Shown here: in pieces, positions 1 to 64,000 of the stretch
How positions within the stretch are numbered: position 1 is the first letter of the stretch
Layout of the letters: each line of letters opens with the position of its first letter
Assembly (NCBI RefSeq): GCF_003144245.1
Contig: NW_020289983.1
Span: 434,001 to 498,000 of the forward strand
DNA from: Jaminaea rosea
Taxonomy: Eukaryota > Basidiomycota > Exobasidiomycetes > Microstromatales
Length of the DNA: 64,000 nucleotides
Direction of reading: 5' to 3'
The notes under the pieces: generated by a model
Told to the model about the DNA's origin: nothing
What the model saw: the letters and a program-made list of their open reading frames with translations, nothing else
The model's database searches: none
Translations under genes and position numbers: made by a program

Positions 1-1759
1 ACCTGGCTGATGTTGGCTTTCGGCTTCGACCAGAAGTTGCTCGTTGCTGCTGCCAACTTCTCCGCCTTGAAGTCGCCCGGGCACTCTTCTGCGATCAGCT
101 GGTGTAGCTCCGCGCCAAGCTTCACCAGGTGCAGCGGGAGCTGAGCCGCGAGTGGATCGCAGTGACTCGCTCGACCGTAGTGTCATTCCAACTCGTACAC
201 GACCTCGAGGACTTTCTTCACCTGCTTGACCACACCTTTCGCGCCGCAGCGCGTCAAGTGAGCCGCCGTAAAGAGCAGCAGCGCCACCGTGGGGTGCCCA
301 GACTTGCGTCTGCCGAAGTAGTCAGGCACCATAGCTGCACAGCCCGGAGTGGAGTGGCCAGTCAGGCGTGCCGCGTCATCGTACTGGCGCTGCAGGTCCA
401 ATGAGCCTGCGAGAGCGCTTACGACCTGGGCAACGCTTCCGAGCCTCGGTGTCTGGGCCGGACCCTTCGCAGACAGACCAGCAGTGATCCCCGGCATGCG
501 GTCCTCGAGAGAAGCGGCCCGATCTTTCTCAGACAATTTGCTGTTGATGAGCACAAGAATATCGTCGAGGTCGAGCGGCTGGAGGATGATGCGCTTTGCG
601 CGGGCAGCCAGTTTGGGCACGTCTTCAGGGAGGAGGGAGTGACCACGGCGCGCATCGTGCTCGACGTAGTAGGTCAGCGGCGAACGCGACTTGGAGCTTA
701 GCCAGGACTTCCTCTCGTCCCAGTGCAGTCGGCAGTATCCTTCTTTGAGTTGCCGTGCTTGCCGCGGCAGAAGAGCAAGTCGTCTGGCTTGGCTGTCTCC
801 CAGCGATGAACGGCCTCAACGGCAGCAGCGAAGGCTCCCCGGTGCTTACTGGTCCAGTCATCTTCGGCCAGGATCTCGTTCTCAATAAGAGCATCCAGCC
901 ACTCGTCATTGATGACCTGCCAATTGTCGCGCACCCACTGTCGACCGTAATACTCCTGCTTCTCCGCAATCAGCTCGACTAGGCTATTTGACGCGGCCTC
1001 GAAGCGGTCCTTGTCGGAGATCCCAGCAGTGTTGACCACGGCGATCGTGTACAGACCTTTGGCATCGAAGGAGTACGTAGGCAGCTTTGCGGGGGTGAAG
1101 GGGTCGTACGACTTCGCCTTGAGCCACCCGTGCAAGTCGAATGACTGCCCCGCTGCTACCGCTTCGATGTGCAGGCGCACGCCGCGCGCAAACAGGCGGT
1201 AGGCGAATTGCTGCTGCACGAGGGCTCGAACGCCATTGTTGTCGTCGAAGTCTTTGTAGGAGGAGAGGTAGTCGCTTGGCCCATTCATACCGCTCGTCAG
1301 GAAAAACATGGCATCGACGGCGGGAGGCTGCAGCTGGCTTGTCGATACGGCCGCTAGGGATAGCGTCACAGTACCCAGGCCGATGGAAGCCGCGAACGAG
1401 GGCGGGATCGAGAGATGCATACGCTGCAGCGACATATTGGCCTTGTCGCGGAGCTCAGCCGCAGAGGTCGAGAGCTCGAAGGGGAGCTTGTGCCAAGGCG
1501 GACGGAGGGCATTGACGTGATCAAAGAAGCGATGAGAACTGTTAAACCTGATTGGCACGCCAGTCTTCTACTTCGTTCATTCCTGCGTTTGCGGCGAGAG
1601 ATGAACCTCAAAGCCCACATTCTGAGCCGTCCGTGCCATCATGGCGGACAACACGGCATTATTCATCGCTGCAAGGCCCTTTTCGGAATTGATCTTGCGG
1701 ACGAGAGAGGAGTTGGGCCCATCCACGTTGGGCCTGGCAATGTGCCCTTGGCGGAGCAT
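1..1759 (-). pseudogene. decayed gene of unknown function, running off the left edge
   Basis: An ATG at 1759 opens a protein-like reading that continues to the window edge, but only by moving among the three minus-strand frames about five times. Between the breaks the frames are long and free of stops; the longest piece (698-1558) holds about 285 codons. Composition is that of a real protein, with an aromatic- and acid-rich segment and a Cys/His-containing stretch near 700-760. The breaks are single-base shifts without GT-AG borders, so introns do not explain them. I recognise no family. It could be a recently dead gene or a live gene with assembly indels; every other large gene in the window reads cleanly, which favours decay. 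Confidence 0.45.
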
Positions 1760-2458
1760 GTGTTCATGCAGATGCTAGGCGTTGAAGGATGAGGAATCCC
1801 AAATGCTCTCTTTATTGAGTTTGATTCAGGCAGCATAAATCTTTGCTACCAATTTGTTGCACATCCTGTCGTCGCTCGCCAAGAGGAGGAACCTCATGCT
1901 CGCTGACAAGCCAGAGACCTGCCGTCCGCGCACTGCATCACACGAGGTCTGGTGTGTGTGTGTGGTGTGCTCTGGGGAACACGCCGCACGCTAGGGATGG
2001 GCCGCTCGGCTGCCTGCTATTCGTTCAGGATGTGGCGAAGGTGAAGAGGGTGCCTAAAGGAGCGACACTTGGTATCGCAGACAGGCACGCAGCACGTATT
2101 TGACCTTGTACGAGCGCTGGCAGAGGTGCTCAATTGTCTCCTTCAATGATTTGATCGTAGCACGAAGTGTGCCAGCTGGTCTTGCATGAGATCCTGCGCA
2201 CTGAGTCGATAGCTGGTGGATGTCGGCGACGATCAGCGGCGAAGACGATCAGACATCCGGAACACAAGAAGCTGCTGGATGCCCTACGATGAGTGTATGC
2301 TTGCCCGTCGGCCTGATGCACGGCCTGGTGTGTTGGCGGCTCTCGAGCGCCAATGCGTGACTAGGTGATGTTGGTGCTGGTGCTGGTGCTGGTGCTGGTG
2401 CTGGTGCCGATGTTGCTGTTGCTGCCGCCAGAAGTCGTGACATTTACCGTAGACTTGC
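1760..2458. other. gene-free stretch
   Basis: I see no supported gene here. It is the upstream side of the decayed gene and the downstream side of the dehydrogenase. Its only clear structure is a short hexanucleotide repeat near its right end. Confidence 0.6.
2373..2408. repeat. GGTGCT hexanucleotide microsatellite
   Basis: Five perfect GGTGCT units followed by one GGTGCC unit. It lies about 50 bases past the stop of the dehydrogenase gene, so it would fall in that gene's 3' UTR or just beyond. The repeat makes a spurious Leu-Val reading on the plus strand. Confidence 0.9.
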
Positions 2459-3632
2459 TCATGCTGCTTTTGCCGCCTTTGCTGCCATGTTTGCTACAGA
2501 AACGTCAGCGCCGGATGCCTGCGAGTGCGCGAGGGAGAAGGGGGCAAAGTGAGCAAAAGGTCAGCTCAAGCTCCTTCGCTCGTCTTGCCCCGCAGATACT
2601 CACCCACTGAGCCCCCTCCCTCATCCACTCGGGCAGGGCCCCCATGAACCCGACTAACCACGTCGTCCGCGGCATATACACGTAGCTACTACGCCCGCTA
2701 CCCATCGCCTCCACGATCCTCCCCGCGGCGTGCTCAGCGCTCACCGTAGGGAAGAGGGGAGCCAAAAAGGGAGGATAGGACCAGTGAGGGAAAAGAGGAG
2801 TCGAGATGTGCGCCGGGAGGACGAGAGTGGTTTGTGTGCGTGTGGCATGCTGGCGATTCGGGGAGGAGCGGGTGCCTGGTGAGGGCGAGGAAGAGGAACG
2901 CGTGGCAATCTCACGACAAAGTGTCTCGTGCAATCCGACCAGACCCCACTTGCTCGCTACATAGTCGCCCAACCCTGGCACGCCTATGTGCGCCATCAGG
3001 GACGAGACGGTAACGATGTGTCCGCGGTCACCTTCAAGAATCTCAGGAAGAAAGGTGCGTAAAGTCCACAGATGGGAGAGGAGGTTGACGCGGATCGTAC
3101 GCTCGACGAGGAGGGCTGAGTTGTCCTCTTCTTGCTGGGTTGCGGCCGCCTCGCCCAGGTAGCGCGCTTGCTGAGGCGGTGTGGCAACACCAGCATTGTT
3201 GACTAGCATGGTGACCTGATGATCCCTCCAGTGAGCGTGCACGGCGTCTGCGGCTTGACGTACGGCCTCGAGAGAGGAGACATCGCACTGTACCTGGAGG
3301 ACGCTTGCGCTGAGCCCCTCAGCAGCGAGCCTGTCGTGCACCTCGGCGGAGAGGGGCTTGATGTCAAGAGCGGCCACTCTGGCTCCCTTGCGTACGAGTA
3401 AGAGGATGAGCTCAGCCCCGACCCCGCCAGCCGCGCCTGTCACGACGACGAGCTGCTGAGCCCATTCGTGGGCACTGAGCCGGCGTGGCAGCCAGCTGCC
3501 GGAGCGGATCCGTGTGGTGATGAGGCTATGGAGAAGGTAGAGGATGGCTAGGAGCAGTACGAAGGAGAGCGCGTTCGGGGCGACGGCTATTGACGGCCAG
3601 TATGTGCCACCCACGGCAATAGCTATAGCCAT
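2459..3632 (-). CDS. membrane-anchored short-chain dehydrogenase/reductase (RDH/DHRS type)
   Basis: A 362-residue NAD(P)-dependent oxidoreductase of the classical SDR family. Residues about 20-40 form a hydrophobic membrane segment, then come the cofactor motif TGAAGGVG (near 65), the NNAG motif, and the catalytic Ser with YVASK. The N-terminal anchor and 'VSSLMAHIGVPGLGDY' region resemble retinol-dehydrogenase/DHRS lipid enzymes of the ER or lipid droplets; the substrate cannot be read from sequence. An 85-base intron (2519-2603, GTGAGT...CAG) precedes a last exon coding 19 Ala/Lys-rich residues; without it the frame would run on into unlikely sequence. The ATG at 3632 is the first methionine of the open frame. 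It shares a 221-base promoter region with the divergent hotdog gene. Confidence 0.88.
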
Positions 3633-3853
3633 TGCTCTCTGACGGGCAGGAACAGGATTGAAGGGAGGGAAAGCGCACTTGCTTCCTCCCGCCTCGCTTT
3701 CAAAAATCGACCTCGCTCGCACGGGCGCTTCTCAGACCGGCGGGCGGGAAGGGCAACTCGATTGAGGTGCGGGGAACCCCTCGCTCCCACCTTCCCCACA
3801 CTCGTCTTTCTAATCAATCGTCGGATCCCTCTCGTCCCCTCATCCTCATCAAC

Positions 3854-5413
3854 ATGTCGGACCTCAGTCGCTCGTCCGCCCCTCGATCGAAACGAGTTCC
3901 CGCTCCACATGTCTTTCCCCCATACCCACTACGTCAAGCTCTCACCCTTCTCGTCTCTTCTCCGCAACTAGCGCTGGCAATCCTTCCCTCTCCACCCTCC
4001 TGGCTCTACCACTTCAAGACCTTAATCTACATCCTACTCCTTGTGAACATCGGCTCTTTCCCGCTGAGATGGCACTACAACCTGTTCAAGCCTGTCATTG
4101 CGACGATACTCAGGGCAAGACCTTATATCCCGCTGCTTCGCGGACAAGATGAGCAGACGACAAGTCCGAAGACCGGGAGGAAGTTGAGACTCGAAGCCAT
4201 CCCGCTTGGCAAAGACATCTTCGAGGAGAAGGTGTGGCTGCAATGCCGTGCCACGCCCGATGATTGCGAGTACGTATCGCGTTGCCCTTCTTCTGGCATC
4301 CCGCCTTCGCTTCACTCACCGTCTCCCCCTTTCGTCTACAGCTACCTGATGCACCTTTCCAACTCCTCCTACCTCTCCCGTCTGGACGAAGCCCGCAGCG
4401 CTCTCCTGTTCCCGCACTTCTTCCGTCTATATACGGATGGGGCTCGTCTCCACCTCGGCGGATCGTCCTTGACCCACCACAAGGAGATCCCGATCATGGC
4501 GCGCTACGAGATCCGCGTCCAAGTGGCCGCATGGGACGACAAGTGGTTCTACCTTGTTGCACGATTCACAAGTCCGACGGACCCGGAGACGCACAGGAGT
4601 CGACCAGCGGAGGAACCCACCAGTGGCGGCGGAGGAGGGACGTCCACGCCTCGCAGTCCAGGGATCAGCCTGTCGAGGTCGGCCAGGGATCTGAGGGAGT
4701 TGCTGCGCGACGTGGCACGACCTGAGCATGAGGCGAAGGCTAAAGCTGCAAAGGAGAAGGAGAAGGAAAAGAGTAAGCGGGGCAAAGCCTCTTCGCAGCA
4801 GTCCCTTAGCATGTCACGCACAGGTTCAGTCGAAGCTTCGAGCCCAACCTCGCCCTCGCGCGCCGAGCCCACTCTCTACGCGACCGTTGTCAGCAGGTAC
4901 TGTGCCAAGTACAACCGTAAGACGATCCCCCCCTGGCTGGTCGTCGCCTCCTCCGGCTTCGGCACTTGGGCATCCACGCGTGCCAACTGGGACAAAGCCG
5001 AGACTTGTAGGGAGCGCTACGCCTCCGGTGCTCGGCGGTTGGCCTTGGCCCGGCGAGGAAGTAGCTCTGGCCGTGGAATAGGAGGGACCGTCAAGCCGAA
5101 CGAAGCCTTCCTGTCCGCTTTCGACCCGCAGGTAGCCAAGGTGGGGGCTGCTCCCACGGGGCCCGACTCGACGTCGAGCTCTGCTGGCTCGCCAGCCGGG
5201 GCTGCGAGTAACGACTGGATGCACCCTACTGCTTGGTCGCTCGTGGAGTGGGAGGCGAGGCGACAAAAGGGGCTGGAGGAAGTCGCTGGACTCGGTGGGC
5301 TTGCGCCTAGTGCTCCGATGGGTGGGCAACCTGTGGGTAGGAAGGGGACAGCCAGTGGGAGAGCCACACCGGCTGCGGGCAGTGGCGTCGGTAAGAGTGG
5401 ATACTTCGAGTGA
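3854..5413 (+). CDS. THEM6-like hotdog-fold (thioesterase-like) membrane protein
   Basis: About 495 residues. A hydrophobic segment (about residues 35-65, LALAILPSPPSWLYHFKTLI onward) is followed by a hotdog-type core with the THEM6/4HBT-like pattern NSSYLSRLDEAR...FF...GSSLTHHKEIPIMARYEIR...WDDKWFYLVARF. A long Ser/Gly-rich low-complexity insert separates this from a second conserved block (TVVSRYCAKYNRKTIPPW). Family members are acyl-CoA thioesterase-like, but many lack proven activity. One 72-base intron (4270-4341, GTACGT...CTACAG) interrupts the Asp codon before YLMHLSN; because 72 is a multiple of three, the intron also reads as open frame and could be mistaken for coding. The start MSDLSRSS at 3854 is preferred over upstream in-frame codons. 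Confidence 0.8.
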   Translation: MSDLSRSSAPRSKRVPAPHVFPPYPLRQALTLLVSSPQLALAILPSPPSWLYHFKTLIYILLLVNIGSFPLRWHYNLFKPVIATILRARPYIPLLRGQDEQTTSPKTGRKLRLEAIPLGKDIFEEKVWLQCRATPDDCEYVSRCPSSGIPPSLHSPSPPFVYSYLMHLSNSSYLSRLDEARSALLFPHFFRLYTDGARLHLGGSSLTHHKEIPIMARYEIRVQVAAWDDKWFYLVARFTSPTDPETHRSRPAEEPTSGGGGGTSTPRSPGISLSRSARDLRELLRDVARPEHEAKAKAAKEKEKEKSKRGKASSQQSLSMSRTGSVEASSPTSPSRAEPTLYATVVSRYCAKYNRKTIPPWLVVASSGFGTWASTRANWDKAETCRERYASGARRLALARRGSSSGRGIGGTVKPNEAFLSAFDPQVAKVGAAPTGPDSTSSSAGSPAGAASNDWMHPTAWSLVEWEARRQKGLEEVAGLGGLAPSAPMGGQPVGRKGTASGRATPAAGSGVGKSGYFE

Positions 5414-5574
5414 CGGGGAGGCGCGACAGCGGAAACTAGAGAGAGCAGTGTGATGTGCGATGGATGTCATTGTAGCTTCGATGTGACAAATTGGACATCC
5501 ACTAGACAAGACAGTACCATAGTACAAGCTCAAGAGGCGGGAAGATGCGATGCCCGTGCTACACGCCATTAGCA

Positions 5575-7920
5575 TCATCCCTCCCTCTGCGCAGCCGCCT
5601 GAGCAGCCGCAGCCGCCGTTTGGGCCGCCTTGCTCATTCCGCCCTGTGCACCACCCTGTGCCTGTCCCGGCCCCTGGCCTCTAACTCGAACAGGCGGCAG
5701 AGGCATCCCTGTCCCCGGCACTCTGATACCCCACATCCTCTCCAGCACCAGCTGAACGTCCTTCGCCTCCAACTTGGGCTCTCCCGCCGCCGCGTTGCCT
5801 CCCCTTCCACTCGCAGATGAATTGCTCCTGTGCTTCGCGACCTTACAGGCAAAGTGCGTCGCCGAATCGATGAAGTCGTCTGCTAGGTCGAGGAGGAGGT
5901 CCTCTACGTCGGGCGAGAGGATCTCTGATGGGTCGACTTCGAGCAGGAGGGAGGAGAGGGAACGTTTCAAGAGGACGCGGGTGGATGCTGGACCTGCGGC
6001 GTTCGCGTTGGAAGACGAGGCTACAGCATTGCCGGCGTCTTTTGAGGCTGATGAGCCGGCTCCTGCACCTTGCTTTGCAGCTGCGGTGGCGGATGACGGT
6101 CCAGCAGCCCCTGCTGCGACATCGCACCCCTCCTCTCCCTCTTTACCGGGAGGGTACGCCAAGATCCCCGGCGTGCTCACAGCCGCTCCTCCAACGCCGC
6201 CTGCGAGACCCATGCTGAGGGTCGGTCGAGGTCCCTGCGCATTGGGGTAGGGCTGCGGAACTTGCGGAGGGAGGTTGGCACTGATGGTCGTGTGCGGATT
6301 GTATGATGCGGACGCTGAGCCCGAGGTGCTCGTCGTGCTGGGCGCGGTCGGTGGGTGAGAGGAAGAAGTGGCAGCACCCGGAGGCGGCGCAGCTGCTGTC
6401 GCGGGCGCATTCACCGGCGTGCCCGTACTGCTGCTCACAGCGGCCGAAGCTCCACGGTCTACAAGCATAGAAGCACCCCCCGCCGCGTTGGAAGCCATTC
6501 CGCTTGCCTGTTGCTGGTGCGCCGCCGCGGCAGCCGCGGCCGCAGCGGGAGAGGGGCGATTCGCTGCTGCACCTGCGCCCTGTGATGGCGGGGGGCTGCC
6601 CGCTGCTACGCTGCCTCGCTGCTGTTGTTGCTGCTGGGTCTGTGGAGGACGAGCTTGTTGCTGTTGAGGCTGCTGGCCCTGCTGGGACTGAGAAGCCTGA
6701 CGACCCATCTGCTGCCCAGCTGCCGCCGCCCCTCCTTGACCTCCCTGTCCCCCGGCCTGCTGCTGCCTCTCCAATGCCACGTTGCGATTGACGAGTTCCT
6801 TGACCTGCCCGAAGCGATGCATGATCGCCGCGCTCTTCTGCTGCTCCTGCTGTAGCTGTGCTTGCAGCTGACTTCGCTGCCCAGCATCAGTAGCTTGCTG
6901 GAGCTGTGATTCGAGTTCCTTGATCCCCTTCTGAACCTGAGGAAGAGCCGCAAAGATTGATGTAGCCATGCGGCCTTGGTCTGGAGTGAGGTAGCTCAGC
7001 CAATTACTAGGCAAGCCGCCAGGGCCGCTGTTGTTGCTGGAGCTCGGCGTGGGGGCGTTTTGTTGGCCACTGGGCTGTGGCGTCCCCTGCTGTTGCTGCT
7101 GCTGCTGAGGCGGGGGACGTTGAGCCTGCGGGAACGGGGCCGGGGGCGGCCTGACTTGAGGTGACGCGGTGCGCTGCTGTTGCTGCTGTTGAGAAACAGG
7201 GCCTCTTTGCTGCTGCTGCTGCTGCTGCATCTGAGGAGGCGGCCTTGCTTGACCAGGAGCAGGCGACGACACATGAGGCGAAGGCTGCTGCTGGGCTCCC
7301 TGCTGCTGTCCTTGCTGAGGCATAGTCGGCGGACGAGCCTGGCTACCGCCTTGATTTTGGCTCCTGTTCATATTCACATAATTTTGAATCTGCAACGGCA
7401 GAACACCGCAACAACATTGCTTGTCAGCCGAACGCCGTCCATGGCTGCTGGGCATATGCTAATGTGGGTTACTCACCGACACGAGCTGATCTTCGCTCAG
7501 CTGGCCAGAGCTTCTAGCATTGGCCAAGAAGGACTGCATCGCTTGAGGATTGGTGGCCAACATGTGTAAAAGAGCCCCATTCTGTTGAGTCGCACCACCA
7601 CCGCCGCCGCCGCCGCCGCCGCCGTTGTTACCAGCAGCCGCTCCACCTTGCTGCTGCTGGCCCTGCTGCCCGCCGTTAGCGCCAGGCGGCCTGGGCATCT
7701 GATTCGTCGGTGGCCTAGCTTGATTACCTCCACCCTGTCCGCCATTCTGCTGCTGATGCTGCTGCGCCCGCTGTTGAGCTTGGGCCATTGCAATCTGCTG
7801 CTGGTGGGCGAGTTGCTGACGATAGGCTGCGGCGGCCCCGCCCGCATTGGCATTGTTGGCGTTGCCGTTGGCATCCGCGCCAGCATTGCCGCCAGTGTTG
7901 GCCTGCTGATTGTTGTTCAT
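5575..7920 (-). CDS. TAF12: TAF12, histone-fold subunit of TFIID and SAGA
   Basis: A 752-residue transcription factor subunit. The histone fold lies at about residues 620-705 and shows the TAF12 signature: LLLEVDPSEILSPDVEDLLL, then DDFIDSATHFACKVAKHR, then LEAKDVQLVLERMWGIRVPG. In TFIID and SAGA this pairs with TAF4 or Ada1. The first 600 residues are Gln/Ala/Pro/Gly-rich with many homopolymer runs, typical of fungal Taf12. One 87-base intron (7390-7476, GTGAGT...TTGCAG, phase 0) joins QLSEDQLVS to IQNYVNMNR. A conserved helical block (NWLSYLTPDQGRMATSIFAA onward) with many charged residues sits near residue 310. The start is the first ATG of the upstream exon (MNNNQQ). Confidence 0.93.
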
Positions 7921-8448
7921 GGCTGTTTGCGCTCGCTCTTCAGGAAGGTGAAGAGAGCGGCGTGGTGGATGGATGAGAAGGAGCAGACGCAAGATGGCTT
8001 CGACGGACAGAGGCACGGACGGACAGGCGCGGCAGCGGGAGCGGGAGGGGGCGTCATTGTGAGCGGAACCACATCTCAAGCAACCATGGGACACGGTGAA
8101 CGACGTCTTCGTGATTGGCTTTGGTAGTACAGGCGGGAGATGATGATGGTGGTGTCGATGGCGATGGCGGAAGGAGGAAGAAGAAAGCAAGATGCAAAGA
8201 GGGGAAAGGATGGACAGTGAAGAAGGGAGGGGGGAACAGGAGGGTGAACTATCGAAGACATGCTGCATTTTGGTGCGATGGCGGAGGGGAAAGTGCATGG
8301 GATGCTATGAAGGAAAAGGGGGCGAAGAAGGTGACAAGGAGGAATTGGGCCCTACGTGTGGCGTAATGCGTGATGATGGTGGCGGTGGCCGTGGCCTGCG
8401 CGGGTCCAGATCTCCTTTCCTCCCTCCAAACCCTTCAACGCACACGTC
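7921..8448. other. gene-free stretch upstream of TAF12
   Basis: Between the TAF12 start and the stop of the G3BP-like gene, both on the minus strand. It should hold the TAF12 promoter and leader and the G3BP 3' end. Open frames here are low-complexity (Ser/Pro/His-rich) and lack support. Confidence 0.6.
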
Positions 8449-10142
8449 TTACGCAGCAGGCGCCTTGCCCCCACGCCCACGTCCACGCCCACCAGCCGTC
8501 TTGAACCCACCCCTGTCGGCGCGCTCACCACGCTGCCCCTCGCGCTGTCCCTCGCCCCTTGGCCCGCCCGGAGCTCCACCGGCCTGACCAGGCCTGTTCC
8601 TCTTCTCCTCGATGCTGACCTTCCACTTCTTGTCACCGACCGCAACTCCGCCCCCACTCTGGCTGGCAGCGATAGCCTTGCGCGCCGTCTCCGGGCTGTC
8701 GAAGGTAGCGAAAGCGCAAGCACGGGACGGAACCATCTGCAACTCCTTGAGCTGGCCGAAGCGCTCCTCGAGGACAGAGCGGAGCGACGATTCGGTGATG
8801 CCGTTCTCCGAGATGGCGTTCTTGATGAAGACGGCACCAGGTTGAACAGTACCGCCCTCACGATTACCGTGGCTCTGCGACTGCTGCTGCTGCTGCTGTT
8901 GAGAGGTTGCGTTGCTGCGGGCGCCAGTAGCACCGCTGCGAGCGCCAGCTGCGACGGTGACGGCAGGAGCGGTAGTGCTCGTTCCCTTGGCGTCGGAGCG
9001 GACAGCGCTTCCCCACGTCGTGGCGTTGGAGGCGGCGAGGTTGGCCCAGGTCTTGGGCTTGGGAGGGCCAGTGGGCTCGGCAGGAGGCGCGGCTGCAGCC
9101 TGAGTAGGAGCTGAAGGAGCGGCAGTGGCGGCGACAGGAGAAGGAGCGGCAGCGGCAGGAGCTGCGGCGGCAGCAGCGGGGGCGGTCTCCTCCTTGGCGG
9201 CCTCAACGGGAGAGGGCTCTGCGGCAGCGGTGGTCGTCGCCTTGGCCTCCTCAGCAGCAGCGGCAGGTGCTGAAGTCTCAGGCTCGGCCTTCTTCTCATC
9301 CGCAACCTCGGTGACGCTGGTGTCTTGAGGGGCAGCAGCGATGGCAGCGGTCTTGCTGCTCTCGGGGTTTGCCGCAATCACGGGCTGAACGTGAGGCGTA
9401 GCGCCCGGCTGGGCAATGGCGCTGATATCTGCCTTGGCACCTGCGACGTCTCGTCCCGTCTCCTTTGCCTCGGCCTCATCCTTTCGAATGTCCTCCTCAA
9501 CCTCCTCAGCCTGCTCCTCGGACTCGTCCTCGTCCTTGAGGTAGCGGAAGATGTCGTTGAGAACAAAGTAGCCATTGGGTTGCTCAGCGAGGAAGAAGGT
9601 CTGAGCAAACTTGCGCCAGGGACCTGCGAGCGAGAGGCGAGGCAGCGGCGTCAGTGTATGCTTCCAGCTGACCCGACGCTGAGGCTACTCGCCATTCTTG
9701 TTGGACATCTCTCCAAGGACCTGAATGATGATGCCGCCAGACGCAGACGACTGCGAGTCGACGTTTGAGACGTAGACCTTGCAGTCCTGGAAGCCAAGAG
9801 CGGTGATGCGGTCGTGAATTTCCTGTGAGGCATGGCGAAGGGACAGAAGGCAGGGTCAGCTAGGCAGCCCACCTACGCTTGCCATGAGTGGGGACTGACC
9901 TGCTGTCCGAAACATTGCTTCTCCTCCTCCTGCTCAGTGCCGTGGATCAAGGTGCTCTTCTTTGTATAAAAGCAGTGCAGTCGTCCGGGGTTTTGGTTGA
10001 GGAAGGTGTAGTACTGAGGAACGAAGAGCCAGCCAACCTCCGAGGGCTGGACGGCGGGCTTGCCACCTGCCTGAGTGGCAGCGGCGGCATTGGGGGCTGA
10101 AGTCGATGCTACGGCGCCATTGGTCTGCTGTGAGGAAGACAT
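8449..10142 (-). CDS. G3BP-like NTF2/RRM RNA-binding protein (Bre5/Nxt3 type)
   Basis: A 515-residue homologue of G3BP, yeast Bre5 and fission yeast Nxt3, which partner the Ubp3-type deubiquitinase and join stress granules. An NTF2-like domain lies at about residues 35-165 (VGWLFVPQYYTFLNQNPGRLHCFY; QPNGYFVLNDIFRYL). Acidic and Ala/Pro-rich disorder follows, then an RRM at about 380-470 (AVFIKNAISENGITESSL; ACAFATFDSPETARKAI) and an RGG-like tail ending GRGRGRGGKAPAA. Intron 1 is 9823-9899. Intron 2 (9624-9692) is GC-AG: only a donor of GCGAGT joined to CTCGCAG keeps the frame and restores the family motif NG-PWRKFAQTF; the nearby GT would shift it. Confidence 0.9.
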
Positions 10143-10624
10143 GGCTACGAGCGCGATAAGGATGGGGGAAGCGGAAGGTGGAGTAGATATCGAGGAGTGA
10201 GCTGAGCAGTCGAACGAGAGTTGGAGCGAGTGTATGCGAGCTCACCGTCCAGTGCTTTGATGCTAGGAAGGAATGATCAGGCGTAGAAGCGCGACTGTGT
10301 GACAATCGATGTCGAGGTGGTGCTGAAGCGAGACTAGCTCTGTGATGACAGGAGCAGTCGAAGGTGATTGGTAGTGGAGAAAGAGAGTGCCGTCGACGTC
10401 GACGTCCGTTGAGAAGCTTTGGTCTCGCTCGGCCTTTGCCGCTCCGCCCCGCCCTGGAACTCGACTCGTGGAGATGAGCGCGCGCGCTCAGACAAGGGGG
10501 GGCGGTGGGGGCGGACTGAGCCAGCTGCTGCCGTACCGTGACCATGATCACGGCGCGAGAGCATCACTACCTCCTCAATCAGACTGGCTGTACACAAAGG
10601 ATGCTTCATATTCACGAAATGCTG
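10143..10624. other. gene-free stretch upstream of the G3BP-like gene
   Basis: Holds the leader and promoter of the G3BP-like gene and the 3' end of the PAP2 gene, both minus strand. I see no gene or structured RNA in it. Confidence 0.6.
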
Positions 10625-11386
10625 CTACACCACCGCAACACGATCTGCAACCCACTTCAATCCGTCGATCACAATGAGCCTAGCCGCCGTGATCCACTGA
10701 TCCCACTGCTCTACCTTCTCATGCATCCTCAACGGCCTGCCCCCACCCCAGCTCGTGTCCGCATTCCAGATCTGCCAAGCCCCATTTGCTACTACCAGCC
10801 CCAAACATCCACCGATGATGACCTGCTTGCCCGAATGCACACCCAGTGCGACGCGCGACCACATGACTAAGGGAAGGAAGGTGGCCAGCACGGCAGAGTA
10901 GCACATCTCCCAGGGTGTCAACGCCGCCAGTACGTCCCCACGATGTTGCACCACTTTGACTAGCGGGTAGGCCAGCACGTAGCAAGTCATGAAGCTCACT
11001 GTCGCACTATGGGTGGATGGCATACCATGAGTCTTGACCGCGCTTCCCTCTGGCCTCGGGTCCTTGATCATCGTCTTGAGCGTCTTTGCGGCTGTACTAG
11101 TGGCCAGGGCGCCAAAGAGGTACCAAGCAGACTCGACACGTGCGTTCCAACCGAGTATACTGACGGCCGTCACGGCTGTGGTGACGCCCTGAGTGTAGCG
11201 GAGGAAGCGTAGCAAGGGGGTCGGGGCTGTATGTGAGGATGGCGTCGCACGAAACAGGCGATGACCACGGTTCTCGTGACGGCCATGGGACGGTGATGAT
11301 GATGATGATGATGAGACTGCTTCATCCTCTGCTTTCTTGACTGCGGTTGCCTTGCCCTTCCTGTGCCTGACATCGGTGGCAGCCAT
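10625..11386 (-). CDS. PAP2-family lipid phosphate phosphatase, membrane protein
   Basis: A 253-residue integral membrane phosphatase. The three catalytic motifs of the PAP2/haloperoxidase superfamily are complete: K-TMIKDP-RP (KX6RP), GMPSTHS (PSxH) and SRVALGVH (SRX5H). Four or five hydrophobic segments surround them. A Ser-rich and His-containing cytosolic N-terminus precedes the first segment. The compact form resembles dolichyl-diphosphatase-like and plant LPP-epsilon-like enzymes, so a polyprenyl or lipid pyrophosphate is a likely substrate, but this is inference. The start at 11386 (MAATDVRHRK) is the first ATG; longer readings need non-ATG starts. It is divergent from the glyoxalase-fold gene across 209 bases. 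Confidence 0.82.
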   Translation of the reverse strand: MAATDVRHRKGKATAVKKAEDEAVSSSSSSSPSHGRHENRGHRLFRATPSSHTAPTPLLRFLRYTQGVTTAVTAVSILGWNARVESAWYLFGALATSTAAKTLKTMIKDPRPEGSAVKTHGMPSTHSATVSFMTCYVLAYPLVKVVQHRGDVLAALTPWEMCYSAVLATFLPLVMWSRVALGVHSGKQVIIGGCLGLVVANGAWQIWNADTSWGGGRPLRMHEKVEQWDQWITAARLIVIDGLKWVADRVAVV

Positions 11387-11595
11387 GTTTGCTGTCGTGG
11401 CTTGTGACTCGGACTCGTGGGGGGATGACCAAGAAGCCGACGAGCTCGAGACGCGGACCGGGCAGTCGGACTGGCTCGACTGGACCGTCCGTGCGCCGGT
11501 GTGAGGACGGTGAGACCTCAAAATAGGGCTCGCCTCGAGTCCTTCGAAGTCATGACTCTTGGCCTGGCTCTCATCCTACCAAATCATCAACAAAG

Positions 11596-12522
11596 ATGAC
11601 CAGCTCAGCTCCACCGGCGGCACTGGACCACCTCATCCATCTCATTTCCCCAGCTTCCGCACTCGAAGAGGCTCTGCAGCTGTACACCTCCCTGGGCTTT
11701 GTAGTGCAACGCGGTGGAACGCATGCCGATCAGCTCACAACAAACTGCCTCATCACGCTCGCGGATGGAGTCTACTTGGAGCTCATTGCTTTCGTCGATC
11801 CCGAGCAGGGCTGCAAAGTGACCGGCGAGACAAAGGAGGCCTTTGAGGAGAGGCGCAACAGGCATTGGTGGTGGAACAGGGAGATGGGATGGATCGATGT
11901 TTGCCTGCTGGGTGGAGCGACAGATGGCAGAACTCAGGCGATCAACGAGCGAGCAGGACCCAATGGATCCATCTCCTACCAGCAACCGATAGAAGGAGCA
12001 CGCAAGACGTACGAGGGCAATGAGATCAGGTGGAAAGTCACTTTCCCTACTGCCAAGCCCGGGGTGAGCAGAGGAGCGGTGCCCTTTTGGTGCGAGGATG
12101 TTACGCCGAGGGAACAGAGGGTCGTCATGATGGGCAACGAGCACCCAAATGGCTGCACGGGTGTCGCCTCCCTCACTTTGCTCTTCGACGAGGACAACTT
12201 TCAACAGAGAGTTGCAGCATGGGCTGCCGTCCTCGACGTCGACGCGCAGAAGCTCAAAACCACCTCTGGCTCCGTGCGCCTACATCTCTCCAGCCCTCAC
12301 GGCTCCTCACTGATCCCCCTCATGCTCAAGCGCGCAGAAGACCCAGAGGAGCGTGACTGGCTAGCAAAGTACGGAGAAGGGGTATATGAGGTAGGCATCA
12401 ATGCAAAGGCAGGGCAGTTGCCGGCGAGTGCGCCGCCTGATGGGGTGGAGAGGACGACGATGGACAAAGGGTACGGGCGATTGCGTTTCCACCCTGTGAT
12501 GAACGGTGGAGGCGGGCAGTAA
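11596..12522 (+). CDS. glyoxalase-fold (Glyoxalase_3-like) protein
   Basis: A single-exon 308-residue protein of the VOC/glyoxalase-like superfamily. The N-terminal module (AALDHLIHLISP...LYTSLGFVVQRGGTHADQLTTN) carries the His of the first metal-binding strand and is followed by LADGVYLELIAF, the usual second strand. A second half module includes GCTGVASLTLLF. Such proteins are widespread in fungi; their substrates are mostly unknown, so no reaction is assigned. The ATG sits in AAAGATGACC, just after the upstream stop codons, and leaves a natural length. It converges on the Mga2-type gene with 160 bases between stops. Confidence 0.8.
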   Translation: MTSSAPPAALDHLIHLISPASALEEALQLYTSLGFVVQRGGTHADQLTTNCLITLADGVYLELIAFVDPEQGCKVTGETKEAFEERRNRHWWWNREMGWIDVCLLGGATDGRTQAINERAGPNGSISYQQPIEGARKTYEGNEIRWKVTFPTAKPGVSRGAVPFWCEDVTPREQRVVMMGNEHPNGCTGVASLTLLFDEDNFQQRVAAWAAVLDVDAQKLKTTSGSVRLHLSSPHGSSLIPLMLKRAEDPEERDWLAKYGEGVYEVGINAKAGQLPASAPPDGVERTTMDKGYGRLRFHPVMNGGGGQ

Positions 12523-12682
12523 GGTAATGTGGAGGAGGGATCAACTGGATTCAAAGAAGACAGGTCAAAAAATGTACAAATACGATGGCGAGCAGAAGAA
12601 AAGACAAGGGAAATGGGGAATAGATGAAAGATGTTCAACAACACGTCCGCCTACTGTCCGTTCGTTTTCAGTCAGACTCCAC

Positions 12683-15600
12683 CTACACCCGGTCCGCGAC
12701 GCCCACAACGGCTCCTGCTCCACCTTCATTCGCTCCAGCAGCCGCTGCATTAGCAACGACGCCACCCAGCTGAGGCACGTAGCTTGCCAGACCAGCCAGG
12801 CTCAGTGGCCCCGTGCTGAACGCCGCAACAAGGAAAGCCAGGACGAGGCAGGGTAGCCAGAACCACCGCAACATCCAGTCGTCTTCCACTACGATGCGAC
12901 GACGATTGGCCGGGGAAGGGGCGGCCGACGCGGTAGCGCGGGAGGAGGAAGGGGATGTGAGGAGGGAGGAGGCGGTGGTGGAACACGAGTCCAGAGAGGA
13001 GGTGGAAGAGCGCCGTGAGAGGCGTCGTGGGGTAGTAGCAGGAGGAGTGACCGGGTTGCTCTCAGCGCCTGACTTGACGGTCTCCTCAGCTTGCTCCTGC
13101 TGCTCCCTTGCTGCTTGCGCGGGCTCCGCAACCTTCTCATCCAACTGTGCGGTGCCAGCGCCGTTGGGCGCCGCCTCCTCATAAGCAGGCGGGGGTGCTC
13201 GACCATGCCAAAGGCCACCGGTCTCCTCGACAATGTTGCGCCAGAGACTCATGAGCCGCCACGTATCTTGCTCGCCTGCGACGCCAGCAGAGGAGGCTGC
13301 GCCGCCTGCATTGGTTGTGGCATCTTTGGCTTTGAGGCTCTCGCCGCTGCCGCCGGCCTGCTGTTCCTCGGGATTGAAGGGCGTGCCCTGCTCTGCCGCT
13401 TGCATGTGGAAGACACTGATCGTCTGTCCAACGCGTTGCTGCAGGGCTTGCGGCAGTAGTCGATCCTGCAGACCACCAGCCACGCCCAGGAAGGCCAGCC
13501 CACCTGGAAGCTTCTCCGCCAAGGCACGAAGGGTTGCTGCGGACGAAAGTTGCTGCGACTGCTTCTTGTCTTGGTTCGGTGCGAAGGGGGATGAAGCGGG
13601 AGGAGGGAGGAGCTGTTGCTTGACCTTCTTTTCTTGAGCTGATGAGTCCGTGAGGGGAAGGAAGCGAGGACCATCCTGCGTAGCTGCCACGGCGGGCGTA
13701 GAGGGAGGCCGAGGCGTGACGTCGTCGGCCGACGAGTCGGTCAAAGACAGCTCGTGGTCGGCGTCATGCTTATCCTCGTCGCCGTCATCCTCACTGCTGT
13801 CAATATCGCTCTCGCTCTCCGACCAGTCGAGCTCATCGTCCTCGTCAGCATTGAAACTGGTTTCCGTCGTGCTGACGTTGCCTCCGTCCACGTCTTCAAC
13901 GTCAGAATCGAAGAGCGACGAATCTTCAGCGGAGTAGCTGCGTCGCCCACCTTCGCCGTGGTGAACAAGCAGGTCCTCAACGTCAACCAGATCGAGCTCA
14001 CGTGCGAAGTCCAGCGCGACCTTGCCCGTCAATGAACCCAACTCTCGCCTGGCACCGCGCTCCAGCAGGATCCGCGTGAGAGCTACGCGCCCGTTAAGTG
14101 CAGCAAGGTGCAAAGCACTGAAGCCGTTGCGGTCTCTTGCGTCCACAGGGCAGCCCAATTCGAGCAGCTTAGCCGCAAGACGATGGAAGCCGAGCATGAC
14201 CGCCAAGTGGAGGAGCGTGTGACCATTTTTGTTCGCCAGACGGATAGCGTCGGCTCGTTGTGCCGTTGCCTGCCCTTCTTCAACAACAGATAGGAAGTTG
14301 ATGATTGTGTCCTGGAAGCTGGTCGGTCTCTCCCCTGCGGCAGCGAAGAGGCCATCCACTGCGGAGCGGGCGTTGCTGAGCTGCTGTTGCTGCTGGCCGC
14401 CGCTGTACTGACCCTGTTGCTGCTGAGCGAGGTTTGAATTGATAGACCCCTGGCCGGATGCGAGCAAGCGTAGCGCAATGTCCCTTGGCACCTGCATAGT
14501 TCGGGTCTGCTGGAAGCCCACGACCTGCAGTGCCAGTTCCATCAACTGCGTATCACTCTTGTCCACGTAAGTGAAGAGCTGCAGCGGTCCGCCGCCATTG
14601 GACGCTCCGCGAGTCTGACTGCCACCGCTCATCTCCTCGACCGTCTTGAGTGTGACCGCTACAGGTCCTGGGCTGGGGCTGGGCGGCAGCACGCAGATCA
14701 AAGTATTGGCGGCCCAGACGCGTGTCGAGCTTGCGGCAAGATCGCCGAACAGACACGTGAGACCGTCGGTAAAATTGTCTCCCAGGATGGTCACCTCGAT
14801 TCCTCCACTCGTGGGCCCCTCCCCGGGGATGATCTTCGAGATGCGCGCCTGCGGCAACGAGGGCGGCGCTGAGGCTGTGCCACCATTTGGCTGGTGCTGC
14901 GAGGACGAAGACGGTGCGGCCTGCTGAGCCAAACCAGGAACAAGGCCCTGATGGCCGAGGAGCGCAAGCATCTGCTGGGCAACGTTCGGATCGCTGAAGT
15001 CGATGCCGGGAAGGCTGAGCGGATTGGTGAGCAGAGTCTCTGGCGAGATGGAGCCCTGCGACAGCATGCTGGCGTATGGAAGCGAGCCCATCTGTGAGTT
15101 CTGAGCTCCCTTTGGGAAGCCATTGAGCTGAGGTTGCTGCATCTGCGTGTGATGGAGGTGGGGCGGTACAGGCTGCTGCTGGTGCTGAGGTGGCTGATGT
15201 TGATGATGTGACTGGTGCTGCGGCAATTGCTGCTGCTGCGCCGCCTGCTGCTGTTGGTGATGTTGTTGCTGAAGGAGCAATGCACGCTCGTTGCCGATCG
15301 CAGCCAAGGCGGTGACCAAATCCATCGAGGGCGAAGAGCCGCTACCGTTCGCGGGTGTCATCGTGCCATTAGCACCACCATTGCTGGCCGCAGGAGTCAT
15401 CGCTACCCCGCCGCCAGCGCCATTGCTGATCGTCGAGCGCCTCGATGAGTCGTACGGCTTCGGTCGCGACTTCTTCGGCTTGTTGCGGCTTGCACCACCA
15501 TTCGCCTCGCCAGCACCGACACTCGTATCCGCCGAGTTACCTCTGCTGCGATCCGCCATATGACCCGGCGTGGGTGCAGCGCTTGTGACTTGCGCCGCCT

Positions 15601-17326
15601 CCCTCTTGCTCCTCTCGAGCGCCGCGGAAGACTTATGATCGTCGGTAATCATGATAGCGGGTGTGGACCCACACGCAACAGTCTTACCCTTCCAGTTGCG
15701 CATGGTGAACAAGATGCAGAACCCGAGCTTCTCTTTGTGGTGACGACAGTAGCACGTCACGCGCGTGGGCAGCTCGGTATGGCCGTCCTTGAACTCGAGA
15801 TAGTCGCCGCAGTTGAAGAGTATAATGCGTTTGCTCTCCTCCTGTGTGAGACGCTCCGCTGCTAGCTCGCCTGCGTCTGGGCTCGAAGGGTCGACTCCTA
15901 GTCGTCGCATCTCCTCCTCGGAGGGAATTGGGCCAGACTTAGTTCGACCACTCTTGCGGCGGTCTGCACGCTTCTTTTCGCGCTCACTGCAGCTCTGACA
16001 AGCGAAGGCGCGCTGGTGTGGCGGCGAGGCGTTGACGACTGCGACATCAAGATAAAGAGTCTTCTCTTTGGGGATCTCCGCGGTGCCTTGCTGATTCTTC
16101 TTGGTCTTCCGCTTCGTTGCGCTGAGCGGAGGAAGTTTGAGATGCGTGAAGCTGCCGATGCGCTCCCACGCCCCTTCTCCCTGCGATGGACGTACGAGCT
16201 CGAGGTGAGCCTTGATTTGAGTCTCAACGCGCGACTTGGCGCCTCGAGCTGCAATGCCGTGGACGTGAATTTGAAGGTCGGCCAGGCCGTCAACTTCTGG
16301 CCTGACGACGGCAGAGGCTGAGAAGGCTACCTCTTGCTCGCCATTCATGGGCGCTGAAGATGGCCCCGCTACGGGAGCTGCTGCTGATGCTGCTATGCTG
16401 TCGTCTGCGGCGTCCGCCTTTGAAGGCTGCGGAGTGGAAGCAGGCGGCGGCTGCGGCTTTGCAGGTTCGTGCTGCTGCGGACCTGCCATCGTCTCATCCT
16501 GCTGCTCCGTCTTGATGCCATCAACGACGCCGTAGCTAGACAAGCCCGGCGGCGAAGCGCTATTGCTAGGCATGTGCATGGCCCCGAAGACGGACGACAA
16601 TCCGCGCGTAGTCGCAGCCGACTGAGGAGGAGGTGGTGAGCCAGCGTAGTCGGAGGTGCTGGTCGAGGGCGGTCCAAAGCTGTCCTCCTCAATGATCGAG
16701 TCGAACATCTGCTCATCTGACGTCGGCTTCTGGGTGCTATTCCACATCCCAGCTCGCGCTTGAGAGGATGAGGGAGATCCTGAAGAGGTGAAGCCTAGCC
16801 CTCTCTCTGCACTGCCTCCTGCCATTCGCTGCGACGCTTCTCGCAATGCGTTCTTGGACGCCGCGTCGCCAGGTGCTGCGATACCTGGGGAGGAGGAAGA
16901 CGCCATTGAGGGCGAGGAGAAGGCAAGCTGGTGCTGCATAGATGAGGAAGAAGCTAGCGACGAAGCCAAGGCGTCATTGTCGTTGGAGAATGACATACTA
17001 CCATCGTAGAAGTGATGCTCTGTCGCAGAGCTAAATGGCGATGCCCAGTCATGAGCTCCAGAGTCAACGAGCACCTCGCTGCTGTGGCTGCTCCACGGAC
17101 TCATGGCATCGAAGGCAGTCGCAGCCTCGCTCGGCGCCTTGGACGACGTCGCAGCTGTACTGCTGCCATTCTTGGACGGATGGCCACGCTGTTGGCCTAC
17201 GGATGATGGAGAAGAGCCGTCATCGGACGAACCGGATGCAGTGAGGCCAGGCGGCGAGTCCTCGTGGATGACACCAGCGCCGTCGTCATCAGCGCTGTGG
17301 TAAAACTGCGCCGGGAGGGCCGACAT
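12683..17326 (-). CDS. MGA2: Mga2/Spt23-type membrane-tethered transcription factor
   Basis: A 1547-residue single-exon protein. In yeast, Mga2/Spt23 sit in the ER membrane, sense lipid saturation, and after Rsp5/proteasome processing release a soluble factor that turns on the OLE1 desaturase. Visible parts in order: Ser-rich N-terminus; the family's conserved N-terminal domain at about 375-560 (YLDVAVVNASPPHQRAFACQ; RVTCYCRHHKEKLGFCI; FTMRNWKGK); Gln/His-rich linker; IPT/TIG domain at about 825-895 (IIPGEGPTSGGIEVTILGDN); ankyrin repeats at about 1030-1115 (GHTLLHLAVMLGFHRLAAKL); an acidic stretch; and one C-terminal hydrophobic segment at about 1482-1518 (WFWLPCLVLAFLVAAF). The order and the tail anchor are those of the family. 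Long insertions make it larger than yeast Mga2 (1113 residues). Confidence 0.9.
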   Translation of the reverse strand: MSALPAQFYHSADDDGAGVIHEDSPPGLTASGSSDDGSSPSSVGQQRGHPSKNGSSTAATSSKAPSEAATAFDAMSPWSSHSSEVLVDSGAHDWASPFSSATEHHFYDGSMSFSNDNDALASSLASSSSMQHQLAFSSPSMASSSSPGIAAPGDAASKNALREASQRMAGGSAERGLGFTSSGSPSSSQARAGMWNSTQKPTSDEQMFDSIIEEDSFGPPSTSTSDYAGSPPPPQSAATTRGLSSVFGAMHMPSNSASPPGLSSYGVVDGIKTEQQDETMAGPQQHEPAKPQPPPASTPQPSKADAADDSIAASAAAPVAGPSSAPMNGEQEVAFSASAVVRPEVDGLADLQIHVHGIAARGAKSRVETQIKAHLELVRPSQGEGAWERIGSFTHLKLPPLSATKRKTKKNQQGTAEIPKEKTLYLDVAVVNASPPHQRAFACQSCSEREKKRADRRKSGRTKSGPIPSEEEMRRLGVDPSSPDAGELAAERLTQEESKRIILFNCGDYLEFKDGHTELPTRVTCYCRHHKEKLGFCILFTMRNWKGKTVACGSTPAIMITDDHKSSAALERSKREAAQVTSAAPTPGHMADRSRGNSADTSVGAGEANGGASRNKPKKSRPKPYDSSRRSTISNGAGGGVAMTPAASNGGANGTMTPANGSGSSPSMDLVTALAAIGNERALLLQQQHHQQQQAAQQQQLPQHQSHHQHQPPQHQQQPVPPHLHHTQMQQPQLNGFPKGAQNSQMGSLPYASMLSQGSISPETLLTNPLSLPGIDFSDPNVAQQMLALLGHQGLVPGLAQQAAPSSSSQHQPNGGTASAPPSLPQARISKIIPGEGPTSGGIEVTILGDNFTDGLTCLFGDLAASSTRVWAANTLICVLPPSPSPGPVAVTLKTVEEMSGGSQTRGASNGGGPLQLFTYVDKSDTQLMELALQVVGFQQTRTMQVPRDIALRLLASGQGSINSNLAQQQQGQYSGGQQQQQLSNARSAVDGLFAAAGERPTSFQDTIINFLSVVEEGQATAQRADAIRLANKNGHTLLHLAVMLGFHRLAAKLLELGCPVDARDRNGFSALHLAALNGRVALTRILLERGARRELGSLTGKVALDFARELDLVDVEDLLVHHGEGGRRSYSAEDSSLFDSDVEDVDGGNVSTTETSFNADEDDELDWSESESDIDSSEDDGDEDKHDADHELSLTDSSADDVTPRPPSTPAVAATQDGPRFLPLTDSSAQEKKVKQQLLPPPASSPFAPNQDKKQSQQLSSAATLRALAEKLPGGLAFLGVAGGLQDRLLPQALQQRVGQTISVFHMQAAEQGTPFNPEEQQAGGSGESLKAKDATTNAGGAASSAGVAGEQDTWRLMSLWRNIVEETGGLWHGRAPPPAYEEAAPNGAGTAQLDEKVAEPAQAAREQQEQAEETVKSGAESNPVTPPATTPRRLSRRSSTSSLDSCSTTASSLLTSPSSSRATASAAPSPANRRRIVVEDDWMLRWFWLPCLVLAFLVAAFSTGPLSLAGLASYVPQLGGVVANAAAAGANEGGAGAVVGVADRV

Positions 17327-17939
17327 CGTGGCGTGAGAGCCGCGCGCGCGAATGGATCAAATGTGGGACGCTGATTGGGCACTGTGGTGAAGAAGAAAAG
17401 GACGGATGGAAGATGTAGAGAATGGGCGGATGGTAGCGACGAGCGTCAACTCAGGTCGTCGTCGGTCGTCGTGGCTGCGATGCTGCTCAGTCGTAGCTAG
17501 ACTATCGTGCCGTGCCGTCGGGTCACTGAGTCGTTCGTCGTCCTAATTCGTGTCTCGCTCTCGTCTCGCGCCTCAGCAAAACCTTTGGGGCAAACCACGT
17601 GGCGGGCACATACGCGGGCCGCGCTGATCAACGCGAGATTGGTCGGAGTGATGTGCCTGAGTCGGCTTGTCAATCGCAGACTCGCCGTCGCTTGGGAAGA
17701 AGATGTATGGCTCACCCAGTGGCAATGAGCGACGAGCGAGACGATGAATGATGAACGAGACGACAGGTGGTGCGCGAGACGGAGGTTGAAAGACGAAATG
17801 ATTTGCATTCCCAGGATATCAAGACCGAGACAACGAAAGAGCGAGCAAACGAAAACGATAAGGGAGACCACGAGACGGTCGAGTAGAAGAGGTAGAAGAG
17901 TCACATACAATGCCACGCCACGTCACGTCACATCACGCG
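17327..17939. other. gene-free stretch upstream of the Mga2-type gene
   Basis: The Mga2-type leader and promoter plus the 3' end of the IML2 gene. It contains several CGTCGT/GTCGTCG runs but no gene I can support. Confidence 0.6.
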
Positions 17940-20900
17940 CTACGCCTGCTTGATCGTCGTCAATGCGCCGTTACTCCTCAGCAAGCACATGTTCTGCAGC
18001 GGGTACTTGTGCTTCGTCGACCTGTTCCCCTTATCCTCCAATTGCTTGCCCGAGAGTACCAGCTCCAGGTACTCCACAGCCTTCTCCGTCTGGCCCATAA
18101 CGGCGTAGAGCCTTCCAAGCTCATATCGACTGAAGTAGAGGTATTGCGTGCAGTGGTGAATCTTGTGACCGTTCTCGATCACTGCGTTCAGGGACAGGAT
18201 GGCCTGCTCCTCCGCCTCCTCGACCGGAATGTCAGGCTGGGCAGGCTTGACCTTCGAATGCTTCTCCGGGTGAGCAATGTATCGCAGCGTGACACCACGA
18301 AGGAAGTGGCAGAGGGCAAGATCGTCCCAGTAGGCGTCGACACCGCCCTTGTACTGCGAGGGGTCTTCGATTTCGTTGAGCTCAGTCAGCGCGTCGGAGA
18401 TGGCTACAAGCTGCTCATCGGTGAGAGACCAGCGGGGCGCGTTGGAGAGGCAGTGGAAGGCGTAGCTGAACTCGATGCCAGGGAGGAGCAGGTGACCCTG
18501 TTCGTTGAACTGGTGCGCCTTCTTCGCCACGAACTTCTCAAGCGGAATAGACTTGCCTGCGATGCGCTGCATCATTGAGGGAACCTTGGCCATCGTGGCG
18601 GCCGCCTCCTTGTTCGTTGGGTCGTGCTGCAGCGTGTTGGCCGCTTTGCCATAGGCGTAGACGCAAGGCGACCAATTGGATGAGTCGAGCAAGGTAGAGA
18701 AGCATTCCTGAGCCTCAGGCCACTGAGAGAGGGACATGCGGCACAGAGACGAGTCCCAGTGGCAGAGGTTCTGCAGCTCGCGGTACTCGTCTTGCGCCTT
18801 GCGAGCCTTCTCGAACGCGACGATGGCTTGCTCTGGTAGAGCTTGCGTCGAGTAGAGGCGACCGGAGAAAAAGAGGAAGAAGACTGACTCGGGGTAGCGG
18901 GCGAGATGTACGTCCAGGATGCGCTCGGCGAATCTGGCGGTGAGCAAAGGGGGAAGGCAAGGTGGTCAGTAGAGCTCAACTCGCCTTTGACTCTCTTTGC
19001 CCGGACCCTTACGGAACATCTACGCCGGTGACGGGCAAGAAGCTGGACAGTACCAAGTGGTAAAGCAGCAGCGACATATCGCAGATCGACCTGCGGATAC
19101 CCTCGTGCTCCTTGTCCATCTTCGGCTTCTTCTGCTTAGGGCTCTGACTCCAACCGCCGGGTCGCATGAGCGTATCCAGTCCAACCTTCGTGTCGCCCGT
19201 GTATCCAAAGACATCCATAATCTTGAGCACTTTGCTAGGCAGCAGACCAAGGATGAGCGAGATCAAACCATTGCCGAGGAAGGTGCCCGACCTGAAGTCC
19301 TCGTCAATGGACTTGTCAAATCCACCGGCCTTGCCGTCTGCAGTCTCGACGTACTTGCCCAGCGAGCGGTAGATACCGTATGCGGTGCGCATGTTGAGAG
19401 CCTCGGCGACGAAGGAGAAGACGTCGCCCGAGTGGACAATACCCAGGACAGCCTTGAGGAGCATGCTCTCCGCGTAGACCAGCTCAGCATGACGCTGCAC
19501 GGGCGTCATCTGAGCCATTGCTGCAGGTCCGTGCCCTGTTCCACGCACGAAGCGGCCCAGGTTGGAAACGGCGTTGCTCTGCTTGCGAAGCAGGTTGGCG
19601 ATGTTCATCGAGTCGCGGCAGTACGAGATGGCGATGGCGAGATCCTGCGGCTCGAAGGTCATGAAGCCCTTGATAGTCGCGATGAGCCCAAAGCCGAGTG
19701 CGTAGTACATGCGACTGTCTGCGTGCTGCTTGATGATCTCCTCGGCCTCGATCATGCGACTGTTGAGGAAGAGGTCCAGTACCTTGCGCGCTACGTCCAA
19801 ATCCTCATTCATGCGCTCAGTGGTTTGAGTCACGTCGTCGAAACGCAGCTTGGAGACCTTGGCCGACTTCTCGCGTACTTCAGCAGGCACCTCCTTCTTT
19901 GCCTTAGCGTCGGAAGGACTCTCACCCCCAGCGCCTGCAGCACCCGTTGGAGGATCTGAGCCGGCACGACGCTTGGCGCCAGATGTGCCCTTCAGCTTCG
20001 AGGGCCCGCGGGAAGAGGTCGCGGCTGCGGCTGTTCCTCCAGCAGCGGCGGCAGCAGCAGCACCGCCTGCATCACGCTCTCCATCATCATGTGATCGCTT
20101 GCTCTCTGTACCTGAGGCCTCACTCATGCCGCGAGAACGCCCAGCGCGGTGGTAGGCAGACTGAGGCTGGGCGCGGCCTTTAGCCTTCTTGCCGGTGGCT
20201 TCATCGTCTTCCTCCTCGTCCTCATCACCCTCATGAATGTCGGTCAGGTCAGCGTCGTGGAACACGTCGTCGTCATCATCCGACTCGCTCTGGTAGCCGT
20301 GCTCCTCAGCGGCTGTGCCTGTAACTTTGGAGACGATGGCTGCCGCCGTGCCACCCACAGCAGCTCCTGCTCCAGCAACAGCGGCAGTAGCAGCGCCGAG
20401 GTAAGACTGGGAGCCATTCTGCTCTGCCTCTCCATTCTGCTGCGTCTCTGCCTTCTCAGACTTGTCCGCGCTGGCACGACGCCCCTTGCGGCTGGGCGTA
20501 CCGGGCGTATTCGTAGCTGCGACAGCGGGGGCAGCGCTGCCGTTGGCCTTGGTCCCCCCGGAACTGCTGGTCTCCGAGCTTGTCCTACCGCGGGTCTTCT
20601 TGGTGACACTACCCTTTCGCGAGCTGTCGGATGTGCTGGCTGGGTAGCCCTCTGGGGCAGCCGAGCTGCTGATCGAACGAGTCTTGGGGACCGGAGGCAC
20701 CTCCTCGTCGTCTTGAGCGTTGCTGCCCTTGCGCGAGCGGAGACCAGGTATCTTGAGGCTGGCACGACGGCCGACTCCGCTGATGCTCGAGCGACGACCG
20801 GTAGACGCCGTTTCCTCCGGCTCCTTTGACGTGCTGCGGCTGCGCGATCTTCGAATGAAGGACGAAATGGCCTCGCGGTGAGAAGAGAGATTCGAGTGGA

Positions 20901-21453
20901 TCGAGGCGCGATCTCCATCGTCAGACTGCTTGCTCGTTGTAGAGAGGTTTGACAGTCGGCGACGCAGACGATTCATGCTGCCATTGCCGTTACCATTTGC
21001 GGCACCACCGGGTACTTGGAGCTTGTTGGTCGCTGTGCCTGTGTAGCCGCCATTGATGCCGGTGAGCGGAGGTTCGGGGGTGGTGTCCTTGGCCGTGCTC
21101 TTTCTGCGCAAGCCGCTGACGAACGACTTTGTCGACTTGCTACGGGAACGCAGCAGCGTGTCCGTCTTTCCCATGGGAGTGCTGAGCTCGTTGTCGATGG
21201 GCGAGGCAACCTCCTCATCGTCGTCATCGTGAACTTGCACCCCCGGGTTGGTTGGGACAATGGATGCGACGGGGGCAGCGGCCTGCTCGGGTGAAGTCGA
21301 AAGCATGCTCTGTGGCTGCCCTTCGTCGGGTGCCAGCTCGCTGTGAGAGGATCGTGGTGGGCTCATGTTGGCAAGGATTGACCGCCTCGAGCCTTGGAGC
21401 TTATCGAGGGCGTCGATGCGCGCAGGCGACGACGCAGCAACTTGGGCCGTCAT
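17940..21453 (-). CDS. IML2: Iml2/TTC39-family outer-membrane protein
   Basis: 1144 residues in two exons. The C-terminal 600 residues form the Iml2/TTC39 region of tetratricopeptide-like helices: ARKVLDLFLNSRMIEAEEII, YALGFGLIATIKGFMTFEP, LLGLLPSKVLKIMDVFGYTG, then across the intron GVDVP-FAERILDVHLARYPE and FFLFFSGRL. Yeast Iml2 is found at mitochondria and lipid droplets and has been linked to inclusion-body clearance; exact chemistry is unknown. The first 500 residues are a long Ser/Arg/acidic disordered extension absent from yeast Iml2. The 79-base intron (18934-19012, GTAAGG...CAG, phase 2) restores the family sequence exactly. The start MTAQVAAS at 21453 is the first ATG. Confidence 0.88.
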
Positions 21454-22201
21454 TGCGACTGGAGATTGGCTGCGACGGTGAAGAGACAGTGGGGATAGGT
21501 GGACAAGAGTAGGAGGAGCGGGACTGGGAGGTGAGGCCGTCGCCCTTCGTCACCAAGTCGAGTAGCAAGCAGCCTATTTGAGCCGCCGACAGCCCTTGCT
21601 CGCCCTCGTTCGTTCTGCGTCGATGATCTCGATTTCCGGCCCCACCTGAGCCTGAGCAACAGCGAGCACCAGAGCGCGGCCCGCGACGCACGGAGACTGG
21701 CGGGTTGGCCTCGACCTGGAAAGCGCGGCGGGCGGACCATGGAGCCTCACTCGTCTGCTTCCCAGTGCGGGGTCCCCAGCTCCGCGAGCGGCAGGAGAGC
21801 CGGCACTGCAATCTCAATGCAAATGCAAGAAAGCAAGCAGGCGTGCGAGACGTGCGAGACACAACGGTCAGACTTCCGCTTGCCCCGTGATAGCCTACCT
21901 GGAGCTAACGGACGAGGAACACGCACTCACCGTGACACTTGAGATTACCATGGCGACGAGCAGCATAAATGAATCGTCAGACGGAAAATTGAATCGGGTC
22001 AAAGCAGGTCGGTTGCGAGTGTGAGGGCATCCAAGGTGAAGTATTGGTAAGGCGAGGCAGGAGGGGGTGGAAACACCGCTTTCTAATCCAGGCCGAGATG
22101 CTTGAAGGAGGGACGTGAGTCACTCTTTCACTCAGCCCTGAATGAATACACTCAACGGCCAACAGCCACGCAATGGTATGCTCATTCAGCAGTCTAGATC
22201 A
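21454..22201. other. gene-free stretch between IML2 and dynein intermediate chain genes
   Basis: Both flanking genes are on the minus strand, so this holds the IML2 promoter and leader and the dynein gene's 3' side. No supported gene or structured RNA is visible. Confidence 0.6.
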
Positions 22202-24597
22202 CTACCTCCCAACGCCGTATCTCCCGCTGCCCAAGCCATTGGTCACCGCACCTGCCGCGCTCGATGCGCCACTCGCAGCCCTACTGACCAGCCTACCCAT
22301 CTCGACCCACTCCTCCCCACCACCACTCACCGCAGCCAGCCCGCCGACGTCAAGCACGTACAGTCTCCCATCCGTGCCGCCACAGGCAAGCTTGCGAGGC
22401 TCCGTTGCCTTGTCCCATGCCAGCTTGTTGAGGCCCATTGGAGACGAGGAGGTCGAAGCCGCAGTGGCTGCCGAGCCTGCTACCACGCCTCCATTGCCGT
22501 CAAATCGCACTTGCGCAACCGGCCGCTCGACATCGCGAGAGAGGTCATGCACGTGCAGCATCCCGCTCGCGTCCGCTGTTGCGAAGAGGCTCGGATGGGT
22601 GGGATGCCACTGCGCACAGAGGACGTAGTCGCTGTAGTCGTCGAATGTGAGGAGGGGCGTGAGGGAGGGGCCGGCGCTGCTCGTAGACGCCGTGGGACGA
22701 GTGCTGCTTGTGCTTGCGCTGGTGTTGCTCCCGCCCATAGAAACGCGCCACAGCTTCGCAGTCCAGTCCATGCTTGATGTGAGGAGCAGGTCGGAGAAGT
22801 CTGCGCCAGGTGTAGACCCCGTACCGCCTCCGCCGCTCGCACGATGAAAGTCAAGTCCAGTCACCGGCGCAGAATGTGCCCCCTCTCCGCCCCCTTGCAA
22901 ACCAGCTTTGGCCCCTGCCCGATCGAACCTCGCCGCCATCCAGACACTCCCCTCTTCTGTGCCCAACCAAAAGGCATTCGTCTCCACCCGTCCACCTTGC
23001 ATGAAGCCTACGCTCGTAACGCTCACTTCGTCCGTCTTTGGATGTGCTTGGTTAAGCAGCTGAAGCGAGTCGACAGGACGGGCAAGCATATCAGGGAGCA
23101 TCCATGAGCAGACGAGACCATCCGTGCTTGCTGTAATGAGATGGTTGGCGTTTTGCGTTCCGACGATTGATAGGGAGTAGACGGGATGGGTATGCCCTGC
23201 TGTTGAGCTCAAGGGAGTCTTGAGGGAGGGGAGGATACCGCCGCCTGCTGTTGGAGCCGCTCCTGCTCCTCCGGCTGCCCGCGGCGCCTTGCTCCTCGTG
23301 TCCCAAATCAAGATCTGCCCACTGTACGTCCCTCCTACGACCAGATTGGGGTGGAATGGGGAGAAGCAGATAGAGAGGACGTCGGTTTGTGCCTGGAAAA
23401 CGAACTCTGGGCGATCCAGCAGGTGTAAGTTCCAGACCAGCACCAGTCCGTCTGGCATTGAGGCTGCGTCCTCCATGAGCACCGCACTGCTCCGCGAGTA
23501 AGATACGACGACCAGCTCTGGATGCTTGCTGCTCCAATCGACTGCTGTCACGCTCCTTCCTTTGCAGAGCTTCTCGTCGTAGAAACACCGTGCAAGCTTG
23601 AGCTCGTCCCTCCTTCTTGCAGCAGGGCCGAGAGCGTCATCCCCGCTAGAGGAGCCGGCCATGGTGTAGTCCTTCATAAAGTCGTAAGCGTCGGTGAGCG
23701 CCCGCTCCACGATCTTGCTGGACGTCTCGACGAAGTCGCTGAAGTCTGAGGTGCCGAAGATGGCAGCCACTTCCTGCGGTGACATGATGCGGAGTTCTTC
23801 CTGAATCTGACGCTCGAGCTCCTCTTCCTCGTGCTTGAGCTGGCGATCCTTTTCAGCTAATTCTGCTTGCTCGGCAAGAATTCTGAGGGAGAGCGAATGG
23901 AAAGGGTCATGGGTCAGATGGTTGCTACATTGCGATGCTTGAGCTCCCCGACTCCAACTCACCTCTTGCGAATGGCCGCCTCCGTAGCTGCGCTGGTCTG
24001 GGCATGCGCGTCCGTTCCCACTCCGGCTCCACTTCTCTCTCCATCCTCCTCGTCATCATCGCCGGATGCCATAGTCTGCACCTCTTTGGTGTAGTAGACG
24101 CGCTCCTTCTGCGGGAACTCGAAGAGCTCCGTAGAGACATCCACGAGATCAGGCGGGGGCCGTGAAGCTGCTTCTCCATCTGCTGCAACTCCAGTGCTCG
24201 CACCCTCGTCCGTCCTGAAAGTGGTCGAGCTGGGCCTCATCCCCGCCTCACTTCCTCCAAAATCGCTACTACTTCCTGGCCTCCCCTGCGCAGCCCCGCT
24301 GGTACTCCCGCGCTTAGGCGACCCATCAAAGGCTGACCCTGCAGGCCCAGCACTTACACTCGTCTTGGGTGTCCTGGTGAGGCTTGCAACAAGATCATCG
24401 ATGTCCTTTCTCGTGCTGCTCGACGTAGATGCAGGCGTGCCGACCTCACTGGTGCCAGGCGCGGGCGTGCGATTGGCCAGCAAGCGCGAAGAGCGCTCCT
24501 CGCGAGCTCTTTTCAGTTCTGCAAGCTTTGCGCGCTTGGCTTCGATCTCGGCGCGACGACGAGAGTCACCTGCGCTGCCGCCTGGGGTGGAGGACAT
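22202..24597 (-). CDS. cytoplasmic dynein 1 intermediate chain
   Basis: A 771-residue dynein intermediate chain (DYNC1I, yeast Pac11). It starts with a charged single helix (RRRAEIEAKRAKLAELKRAR) of the type that binds dynactin p150Glued. Near residue 185 is the light-chain-binding strand VYYTKEVQTM, matching the conserved YTK-TQT motif. A coiled region (EKDRQLKHEEEELERQIQEE) leads to a WD40 propeller at about 330-770 (TAVDWSSKHPELVVVSY; DVLSICFSPFHPNLVVGG; GQILIWDTRS; WTAKLWRV). One 80-base intron (23883-23962, GTGAGT...CTCAG, phase 2) links AIRK-R to ILAEQAE. Divergent from the CAX4 fusion gene with 257 bases between starts. Confidence 0.92.
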
Positions 24598-24854
24598 GGC
24601 AGCGAGTGAGTGGGGGAGAAGGACGTCGTGATGGCGATGAGGCGAAGACGAGTGATCGACGGACAGACAGACGCTCACGCCGCCTCCAAGTCCAGAGGAG
24701 CAACCAACACTTTGGTCCGCGTGGCTGACGCTCCGCCTCTCCGCCTCCGCCTCTCCGCGTCTCCGCCCTGTGCCCGCCCACTTTGTCGATGGCTTGTGCG
24801 GCTGAAAGTCGCGTCCTCTCTTTCCTTTTGTGACACCATTGCATCCTCGCCCAA

Positions 24855-26616
24855 ATGGGGATTACCTCCTCCTCGCCCTCATCCTCCATAGATCCACAGC
24901 GCTACGCTGCGCTCGGGCTTACTCACGTTCAGTATGACCCAGAGGACTCCTTTGCCAAGCTATTGGCAATTGTCACTCTATCCCCCATCTTCCTGCTTTG
25001 CTCTTATGCGACCATCATTATCTATCGCAGGGAGCTGACTTTCCTCAATGCCTTGATCGGGCAGCTGGGCAATGAAGGGCTGAATTGGGGTCTCAAGAGG
25101 CTGATACGTCAGCCGAGACCGACGAGTGAGTGCCGGCGAGGCCAGACGAGCTGTACGTGAGGCTGGTTCTCTGACCTCTCTCCCCTGCCTCACTGCTCAA
25201 ACAGCTCATCTTGGAAAGGGCTACGGCATGCCATCCTCCCACTCACAATTTCTCGGCTTTTTCTGCTCCTTCTTCCTCGCGCATTTCTACCTCCACCACC
25301 CTAAAGCAGCAAGGCCGCGGACTCTAGTGAACACCATGCGACGTGTAGAGCATTGGTTCGCGATGCTGGCCATCGTGGGCTTGACGGGATTGACGTGCTA
25401 CTCAAGATGGCACTTGAGCTATCACTCAGGACTACAGGTGGGCATTGGACTGGGAATAGGACTGGTAGTGGGGGCGGGATACTACTACTTGACAGAGTAC
25501 CTGCCACGCCAGCCGATTCGACTGCCAGCGCCCCTGGGCAGCCCAGCTTCTTCGCCCAAGGCACGCCGAGCTACTGCACGCGATACTGGCAACAATAGTG
25601 GCAGTAGAAGACGCAAGCCCTCTTCTCCTTCCCCTTCTCCCCCTGTATCCGGCCAAAAGCGACATCGACGCCGCTCCTCGCTCGCGGCCTCCCTCATGCC
25701 CGAGCTCCACCCATCCCCACCCCTGCGCCAGCTCATCTTGGACCATCCCTTTGCGGTAGCCTTCCGACTGAGGGACAGCTGGACTGTATGGCTCGATGGT
25801 GGGATAGAGGGCGAGTACGAGGCGTGGAGGCAGGAGTGGGAGAGGAGAAGACGACCGGCTGGTGGAACGCCAGTCGGATCCAGGGACGAGCCGCTTGCTG
25901 CGGGAGGGCTCATCGAGACGAATCAGAAGGCTAGCCTGGCTGCTCCAGCAGCTGCTGCCGCCCTCGCCTCCATCACTGGCAGCTCATCATCTTCATCAAG
26001 CACCACCAGCTCCGAGCCTCATCTAAGCCACATCATCCACACTCTTCGGCTAGCCTCACTCTGCCCATCAACCAAGACGGCATTCTGTGTGGGATGTGTA
26101 ATCGCTTCGCCTCATACTGGACGCGTATTGGCGACAGGCTACAGCAGGGAGACGGGAGATGAGAGGAACGAGCATGCGGAGCAGGTCGCGCTTGGCAAGC
26201 TCGCAGAGAGTACATGTGAAGCGGGAGAGGGCGAGGGCGTAGTAGAACTCGACCTCTATACAAGCATGGAGCCATGCTCTGAACGCTTATCCGGCGCTTT
26301 GCCCTGCGTGCAGCGCATTCTCGCCTTCAATGATGAGCAGAAACGAGCGCCGAGGCTGCGACCGATGCGCATCACACGCGTCTTCCAGGCCCTGCAAGAG
26401 CCAGACGACTTCATTGCGACGAACGTGTCGGCCGGCCTATTGAGAGACAACAACATCAAACTGACCACAGTGCTGCCGCCGGCAGGGGAGCGCAACGGGG
26501 AAGGAAGCTGGATTGAAAGGGAGGCATTGCGACTTGCGAAGCATGGCCATCCAGACCAGCCGGTCGAGAGGGAAGGGGATAGCATCGGGTGGAGGGAAGC
26601 GAAAGGTGGTAGATGA
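24855..26616 (+). CDS. CAX4: dolichyl-diphosphatase (Cax4/DOLPP1) fused to a riboflavin-type deaminase
   Basis: A 560-residue protein with two unrelated enzymes in one frame. Residues 1-300 are the ER dolichyl-pyrophosphate phosphatase of N-glycosylation: K-RLIRQP-RP, GYGMPSSHSQ (near 100) and SRWHLSYH (near 157) complete the PAP2 site, with four membrane segments and the family's C-terminal block RLRDSWTVWLDGGIE. After an Ala/Ser linker, residues about 367-510 form a cytidine-deaminase fold with NEHAEQVAL (His 414, catalytic Glu) and MEPCSERLSGALPC, the zinc motif seen in fungal DRAP-deaminase-type (Rib2 C-terminal) proteins. The single 79-base intron (25126-25204) lies in the phosphatase part; the entire linker and deaminase are in exon 2 without a stop. 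Expected topology puts the deaminase in the cytosol. Confidence 0.85.
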
Positions 26617-26746
26617 CGCTCGCAAGGGGGCGGTGTGGGGTTGCTGTGTCTTACTAGATATCAAATTGAATGACGCAGCCATGTGCCTCGCGTCTACAGC
26701 AAATTGGCTGTCTGGCTATTCCAAGACATGCATGAGTGCATGCCCC

Positions 26747-28523
26747 TCAGATCTGCCCCTTGATGTCCACCTTGCGATACTTCTCTCCCGCAGCCATCAC
26801 ACCTGGCAAAGCATTCTTGCAGTCCCACTTGCGTTCTTCAAGGGGTACGGCGGGCGGAGCATGACCCTTGCCCTTCTTCCTCTTGCCGCTACTACTCGCC
26901 GCAGCCGTAGCTGCCTGCGCCTCCGCAGGCGTAAGCTCGACCCACGTGTCAATATGATTTTCCCTCAGAAAGGCCTCTGCCTCCTCCAAGTCCGCAAAAC
27001 CCAGCTCCGCCTGGATATATGTCAGCGGCAAGCTTGGCCTCTGCGCTTTGGCCAGGATCCCCAGGGCTGCAACCCTTTCACGCTCGACGAAATGGTCCAT
27101 GATGTAGGCATTCATGTTAGGCGCGTCGAGGTAGAGCTTGAAGAAGGAGTGGTAATTTGCTGTGGCGAGGGCAAGGCGGACGGAGAGGGCGTGGTGCACT
27201 GCTGGGGTTGATTTGGATGCAGGGGTCAGCTCGGACATGAGGGCGTTGACCTCTGCGTGAGCGTAGGGAGAGTCCAGATCAGCTCATGCTCAAGGCGGTG
27301 CCTGCATCTACGTCTTTGCTGCTCACCTCTTCTATTCCTCGTGTGCAGGAGGTAGAGGATGCGATACGCCAAAAACTCCATCTGCGCCCCTTTCAATCCA
27401 TACGCGTAGAGCCCCCTCAACTGACTTTGACACTGGTTGTACTCTCCCAGGTCCCCCTTTTCCAGGGCTATCCGCGCATGAATCTCATACACCTTGACTG
27501 TGAAGTCATTCTTGATCCTCTGCACCGTGAGGTCCTGCCGCATGGACTTAAACTGGTCACAGATGTACGCGTAGTTGTTCTCTGAGCGCCACTTCTTCTT
27601 GAGAAGTTCGAGAGTTTGCTCAAGGATGGGAAGGGGACGAACTGTACGGGGGTCGGGGGCGGAGGTAAGGCGGAGGTAGGGCTTTTCTAGCTTCGTGCTG
27701 AGGCCGACGACGGTATCCCGGTCCCAGTCGATGACATTCTGCGACCAGGCGAGGTTGGTGAGCGCCAGCGCCTCAGTAGCCAGCTGCGGCCTTGTTGCGC
27801 TACTCACCGGATCTGCAATGCTATCATCGAAGCCGCCAGCTGCTGGCGGTGTGTTCCATGCTCTCCCACCACCGCCTAATCGACTTGGCCCTGGCATCGA
27901 GCTTGGCGTGTTATCGTATGCCCATCCTGGTCCGTCGCCGTTCGATGACGAGCTTGCCCTGCTATCAACGAGCGCAGTAGCATCAAAGCGACTCGCCAGC
28001 GATGTGCTTCCAATGGCGTCTGACCAACCCCTTTCCTGCTCCTCCATATGCGCTCGCTGATCGCGCTCGAACCGTCTTGCCCGCTTCTCCTTCTTGTCCT
28101 GGTCATCAAAGCCTCCCTCGGCAAGACTGCTGCTGCCACTCGCACTGCTGCTGGCTGCTGTTTGGCCATTGAGCGCTCTCTTCTTTGCCTTTTTGCTCAT
28201 TCCAGCTCCATTCGAGCTCCCACTCGCGCCGGCTGAACCACTCCCTCCTGGCCCTCCACCCAGCGTCTTGAGCTTCATTGTTGACCAATCCGTGGTATCA
28301 ATGGTTCCTGCCTGAAAAGCATTGAAGATGACGGAGCGCAGCTCCTCGGAAACGATTTTCCTATTTGAGTCAGTGCAGCTCGCGAAGACGCGATTGGCAA
28401 AGTCTCTGCGCGAAAGACGTGGGGAAGGAGGGGAGACACACGGTCAGCTTGGCAATCCTTGACGGTATTTTGCTATCTGTTGACTCGCTTCAGGGATTGC
28501 GGCCACTCCGTCTTGCCCTCCAT
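26747..28523 (-). CDS. THP3: Thp3/LENG8-type SAC3/GANP-domain protein
   Basis: 539 residues in three exons. The N-terminus TEWPQSLKDFANRVFASC matches the WPPSLK--V-R-F block of Thp3/LENG8, and residues 275-500 form the SAC3/GANP helical region (YICDQFKSMRQDLTVQRI; VYEIHARIALEKGDLGEY; FLAYRILYLLHTRNRR; YHSFFKLYLDAPNMNAYIMD). Yeast Thp3 works with Csn12 in transcription elongation and mRNA maturation in the nucleus. Intron 1 (28406-28488) is GC-AG: GCGAGT to GCGCAG in phase 2 is the only join I find that restores SLKDFANRVF. Intron 2 (27253-27326) is GTGAGC...CAG. A basic run GKRKKGKGH near the C-terminus could be a nuclear signal. Convergent with the CAX4 fusion. Confidence 0.87.
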
Positions 28524-28805
28524 GGCTGCGACGAGAGAGCAAGGGAGACCGTGTGCAGGTCGATGGATATATGAGGGAACGAATTGGGACGAAGGGAGGA
28601 AGATGGGATTGAGAAAGCGGCGGCCTGCATTTCCTTGCCGCCCGCATCGCATCGCAGCAACTCGGCCCAGTCGCTCGACTCGACTCGCAGTCCGCCTTCC
28701 GTGTCTCAGCCTTTGGCGCGTCTGGCTTTTCTTTCCTCTCCTCCGCACCATCACTGAGATCCTCACGAAGACGACGACAACGAGCTTGTCCAGCAATTTG
28801 CCAAC

Positions 28806-31800
28806 ATGCGCTTTCCACCTTCGATGACTGTGAACCCCTCTGCGTCGCGGGAGGACATCCTCATCTCGATGCGAAGAGAGCTAGGCTTCGATGCTGAGCT
28901 GGGCACAGATGTAAGCCATTCACCATCTTCACTCCTCTCACATTCTGGTATATGCAGGCCGTCTTGTTGCTGCTTCAATTCAATTCATTCGCATCTCTTT
29001 CAACGCGTATCACGGATGCTCTGACCTCCTACTGACCCACCGCCGTCGTGGCTGCTACCTTCTGCTCGCTCGATCGCAGGGAGCTCAAGTACTCAAGAAG
29101 CTCTGGCCATCAATGCGGGACCGTCATCTCACCCTCCTCCCTGAGCCGTTATATCCCGGCGTGAATCCTGCTCGGACACCACAAGATGTTGGCATTCTCC
29201 CTTCGGACGGCGAGCAGTTCTCCATCCAAGACAGGATTGCTCGAGAACGTCTCGAAGCTAGCAAGCGGTCCATCGAGATCTACAAGGGTACCATGCGCGC
29301 TCAGAAGCGAACTAAAGCAGTGGAGGCGAAGGAGAGCTGGCGTCCTGCTGAGCAGATCCTGCTAGAAGAAGGTATGCAGGCTTCAAGTCAGGCTTTGAAT
29401 CTTCAACGTTGAGCTCACCGCCTGCTTGTCCGCTCATGTAGCTCGGCGCATTTTCGTCCCCTCTCTGTCTCATTTCGATGAGCCGGCGGCGATCTCGCGC
29501 AGGAGTCTTCTCGCTACACAAAAGCGCAAGAACGAGCGACAGCCACAAGTACCGCTCATCAAAGAGCTCGTGGCCCTACGACCTGGTCCACTCAGCCTTC
29601 CATTTCCTGCGGACGAGGACGTCAAAGAAGAGCAGGTGAAGACGTTTGACGAGCTTTTGTACGTGCTGCAGGATCGTCAGAGGGTAATGCGTGAGCTGAC
29701 CGAATCACTTGCCCGCGTGTGCAGCTCTCTCGATCTCAAAATTCCCACCGAGCATGTGTTGGTCGTCAAGAATCTCATGGCTCAAGCGCGCTCCGCCTCT
29801 CGATGGCGACCCGTAGCTGGTGAGCCCCTACTTGATCTAGAGCTACCGCAGGAGCATTCGAGCGGAGAGGACACACTCGCGACGCCTCTCAGCCCGCCGC
29901 TCATCCCAAGGTCTCGCAACAAAGGCAACGCAGCCTCTCGCGACGTTCACAACGTCCCCGGCCTTCTGTCGGACGTGCTCAGCGAAGCGTTCAGTCAGCA
30001 TCTTCAGCTCGAAGCGCCTCGCCAGAATCTCCCCCCTCCCCTCCCAGTCGGTGGCCGTGGAAGCCTTGATGAGAGCCATTCCTTCCTCGATCTGAAGCTC
30101 GAGGGTCCGTCGACCGGGACGAGTGGTCAGTATGAGGCACTTCCAGCGCGCACCTACCCTCCAGTGCGCATCCAGTCGGATCTCTTTGACGCTTCTGAAG
30201 GTGAACAATCTGGCGCTTTGCTCGATTACCACATTGGGGCTGACCTAGAATCCTTTCGCCTGCCAGATCGACCCCTCACGCGCATTCATCGCAGCACGAC
30301 GTCCACCTCTGACTCGACTGCTGACCTCATCTCTTCGCTCACCGACTCCGAGCCTCGTGCTCCCCTCAATCTGGACGACTCTACTCTCCCCAAGCTCTCC
30401 GTCGGCTGGGGCTCGGCAAGCAAGACCAAGAGCGGCTGCCTAGATTTAGAAGAGAAGCTCGAGACCATGGGCAACATCTTGCGCTTTGAGGTGCCGAGGC
30501 TTTCCGTCAGTCCTCCAAAGCCAGCTCGTCACGATCAGCGGGGTTCCTTGTTGCCCACCGATCTTTCGCTGACTCACCTAGTGGGCTCATCACGTGTCAC
30601 CTCGCAAAGTTGCCCACTTCAGCCTCTTCCTGGTCTGCGCTCGCTCAACATCGACCTCGGGGAGCGATGGTGGCGCGGGCCGAGGACTGGGCCGCACTCC
30701 AATGGAGGGCCTTGGCCCTTTGGCGAGCAGCGGGAGCTGCTGGGTAGTTCCGAAGCGGCCGAAAGGATGATCGAGGACATCAACAACAAGATTGAGCACC
30801 AGCGTCACACAACGCAAGCCAACTTTGTATTGCCGCGTCGACCTGCCACTCCCATCGGCCTAGTCGAGGACGAAGAGCCGCTGAAGAAGCGAGTGTCAGA
30901 GTACGAGGACAATGAAGCTCCTCGTTGGGCAACAACTCCTGGTCAGCCTGACGAGAGCTCCCTTGAAGCCAAAGCACAATTGCCTGCAGAGAATGAGTCG
31001 CAAGACGAATTGAGGACGCCATCGCCCGTAGTGGAGGCAAAAGAAGAGGAAGGGAGTGACATCTTCGACTGGCAGCAGTGGGAGGATGATGCGGTGGCTT
31101 CGCAGTTGATCGCAGTAGCTGCTGTAGAAAGGGAAATGTCCAAGACAATCTCACGTGAAGATGCTCCTCACCGGCCTGTCTCCACCTTGGCGGAGCTTCC
31201 TCCGAAAGACCATGAGAGGAGGGAGGATCACCCAGCAGCCTTTCCCATCTTCTTTGGGCAGCAAGTAGAGCAAGGCGGCCCTTCATCCATTGATCCGGAG
31301 GCTACCACCCTGCGCCAGGCACAAACTCAATCGACAGCAGGACAAGCAGTAGCAACCTCACGAGCAGCTCTTGACATGACATCAGGGCATCGATGGCCAT
31401 CAACAACTCGTCGCTGGTCCCCTTGTAGTACAGCCGCACAACCCATTGAGAAGGGCCCGGCGTCACGACCTACTATCCTCGAAGTCCTCGAGGAAGCCGC
31501 AGAGCCATCTTCGCAACCGGCCGATGCCGGTGAAGAGGCTCATGGCCAGAGCGAACACGGAAAGAATCTGACGATGCCGCAAAGGAGGGCACGTGAACGA
31601 AACGACGATGCACTTGAGCAGGCGATTAAGCGGGCGAAACTGAACTCATCGGCATCAGTGGCCATGCTGAGTATTCCACCAAAAACAGCAACGACGAAGG
31701 CGACTGTCGCATCGCTGGATCCAATGGACATCTTCATGCGCGCTAAAGGGATACCCAGAGCCTCGCCTGACGACGAAGTCGACACAGAGGGCAGCACAAC

Positions 31801-32476
31801 TTTCATAGCCGCAGCCGCAAAGAAGCGCCAGCGTCCAAGCCCGACTTCACACGCTTCTGGCTCGATTCAATCACCATCCCCTGTCCACCAACATGAAGAT
31901 GAGCTCATCTTCCAGCCTCCCAATCTCGATGCGCCCCTTCCATCCGCCCAATATTTCGTTACTCTTCGCGGGCTCCAACACCATTCGGTCCTCTCCGCCC
32001 TTCAGGACTCGAGGCTAAGCGTCCAGCTCGTAGAGCAGGACTGTCCAGCAGGGCAGGAAGAGTCTCTCCTTCCTCATCTCATCCTTCCCGCCAGCATGCA
32101 TAGAGCGAGCAAGGGATTTGTCCTCCTCTTCAAGCTCACGCTCCTCCCTTCTGCCATGCGAGACTCTGGGCCGCCCATTCCGCCGTACCTCGACCTGCGC
32201 TGTACCTTAGAATCGCTTCTTCCCCGCCATTACCAATCAGGGCTGATCCTCCTCGAAGGTTGGAACAGTGATTCAGGAAACCCTCTTCCCGCTTCTCTGC
32301 TTGCGACAGAGAAAGACTTTGGGACGCCGACGCCGATCAGCAAGGCGAGGGGGGCGCTTGATGATTGGTTGAGGCAGAAGGGATGGACAGAGTTGGTGCA
32401 GGTGAAGGTGGCGAGGAGTCCAGTGGAGGCGGCGTGGGGGATCAGGGGGTGGGATGATGGGAGGCAGTGGGGATGA
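28806..32476 (+). CDS. large disordered protein with a possible XPF-like (Zip2/SHOC1-like) C-terminus
   Basis: 1143 residues in three exons (introns 28911-29079 and 29372-29441, both GT-AG and frame-restoring). The first 300 residues are mostly helical and charged, the middle 600 disordered. The last 170 residues look folded: YFVTLRGLQHHSVLSAL, LVEQDCP, LLPHLILPAS, GFVLLFKLTLLPS, SGLILLEGW, then ISKARGALDDWLRQKG and SPVEAAWGIRGWDDG. The strand order and spacing recall the nuclease-dead XPF core of the meiotic ZMM protein Zip2/SHOC1 (R-L--L, VERD, LILD, LLVIFEAY, SVEEAA). No HhH tail is visible. This assignment is inference from pattern memory; the gene itself is well supported by length and splicing. 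Confidence 0.72.
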
Positions 32477-32553
32477 GACGAATGCATCGAGTCCAATGTG
32501 TTCACCGAGACTTTGATGAGAGGTAATGCGATACTGCTTTGCTTCGACTGATA

Positions 32554-34446
32554 TTACGGTCCAGCCTGCATCGTCGCATCGTCCGTCGTACCCATCGCTG
32601 CTGGCTCGATTGCTTCTTCGCTCTTGACCTTCTTCACCTCCTCCGCAGCCTGCTCGAATCCTTCAACGTCCGCTGTCCTCTTCTCGCCACGCTTCTCTCC
32701 CTCGCCCACACGCTCACCAGCCGGCGTCGTCGCAATTTGAGCCCGTCTTGCCTCCATCAACTCCTTGACTTCCTCTTTCGTCCACACCCTCACGCCACTC
32801 AACAGGTACCCTCCCGTACTGCTAGTCATCATCTCCGGGTGCGTCCTCCCCGGCAAAACCTGCCAGCGTCGGATCCACGGCTCACTCAGTCCGACGTTGA
32901 CCACATCCTCCCTACCCCTCAAGGCGGCGTGCGTTTCAACCAATGGCTGCATGTAGGGACTATGCAGGACAAAGCTTCCCGACCCTTTCAGGAGGGGGAG
33001 AAGGGTACTGAGCACAGAGTATGCGTCATGAGGGGAGGAGACGAGTAGCCCATCGAACGATCCTGGTCTCTGTAGAATTTCGTCGCGCAACGAGCGAAGA
33101 GCACTTACGGCCGCATATTTCTTGAGGGCCTTTGACCTTTCCCTATCCCTCAAGCGGTGAAGTTTCACATTCTCCGGGCTACTCTTCGAGTACTCGCTCA
33201 AGCTTAGGTGCTCCGGCACCTCAGGGAACTCTTCGTCCTCCCCATCCCCCGAAGGGTCAAGTTGAGCCCAGTTCACCCCAGTGAGCACTTCAGGTGCGTA
33301 GCTAGAGGGAGGGAGATTCATGGCCTTGACCATCTCCCATTCCGGAGCGACCTCGTAGTCGTGCACCGCGATGAGTCTGCCACGCCCGCCCATGCGCTCT
33401 AGGCAGGCGGCGATGAGGAGCCCACCGCTCGTCCCATCTACTACGAGGTATCTCCCTCCCGCGCCTACATTGGCTGAGCTCAACATCTGACTGACCGTGT
33501 CTAGCCTCATCCCCCTGACCTTGTCCGGCTGACCAGTCGCGCCGCCAGAGGCAAGAGTGCCAAAGTTGTACTCGACCAAGGTAGCCAAGGTAGGCGGGAT
33601 CGGCGTGAAGAGGCGCAAATGTTTCGCTTCTTTGCGCCTCACGAACTTGTCTTGAGAGAAGACGGTTCGTTTCTCGAAGCTTGAGCTGGCTTTTGTCAGA
33701 TTGTCGATGAGGGCCTGACCCTCGAGCCCGGAGGATTTCAGTGCTTGGATGTCTAGCATGGTCAGATGGCGTGAGCCAGCTTCCGGGTCGGATGGGCGTG
33801 AGGGGTCATCGTAGATGTCCTCGTTTGTCGCATTGGTCTCTTGTAGCTCGGAGAGGGTAGAATTGAGCATGACGCGCAGCGAGCCGGGTTGCTCGCCTCC
33901 TTTTGGGGTGGCTCCGTCTCTTTGTTGCTTGGGATTGGAACGTTGTTTGCCCTTCTTGGCGTTGCCCGCAGGAGGGGCAGTGGCATCTGCCGACGTTGAA
34001 GCTTCCGGCGTACTGGCAGCCGTTCCCTCATCGCCTTTGCTCTCTGTCTCGCTCTCATTGCTCTCCTTTGGCGGTCCAATCTCCCAAGTCCAGCCATAGG
34101 GCACACCCTCTAGATCCTCGAGATCAAAACTGCCAAACTTGCCCAGTGAAGCGACGTTGCTCCCCCTCAAAGCTTTGAGCGCTACCTTGTGCTTACGGCT
34201 GTGTGGTCCGTTGGCGGCGGCTGCGCTGTTGGGGTCGAGGGAGCGGGGCTTGACGTACTTGATCAGGCCGGAGGGCAGACGAAGGTACAGGTGGTCCGAC
34301 GAAGAGATGGTGCGGAGGCGGCGTCGGAGCGAGGAGGAGGAGGACGAAGACGGCGAGGCAGGCGCTGGAGCTGATGATGGGCCTGCAGCAGCGCTGACAT
34401 GCTCGGGTATTGCCTCTTCCGTTGTTGTGGAAGACAATTCCGGCAT
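32554..34446 (-). CDS. TRM6: Trm6 (Gcd10), non-catalytic subunit of tRNA m1A58 methyltransferase
   Basis: A single-exon 630-residue protein. Family blocks are clear: LRLPSGLIKYVKPRS, VALKALRGSNVASLGKFGSF and VPYGWTWEIG at the N-terminus, SGLEGQALIDNL and KFVRRKEAKHLRLF in the middle, then a degenerate Rossmann-like methyltransferase half (GGRYLVVDGTSGGLLIAACL; LIAVHDYEVAPEWEMVKAMN). Trm6 pairs with catalytic Trm61 in the nucleus to make m1A58, needed for initiator tRNA stability. A Lys-rich insert (residues about 175-200) resembles a nuclear signal. The start MPELSSTT at 34446 is the first ATG; a further upstream reading would need a non-ATG codon. Its stop is 77 bases from the stop of the convergent plus-strand gene. 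Confidence 0.9.
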   Translation of the reverse strand: MPELSSTTTEEAIPEHVSAAAGPSSAPAPASPSSSSSSSLRRRLRTISSSDHLYLRLPSGLIKYVKPRSLDPNSAAAANGPHSRKHKVALKALRGSNVASLGKFGSFDLEDLEGVPYGWTWEIGPPKESNESETESKGDEGTAASTPEASTSADATAPPAGNAKKGKQRSNPKQQRDGATPKGGEQPGSLRVMLNSTLSELQETNATNEDIYDDPSRPSDPEAGSRHLTMLDIQALKSSGLEGQALIDNLTKASSSFEKRTVFSQDKFVRRKEAKHLRLFTPIPPTLATLVEYNFGTLASGGATGQPDKVRGMRLDTVSQMLSSANVGAGGRYLVVDGTSGGLLIAACLERMGGRGRLIAVHDYEVAPEWEMVKAMNLPPSSYAPEVLTGVNWAQLDPSGDGEDEEFPEVPEHLSLSEYSKSSPENVKLHRLRDRERSKALKKYAAVSALRSLRDEILQRPGSFDGLLVSSPHDAYSVLSTLLPLLKGSGSFVLHSPYMQPLVETHAALRGREDVVNVGLSEPWIRRWQVLPGRTHPEMMTSSTGGYLLSGVRVWTKEEVKELMEARRAQIATTPAGERVGEGEKRGEKRTADVEGFEQAAEEVKKVKSEEAIEPAAMGTTDDATMQAGP

Positions 34447-34671
34447 GCTGGATTGATGGGATGAAAGGGTGGGAAGGACGGGAAGCAAGGCGGATCAAAT
34501 TCTCTTCCGCTCTCTCACATCCTCTGTCCGTCGACGTGCGGAGCTGCAATTCCTCGGCGACCCTGCCTCCTTCCCAGCAATGCCATGCCATGGTCATGCT
34601 AAAGTCAAGCAACACAATGCTTTACAATCAACAGCAATCTCAACAATACGATACAGATCCGCTTCATACGC

Positions 34672-36481
34672 TCACAGCTTACTCTTCTCACTAGCCACAA
34701 GCGTCGCAGCCACATTCCTCCTGCTGATCTTCCCCGTCGCTCCCTTGGGAATACTCTCCACAATCCAGATCCTCTCCGGAATCTTGAACTTGCTCAATGT
34801 GCCAGCCAGGCCCTCCTGGATCTGCTTCTCTGTCACTCCTTTGCCCTCAACTACGACTGCCGCTCCAACTTTCTGCCCGTACGTCGCGTCCTCAATTGCA
34901 AAGCTGACCGCTTCTCTCACGGGGATGTTCTTGCTCTTCTTGAGGGCGAGAAGGGCAGAGTCGACCTCGAGGGGTGAGATCTTCTCTCCGCCGCGATTGA
35001 TCAGCTCCTTGATACGTCCAGTGAGAGTGAGATAGCCTTGCTCGTCTAGCTTTCCCTGATCACCTGTACGGAAGAAGCCCTTGTTCTCTTCGGGAGATTG
35101 AACAAAGGATTCTGCGTTGGCTTTGGGGTTGTTGAGATAGCCGGACGTCACATTTGGGCCGCGTACGCATACCTCGCCTTCTGAACCTGTGGGCATCGTC
35201 TTGCCTTCTTCGAGAGCGAGGATGCGGACTTCGACGCCTTGTCCTACGCCGACAGATCCAGGCCTACGCTCGCCCTTATGGGGCAGTGGGTTGGACGTCA
35301 TCTGATGAGCTGCCTCAGTCATCGCATAGGCCTCGAGGACGGGCGCACTAAACGCTTCCTCGAGGGCGTGGAATGTCGAGGGGGCCAGACTCGACGAGCA
35401 GCTACGGATGAAGCGCAACTGCGGGACTGGAGAAGGGCGAGTCGAGTTAAGGAGCATCGTGTGGATGGTGGGCACGGCCGTGTACCAGGTACAACGAGTG
35501 AGGGACAGCTCCGACCAGAAAGTCGAGGCGGAGAACTTGGGTGGGATAACGACGCATCCGCCCGAGAGGAGTGTGGACAGGAAGGCGCTGCATCGCGGAG
35601 GGGAATATGATCATGTGAGCTCTTGCGCAATTGCGATCTTGTCTTGATCGTGACACTCACGCCTGCATGCCATGTACGTGGAAGAGAGGCATGACGAGGA
35701 AGGTGCGATCCCGGCTCGTGAGGTCGTAGGTGCGAACAATGTTGTGCATCGTGGCTACCAAATTGCCATGGGAGAGAGGCACGCCCTTTGGTCGTCCAGT
35801 CGTACCTGAGGTGTGAAGGACGAGGGTAACATCCTCGGGCTGCGGATTCCTGAGGCCTGCCGACGACTTTGTCAGGACCTTGCCATCCTCTCCCTTTAGA
35901 TAGATGGCTCCTCGTCCCTGCGCGCCCAATGGATCGAAGATGATCTCAATGGGGCGCACACCGAGCTTCTTTGCTGCTTGAAGAGTAGCTGGCGCAGGGG
36001 AGGCAGTGAGAGAACCAGCCGGGAGGAGGATCGCCTTCGACTTGGTGTCGTCGAGGTAGAATTCGACTTCTGAGGCTTGATAGGCTGGATTGAGGGGAGC
36101 GGCGATGAGCCTATATGTAGCGTACGAGATACGAGAGGTGGATGTGTTTGATTACTTGTTAGCATTGCTTGTCTACTTGTTAGGAAGCGTATGTCCTTGT
36201 TCTGTCAAGCCTCCTCACCTCTGCGCGCCCGTCGCGATGAAGGCAACAGCGAATTCGACACCATTGATGAGACTTGAGCTGAGGACATCTCCGACCTCGA
36301 GCCCCAATCCAGCAAGCTGAGCCTGCAAGTCCAGCACGAGGTGATGCAAGTGTTGATACGAGATAATGTAGGGTCGACCCTGTTGCGCGTGAGGCGAGGA
36401 AGGGGGCAGGATGATGGCCGGCGCAGAGGGCGTGTACCCTGAGCGCGGTGTGAAGGGGAGCGTGAGTGTTGGAGATTCCAT
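34672..36481 (-). CDS. PCS60: peroxisomal AMP-forming acyl/oxalyl-CoA synthetase (Pcs60-like)
   Basis: A 542-residue ANL-superfamily ligase in three exons (introns 36111-36218 and 35588-35660). All core motifs are present: LHTSGTTGRPKGVPLSHGN (P-loop-like A3), AYAMTEAAHQMTSNP (A5), TGDQGKLDEQGYLTLTGRIK (A7/A8), NRGGEKISPLEVD, and the adenylation Lys in IPKGATGKISRRN. It ends in SKL, a type 1 peroxisomal signal. Length, motif flavour and the SKL tail match yeast Pcs60/Fat2, shown to be an oxalyl-CoA synthetase, and plant AAE3. The first intron contains two copies of TAACAAGTA, one in a good branch-point context. Phases at both joins are consistent (2 and 2). It is divergent from the SAM-domain gene across 916 bases. 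Confidence 0.9.
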
Positions 36482-37397
36482 CGTGCCGTTGTTGCTTGAG
36501 ATAGGGTGAGGGAGTGAGGAAGGAAAGGGGAGAATGGATGGGGTGGGAAAGCTAGAAGAAGAGGTAAGTAAGAGCGAGAGCGTCGGACCCCGCACAATCC
36601 AAATGCAGGCCGCCGGCCGAAGTGCGGCGGCCCTCAGTCGACCGATCGCCGGGATTGCCGAAGGAGCTGCGAGAAAGTGGAGCAAGTCTCATTACCAATA
36701 CTATCGCCCCGTCACCGTCTTTTCTCATTGCCTGAAATCCTCAATCAAGTGCAGCTTCTTGGGACAAGAACAAAGATCAGAGTGAGAAGTCCAACTGCGC
36801 AGAAGGAGACAAGCAGAGGACGCAATGTCGAGGCAAGGCGATCAAGGCGATCAGTTTGCTCTGGTAGGGCGCAGGAACAAGAATGTGGGGTGGGGCCATG
36901 ATCAGCCTTGAAACAAGATCCGTCGCTTCGTGCGTAGCCGATCCAGCTTTAAGGAAGGGAGATTCAGTCTGGAAGGATTCGGTAGGGCTCATCGAGCAAG
37001 GTCGAGCCCTGTGAGGCTATGCTCCTGACACGCTTTAGCTCGAGAGGAGACCTAGGAGGCGAAATCTAAATCAACGCCATTCACAAGGTGAACTTGGAGC
37101 AGCAGCGACACTTCTCGATGTCGATCAATTGAACATCAATTGACTGACAAATGATGGACATTTGGGTCTTGCGTTAACTATCTGCGCTCCTTGCGAAGAA
37201 GCGTCGCCTCTAGAGAAAATCGCCTGGCTCGAGCGCATGTTTTTTCCTGGCGCGTCCCGCGTCGGTTTAGGGGCTCAATCTTCCTCAGGGGCAGCGGCCC
37301 GTTCAAGCAACTTGAACATCTCTGTTCCACTAAGGGGAAGAGCGGTTTGACTTGGTTACCATCGCTGTCATCACCTCTGCTCTGGCTATCGACGAGG
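36482..37397. other. long divergent intergenic region
   Basis: Separates the start of the CoA-synthetase gene (minus) from that of the SAM-domain gene (plus), so two promoters face away from each other. A short direct repeat ATCAATTGA occurs twice near 37125-37145. An in-frame extension of the plus-strand gene from 37191 exists but lacks an ATG early on and looks like leader. Confidence 0.55.
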
Positions 37398-40217
37398 ATG
37401 TCGCTGCCTAACCCTCCCCCTCCTCTGTCCACCCCTTCGCGCCCTCGGCCGCGACATCGGTCTAGCAAAGGCGCCGAAGGCGGCAGCTTCGACGCAAATG
37501 CTTCCCTTGACTCACAGAATCCAGCCTTGGCGGGTTTGTCCCTCTCTGGCTTCACACCTGGTGGGCCTGTACCCGCAGGCTACTCGTACCTAGACAAGGC
37601 TGCCCCTCTACTGAGGACTTCAACTCGCAGCGGCGGCCGCAGTCAAGAGGAAAGAGCCAGCAAGAAGAAGGCGCCCCGCCCAGCGACACGCTTTGTCCCT
37701 CCACGACCAAGTTCACCAGTCTCGCCTCATGACAGAGCCATCCCTAACTCCGTGTCTGCCTCTTCTTCATTCTCCTCTCCTCCTCGACCGGTACCCGCCC
37801 TCGCGGCGCTCAACGCCTCTCTGTCATCTCTGGCCTCCCTGCCCTCCGACCCACGCCACTGGTCACCAGCGCACGTAAGCCTCTATCTCTCGCATGTCCT
37901 GTCACTCGCTCCTCGCCCCGTCATTGAGGACGTGAGTCGCTTCGTTCGCTCAGAGCAGATGGGCGGTCCCGGCTTCCTGCGGCTAAGGGACGGGCAGCTC
38001 GAGCAACGCGGCATGAATCCGCGATGGCGCCGCTTATTGTGCGAAGCCAGCGCGCGACTACGAAGGGATGCTCTGAGGAGGAGGATTTGGAGCCATGGCC
38101 ATGCCGCCAAGGAGGAAGAACCACACATGGACGACCTGCTACAGTCTGTTCCCGATGCAGGCGAGCTCACCCCAGGTCAACAGCGCCTTATGACCGCGAC
38201 GCTCAAACGTATTCGGGACCGCAAGGCCGTTCGAGGTCTCATTGAGGCTCTCGAGTCGCCGCCCAAGGGAACCGATCTAGAGCTGCCAGCGATGGACACG
38301 CCGACAAAGAAGATCAGAGACGCGTTCCACAGCCGTGACACTGGTAGCCTGGGCAAAGGATCGCCGCAGATCGAGGCGCCCTTTGGTCAGGGGTACGTCC
38401 TCCGTCAGGCTCGCAGCTTCTCTTCGCAGGACAACTTGGCGCAGCTTGCCAGAGAGGAAGCCAAGGTGGCTCGTCCTCCCAAGTCGACGCGCAAATGGCA
38501 AGTCGAGCCAGAAGAGGGCAAAGAGCAACACGCGCGATTCGAAAGCATTCCCTCATCGGTGTCTCTGCCCGCTTGGGCCCCCTCCCACAGCCACACCATG
38601 TCCGCCTCCTCTTCGTCGTCCTCGTCCATCTCGACAGTATCCAGTACTGCAGCTGCAGAGGGATATGAGTCGGACTTTAGCAGCGAGGTAACCACCGATA
38701 GTGAGATTGGTGCGGCGGAGGAGTATGAGGGTCAGCAGCAGCAGGAGCACGACTGGCTGGCGATTGTGCCTTTCGACGAGCATGATCTCAAGGCTATACT
38801 GGAGGAGGATGACGAGCAGGTAGACAGCACACAGACGTACGAGCCAGCCATCGAGGGAGATGATGCGAAGGAAATTCTCGAGTCTCAGCCCGAACCGGCT
38901 GTGCTCATCGCTGTCCCTAGCTATGCGGACCTTGAGCCCACCTCGACGAACGACTCCGTCCTAGGGGCGACCCCCACGCCTACCAACCGTCGTCTCGTCA
39001 GCGACGCCGCCAACGCAAGTTCGGTCATCGATCCACATGAAGTCCAAAGAGACGTCTTTGGTCAAGCTGATGAAGAGCCCCAGGACAGCCTCTTCGACGA
39101 GGCCACAGTGCGACCACGCGCTCAACCTGTTGGCGAGATCGAGGACGAAGGACAGTTCGACACCATCCGCCTCGATGATGTGCAGAAAGCGCGCCGCGAA
39201 GCTAGCAATGCCAGCAGCAGTAGCAGCAGCGAAGGCGAAGGGCAAGGCTGGCATAGCGCGAGGAGGAGCTTGCAATTGAGCGAGATATTCGCTGAGCCTG
39301 CGAAGGAAGCGATGGCTGAGGAGGCGATGGCCGAGGAGGTAGAAAAAGAATATGTCGAGGCTGCACCTGCTCTCGTAGATGATGTCAGTCCCAAGGTGGT
39401 CATCGAGGACGCCGCACCTCCCCCCTACTCTCCTGATGTGGCTATGGCCAAGGAAGACGACTCTTCCTCTCTCGAAAGCACCGCGCAAGAGATGCACGGA
39501 CTTCAGACCCTCAATCTCGTCGCAGAACCAGCAGGTCACGAGGAGCAAGATGTCTCCTTTACCGCTGCGGGCGTGTTGGACGAGCTCATCGAAGAGATTG
39601 CCCAGCCTTTGCAGAAGCACAGGGAGGAGCAGCTAGAAGAGACTGACGAGTCGAGCAAGCTGCAAGGCACGGACATTCTTGCTCCTACTGAAGGCGAAAA
39701 CAGCATGGAAAGCTCCTGCGAGAACAGCACCATCTTGCACCTCATCCACACTCGTGACGCATCTGCCGCTTCGTCCACGCTCGAGGACTTGACGGCCATA
39801 CCTACCACTGCGCCACCTGCGCTCAACGTGGAAGAGAACGCCAGTCAAGACGACGCCTGTGGGAAATTCGTCGAGGTTGCGGACGACTCGTACCCCTCTC
39901 AGCGCGACGAAAACCACTCTATCTACTACGGGGACGCCTCGTCCCTCATGCTCCTCTCCACCCTCCTCCCCGAGCGAAGCGAAGATGAGCTCCTCGTAAC
40001 TGAGCATCGTCGTATCCTCTCATCTGCTTCTAAGGCCGGCCAGGAAGAAGGTAGTGAAGAGACCACTCCTTCTTCTTCGCCGCCTGCGAGACACTTTGCC
40101 TACTGGTCATCCTGGAGGGACATGCTAGCTAGGACGCCCCCTTACCTTGTGGGACTAGCTGCGGGCGCGGCCTTTGTTGTGGTGAGCGAAGTGATACTCG
40201 CTGCTAGGAGACGATGA
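37398..40217 (+). CDS. SAM-domain protein with C-terminal tail anchor, function unknown
   Basis: A 939-residue single-exon protein. Residues about 150-240 form a SAM-like domain beginning HWSPAHVSLYLSHVL and containing the FLRLRDGQLEQRGM turn typical of SAM helices 4-5. The next 650 residues are acidic and disordered, with many Glu/Asp/Ala/Ser runs and short imperfect repeats (AEEAMAEE). The last 30 residues are a hydrophobic segment PPYLVGLAAGAAFVVVSEVI followed by LAARRR, a classic tail anchor with a basic end, which points to ER or mitochondrial outer membrane with the SAM domain in the cytosol. I recognise no named orthologue. The start MSLPNPPPPL at 37398 fits the first ATG after the leader. 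Confidence 0.8.
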   Translation: MSLPNPPPPLSTPSRPRPRHRSSKGAEGGSFDANASLDSQNPALAGLSLSGFTPGGPVPAGYSYLDKAAPLLRTSTRSGGRSQEERASKKKAPRPATRFVPPRPSSPVSPHDRAIPNSVSASSSFSSPPRPVPALAALNASLSSLASLPSDPRHWSPAHVSLYLSHVLSLAPRPVIEDVSRFVRSEQMGGPGFLRLRDGQLEQRGMNPRWRRLLCEASARLRRDALRRRIWSHGHAAKEEEPHMDDLLQSVPDAGELTPGQQRLMTATLKRIRDRKAVRGLIEALESPPKGTDLELPAMDTPTKKIRDAFHSRDTGSLGKGSPQIEAPFGQGYVLRQARSFSSQDNLAQLAREEAKVARPPKSTRKWQVEPEEGKEQHARFESIPSSVSLPAWAPSHSHTMSASSSSSSSISTVSSTAAAEGYESDFSSEVTTDSEIGAAEEYEGQQQQEHDWLAIVPFDEHDLKAILEEDDEQVDSTQTYEPAIEGDDAKEILESQPEPAVLIAVPSYADLEPTSTNDSVLGATPTPTNRRLVSDAANASSVIDPHEVQRDVFGQADEEPQDSLFDEATVRPRAQPVGEIEDEGQFDTIRLDDVQKARREASNASSSSSSEGEGQGWHSARRSLQLSEIFAEPAKEAMAEEAMAEEVEKEYVEAAPALVDDVSPKVVIEDAAPPPYSPDVAMAKEDDSSSLESTAQEMHGLQTLNLVAEPAGHEEQDVSFTAAGVLDELIEEIAQPLQKHREEQLEETDESSKLQGTDILAPTEGENSMESSCENSTILHLIHTRDASAASSTLEDLTAIPTTAPPALNVEENASQDDACGKFVEVADDSYPSQRDENHSIYYGDASSLMLLSTLLPERSEDELLVTEHRRILSSASKAGQEEGSEETTPSSSPPARHFAYWSSWRDMLARTPPYLVGLAAGAAFVVVSEVILAARRR

Positions 40218-40450
40218 AATGAGCGTTGAGCTGTGCTCCGCTGCCGCTACTCTGGTTTTCTCTAGATCCTTTCGACGTCGTCGCTTTGACCTACGGACTT
40301 TGACGATACGCTCCGACCTTGACGATCTGATGAACAGTTTACGACCTGTCATGACCTTCACGAAGTTTACGATCTATGTACCTATTCAATCTGATGATAT
40401 TGCCAGCCCACTGCTGCTTGTCCCTCTATCTCAAATCAAGAACGCCCTCA

Positions 40451-42994
40451 TTAGGCCGCTCCGCCCCTCCTCGTACTCCTCCTCGTCGCCACACCCGTAG
40501 GAGTCGACGTTGCGCTCGCTGCCGCTGCAGTCGTACGCTTCTTCTGCGGAGACGTCTTCGGCGTCGAAGAAGTTGGCGCTGCGGTCGTCTGCACGCTTCT
40601 TTGCCTCGTAGTCCTCTTTGCCGTTTCACGCTGGCCACTTCGAGTACGGGTACGTCGCCTCGTCGCAGGCTGATCATCTGTGGTCGTCTCGTCTCCTTCG
40701 TCTTCCTCCTGTTCATCTTCTTCATCCTCCTCCTCCTCCTGCTCGTAGAGCGGGTCACGCGCCGAATTGTCCCCACTTGTCGTGGTGGTGGTAGTCGTCC
40801 AAGTGTCATGGCTGTCCTTCCCTTCCGCTGCAGCGTCAGAGATGGCGGACAGGACCGACTGAGAGCGTGTCATCCGACGCGTGGTCGGTGGAGCGTAGGT
40901 GGCATCGTCTTCGTTGTCATCGTCGTTATCGGAGGTGGTAGACGAGGCTTGAGGTGATGCATCAGCGCCACGCCGCCTGCGAGTGGTTGTGGTGCGACGG
41001 GCAGGAGTGGCCGAGCCTCCCCTACGAGCAGCGCCACGCTTTGTAGCCTTCGCCTGGGGCTGCGTCTCCTGCTCCTCGGCCTCTTCATGCTGCTGCACAC
41101 CCATGGCCTCATCCTGCTGCCCAGCTGTGACGTCCTCATCATCAAAGAAAGACCCGGGCATCCTCTCCTGCATTGTCCTTCCCTTTTGGGCTGCCCGTTG
41201 CGGTGCCTTCTCCGGCTCGGCTGCTTCTTGACGCTGCTTCTTGTGCGGCCCAGCACGCGCCCCTCCGACTCGAGATCGGGCTGGGGTAGCCACGGCTGGC
41301 GAGGCGGACGCTGCGGGAGCTGCGGCGGCGGCTTGACGCTGTCCTCTACCTCGCGGTTGGCTGTCCGTCGTAGCGGCAGCAGGCTTGGCAACGTAGCGTC
41401 TCTTCGGTACCTCAAATGCGGAGCCGGCAGGAGGGGGAGTCATCGTCCTGTCCATGGATATGTCAGCCGACCCAACACCAGCATCGCCCGTTGCGGCCAG
41501 ACTGGTGCTCGAGACCCCGCGCTTCTGCGGCAGGAGCGAGGACAGAAGGTTGCTTCCGCTATCGTCCGCTGCAGCAGCAGGATTGCTCTGCTGAGCGGCA
41601 AGCTGAGCCGCAAGGCGGGCGTAGGGTCCTGCTTTTGAGGAGGAGCTAAAGGAACTGGAGGTCTGGCGCGGTCCGTCGTTCGTGAAGGGCAAGGCTGCCG
41701 CTTGCGGTCGTGGAGACGGGGATGCATACCCTCGAGTCGCGAGAGGCGGGCGTGACTGTGGTCGTGGGGAGCCGGTGAATGAGGAGGAAGGGCCGATGGT
41801 GCCTGCCAGGGGAGACTGAGATGCCAGAGCCAGAGTGCGCGATGCTGAGCGTGGTAGGGTGACAAGCGGAGAGGATGGCGCAATCACCGGCTTGTTGAGA
41901 GCAGACCCGGGACAAGAGGGGTCACGGCTGCCTGTCATCATGCTGCTGTCTCCCGTAGAGTCAAGCTGCATGCCTGGGCGAGTCCCATCCGGAGTGTTTG
42001 CGTAGTCGTCCTCTTCATCTTCCAGCTCGAGCCTGAGTGTAGCAGGCAAGCTCTGTCTTGCCAGCCTCAGCATCTCTCTACGCTGCTTCACCGCCTTGAT
42101 AGTCCCTGCATCTTCCTCGCCGCCTTCGCCGCCCAGCCCGTTTTCCTCGGCAGCTCGGTCCAGACGCAATGCTTCCACGATGCGACCAGCGTTGAGGAGA
42201 CGCAGCAGGAGGGCATCGACTGCCCGACGTTGCGCAGCCACTGAAGAGGAGGCTGATCCGCTGGCGGTGGTGGGCACCAGAGCAAAGCTGCGCAGCTCGT
42301 CCACCTCTGCGGGCGAGAGGGGCAACCTCACAAGCTCAGCGAGCAACTTTGGCCTGCGCTTGCCAAACAACCACGGCCAAAGCGCCTTTGACCCCGCCGT
42401 ACTACTCCTCGCAAATTGCATCGCTTCTCCTAAGCCCTCTACAATGGCTTTGCCGACCAGAACAGCCCTTCCTGCCTCTTCGCCCTGCACGAGCGGCCGA
42501 GCAACAATGAGGTGCTGCACCACGAACCTGGCTAGCTTCGCGTCTTCACTTGGGTCGAGGCGTGTGAGGATCAGCTCCGAATAGGGAGCGGCATTTTCTG
42601 CACTGAGCCAGGGCATGGCACGGGCATAGTGCCCATGGTCGAAGGCGTGATACGCCTCGACACTTCTGCGCCAGAAGTCTGGGATTAGGCGGTTGGTGCA
42701 GAAGGTATCGACCAGTGAAGGATGGGTGGCCACGTCGATTATGAGGTAGAGAAGGAGTCCATTACGCCTCAACGTATCGAACTGAGGCGCTTCTTCGATC
42801 GAGGAGACTAAAGAGGTCAGATCGGAGGAAGGGTAGGTCGCGCTCACGCCAGCGGAGGTGAGGAGGGAGGAGATGATCGAGGGGGAGCGCAATGGTGTGG
42901 GCTTGCGGATCAAAGTCGGGGTGAAGTAGGACAATGTATCGCTGTCGTCGACGAGGAGCGGGTCGTCTGCTCCTGCTGGCTGATGCGACGCCAT
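40451..42994 (-). CDS. ELYS-like nucleoporin with basic AT-hook-like tail
   Basis: A single-exon 847-residue protein. The N-terminal 270 residues are helical and match the ELYS domain: RRNGLLLYLIIDVA, SYNYF-like FWRRSVEAYHAFDHGHYARA, MPWLSAENAAPYSELIL, then LLLRLLNAGRIVEALRLDR. ELYS/Mel-28 proteins join the Nup107-160 complex and, in many species, contact chromatin. The C-terminal 400 residues are disordered and strongly basic or acidic in turns, with PRGRGQRQ, TTTRRRRGAD and TRRRTRTRSGQR clusters that resemble AT hooks. The start MASHQPAG at 42994 is chosen because the domain begins soon after; in-frame methionines upstream at MESRAFSR and MRPALRRR are alternatives. Confidence 0.78.
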   Translation of the reverse strand: MASHQPAGADDPLLVDDSDTLSYFTPTLIRKPTPLRSPSIISSLLTSAGVSATYPSSDLTSLVSSIEEAPQFDTLRRNGLLLYLIIDVATHPSLVDTFCTNRLIPDFWRRSVEAYHAFDHGHYARAMPWLSAENAAPYSELILTRLDPSEDAKLARFVVQHLIVARPLVQGEEAGRAVLVGKAIVEGLGEAMQFARSSTAGSKALWPWLFGKRRPKLLAELVRLPLSPAEVDELRSFALVPTTASGSASSSVAAQRRAVDALLLRLLNAGRIVEALRLDRAAEENGLGGEGGEEDAGTIKAVKQRREMLRLARQSLPATLRLELEDEEDDYANTPDGTRPGMQLDSTGDSSMMTGSRDPSCPGSALNKPVIAPSSPLVTLPRSASRTLALASQSPLAGTIGPSSSFTGSPRPQSRPPLATRGYASPSPRPQAAALPFTNDGPRQTSSSFSSSSKAGPYARLAAQLAAQQSNPAAAADDSGSNLLSSLLPQKRGVSSTSLAATGDAGVGSADISMDRTMTPPPAGSAFEVPKRRYVAKPAAATTDSQPRGRGQRQAAAAAPAASASPAVATPARSRVGGARAGPHKKQRQEAAEPEKAPQRAAQKGRTMQERMPGSFFDDEDVTAGQQDEAMGVQQHEEAEEQETQPQAKATKRGAARRGGSATPARRTTTTRRRRGADASPQASSTTSDNDDDNEDDATYAPPTTRRMTRSQSVLSAISDAAAEGKDSHDTWTTTTTTTSGDNSARDPLYEQEEEEDEEDEQEEDEGDETTTDDQPATRRRTRTRSGQRETAKRTTRQRSVQTTAAPTSSTPKTSPQKKRTTAAAASATSTPTGVATRRSTRRGGAA

Positions 42995-43398
42995 CACGAG
43001 AGAGAAAGTAGGCGCGCAGCAGGTAGATGGTCGTTTGTAAAGACGCGAAAAAGCCCTCGATTCCATCGATGTTGGCTCCAGGTGTCGGACTGGCGGCAAG
43101 CTCACTTTTGGACCACGCGAGCGACCGCGACGGCGCAAGGCCGGCCGCATGATGCTCGTCGAGACGAAGGATGAAGGACGCTCACACACACACACGCCTT
43201 TCGCCCACGGCATACACCCAGAAAGATCAGACGCAAGAGGGAGAGGCAGCATAGCATGCCTATTTTATACGAAACTCCCGCACGCGGCAGGCCGGCAAAC
43301 CACCACCTTCCGTGTTCTACATGAGGAGGACCGAGTAACGAGATGGGAGAGAGGGGGAAAAAGAGGAGGAGGAGCAGCAGCAGGCCTTGCGCCCACGC
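42995..43398. other. gene-free stretch between ELYS-like and RACK1 genes
   Basis: Both neighbours are on the minus strand. It holds the ELYS-like promoter and leader and the RACK1 3' end. There is a short CA run near 43185 and an AT-rich TATTTTATA near 43260, possibly part of the RACK1 3' end. Confidence 0.55.
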
Positions 43399-44653
43399 TT
43401 ATGCGACGGTGAAGACGCGGACGAGCGAGTCGGCGTAACCAGCAAAGAGGGTAGAGCCGTCGTGGCTCCAGGACATGCTGAGGCACTCCGGGTCGGGCGA
43501 GTCCTTGCCGACACCGCTGAACTGCGGGCGGATCTCGTCGACGATGCTCTTGCTCTCGAGGTCGAAGATCTTGATGCTCGACGCAGTGGCAGCGCACAGC
43601 CAGTAGCGGTTAGGCGAGAAGGTGAGGGCGTTGATCGAGTCTCCGGCCTCGAGGCTGTACAGGTGCTTGCCGTCGCTGAGCTCCCAGAGCATGATGACAC
43701 CGTCACGGCCACCGGAACCGGCGAGGGATCCGTCGGGCGAGATGGCGAGGGTCGAGAGGTAGCCGGTGTGGCCCATGTGGGTAGTCTGGAGCTTGAAGGT
43801 CGAGAGATTCCAGACCTGGTACGCGGCAGCACAAGGACGAGGCGATGGTCAGCGCCTGGTCCTACGAGATCATGGGCTTTGCCTCTTCTCCTCCTTCTCT
43901 CTCGTTGCTCAGAGATCTCGGTGGATGTCTTTTCCTCGAAGCCCTCGTAGGGACTCCTCTAAAGTAGCAAATATTGAATATATCATCTTTGCGTCCTCCG
44001 CCGCTCATCCCTCCTTCACTCTTCCAAACGCTACTCACCTTGACGGTCTTGTCCCACGAGCAAGAGACAACCTGGGGGTTGGCAGGGTTGGGGCTGAAGC
44101 GAACGCACGAGATCCACTCGCTGTGGTTGTCTTCCTGGCCGATGGTGTACTTGCACTCGCCGAGGGTGTTCCAGAGCTTGCTGTAAAGCGCAGAGGGGAG
44201 GGAAAGGAGCCAAGATCAGCAATCTAGTCGCAGGCATTTTGGCATCCGTCGCTGGTCGCACACTCACATCTGACGGTCACGGCCGGACGAGGTGATCTGA
44301 CGGTTGTCAGCGCTGAACGAGCAGCTCAGCACATCACCGGTGTGGCCAACAAAACGGCGGGTGGTGGAGCCGGTGTTGAGGTCCCAGAGACGGAGCTCCT
44401 TGTCCCAGCTGGACGAGAGAGCGAACTGGCCGTCGCTCGAGAGGGTGACGTCCGAGACGAAGTGAGAGTGCCCCTTGAGGATCCTCTTCGGGTAGCCCAT
44501 CTGCTCCTCGTTGCGGGAGAGAGACCAGACGATGAGCGTCTTGTCACGCGAGGCAGTGACGAGGAGGTCCGGGTTCTCAGCAGAGGTGGCGATAGCCGTG
44601 ACCCATCCCTTGTGGCCGGAGAGGGAGCCGCGGTAGACGAGAGACTCAGACAT
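43399..44653 (-). CDS. RACK1: RACK1 (Asc1/Cpc2), seven-bladed WD40 ribosomal protein
   Basis: Exactly 314 residues, the usual RACK1 length, in three exons. The protein binds the head of the 40S subunit and scaffolds kinases. Seven WD repeats are visible, for example [90 protein letters not shown] and [12 protein letters not shown]. Intron 1 (44181-44267) is ordinary; intron 2 (43816-44038, 223 bases) is nearly three times the local norm and contains a snoRNA. Phases are 2 and 0. Codon choice is strongly biased to C-ending codons, as expected for a highly expressed gene. Confidence 0.97.
43905..43993 (-). ncRNA. SNR24: box C/D snoRNA U24 (snR24), inside RACK1 intron 2
   Basis: Read on the minus strand, the intron contains a box C-like AAGATGA, then the guide ATATTTGCTACTT upstream of a weak D' box, and finally CACCGAGATCT directly followed by box D, CTGA. 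Both guides match what I remember of yeast snR24 and vertebrate U24, which direct 2'-O-methylation of large-subunit rRNA. In budding yeast snR24 also lies in the intron of the RACK1 gene ASC1, so host and cargo agree. The overall spacing (about 90 bases) fits. Box C departs from consensus at one base and the terminal stem is weak. Ends are approximate. Confidence 0.85.
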
Positions 44654-44960
44654 GATTGGTGATGAGTAAGAGGTGGGTGGTGATGGTACTGAAGAGGAGA
44701 AGTCGAGAGCGGGACGAGGGAAGAAGTCGCTCGCTCCCTGGCCCGCACGCTGCGAAAATCAGCCCGCGGCAGGGACGATGCTGCGCGCGATCCGCTCATC
44801 CAGTTGTACCACGTGGGAAGCTCAGACAGTACGAATAAGCGAGGAATACTCGATCGCGAGCCAAGAAGCCCGACAGAATAAGAAATTCTCGAGTGGATTG
44901 TCAAATGAACCTGGAAATATCAGAGCCACTAGTAGGCGAGCGCAAGTCTCGTCTCGCCTG
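44654..44960. other. RACK1 promoter region
   Basis: The 307 bases between the RACK1 start and the end of the tandem array. It includes pyrimidine/purine-rich tracts near the RACK1 start. No gene is seen. Confidence 0.55.
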
Positions 44961-47402
44961 TCAGAATACTCGACAGCCACCAGTAGTCATCGTCTCCAAA
45001 GCCCGACTTGTCTTCTTGGCATGCGGCTGGTCTCCCTCCTCCTCAGTCGCTGCCCTCTTCGTGGGCCGCGTGCTTCCGCAAGCTTGGCCCTGCCCATCTT
45101 CAGTACCCGTCAGCGCATTTGTTTGTTTCATGTGGGCATGACTGCGCGTCGCAGCCGTCTGAAATCTGTGCTTTGCCTGCGTCTTGATCGTTGCACGGTA
45201 GGCCGTCATTTCACGAACGAGGGCAATGTGCTCCGGCAAGCGGTATTTGGGGTCGAGCAGATTGCCCCTGAGCATCTCCAGAATCATCCAGCGACGCCTA
45301 CTGACATCCTTGCGTAGCAGGCTCAATGGCATCTCAGGCGCAGTCACGATGCGTGTCACCTTCTTCTGGTTGTTGACCCACTCATTGTAGACGGCCTCGA
45401 GCCTCGGTATCTCCCTGAAGTTCTTACGCGCAAGTGTGTTCTCAGCTGATCACTCGAAGTGTCTGGACATAGCATCAGTCTGTCGGTACCTACGTATCGA
45501 GGACCGACCTCATCACGTCTCGCGCTTCCTCCGCAGTCACAATGATCAGCGATCCATCTGGCCGCTTTTCCGGTCGCACGATGCGGAGAAGCAATTGTCG
45601 CACAGCCTTGGGCATGGCGTTGACCATGCAACTATCGCCACAGGTGGGACAAGCGTTGATACGGGTCCCCCACGAGTGAGTCCCGCCTTGCAGATTATAG
45701 GAGCACTAGCGCATCAGCAACCACGAGCCAGTGGGCGAGGCATCGTCAGCTTCTTCGAGCTGCCCATCGCCCACAGCAGGACAGAAGACTGACCCGGATG
45801 CAGTAGCTGAACAGCCCACTATGACCAGCTGCAGCATCGCGAGGTCCGTGATGAGCGCCAGAAGCCATTGATGCTTCGTAAACATCCAGACCGTGCGTTG
45901 AGTGCAAGAGGGCCAAAATTGCGCAGCTTTTGAGGTCTGCTCTGAGGCCTTTGACAGGGAAAAAGCGCTTCAAGATGCAGTCCGTCATGATCAGAAGGTT
46001 CGCGTGGAAGCGATTCTGGCGCCACGAGTCCGGAAAGGAGAAATTTGAATAAGTGGTACTCTTTCGCCAGCTTGAGTCTTGCTCGTCCCAAGTGGCATTG
46101 ATCACGCCGTGGAGATACTACGTAAGTACCGTACCGCAAGCCGCGGTGAGGCGATAGGTCAGGTCCGGCAAGAAACAGCTTGGCAGATGCAATGAGGCTC
46201 ACCGTCTTCGGCCCGGCAACGCGAGGATCAGCCCATGCTGTCACTTGGGACCAGCTCAGGCCAGCAACGCCTTTAATCCCCTGAAGCGGAGCTAGCGGCC
46301 AGGCATACTCCGGCGCCCTCGGCAAGCGCTCCCTGTAGTGTACATTTCGCTCCAGCCTTCCCACTTCCGTCCCGGTCGAGCAGGGCTCCAAGTATGCAGG
46401 CAACAAGTAAGGCCCGCGAAGCCTTGATTGAAAGCAGGACGTCCACTGTGTACTGAACGTCGCCCCACAGAGGGACACACCCCAGCCTTGGAGATTGGCG
46501 AGGTGATCGTAGAGGTCAAATGCTCGCTCGAGGCAGCGGCGAACCTCATCGAGCCCATCATCCGAAGCTATAGCCAAATGTTCTGCGATCGGATGTGGGG
46601 GACATTGGTAAAGCGCGATGCCAATGTTCTTTTTGCCGTAATCGATGACGTCGTGAATTGGCCAGAAGGGACTCTGGCCGGAATAAAGAATGTCGGGCTG
46701 CTCTGCAGCCGCCTTGAAGAGAAAATTGTGGCAGCTCATGTCGATGACTCTCATCAGGTAAAGACGCCCTGCATCGTCCCGTAGAATCTGGTTCAGTCCT
46801 TCGCGGTCGCCCCATCGTCGATGGTCGTTCAGACTCAGATCTCGGTGACGGCCACCTGTCTCGTAGAACAGCATCTCGATTGCGCTTGAGCCGGGCTTCT
46901 CATCATGGCCAGGTTCGCGGCCTCGTGGCTGAGTCGCGAGTCTGTGATTTTGCCAAACTTGCGTGTGCCACCTGAGGGAGCCGCCCAAGGCGAAGCAGGC
47001 CGCGAGCCAGAAGTTGCAGTCTTCTGTTCGGCTGGTGAGGAAATCAACCCAAGTTGCATCTTTGAGGCCGAGCTCTTTCATTAGGGCCGAAATGTAGGTG
47101 TCTACTGCGTAAGCTTGACGCTTTCCTGGGAGGACGTGTGGGGAAGCAAAGGTCACATTCACGCCAAGAAGTTATACTGTACTTAACGGAAGCTCTGCGC
47201 CCTTACTCTCAAAGAATGCTTGCACGCAAGCATCATTGTCCGAGACGGACCAGAAAGGAGCTCGCGCTGGCCTTCTAATGGAGTCCAGGCGGAGCTTGCG
47301 AATACGTACGAGCTCGGCTTTGTGGTGAAGAAAGATCATTCGCCTGATGTGCGGCTGAGCAAAGATCACGCTACCTGCGCTGTTTAGCTCAGGCGTGCTC
47401 AT
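44961..47402 (-). CDS. tandem uncharacterised family, copy 1
   Basis: A 702-residue protein in five exons; introns 47126-47206, 46118-46202, 45706-45793 and 45415-45493 are all GT-AG and keep frame. Blocks shared with the other copies, in order: SVIFAQPHIRRMIF near the N-terminus; DFLTSRTEDCNFWL; SPFWPIHDVIDYG (about 217); LDEVRRCLERAFDLYDHL; GVSLCG; AWPLAPLQGIKGVAGLSWSQ then VTAWADPRVAGPK (about 370); CILKRFFPVKG; a zinc-ribbon-like set C479, C482, C500, C503; NAMPKAVRQLLLRIVRPE; EIPRLEAVYNEW; RRRWMILEMLRGNLLD. The tail is Lys/Arg-rich (PHAKKTSRA), suggesting nuclear entry. The start MSTPELNSAG aligns residue for residue with the starts of copies 2 and 4. It lacks the first intron the others have. 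I do not recognise the family and assign no function. Confidence 0.8.
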
Positions 47403-47924
47403 GCTTGTGGCCTCGATGTCGTCTCTGGCGAGCTTCGGTGAGGGATGCGGCGTAGACTTTGGTCTGGCCTACTCTAGTCCGCGATTTGAGGATGTGATTG
47501 AGAACGAGGATGAAGGAGTGTGGACGAACAGAGGACGTCTCTGCTCCAATGTGATATACATCCGCTAAACACTTGAGGAGATTGCGCACAGTCAACCATG
47601 AAAAGCCACTCTCGCACCCCAGCTCGCTCATTGTGAGCTTTCGGCCATACGAAGCGCAGGCACATTGCGAAAGTACGCCCTTGGTGTCGTCATGACAACG
47701 AGTCTCGAAGCTTCATCAGTCCAATCAGCATACTGTAGTCGTCCCATGATCACTTACACTTACTTTGGAGGATTCATCTAGGGCTGCACGTACGCATCAA
47801 TCAGTCGAAAGAAAGTGGATGACGTCTTCTATTCGAGCATTGAGAGGTATGATCAAACGTCTCACTCAAGCCGTAATCATTTACGAGCTCTGTCTTGCCT
47901 GCTCAGCAAGAATATATCTTGAGC
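47403..47924. other. spacer between array copies 1 and 2
   Basis: Presumably copy 1 promoter and copy 2 3' end. A minus-strand open frame at 47389-47631 overlaps the copy 1 start but has no counterpart upstream of the other copies, so I do not call it. Confidence 0.5.
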
Positions 47925-50335
47925 TCAACTCTTGACCTTCTTTGCCGCCGCTGCTTCGCGTCCATCCTCTGGCGCCAGTCTCTTCCCTCCTTCAGCACTG
48001 GTGGCCGCTGCTTTGTCTTCCTCCTTGCCCTGACTATCTCCGATGATCTGCTCAACTTCGTTGTTCTCCACAGCAGTATCGGCAGTCAGCGCTCGACTAT
48101 CCTCGCATGGCCTCTTCCTCTCTTCTACGAGTCTGAGGTACGCCTTGACCTCCGCCCTCAGCTTGATGTACTTTGGCTTGCGGAAGCGCACGTCCATGAG
48201 GTTGCCGCGCATCATCTCGAGCATCATCCACCTCTCGCAGCTGACATCTTGCCTGATCTTGTCTAGAGAAAGCTGAGGGGCGCTCGTGATGCGCTTGATC
48301 TTCTTCTGATCAGCTACCCACGCGTGGTAGACCGCCTCGAGCCTTGGTATCTCGCTGTGGGTAATGAGACGATTAGGATGATGGTGAGGCACTGGCTCTT
48401 CCTGGTACGATTTCCGTCCGCCATCTCACGTTTGCAAGACCGACTCCATCGTCGAGAACGCCTCCTTGGCCGTGATCATGATTGGCGAACCGTCCTTGCT
48501 GCGCTCAGGCTCCACAATACGTAGGAGGAGCTGACGAACTGCATCAGGCATTGCGTTGACGAGGCAGTGTTGGTGGCATGTCGGACAGAGATCATAATTC
48601 CCTTCTCCATAGTGATAGCGTCCTTGGCGAAGGTTATAGATGCAATTGACGCAGAAGGTGAACAGTCCACTATGACCGATCTCAGGGTTGCGCGCTCCTT
48701 TGCTGGTCCCATCGACGAGGCAGGCCTCGTAGGCGTCGGATGCGTGAGAAGAGCGAAGCAACTCGAGCAACTTTGCATCGACGATTTCTCTGACAGGAAA
48801 GAAGCGCCTCAGAATGCACTCTGCAACGACAAGCATATCTGAGTGGTAGCGCGAAACGCCGTCCACAGTATTCAACTTGGCGTCCCATACGCGGCCAAAG
48901 CCTTTCTGTCTGCGGGCCCTTGATGCCTCTTCGGTCCAGCTCGCCTCTTTGACGTCGTGGAGAAACTGCACGGGGAAAGGGAAGAACGGCGAAGGAGGCG
49001 ATGCAGGGTTTGCTTAGGTCGCAGAAGAGACAGTAGGCCTGTGACTGACACTCACGAATCGAGGTCCAGGTACACGTGGATCCTTGTACGCCGTGATCTG
49101 ACTCCAGGGCAGGCCGGCAACTCCACCCTTGCCTTCGAATGGTGCAATCGGCCACGCATCTGGTGGCGGATTGGGCAAGCGTTCCTCCCACTGGACCGAA
49201 CGCGCTAAGCGTCCAATGCGAGTGTCCGCAGCTGCCGGATCCAAGTAGGCACCGACGATGACTGGTTTGCTGTTCGAGGAGCGAAACGAAATTGTCCAGT
49301 CGTCCTGCAGTCCTTGGCCGTCCATTGAGACCCCTGCGTCTTCCAGAGTGATCAATAGTCCAAAGAGATCCCTCGCGCGCTCAAGGCAGCGGCGTACCTC
49401 GTCTCTCCCCAAATGCGGATTGAGGCGAGGGGAGAGAGCGTAGGGCGGGCAACGTGCGATGACGACGCCGACTTGTTTACCTTCATTATAGGTCAAGACG
49501 TCGTGAATAGGAAAGAATGGACTGTTGCTTGAGTAAAGAAGCTGCGGAGCACGCGCAGCAGCTTCGAAGAGGAAAGGTTGCCGCTTCTGGTCCAACAAGC
49601 ACATGACGAGGAATCTTTGAGAGCTATCGGAGAGCAGTAGGCTGAGGCCGTCCGATTCGCTCCACTCCGCATTCCATGCACTGTGAAGATAGTGAGTCCA
49701 GCCAGCGGCTCCGTAGTATAGCATCTCGGCAGCGTTAGAATGAGGCGCTTCGTACGCAAGTTGCGCACCGGCATAAGGTCGGGGTACTGCCTCGAGCATG
49801 TATTCGCGCCCACCAGCCGTTGCCCACTTCCTGGAGCCGCCGAGCGTAGACGTTGCTGACAGCCAGAAGTTCACATCTTCGGCCCGGCTAGCAAGATAGT
49901 CGATATACGTAGCCAGATCGAGGCCTAGCGCTCGCATGAAGGGAAGCACATTGGTGCTTTGTTTCAGCGCGTCAAGTCTCTCTGTCCAAAAGGGTCAATG
50001 CATCGGCTGGTCAGACCTCAAATGGGTAGCCATATAGAAACAGCTCTCCCTCACTTTGAAAGTAGGTGAGGGGGCCGATGGTATACATTGAGGGAGGGAG
50101 GCCAACCCAGAAGGCCGGGGACAGCTTTTTGTCGATTGGTTCTAGCCAGCGGTGGACGGACTTGCTAGGTCAGGAAATGCAGAATCGAGCAACATACTGT
50201 ACTGTAGCATGCCTCACCTAGCTTGCTCTGACGGCAGCGCTCGAGTTCTGCTCGATGCTGAGCGAAAATGCAGTCCCGCAGATGAGGCAGGGAGAAGACG
50301 ACGCTCGCCACGCTGGAGGGCTCGAGCGACGCCAT
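47925..50335 (-). CDS. tandem uncharacterised family, copy 2 (apparent one-base frame break)
   Basis: About 706 residues in five exons (introns near 50165-50217, then 49982-50054, 48966-49055 and 48355-48429). It carries the whole set of family blocks: SVVFSLPHLRDCIFAQHRAE, YLASRAEDVNFWLS, SPFFPIHDVLTYN, GRDEVRRCLERARDLF, GVSMDG, GVAGLPWSQITAYKDPRVPG, CILRRFFPV, a zinc-ribbon-like FCVNC...LCPTC, NAMPDAVRQLLLRIVEP, EIPRLEAVYHAW and RWMMLEMMRGNLMD. The intron that splits the zinc segment in copies 1 and 4 is absent. Exon 1 (118 bases, identical in length to copy 4) and exon 2 do not join in frame with any GT-AG pair I can find; exon 2 seems one base short. This may be a sequencing error, an odd splice, or a recently broken gene. 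Tail ends KKVKS. Confidence 0.65.
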
Positions 50336-50871
50336 GGTCGCTGCTCCAATGGTGCCTCTGCTCTGCTTTGCGGCAATGACGTGGGCTCAAGAGAAGTCTG
50401 TTGCGCTCTCGATGGAATTTGAGGATGATGGAGATGATGATGGGAGAGACGGAAGGAATGACGCGTAGCATGCGCTCTCGCTCGCGCAAGGACGCGGCTC
50501 GGAAGAGGGCAATCAGCTTTTGGCGGCCCGTCATGGCCCAAGCGGATCTGCTATCTGGAGCATCAGCTTAGAGACGGTATGAGCAGGTCTCATTTTTTGT
50601 GACGAACCTCATCACTGGCTATTGCAACGCGTAAAGATCGGCTCGGGCGGAAGATGAGATGAGTGTGGGGGGTCAGATGCTGGATTTACTGCGTATCAAT
50701 GGCATGCCCTGTGTGTCACTGCGGGGAATTCGAAGCTGCGTCGTCGATGCAGAGCCCCGGTTACTTTCTGCTTTCGTCACGTCTTCTACGGTGCATAGCC
50801 TCAGTCGCTCCCACTTCAACTTCCTCTTCGCCCCAGATACATCCTTTTCTTTCTGCTCAGCTCGGGCACGC
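50336..50871. other. spacer between array copies 2 and 3
   Basis: Copy 2 promoter region followed by the 3' side of the relic copy 3. Open frames here are short and not shared with the family. Confidence 0.5.
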
Positions 50872-51747
50872 CTACATTCGAAGCCAGACAGTAGCCACTT
50901 CATTGCTTCCTCTGCTTGTTTGATACGCCACTCCCCTGGATGCTCTGCCCTGCCCTTTTGCCGTTGGCGTTGGCATTGGTGACGTGGTCGATCTGTTCGT
51001 AGCTGCTATGGCGCTTGAGTCGCCTTGACCTTCTCCTTGCCTCTGGCTCGTAGCAGCAGCAGCATCAGATGCGTTGCAGATTGCTCTGAATTCGTCTCTC
51101 TTCTGCTTCTGAAGTCGTGTGAGGCCGTAGGCAATGAGCTCCCTGGTGCCGTTGAGATCGGACCTGTGAAAGTCGTAGTTCAAGCGCCTGCCCAAAAGAT
51201 GCTCTAACATTAGCCAGCGATGCTTGCTCCCGTCACCGAGGATCCTCTCCAGTGGGACTCGAGCCGGCTGTTGTACTGTAGGCGAGGAGCGAGCCTCTGC
51301 GCCTCCGCTCATTGCTCGTAGACCGTCTGCATTCGGTCAATAGAGCTACGAGGGCACGGACGATCAGCTGTGACTCTCTCAAGAGCGCTAGGCTGCCTGT
51401 TCTTACCTCCTGCTGACGTCCTTCATGACGTCAAATGCCTCTTGCGCTGTGAGGACGTCCGAGTTGACGCCTTCGTGCTGATCAGGCTGGACCATTCGAA
51501 GCAGAAGCTTCTCCATCTCGGCCGGTATGGCGCTTATTAATGAATCTTCTTTGCAGTCAGGACAGTCACCTCTGCGCAGCAGCTTTGCCCCGTCCCTGGA
51601 TGCTGGAGGAAGGCTTTGACGGCCAGCCAGAGAGCACTGCAAGTCAAGAAGCAGGCAGAGTCCATCAGAGCGAGCACAATTGCCACATCTGATGGCGCGG
51701 CAAGACTCATCGGCAAGGATGCGGTGGGCTAGAGAGCGGCACGGCAC
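50872..51747 (-). pseudogene. tandem uncharacterised family, copy 3 (truncated relic)
   Basis: Only the C-terminal third of the family is present: a zinc-ribbon-like segment (RCGNC ... DCPDC), then SAIPAEMEKLLLRMVQP, DVLTAQEAFDVMKDV, a splice (AGGAG/GTAAGA to CTCGTAG) into SIDRMQTVYEQ, and finally KHRWLMLEHLLGRRLNYDF with a Gln/Lys-rich tail. The SPF-PIHD and WSQ-TA--DPRV parts are missing altogether, and there is a frame change right after MQTVYEQ (the next frame opens with MSGGAEARSS at 51312). The family motifs are still recognisable, so loss is fairly recent or the remnant is under some constraint. It sits between copies 2 and 4 in the same orientation. Confidence 0.6.
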
Positions 51748-51870
51748 GTTGATCAGGATGGCTCATTGAAAGGTGGCCCATAGGCAGGATATCGATTGGC
51801 TGAGTTGGTCTACACTGCGGACTCGACTGGACAGTTTGATGAGAGGATGCGCTGCTGGTGCCTGCGCCGC

Positions 51871-54461
51871 CTACTTCTTTTTCGTTTTCTTCGTTGCCTT
51901 CCCACTGCCCTTGCTTGCCTTGGCACCTCGTTTCCCCTTGCTCTTCACAGCGGTCGTCTCTTCTTCTTCTTGCTCCTGCTCCTCTTGCGCTTCATCTTTC
52001 ACGACGAGCTCGCCTTGCTCCTGCTTCTCGCCTCCGCCCTCGCCCTCGCCCTCGCCCTCGCCCTCGCCCTCGCCCTCGCCCTTCTCCTCAAGCAAAGCCA
52101 TTTTCGCCCTCGCTTCGATCGCCGCAATGGCTTCTTCATCCCCGCAAGCTGCCCGCAGCTCCTCGCGCATCTCAATTTGCAGCGGCGTGAGCGCATCGCG
52201 TATTCGATTTCTTGTCCAGGTCAGGTCAGAGCGGCGATAGTCGGCGTCAAGGAATCTGCCCCTCAGATTCTCTATAAGCGACCAGCGGTGACAGCATTCA
52301 TCGGCCGCAATGACGGCGTGATCCATGTCGCGCGGAGTCTCCAGCCTGATGTGCCTCTTCTGGATCTTGGGCCAAGCATCGTAGATGATTTGCATTCGTG
52401 GGATCTCGCTAAGAACAGGGACAGAAGCGGGTGCAAGGTCAGCTTCTCTGGAGGAGAGCTACTCCACCCAACCCTGCCGGGCTTCCTCACCTCTCCAGCA
52501 CAACGTCCATTGTGTCGAGAGCTTCGCTTGCCGAGACAACAACGAGCTTGCCGTCCTTGTGTTTGCCTGGGCGCAAGATGCGTAGCAGAAGGTGGCGTAC
52601 CGTTGCTGGCATAGCGCTGACGAGCAGAGAGCGGCAGTACTGTGGGCATCGGCCTTCAAAGATGCTCGTTGGTGGTCCAGGCCACGGTGAGCAGCCGCCT
52701 TTGCCCTTGCCCATGCACTGGGAGTGAGAGATGGGAGATGGACAAGAGGGTCAGCAGCCGCACGAGACGACACAGCCTGTTGCTCTCTCGTCTCACACTC
52801 GGGCAGAACGTGAAGAGCTGCGAGGGGCCGGGCCCGCTGACAGTGTGAAAGGAGTCAGTAGGCGCGCGCAGAGCTGACTCGTATGCGTCGGACGAATAGG
52901 TAGTCTCGAGAAGCTCGAGCTGCTTGTCCCGTGACAGCCCTCTAGCGAATAGGCAGTCAAGCGCGTACTCTGCCATCGTGATGAGGTCCTCATGAAATCG
53001 ATTGACGGGCTCGACGCCGGAAGGGGATATTGGTGTCCTCCTCGCACTGGCTGCCTTGGCCTTGATCTTAGCCTTACGCTCTTCGGACTCCTGATCGGCG
53101 AAGCTGGCTTGTGTGACACCATGCAAGAACTGTGCAGAATGTGAGGAGCAACTCAGCTTTGCAGGTTACTGTGCGCCTCAGGATGCTCACTCACCGCCCT
53201 TGGACCGGGCACCCGAGGGTCGTGGTATGCTGATATCTGACTCCACGGAAGGTCACGCACAGTAGTGGAGCCGGCTGGCCAAGCATCCTTGGGCACAGGT
53301 GGCAGCTTCTCTTCCCAATGACTGAGACGTGCGAGCTTTCCAGGACAGCTGGGTGAGTGAGTAGGTTGGAGGTAGAAAGGAAGAATCCAAGGGCCATGGC
53401 CCGTCGGATGACTCGCGTCGTACGCTAGAGAGTGGTGCCAACGTTCGCCCATCTTCTGCCCATCGAGGGAAACGCCATGCTCGCGGAGCACGACGAGGTG
53501 GCTGAAGAGGTCTCGCATCTTCTCCAAGATCCTTCGCAGCTCGTCCGGCCCCTCAAGGCCGGGGCCAAGACGATGAGCAAGAGGGCATGGGGGTGTTCTC
53601 CAGATCACGGCGCCCAGCTGCGTCTGCTTGGAGTAGCAAAAAGCGTCGTGAATCGGGAAGAATGGGCTGTCATCGGCGTAAAGCAAAGTAGGGCAACGCT
53701 CGGCGGCATCAATGAGGAATTGTTGACTGGGGAGGTCGAGAAGCTCTATGGTGAAGGAGCGTCCCTGTTCGTCGCGCAGCACCATCGCCGTCGAGTGCTC
53801 CCTCGTCCTGGAGAGTCCGCTGTGACGAGAAAAGCCAGTTCGGCAGATCGAGTAGTAGAAAATCTCCATTGGGTTGGAGTCGTCGGACTCATATTGTGCG
53901 CCAGACGAGACCTTTGCCTGTGGATAGCTGGTAAAGGGGTGAGCGGCGCTCTTGGGGCGCTTGTCGAGAGACGAGTAGGCTGTGAGCCAGTAGTTGACAT
54001 CGAGTGGCCGAGTCAGAAGGTAGTCGAGCCAGTTTGCTTGGCAGAGCCCTAATCTGCCGAGGATTTCGAGAATATTGGTGGTGCGTATGACCCGAATGAT
54101 CTCTAAAGTCGCATAGCAAGAGCAACGACTTAGTCAGCGTTCCGACTTTTGTCGTAGAGAAAGTCTTCTTCTCGCTCACGCTGGAAATAGCCTCTTGGAG
54201 AGCTGCCGCCCCAATTGTTGTACGAGAGTCGGCTCATGACGTTGTTATCGCCGAGACGAGGTATCGCAGCTGGAGCGAGGAGGTGTAGTGAGGGGGATCA
54301 GCATCGAGGTAGACGGTTGGGTGTATGCAGCTATCAGACTCACCGATGACCTCCTCTCGTCGCTCCTTGATGAGTTGCTCATGGTAGGCGAATATCGTCC
54401 CTCGGATGTGCCGCTGGGCAAACACTACCGGGCCAGCAGTGCCCTTTGGATGCAAGACCAT
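51871..54461 (-). CDS. tandem uncharacterised family, copy 4
   Basis: A 737-residue protein in six exons; introns 54270-54343, 54103-54179, 53130-53194, 52718-52796 and 52409-52490 are GT-AG with matching phases. Family blocks: PVVFAQRHIRGTIFAYHEQ, YLLTRPLDVNYWL, SPFFPIHDAFCYS, DELRRILEKMRDLFSHL, GVSLDGQ, VRDLPWSQISAYHDPRVPGP, FLHGVTQASF, a zinc-ribbon-like FCPSC...CPQYC, SAMPATVRHLLLRILRPGKH, EIPRMQIIYDAWPK and HRWSLIENLRGRFLD. The C-terminus has a Gly-Glu repeat, a long acidic run and a basic end KATKKTKKK. The start MVLHPKGTAG lines up with copies 1 and 2. It has the full intron set and so best represents the ancestral structure. Function unknown. Confidence 0.8.
52035..52082. repeat. CGCCCT hexanucleotide repeat, coding
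   Basis: Eight CGCCCT units, read on the minus strand as alternating Gly and Glu in the C-terminal tail of array copy 4. None of the other copies has it, so it is a recent expansion and likely to vary in length between strains. Confidence 0.92.
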
Positions 54462-55188
54462 GAGCTGCAGAACTCTCTTTGAGGAAAGGCGAGAAAGCGC
54501 AAGAAAGGCGACCGAGGATGTGGTGGAAAGGAGAGAGAAGTTGCGCTCGCCTTTGACGTGGGTCCCCTTCCGTCACGGCCCTACACGACAGGATCCGCTC
54601 GCCATGTCCACTTTACGTCCGCCTGCGCCCTCGCACCTTGCCGCTTCGACTTCACAGCCGCAGCCCTGCCGCCTCTTCTCCATCTCTCACTCTCTCTGTT
54701 TTTCTTACCCGCCATCAACCTAGGGCGGCTTCCCATACAGCGTCCTGAACTCCCCCGATCTTCGCCTTTGACTCTCGCTCAGGATTGATTGCGACATTCG
54801 ACCTGCGTCGAGAGAGGATGAGTGTCAGCGTGGCATCGTGTCAGTGAGCCTCTGCGCGAATGGGCTCACCGAGAGCACGCTATCTTTGCTGCCTCGTCAC
54901 GGGAAAATGAGGCAAAGAAAGTCTTCTACGGAGGGAAAAGAAAGAAGGGGCTGCGCTCACTCCGCTGCTCGCGTCGTACGCAGGCCACTTCGCTCAAGTT
55001 CAACTATCGCTCAAATGTCGCGAGTGGGCCGCCGTTTCCTCGTGCCCGGCTATGCAGCCGAAAATACTGTACATTGCAGGGTGTTGCTTAAGCCTGAGTG
55101 AGTGGGTATCGAGCCGCCAGTGGCGATGTTGACCGGACGATACTGGTAAAAACGCAGCTTCAATGCTTGACCGAGCAGACCGGTATCA
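54462..55188. other. gene-free stretch upstream of array copy 4
   Basis: Copy 4 promoter side and the 3' end of the SFI1 gene. No family-like exon precedes the copy 4 ATG, because a stop lies shortly upstream in frame. I see no other gene. Confidence 0.55.
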
Positions 55189-58100
55189 TTACCTCATCTC
55201 CCTCCTCCTTCTCCTCAACTCCTCCAAGAAGTCCATGCTACCCCTACGTCGTCTCATAGCGCTTCCCTCCCCTCCGCGGTCCCCCTCGTCTTGCCCTGCT
55301 TTCCCCCTCCTCCGAGCAGAACCGGCAGACGTGGGAGTCCCACTCGCCGCAACAGCAGACTTCATCGCTTTCGCCCAAGCCGTAGCGCGTGGCGTGGTGG
55401 TGCCCGCCTCGGAGCGCACGCTCAGTGGTCGAGAACGTCGCGCTGCGCCTAGAGGAGTACGCGTTGCTGCGTCATCGTCTTCCTCGGCAGCGATGGTGGA
55501 GATGGCTGAGGGCGCAGATGGAGGCAGAGAAGATGGGCGGAGGATCTCGCTACGCGCCCGACCCGTGAGAGCACTGCGGTAGAGCCCTGCTCGGTCTTTG
55601 TCGTGGGAAGTGGAAGATGTGCTGGAGAAAGTGGGCAGGGTCGCTGGTGGGTCTGCTTCTTCGCCATCGTCTTCCTGCGGGCGGAAGCGGCGCGCCGATG
55701 ATGAAGAGCTTGAGGATGAGGCCGGCCGTGGAGGTTGACGAAGGCGATGAAGCGAAGACCGCGAGGATGGCGTTGGTGACTGGTTCGCAATGAGACGAGG
55801 CGACTCTGCCATACGGCTTCCGCTCCTCTGCTCCTCCACCACTCCCTCCTCACTCGGGCCCAAGCTCCTCCTGCCTGGCCTCACGACGAAAGGACTCCTC
55901 ACCCCCGTCACGCGCGCAGAGTGTCTCCTCAACCTTTTCCCCACTGCTTGCCCGCCAAATCGCTCCGCAGCTCTCGCTCCCCGTCGCGCCTTTGCCTTCT
56001 CACACCAGAAAGCCATTGCCTTCCGCAACGTACTGCCCTCATAAGCCTCATCAGCACGTCGTCGATCCAGGGCAAGGGGAAGAGCCTCCTTCCACTTGCG
56101 CAGCGCAGCAATCTTGAGTCTCATGCCATGGAAATGAAGCGCAGGAATAGGCTTGGTGCGCTCCACCCACTTGCCCAGTGCCTGGCCCATCACCCTCCGC
56201 TGGCGTAGCTGCAGGACGGCCATCTCGTTCTCCCTCAAGCTTGAGTCGCGCCAAGCATCCTCCCATCGCTCTAATGCGCCACGCAACAGCCCCACTTCGC
56301 GATCGCGCACAGCCTCTTCCCCTCTCTCGCGCACGAGACGATGTTTTCTGTATCGGCGAGCCCACTCATGCAGGACACGACGGGCGGATTCGTGGCGCTT
56401 CACGTCGAGGGAGCTTTGCGCCAGGGAGTTTAGTTCGGCGACCCGTCGGGCTTGGGTGACCCACTTGCGGAGGGCGAGAGAGGCGAGGCGTTCGTCTCGG
56501 ACTTCTGCAACTTGGAGTACAAGGGCACGACGCTCGATCACCGCAGCTGTCCATCGGCTCAGCGCCGCCCGTGTGCGTCCTTCGTCCAGACGTGACTGGA
56601 CTTGTGAGACGCGCAAGCGGTCCAGAGCTTGTTGTGCTGAGCGTTGGCGCCAGGTGGCCAGCACGCGGGCGATGAGGCGGTTGTCGTGTTGCACTTCGAG
56701 CCTCTGTCGCTTGACATTGCGCAGACGGGAGCGGAGAGTGTCGAAGGCGGTGCGCTGCTGGAACCAGTCGCGAGCTGCGAGGGCGCGCTCTGTGTTGAGA
56801 GTGTGGCTTTGGGTTGCTTTGCGCCACTGGGCGAAGAAGGCGAGGCGTGTGCGCTGATGCAAGTGGGACGTGGCGAGACTCGAGTCCTCTTTGTGGGAGC
56901 TGAGGGCGCGAAGCCAGCGAGTGAAGTACGCAGAGACCGTGAACGCGTTGCGTCTGGCTACGAGAGCTTGGCTGCGCTGCGGCAGGACGACGGTAACATC
57001 TTGTAGCCTTGACCGCCAAGCTTGCAAGGCCGCCATCTGTTGCCTGCCTTCTCTGACCCTTGACCAGAGCGAGAGACGGCTGGAAAGCTTCCAGTGTTGA
57101 ACCGCCTGAGCAGCAAGTCCGGCATCTTGGCCCTGTCGGAAGGCAATGGCTTTTGCTTCTCGTTGTCGCACCGAGGATCTTGCCCGCTTCCACTGCCCCA
57201 ACGCCGCCCTCAATGTCGCCCTTGCCTGCTGCCTCTCGGCCTGCGCCATTCTCCTCTTCTTCATCGACGCCTCAGCTACCGCTTGCAGCCAGCTGCCCAG
57301 CGCCCTTCTCTGCACACATAGTCGCTCATAGGCGCGGCTTGTTCCCTCGAGGGACGTGCGCTTCCTCCAAAGCTCCCAAATCTCTCGCAGCCTTTCACCG
57401 TCTCTTTCTGGCGGGTGCGCCTCATTCCACTGTCGCAGCAACCCACCGAGCTGCTCGCTGACCCCTTGTTTGATCCGCCAAAGGTAGAAGGCGCCGCCCA
57501 GCAAGTGTCCATTGCGGAAATTTGCGCTTCGTCGATCGGCGAGAGCTTCTCGCCAGGCACCCCAGGCTTGACGCGTCTCCCGTTGCTCCTTTCCCTCCTT
57601 GACGACTACGTAGCACTCCTTCAAGCCAATCTTGCGCTCCTCCCACCTCTTCTCTCTCCTATCCGCAACGCGGCGGCGCCATGCTCGCCATGGAGTGAGG
57701 AGCAAGCGTACCTCGTCCGCTCGCAGTGCCATCTGACAATGTGCATCGTTCGGGTCGACCGACAGCGATTTCCACTGGTGCCACGCGCGCCCGACCACCA
57801 AATTGTCCCTCGCCATCCCTACACGCTGCATGCGGGCACGACGCTCCTCGGCCTGTCCTGCCCACCAACCCAGACTCACTGCGAGGAGACGACGCTCGAA
57901 ATGTTGCTGCGCCAGACGATTCGAGCGCGACCAAGCGACCTCCTCGCCTTCTTCTGCGCGTCGTTGCGCGGCTGCGCGTAGAGGCTCGCGATTCGAGAGG
58001 ACGGCGCTCATACGTCGTTGTGCGAGGGTTTGCGTCGCCCGATCCTGATCGGAGGATGACGGCGACTCGGCCGATGGTGAGTCGAGGAGCAAGGCGACAC

Positions 58101-58818
58101 TGCCGTTGATGCGAGGACGCGAAGGGGTGCGGGCGTCCAGGGCTAGCTGGCTGGCTTGTTGCGTGAGGACGTCTAGGCGTGCGCGGAGTGCTGAGGCTGC
58201 TTGCTGCGAGGAGTTACGTGGCGTTGAAGGACCTGACGCCCAGGTCTCCTTTTCCTCTTGCTCGTCGCTGCTCTGATCCGCATCGCTCCCCTCGCTCTGA
58301 CTCTCCTCCTGCGTCCACTGTCCAGTGATCGTGGCTGCGTCGCTGCCAGCTGGTCCCACCGTATCTGCGTCGCTTTCCATTGTCGTCTCGCTATCCATTG
58401 CTGCAGTGTTGTCTCCCCCTCTCATATCCATCCCCAAAGAAAGTCGAACCGCGTCCCATCGCTCGCTCCAGTCCCTGCCCTGTACGCGCACGAGGCTCAG
58501 CAGCAGATCCCAGCGATGCGCGTCCCTCTCCTCGTCTTGCGGGCGTAGAGCCTCGTAGGCACGCTTGAGCGAGGCAAAAGAGCCATCACCGAGCGCCAAG
58601 CTTGATATGAGCTCATCGAAGAAGTGAATATCTTCGGCATCGAGTGCAGAAAAGGTCGATGTGATGGAGCGGGCTGACGACGAGCCACCCGAAGTGGTAG
58701 ATAGAGCTGGGCCGTGCGAAGTGGCTAGATGGGCTACTTCCGAAAGGTCTGATTCCGTATCGCTGGTGTGAAAGCTGTCTGATTCAGTGATAACGTCGCG
58801 ATAGCCATTGTAGGCCAT
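55189..58818 (-). CDS. SFI1: Sfi1-like centrin-binding spindle pole body protein
   Basis: A 1209-residue single-exon protein. From about residue 300 to 990 it is a long run of helical repeats spaced roughly 30-40 residues with the Sfi1 pattern of a hydrophobic residue followed by a Trp (for example VGRAWHQWKSLSVD, LLTPWRAWRRRVADR, TRQAWGAWREALADR, ALGQWKRARSS, YFTRWLRALSSH, ALSRWTAAVIER, ALERWEDAWRD). Each repeat binds one centrin (Cdc31), building the half-bridge used for spindle pole body duplication. The C-terminal 200 residues are Ser/Arg-rich with SP and TP sites, the place where Cdk1 regulates yeast Sfi1. Start MAYNGYRD at 58818 is the first ATG. Divergent from OST3 with 237 bases between starts. 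Confidence 0.88.
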   Translation of the reverse strand: MAYNGYRDVITESDSFHTSDTESDLSEVAHLATSHGPALSTTSGGSSSARSITSTFSALDAEDIHFFDELISSLALGDGSFASLKRAYEALRPQDEERDAHRWDLLLSLVRVQGRDWSERWDAVRLSLGMDMRGGDNTAAMDSETTMESDADTVGPAGSDAATITGQWTQEESQSEGSDADQSSDEQEEKETWASGPSTPRNSSQQAASALRARLDVLTQQASQLALDARTPSRPRINGSVALLLDSPSAESPSSSDQDRATQTLAQRRMSAVLSNREPLRAAAQRRAEEGEEVAWSRSNRLAQQHFERRLLAVSLGWWAGQAEERRARMQRVGMARDNLVVGRAWHQWKSLSVDPNDAHCQMALRADEVRLLLTPWRAWRRRVADRREKRWEERKIGLKECYVVVKEGKEQRETRQAWGAWREALADRRSANFRNGHLLGGAFYLWRIKQGVSEQLGGLLRQWNEAHPPERDGERLREIWELWRKRTSLEGTSRAYERLCVQRRALGSWLQAVAEASMKKRRMAQAERQQARATLRAALGQWKRARSSVRQREAKAIAFRQGQDAGLAAQAVQHWKLSSRLSLWSRVREGRQQMAALQAWRSRLQDVTVVLPQRSQALVARRNAFTVSAYFTRWLRALSSHKEDSSLATSHLHQRTRLAFFAQWRKATQSHTLNTERALAARDWFQQRTAFDTLRSRLRNVKRQRLEVQHDNRLIARVLATWRQRSAQQALDRLRVSQVQSRLDEGRTRAALSRWTAAVIERRALVLQVAEVRDERLASLALRKWVTQARRVAELNSLAQSSLDVKRHESARRVLHEWARRYRKHRLVRERGEEAVRDREVGLLRGALERWEDAWRDSSLRENEMAVLQLRQRRVMGQALGKWVERTKPIPALHFHGMRLKIAALRKWKEALPLALDRRRADEAYEGSTLRKAMAFWCEKAKARRGARAAERFGGQAVGKRLRRHSARVTGVRSPFVVRPGRRSLGPSEEGVVEEQRSGSRMAESPRLIANQSPTPSSRSSLHRLRQPPRPASSSSSSSSARRFRPQEDDGEEADPPATLPTFSSTSSTSHDKDRAGLYRSALTGRARSEILRPSSLPPSAPSAISTIAAEEDDDAATRTPLGAARRSRPLSVRSEAGTTTPRATAWAKAMKSAVAASGTPTSAGSARRRGKAGQDEGDRGGEGSAMRRRRGSMDFLEELRRRRREMR

Positions 58819-59055
58819 CGATGGCGGGGGTAGGCCACGAGATGATGGTGAGGTTGAGGACGACGAGATTTACGCGTTGCGTCGACTCGGGACTCGAGTG
58901 TTGGACGCACTCCCGCTCCCGCTGCGAGGTGAGACGCCAAGATTGAACCACGTGGTCGAACGAGCAGCGGCCGCACAAGCCAGCACCGGCGTCGACGTCG
59001 AGGGAGCTGCATTCAATCTTCGCTCCCACTCCATCACCACCTCTGCGCCCATACG

Positions 59056-60219
59056 ATGCTCGCCATGAGATCAACGGCCGCGCTTGCGGCGCTGTTTGCC
59101 ACAACGGCGACGCTCCTCTCATCATTCGTCAGTGCTGAGCCCCCCTCTGCCTTGCTGGCCTCAGCCTCGCGCAACCCTTCTGGCATCGCCCACTTGGATT
59201 CGGCTGCCTTCAACTCCATCGTCAACGAAGCGGCCGCAACGCGCGACTACTCGATGTCCATCCTCCTCACCGCTCTGAATGCTCCGGGCATCGACTGTGT
59301 GCCCTGCAAGGCCTTCCAGCCTCACTACGAAGGAGTAGCCGCTGCGTGGAAGAAGAACGGCAAGGGGTGGAAGGAGGGGAAAGCCGGGCATTACTTTGCG
59401 GAAGTCAACTTTGTAGATGGCAGAGAGGTGTTCCAGCAGGTGCCCACGAGCGGCTGGCATGACCCTACATTAGCATATTGACTGACGTCCTCTCGTCGCT
59501 CCTCCTCACACGCAGCTACAAATCCAACACGCCCCGATGCTCCTCTTCCTCCCCCCACACGGCCCTGCCAACAAGGGCATCTCCTACGACTTCAATGCGC
59601 ACGGCTTCGACGCGCCTGGAGTATCGTCTCACATCTCACAGCTCATCGGAAAGCCCATCGGATACAAGAAGCCCTTCCCATGGCGCACGGCCATCATCTT
59701 CTCCCTCACCGCAATGGTGGCCACCTCGGCTGTGCTGTACGTCGTAGCGAAGGTGCAGGCACAACTGGAGGCATCGAGCGGTGGTCAGAAAAGCCTCAAC
59801 TGGCGCTCGGCCGTAGGATGGGTACTGCAGCTCGTGTGCTTGGCCACGATCACCATCATGTGCGCTGGGTACATGTGGAACAACATCCGTGGCGCACCTT
59901 ACATGAGCATGGGGTCCAATGGCAAGGTCGAATACTTTGCGGGAGGCTTCCAAAATCAATTGGGCGTCGAGACGCAGATTGTTGCATCCATCTGTAAGTT
60001 CGCGCATGAGACTGCGGTAGCAGTGGAAGGATGCGCTGACATCGATGTCTGCTCTTGCGACTGGCAGACGGTATCCTCGCCTTCTCCCTAATTGCCCTCA
60101 CCGTTCTTGTACCAACGCAGCGCGACCCGGTCAAGCAGAGGGCGGGAGTCTACGTATGGAGCGTCATCTTCCTGGGCGGAGTCAGTGTACTCTTTGCCGT
60201 GTTCAGGATCAAGAAGTGA
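59056..60219 (+). CDS. OST3: Ost3/Ost6-type subunit of the oligosaccharyltransferase
   Basis: A 337-residue ER membrane protein in three exons (introns 59440-59515 and 59994-60067, both GT-AG). A signal peptide (residues 1-27, ending SSFVSA) is followed by a lumenal thioredoxin-like domain with an active CVPC at residues 81-84, which holds mixed disulfides with substrates during N-glycosylation. The domain continues across intron 1 with LQIQHAPMLLFLPPHGP. Four membrane segments follow (TAIIFSLTAMVATSAVLYVV; VGWVLQLVCLATITIMCAGY; YGILAFSLIALTVLVPT; GVYVWSVIFLGGVSVLFAVF), and the end RIKK is an ER-retrieval-like dilysine. A second methionine three codons in (MRSTAAL) could also serve. Confidence 0.92.
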
Positions 60220-60451
60220 GTGTTCGAGATTCGCGACAAGAAAGAGCCTCGCACTGATTCAAGTGTCCCTCCCCGCCAGCCCTTCGTACCCGTTGCGACT
60301 TTTCCTCTGAGCGATGAGCGGGGCCCGCCAATACATTGGCCGAATTATTCTGCACCTCCGCCATGCTCCTCAGACTCACGCTGCAATAGAGAAGTCAAAT
60401 TAAGCAAGCCTTTGATTGTCGAACTAGATGCCAGAAAACACGCCTCACCCT

Positions 60452-63343
60452 CTACTTCTTCCCACCAGGCCTCTTTGGCCTCGCGAATCCCTTCTCTCCC
60501 ACCACCCCTGCACCACTACCTCCCGCCTTCTTCTCTGTCTCTCCTCCTGCCACTTGCCCTCCTCCAGCCGTGTTCACACTCATGGAGAGTTCCTCCTCCA
60601 TCCCCTTACGCGCCTCATCCCTCGACCCAGGCCTCTGCCCAAAGCAGGCCGTCCCCACGCGTACATTACCACTACCTGCCGCAATGGCTACCTCGAAGTC
60701 GGCTGTCATGCCCATACTGAGCTCCAGACCGCCGGTGGTATCGTCGCTTGAGGAGAGGAGGGAGGAATAATTGTCATCGTCCCCCTCCTTCTCCTCTTGA
60801 CCAGAGGGCAGAGACGGCGGATCGGCGCGCAGAGCCCTTACCAATACCTCCCTGGCATCATCGAGCGCCTTGAAGTCCGGATTGGCCTCAAGCGCCTCCT
60901 GGCGACTGAGCGTCTTCCCATCACTCCCCGCCGCCTTGGAATTAGCGGCCGACCCAATAGTCATGAGTCCCGCCAGCCTCAAGTTAGGGCACTCCGTTAT
61001 GATGTGCCTGGCCAATTTCTCCAGCTCGTCCCCCTCTCGAGAAACACCGCTCTTTGCCTCTTCGCCACTTGTGTTGACTTGGATCAACACACGCAAACGA
61101 CCAAGTCCGCACTCCTTTCGCTCCTTTATCCTCGCCCCTCCCTCGGCAGTGAGGGCCTTCTCCAACCCACTAGCCGCTTTCGCAGAGTCCAACGTCTCCA
61201 CACACCACAAGTTGGGCACAGCGGCAAGCAACTTGGCTTTATTGCTCTGCAGGCCCCCGACGAAGTGCCACTTGACCTCACGGGGTAGAACGCGAGCCTT
61301 ATCGCATAGCTCTTGGACGTAGTTCTCTCCAAAGTGGGTTTGCGAGGTAAGACGAAGAGCGGCCATGATTGATGAGGGTGGGTGAAGTTTGGAGATGGCC
61401 ACGAGCCGGGCGGATTTGCCGGAGGAAGAACAAGCTTGGGCGACCCTATTCTGCATATCGCTGATTCGCCTTGAGACCTCTTCTTCTTGTGAGGGGGAGG
61501 GACGAGGGTAGGGACCGTAGGACGCTCCTCCCCCTGCTGAACCACTGCCCGCACCACCGGCAGCGGAGGCGCCGCTGGAGCCAATGGAGAGGGAGGCGCG
61601 CTCGATCTCGAGCCCAGAGAGGTCTGCAGCCTTGTCTTGGACCTCTTCGATCAGCTTGGCACGCAGAGTCGTCGTGATGCTTGCAGAGGGCGAGGGTGCC
61701 CCGCTGTAAAGGAAGGCAACTTTGCGCGCGTTCACCTCGACAGGGTAGCGGTACACCACAAGGGACAGCTCGCCTTCCTCTTTTTGCTCCACCTCCGCTT
61801 TTACAGCCTCCTCCAGATCCCCGGGCGGGACAAAGCGTGGTGGTGCTCCCGTAGATGCTAGGCTGACCGAGCGGGTAGCAACTTCGATGCGCAAGGGCAC
61901 GAAGTTGTGCTCTGACGAGCCGGAGATGCGCGACGCGAGACCAGAGAGGGCCGCTTCTGATTCGGAGCTCCAGGCCAGGGGACGGTTGGCTGATGAGGAG
62001 GAATAAGGTTGCGAAGCGCCTGGGCTCGACGCTGAGGTGTCTGCTGTACCTGGTACAGCCAGAGGCGTGGACGACGATGCGCTAGCGGATGGTGAAGCCG
62101 ACCTTGCTGCGGTTGTAGTGGCGCTCGCCTTGTCGGCCGTCACGGCGGTAGCAGCAGCAGCGGGCTTACTGCTCAGAGTAGGCTTCTGCTGACTAGCCTC
62201 ACTCTCGGACTGCGCATTCGTCTTCTCCTCTTCCGTGACCTCCGCCTCAGGCTCTTTCTTCGGCTCGCTGACCTCAATTTTCGCGGCCTCTTGAGCATTG
62301 TCGTCGGTCAGCTGTCGCTTAGCCGTCTCAGGTGATGGGACGAGGGGCTTTGATAGCTCTTTCTCGGCCTCTTCTGTCGGGACGTCGCTGTTGACTGCTA
62401 CTGGCGCTGGCGTTGGCGGTTCCTCGGGCGCCTTGCTCTCATCTGCGGCTTGCTCGCTGGCTTCGGCGGGCAGGTCCGTCTTGGAGGTTGCTGAGGCAGG
62501 AGGAGCGGTCGGGCTGGCGGACTCTTCTGCTGGAGGCTGAGCGCTGGTGGACTCCTCTTCCGCGGCTGCTTTCTGACCCGCAAGAATGTCTGCCGACTCC
62601 GCAGCGGGAATGCCGTTGGCCGAAGGAGCGATGGATGCCGATGCGTCTCCTTCACCCGCAGCAGAAGGCGCCGCCGTATCTGCTACAGCTGCGAGGGGTG
62701 CTGCAGAAGTCGTGGCAGCCTGGTTCACCTCCTCCAAGGTCTTCTGCTCCTTGTCATTCGAATTAGCTCCTGCTGGTGTGGCACCCGCCTGTCCACCCAC
62801 AGGCTTCGCCCCGAAAGTCCTCCTCGCCCCACCAACACTCATTCCCGCAGCGTCTGCCGCGGTCATCCCATCTCTCCTCTTCTCTTGCGGATTCTGATAG
62901 TCATGCTTCCTCGCATTCCTCAACTTCTGAGGGAAAGTGAAATCTCTCGGACCTGCTACGTAGACGGTCTCGAGGAAACGGTGCTCGTCTAGCCCGGAAA
63001 GGAGGGCGGTCCGGGTGGCCGTGTACTGCATCTTCTCTTTGACTTTTGCTCCGTCAGGCTGGTAGGCGATACAGAGCCATTCCCAGTCGCCGTTGGCTGC
63101 TTGGCTGTCCAGGCGAAAGAGGGCGTATCCGCTGCGAGTAGGCTCGTCGGTGAAGAGGGTGGGGAGACGCGTTTCGAAGTCTTCTTTGTCTGAGGCGGAA
63201 GGCGAGAGGCGAGCGGTAGTCTCAAGCTTCTTGACAGTTGGAGACGTCTGAACGAGGATTGCACGGATCTCTGGCTGAGAAGCTTGGTCGGTGGTTGTGG
63301 AGCGAAAGAGGTCGATGAGGGTAGGGTCAAGAGAGAAGGACAT
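60452..63343 (-). CDS. TWF1: twinfilin fused to a YggS/PLPBP-type pyridoxal-phosphate homeostasis protein
   Basis: A 963-residue single-exon protein. Residues 1-145 are an ADF-homology domain of twinfilin (GYALFRLDS, WEWLCIAYQPDGAKVKEKM, YTATRTALLSGL, FPQKLRNARKHDYQNP), a long Ala/Ser/Glu linker follows, and about 450-595 form the second ADF-H (HNFVPLRIEV; ELSLVVYRYP; ARKVAFLYSG). Residues about 610-900 are a complete PLP-binding YggS-type barrel: LVAISK (the PLP lysine), HFGENYVQEL, WHFVGGLQSNKAK, VLIQVNTSGEEAKSGV, LAGLMTIGS, LSMGMTADFEVAIAAGS and VRVGTACFGQR. The last residues, GFARPKRPGGKK, resemble twinfilin's own C-terminal tail. No stop or splice separates the parts. An in-frame ATG at 63490 would add a basic presequence. 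Confidence 0.88.
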   Translation of the reverse strand: MSFSLDPTLIDLFRSTTTDQASQPEIRAILVQTSPTVKKLETTARLSPSASDKEDFETRLPTLFTDEPTRSGYALFRLDSQAANGDWEWLCIAYQPDGAKVKEKMQYTATRTALLSGLDEHRFLETVYVAGPRDFTFPQKLRNARKHDYQNPQEKRRDGMTAADAAGMSVGGARRTFGAKPVGGQAGATPAGANSNDKEQKTLEEVNQAATTSAAPLAAVADTAAPSAAGEGDASASIAPSANGIPAAESADILAGQKAAAEEESTSAQPPAEESASPTAPPASATSKTDLPAEASEQAADESKAPEEPPTPAPVAVNSDVPTEEAEKELSKPLVPSPETAKRQLTDDNAQEAAKIEVSEPKKEPEAEVTEEEKTNAQSESEASQQKPTLSSKPAAAATAVTADKASATTTAARSASPSASASSSTPLAVPGTADTSASSPGASQPYSSSSANRPLAWSSESEAALSGLASRISGSSEHNFVPLRIEVATRSVSLASTGAPPRFVPPGDLEEAVKAEVEQKEEGELSLVVYRYPVEVNARKVAFLYSGAPSPSASITTTLRAKLIEEVQDKAADLSGLEIERASLSIGSSGASAAGGAGSGSAGGGASYGPYPRPSPSQEEEVSRRISDMQNRVAQACSSSGKSARLVAISKLHPPSSIMAALRLTSQTHFGENYVQELCDKARVLPREVKWHFVGGLQSNKAKLLAAVPNLWCVETLDSAKAASGLEKALTAEGGARIKERKECGLGRLRVLIQVNTSGEEAKSGVSREGDELEKLARHIITECPNLRLAGLMTIGSAANSKAAGSDGKTLSRQEALEANPDFKALDDAREVLVRALRADPPSLPSGQEEKEGDDDNYSSLLSSSDDTTGGLELSMGMTADFEVAIAAGSGNVRVGTACFGQRPGSRDEARKGMEEELSMSVNTAGGGQVAGGETEKKAGGSGAGVVGEKGFARPKRPGGKK

Positions 63344-63807
63344 GATGGGCGGAAGAGGGGTGAGGAGGTAGGGCGGTAGAGGAGTCGTAGCTTGATGAGC
63401 AAGTGAGCAGTAGGAGCGACCGAGTAGCGAGTGAGGTGCAGAGAGTGTTTTGGCGTAATTGCGAGCGACTACCAGTGCCAATGACAGCATACAGGGAGGA
63501 GAGGATTTGCGATGGCGTGTAGTGTTGGACGAGATGGATCGTCAACGCGGGGTCAGCGTCGAGGCGAGGCGAGCCTGGACCACAGCTTGAGCCGCCAGTC
63601 TGAGCCGGAGTGGAGAGGGGAGCGAGCGAGCCAGCGTGTGCCGTGGCTCATCTGCGCTCCCGAGTCGACGACGAATTTGGTCGACGGACTACGAGGACGT
63701 CGAGAAGGAAAGGCGACAGGCGGGAGAGCGGGAAAGCGGGAAAGAGGCTGTGACTTTGCATCCAATCAATCATCATCGCCCACCATCTCTAAAAGTCGCT
63801 GCCCGTC
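63344..63807. other. divergent promoter region, twinfilin fusion and YTM1
   Basis: The two genes start on opposite strands from this stretch. It includes an in-frame upstream ATG (63490) for the fusion gene with no stop before the main start, so part of it may be translated. Confidence 0.6.
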
Positions 63808-64000
63808 ATGGAAGCGTCGGCCTCAACATCAGCATCGGCATCTGTGCCTTCTGTGCCCCTCACTTTGCGCACCTCCATCCCCGGCTTAGACCTTCCGCCC
63901 ACACAATACCTTGTTCCGGTTACATTTGCCCGCTCGCATCTCTCAACCCTCGTCAATCGGCTCCTCCAGCAGACCAAGCCAGAGCAGGACCACCAATCCA
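63808..64000 (+). CDS. YTM1: Ytm1 (WDR12) N-terminus, cut by the right edge
   Basis: The first 64 codons of a gene starting at MEASASTS. After a Ser/Ala-rich lead, the segment SIPGLDLPPTQYLVPVTFAR then SHLSTLVNRLL follows the pattern of the NLE domain of Ytm1, in which LP--Y-VP is followed by L--IVN-LL. Ytm1 acts with Erb1 and Nop7 in 60S ribosome assembly and is removed by Rea1 through this very domain. Nle1/Rsa4 shares the NLE fold, so it is the main alternative; the LVNRLLQ pattern favours Ytm1. No stop is met before the edge. Confidence 0.7.
   Translation, partial: MEASASTSASASVPSVPLTLRTSIPGLDLPPTQYLVPVTFARSHLSTLVNRLLQQTKPEQDHQS

Follow-up and report, generated by a model that had tools for sequence, protein, structure and literature searches.

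In Jaminaea rosea, a twinfilin gene has probably captured YggS/PLPBP, the pyridoxal phosphate (PLP) homeostasis protein, to give a single polypeptide with an autonomous barrel, a reduced twinfilin and a partnership that is likely incidental. More broadly, the sequences are best read as one housekeeping barrel that was captured, mostly in nested form, by four or more unrelated genes within a single subphylum, the Ustilaginomycotina. The gene lies in a window of 64,000 nucleotides, the whole stretch of DNA analysed (Table 1), and in its single frame twinfilin ADF-H1 is joined by a long linker to a degenerate ADF-H2, after which come a complete YggS/PLPBP barrel and the twinfilin tail. An earlier note on this DNA had read it as one uninterrupted frame with two ADF-H domains and a complete barrel with its PLP lysine and signature motifs, which the frame, profiles, alignment and a model of ADF-H2 confirm.

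Pfam places Cofilin_ADF at residues 73-169 and Ala_racemase_N at residues 679-853, and the NCBIfam YggS model, TIGR00044, is matched at 166.6 bits against a cut-off of 106.25. With phmmer against the PDB, the barrel matched yeast YBL036C (1ct5, 1b54) and E. coli YggS, and ADF-H1 matched twinfilin chains (twinfilin-1 7ccc_B; 1m4j). Foldseek on the whole protein returned 1ct5 and 1b54 as top matches, and its 50 rows were all YggS or other PLP barrels, with no ADF-H row among them. ADF-H2 was missed by Pfam and phmmer on this protein; the predicted structure of the domain alone settled its identity, giving the host part the two ADF-H domains of a twinfilin. The PLP-binding role of the YggS lysine is established, and the lysine and barrel motifs are present here, with all seven YggS motif patterns found in 12 of 12 twinfilin fusions. 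Like free-standing YggS/PLPBP/PLPHP (COG0325; yeast YBL036C), the nested copy has the whole barrel, the PLP lysine and a TIGR00044 score above cut-off, but it lacks its own start and stop codons and lies inside another protein. Its C-terminal extension, R(D/E)EARKGME-EL, resembles that of other Ustilaginomycotina YggS.

Table 1. Features of the twinfilin-YggS gene, in window positions
Feature	Position	Strand	Basis or remark
Whole open frame, 1012 codons plus TAG (P0001)	60452..63490	minus	Raw sequence, uninterrupted
Upstream in-frame extension, 49 residues, no D/E, 3 R/K	63344..63490	minus	Possible mitochondrial presequence, conjectural
ADF-H1, residues about 54-190; helix motif (K/R)EKMQYxxTR retained	62921..63331	minus	Pfam PF00241, PDB matches, alignment
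Low-complexity linker, residues 233-500 (some 270 residues)	61991..62794	minus	Alignment; low model confidence
ADF-H2, residues 501-632; fold retained, without last helix and RxRMxYS	61595..61990	minus	Alignment and domain model
Inserted YggS/PLPBP unit, residues 657-973, N-terminal letters SYGPYPRP	60572..61522	minus	Profile, PDB, alignment
PLP-binding lysine codon, K701 (VAISK)	61388..61390	minus	Aligned to yeast YBL036C (1ct5) and E. coli YggS (1w8g)
Gly/Ser/Ala-rich variable spacer between YggS and tail, residues 974-1000	60491..60571	minus	Alignment of fusions
Twinfilin C-terminal tail GFARPKRPGGKK, residues 1001-1012	60455..60490	minus	Capping-protein-binding motif by homology

Short motifs in the linker (KAPEEPPT, LS-P-VPSPET) are conserved, related forms occur in Ustilaginales twinfilins without YggS, and they may be binding motifs; in the fusion P0007 the linker holds the motifs KAPEEPPT and LS-P-VPS in two copies. 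Two neighbouring loci were also observed in the window. On the minus strand, 55189-58818 is one frame of 1209 residues with many W-x(n)-R repeats, which we take to resemble Sfi1-type centrin-binding repeats. On the plus strand, 59056-60091 holds two frames that are probably exons of the same gene; a thioredoxin-like N-terminus with CxxC is followed by hydrophobic stretches, presumably resembling the oligosaccharyltransferase subunit OST3/OST6.

The final residues had been likened in the earlier note to the C-terminal tail of animal twinfilins, and alignment to the tails of YggS-free smut twinfilins bears this out: the motif GF-(K/R)P(K/R) ends 12 of 12 fusions, after a spacer of varying length. 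When YggS-free twinfilins of Ustilago, Violaceomyces and Exobasidium were compared for tail and ADF-H2, the same tail followed ADF-H2 in 19 of 27, and the remaining eight looked truncated or misread. The Exobasidium protein aligns with mammalian twinfilin-1 (7ccc_B) into SFAKPKGPAG. Since the tail follows ADF-H2 in relatives that lack the insert, the alignment indicates that YggS is nested, with the last strand of ADF-H2 before it and the tail after it, as the note had proposed; tail conservation rules out a merely appended barrel. The tail of mouse twinfilin is reported to be a capping-protein-interacting motif in which K325, K332 and R333 matter for capping-protein binding (PMC6249002). Residues of the present tail would correspond to mTwf1 K325 and K332/R333 under that numbering.

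The second ADF-H domain is altered. RxRMxYS, a usual though not defining actin-binding motif of ADF-H2, is absent from all 12 fusions, and neither side of the insert has the last ADF-H2 helix; the helix motif of ADF-H1 is retained in the aligned fusions. ADF-H2 has probably lost most of its actin binding, and insertion of YggS into twinfilin appears to go with the loss of the motif and last helix. Relative to canonical twinfilin (two ADF-H domains and a capping-protein-binding tail), ADF-H1, the ADF-H2 fold and the tail are the same, whereas YggS before the tail, the reduced ADF-H2 and the long linker are different.

The note had advised looking for the same fusion in related genomes. A protein search scored 7989 candidates and reported 74, among which 11 further proteins combine ADF-H and YggS, at 47-53% identity over the queried region. 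These predicted proteins align end to end, sharing domain order and tail, with spacers that differ in length; carriers include Jaminaea pallidilutea, Parajaminaea phylloscopi and Sympodiomycopsis kandeliae (three of the 11). The eight residues preceding YGP contain no methionine in any of the 12 fusions, and nine of the 12 also lack one from YGP to the PLP lysine. The original YggS start has thus been lost, and re-initiation to give an intact YggS is unlikely.

A second YggS gene was sought in the 16.6 Mb assembly. The PF01168 profile matched one place, this locus, and the fusion twinfilin as protein query matched here alone; PF00241 gave six matches at four loci. With MCMBP-, DUF89- and MTHFR-YggS proteins as queries, the hosts were found elsewhere in the genome and the YggS part matched only here. 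No second copy was detected by the family profile and four protein queries, a search that ignores introns and that a badly split copy could escape; the absence of another homologue, which the note had named as support for a working fusion, was borne out to that extent. Among the listed matches, the sole protein entry for this locus is a partial YggS (P0076, residues 660-954), and a YggS entry of Microstroma glucosiphilum (P0081) is likewise named 'partial'. In both cases gene prediction seems to have been misled by the nested insert.

YggS has other hosts in sister smut lineages. The remaining reported matches comprised 18 MCMBP proteins, 20 DUF89/ARMT1 proteins, four MTHFR proteins and 21 others (P0055-P0075). 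In MCMBP, a replisome factor, host sequence flanks YggS on both sides in 18 of 18 proteins. Together with four from the free-YggS search, the DUF89-YggS proteins number 24, and both flanks are present in 15 of them by the stricter pattern and in 22 by the laxer, under which P0037 and P0090 each miss the pattern on one flank. Residues 5-261 of Malassezia P0035 resemble residues 8-267 of the damage-control phosphatase chain 7t7k_B, and residues 562-736 resemble residues 271-440 of 7t7n_B; as these are adjoining stretches of the phosphatase, the barrel sits in one loop of the DUF89 fold. In the four MTHFR proteins, YggS is C-terminal to the host's last domain, joined through a low-complexity stretch. 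The YggS motif patterns are found in 17-18 of 18 MCMBP, 4 of 4 MTHFR and 20-24 of 24 DUF89 proteins. Named carriers are Ustilaginales, Thecaphora and Violaceomyces for MCMBP, Malassezia for DUF89 and Tilletia for MTHFR. These two inserts and one C-terminal addition belong to the same YggS lineage as twinfilin-YggS, which differs from them in its unrelated host and separate junction. A pattern search for empty host sites gave nothing, but the translated loci of J. rosea revealed both: its MCMBP reads LPGRSAWATQ...KLPLSDDEEATGVILKIYDLAAAE and its DUF89 protein reads LDNSGFELITDLMLGQWLVATGHAKEVVFHAKAMPWFVSD, each with an empty YggS site.

Several host proteins among the reported matches are already named for the insert (Pyridoxal phosphate homeostasis protein). 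Outside these four hosts, P0055-P0075, from Pleosporales, plants, nematodes (Globodera, Heterodera) and further groups, have YggS joined to different sequences; in P0055, P0056 and P0058 a start-like methionine precedes YggS, and these may be merged gene models.

Free YggS proteins define the ends of the captured unit. A free-YggS search scored 7997 candidates, of which 2357 reached threshold, and the best 120 of the 2357 include free YggS of Tilletiaria, Exobasidium and Ceraceosorus. The Tilletiaria protein starts with MSNASYGAFPRPT (SYGAFPRPT) and ends with RDEAMRAMEHELKQ (RDEAMRAMEHEL); the nested unit starts with SYGPYPRP and ends with REEARKGMENEL, both matching, and the Malassezia P0035 insert opens with matching letters, RGPYPRASP. 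The boundary letters are therefore part of YggS itself, which was captured almost in full. In four free entries (P0080, P0088, P0093, P0096), Q stands immediately before PRLVA, preceded by unrelated or read-through letters, and P0088 reads through an apparent intron that opens with V-S codons and closes with Q. These free YggS genes apparently have an intron immediately upstream of PRLVAISK, which in P0088 would read GTGAGY...CAG; the nested copy of J. rosea lacks an intron at this position. The presence of this apparent intron in free relatives and its lack in the nested copy would fit RNA-mediated capture, in which the donor would have been spliced and intron-free.

In a tree of the YggS core (65 rows, 242 columns), one branch (support 97/95) separates the Ustilaginomycotina YggS from the other rows; this tree and the earlier one below cover nine of the 18 MCMBP proteins, nine of the 24 DUF89 proteins and a minority of the other free YggS. 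The twinfilin (97/97), DUF89 (100/99) and MTHFR (100/100) fusions are single clades, with free YggS rows between them. The MCMBP fusions do not group together: eight form one group (100/99) and Violaceomyces P0028 lies elsewhere. A single MCMBP clade was not rejected (p-AU 0.152). All four fusion types as one clade were rejected (p-AU 0.003), whereas twinfilin, MCMBP and MTHFR fusions as one clade were not (p-AU 0.069), so these three may go back to a single capture with later transfer from host to host. In either case the lack of relationship among the four hosts calls for four distinct junctions. An earlier tree was set aside because its segments reached into host sequence; in it each fusion type formed one clade (MCMBP 97/91), all four together were rejected (p-AU 0.0056), and neither twinfilin, MCMBP and MTHFR (0.177) nor twinfilin and MCMBP (0.237) was rejected.

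In the reading we favour, a nearly full-length YggS/PLPBP coding sequence, minus start and stop codons, would have entered the twinfilin frame just past the last ADF-H2 strand and ahead of the capping-protein tail. The product would most likely be one polypeptide, in which the barrel would fold autonomously and provide the PLP homeostasis of the cell, judging from the complete motifs and the lack of any other detected copy, while ADF-H1 and the tail would keep their actin and capping-protein roles. The host was probably picked by chance, given that YggS sits in MCMBP, DUF89/ARMT1 and MTHFR proteins in the same subphylum. The passenger would then have replaced its parent gene after capture, and the fusion would have been retained once the cell depended on both parts of the one gene.

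Gene fusions are often taken as a sign that two proteins work together, and the earlier note had suggested that this one links actin turnover to PLP supply. Such coupling, for example a capping-protein tail that tethers YggS to cortical actin patches or a twinfilin that responds to PLP, would fit the pairing kept in all 12 proteins found and the conservation of both tail and YggS motifs. The partner is not constant, however, since relatives carry YggS in MCMBP, DUF89/ARMT1 or MTHFR proteins or free, and the actin-binding motif of ADF-H2 is lost in 12 of 12 fusions; the proposed link is thus not supported, and we consider it unlikely. Twinfilin and YggS might instead work apart, if YggS were spliced out of some transcripts as an exitron or cut from the protein. 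Flexible spacers flank the insert and splicing would recreate a twinfilin-like end, but codons 615-670 of this gene hold no GTRAG-like or other listed strong donor, and with the last ADF-H2 helix absent on both sides splicing would restore no full domain, which makes separation quite improbable. That two genes were joined by an assembly or gene-model artefact, the condition under which the note's reading would fall, might be suspected from the partial YggS models of this locus and of Microstroma glucosiphilum; the frame is uninterrupted in the raw sequence and 11 other proteins from several sources share the architecture, leaving artefact with hardly any credence.

A more far-reaching version of capture, which we regard as doubtful, would make Ustilaginomycotina YggS nomadic: unrelated housekeeping genes would have captured its intact coding sequence in frame, repeatedly, by a biased, probably RNA-mediated process, with replacement of the parent on each occasion, and the upstream ATG of the twinfilin fusion would add a presequence and yield mitochondrial and cytosolic forms by leaky scanning, thereby preserving the dual location of PLPHP. 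The first ATG (63490) lies in a weak context (TGT-ATG-C); the second in-frame ATG (63343), the start taken in the earlier note and that of nine of 11 orthologue entries, has A at -3, and no other ATG lies between them. A mitochondrial form made by leaky scanning is possible on these features. The 49-residue extension as a presequence stays conjecture, as an extension is present in three of the 12 fusion entries (this one, P0006 and P0008) and a like composition is shared by 41 of the 634 stretches of 49 open codons that follow an ATG anywhere in the window. PLPHP is reported in the cytosol and mitochondria of human cells, and yeast without PLPHP to grow poorly on carbon sources that need mitochondria (PMC10463200). 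Basic N-terminal extensions ahead of a second methionine were also observed in the free YggS entries P0082, P0083, P0088, P0098, P0111 and P0131.

Domain fusion and nested insertion as such are familiar phenomena; we found no description of a twinfilin-YggS fusion or of repeated YggS capture among the titles and abstracts searched in an open-licence library. For annotation, genomes of this kind may be recorded with partial YggS genes. Within one subphylum a highly conserved domain has been paired with at least four unrelated partners, in three of them nested, and nature thereby provides a test of whether fusions reflect function or merely tolerance, as well as of how in-frame nested insertions originate and how a parent gene comes to be replaced.
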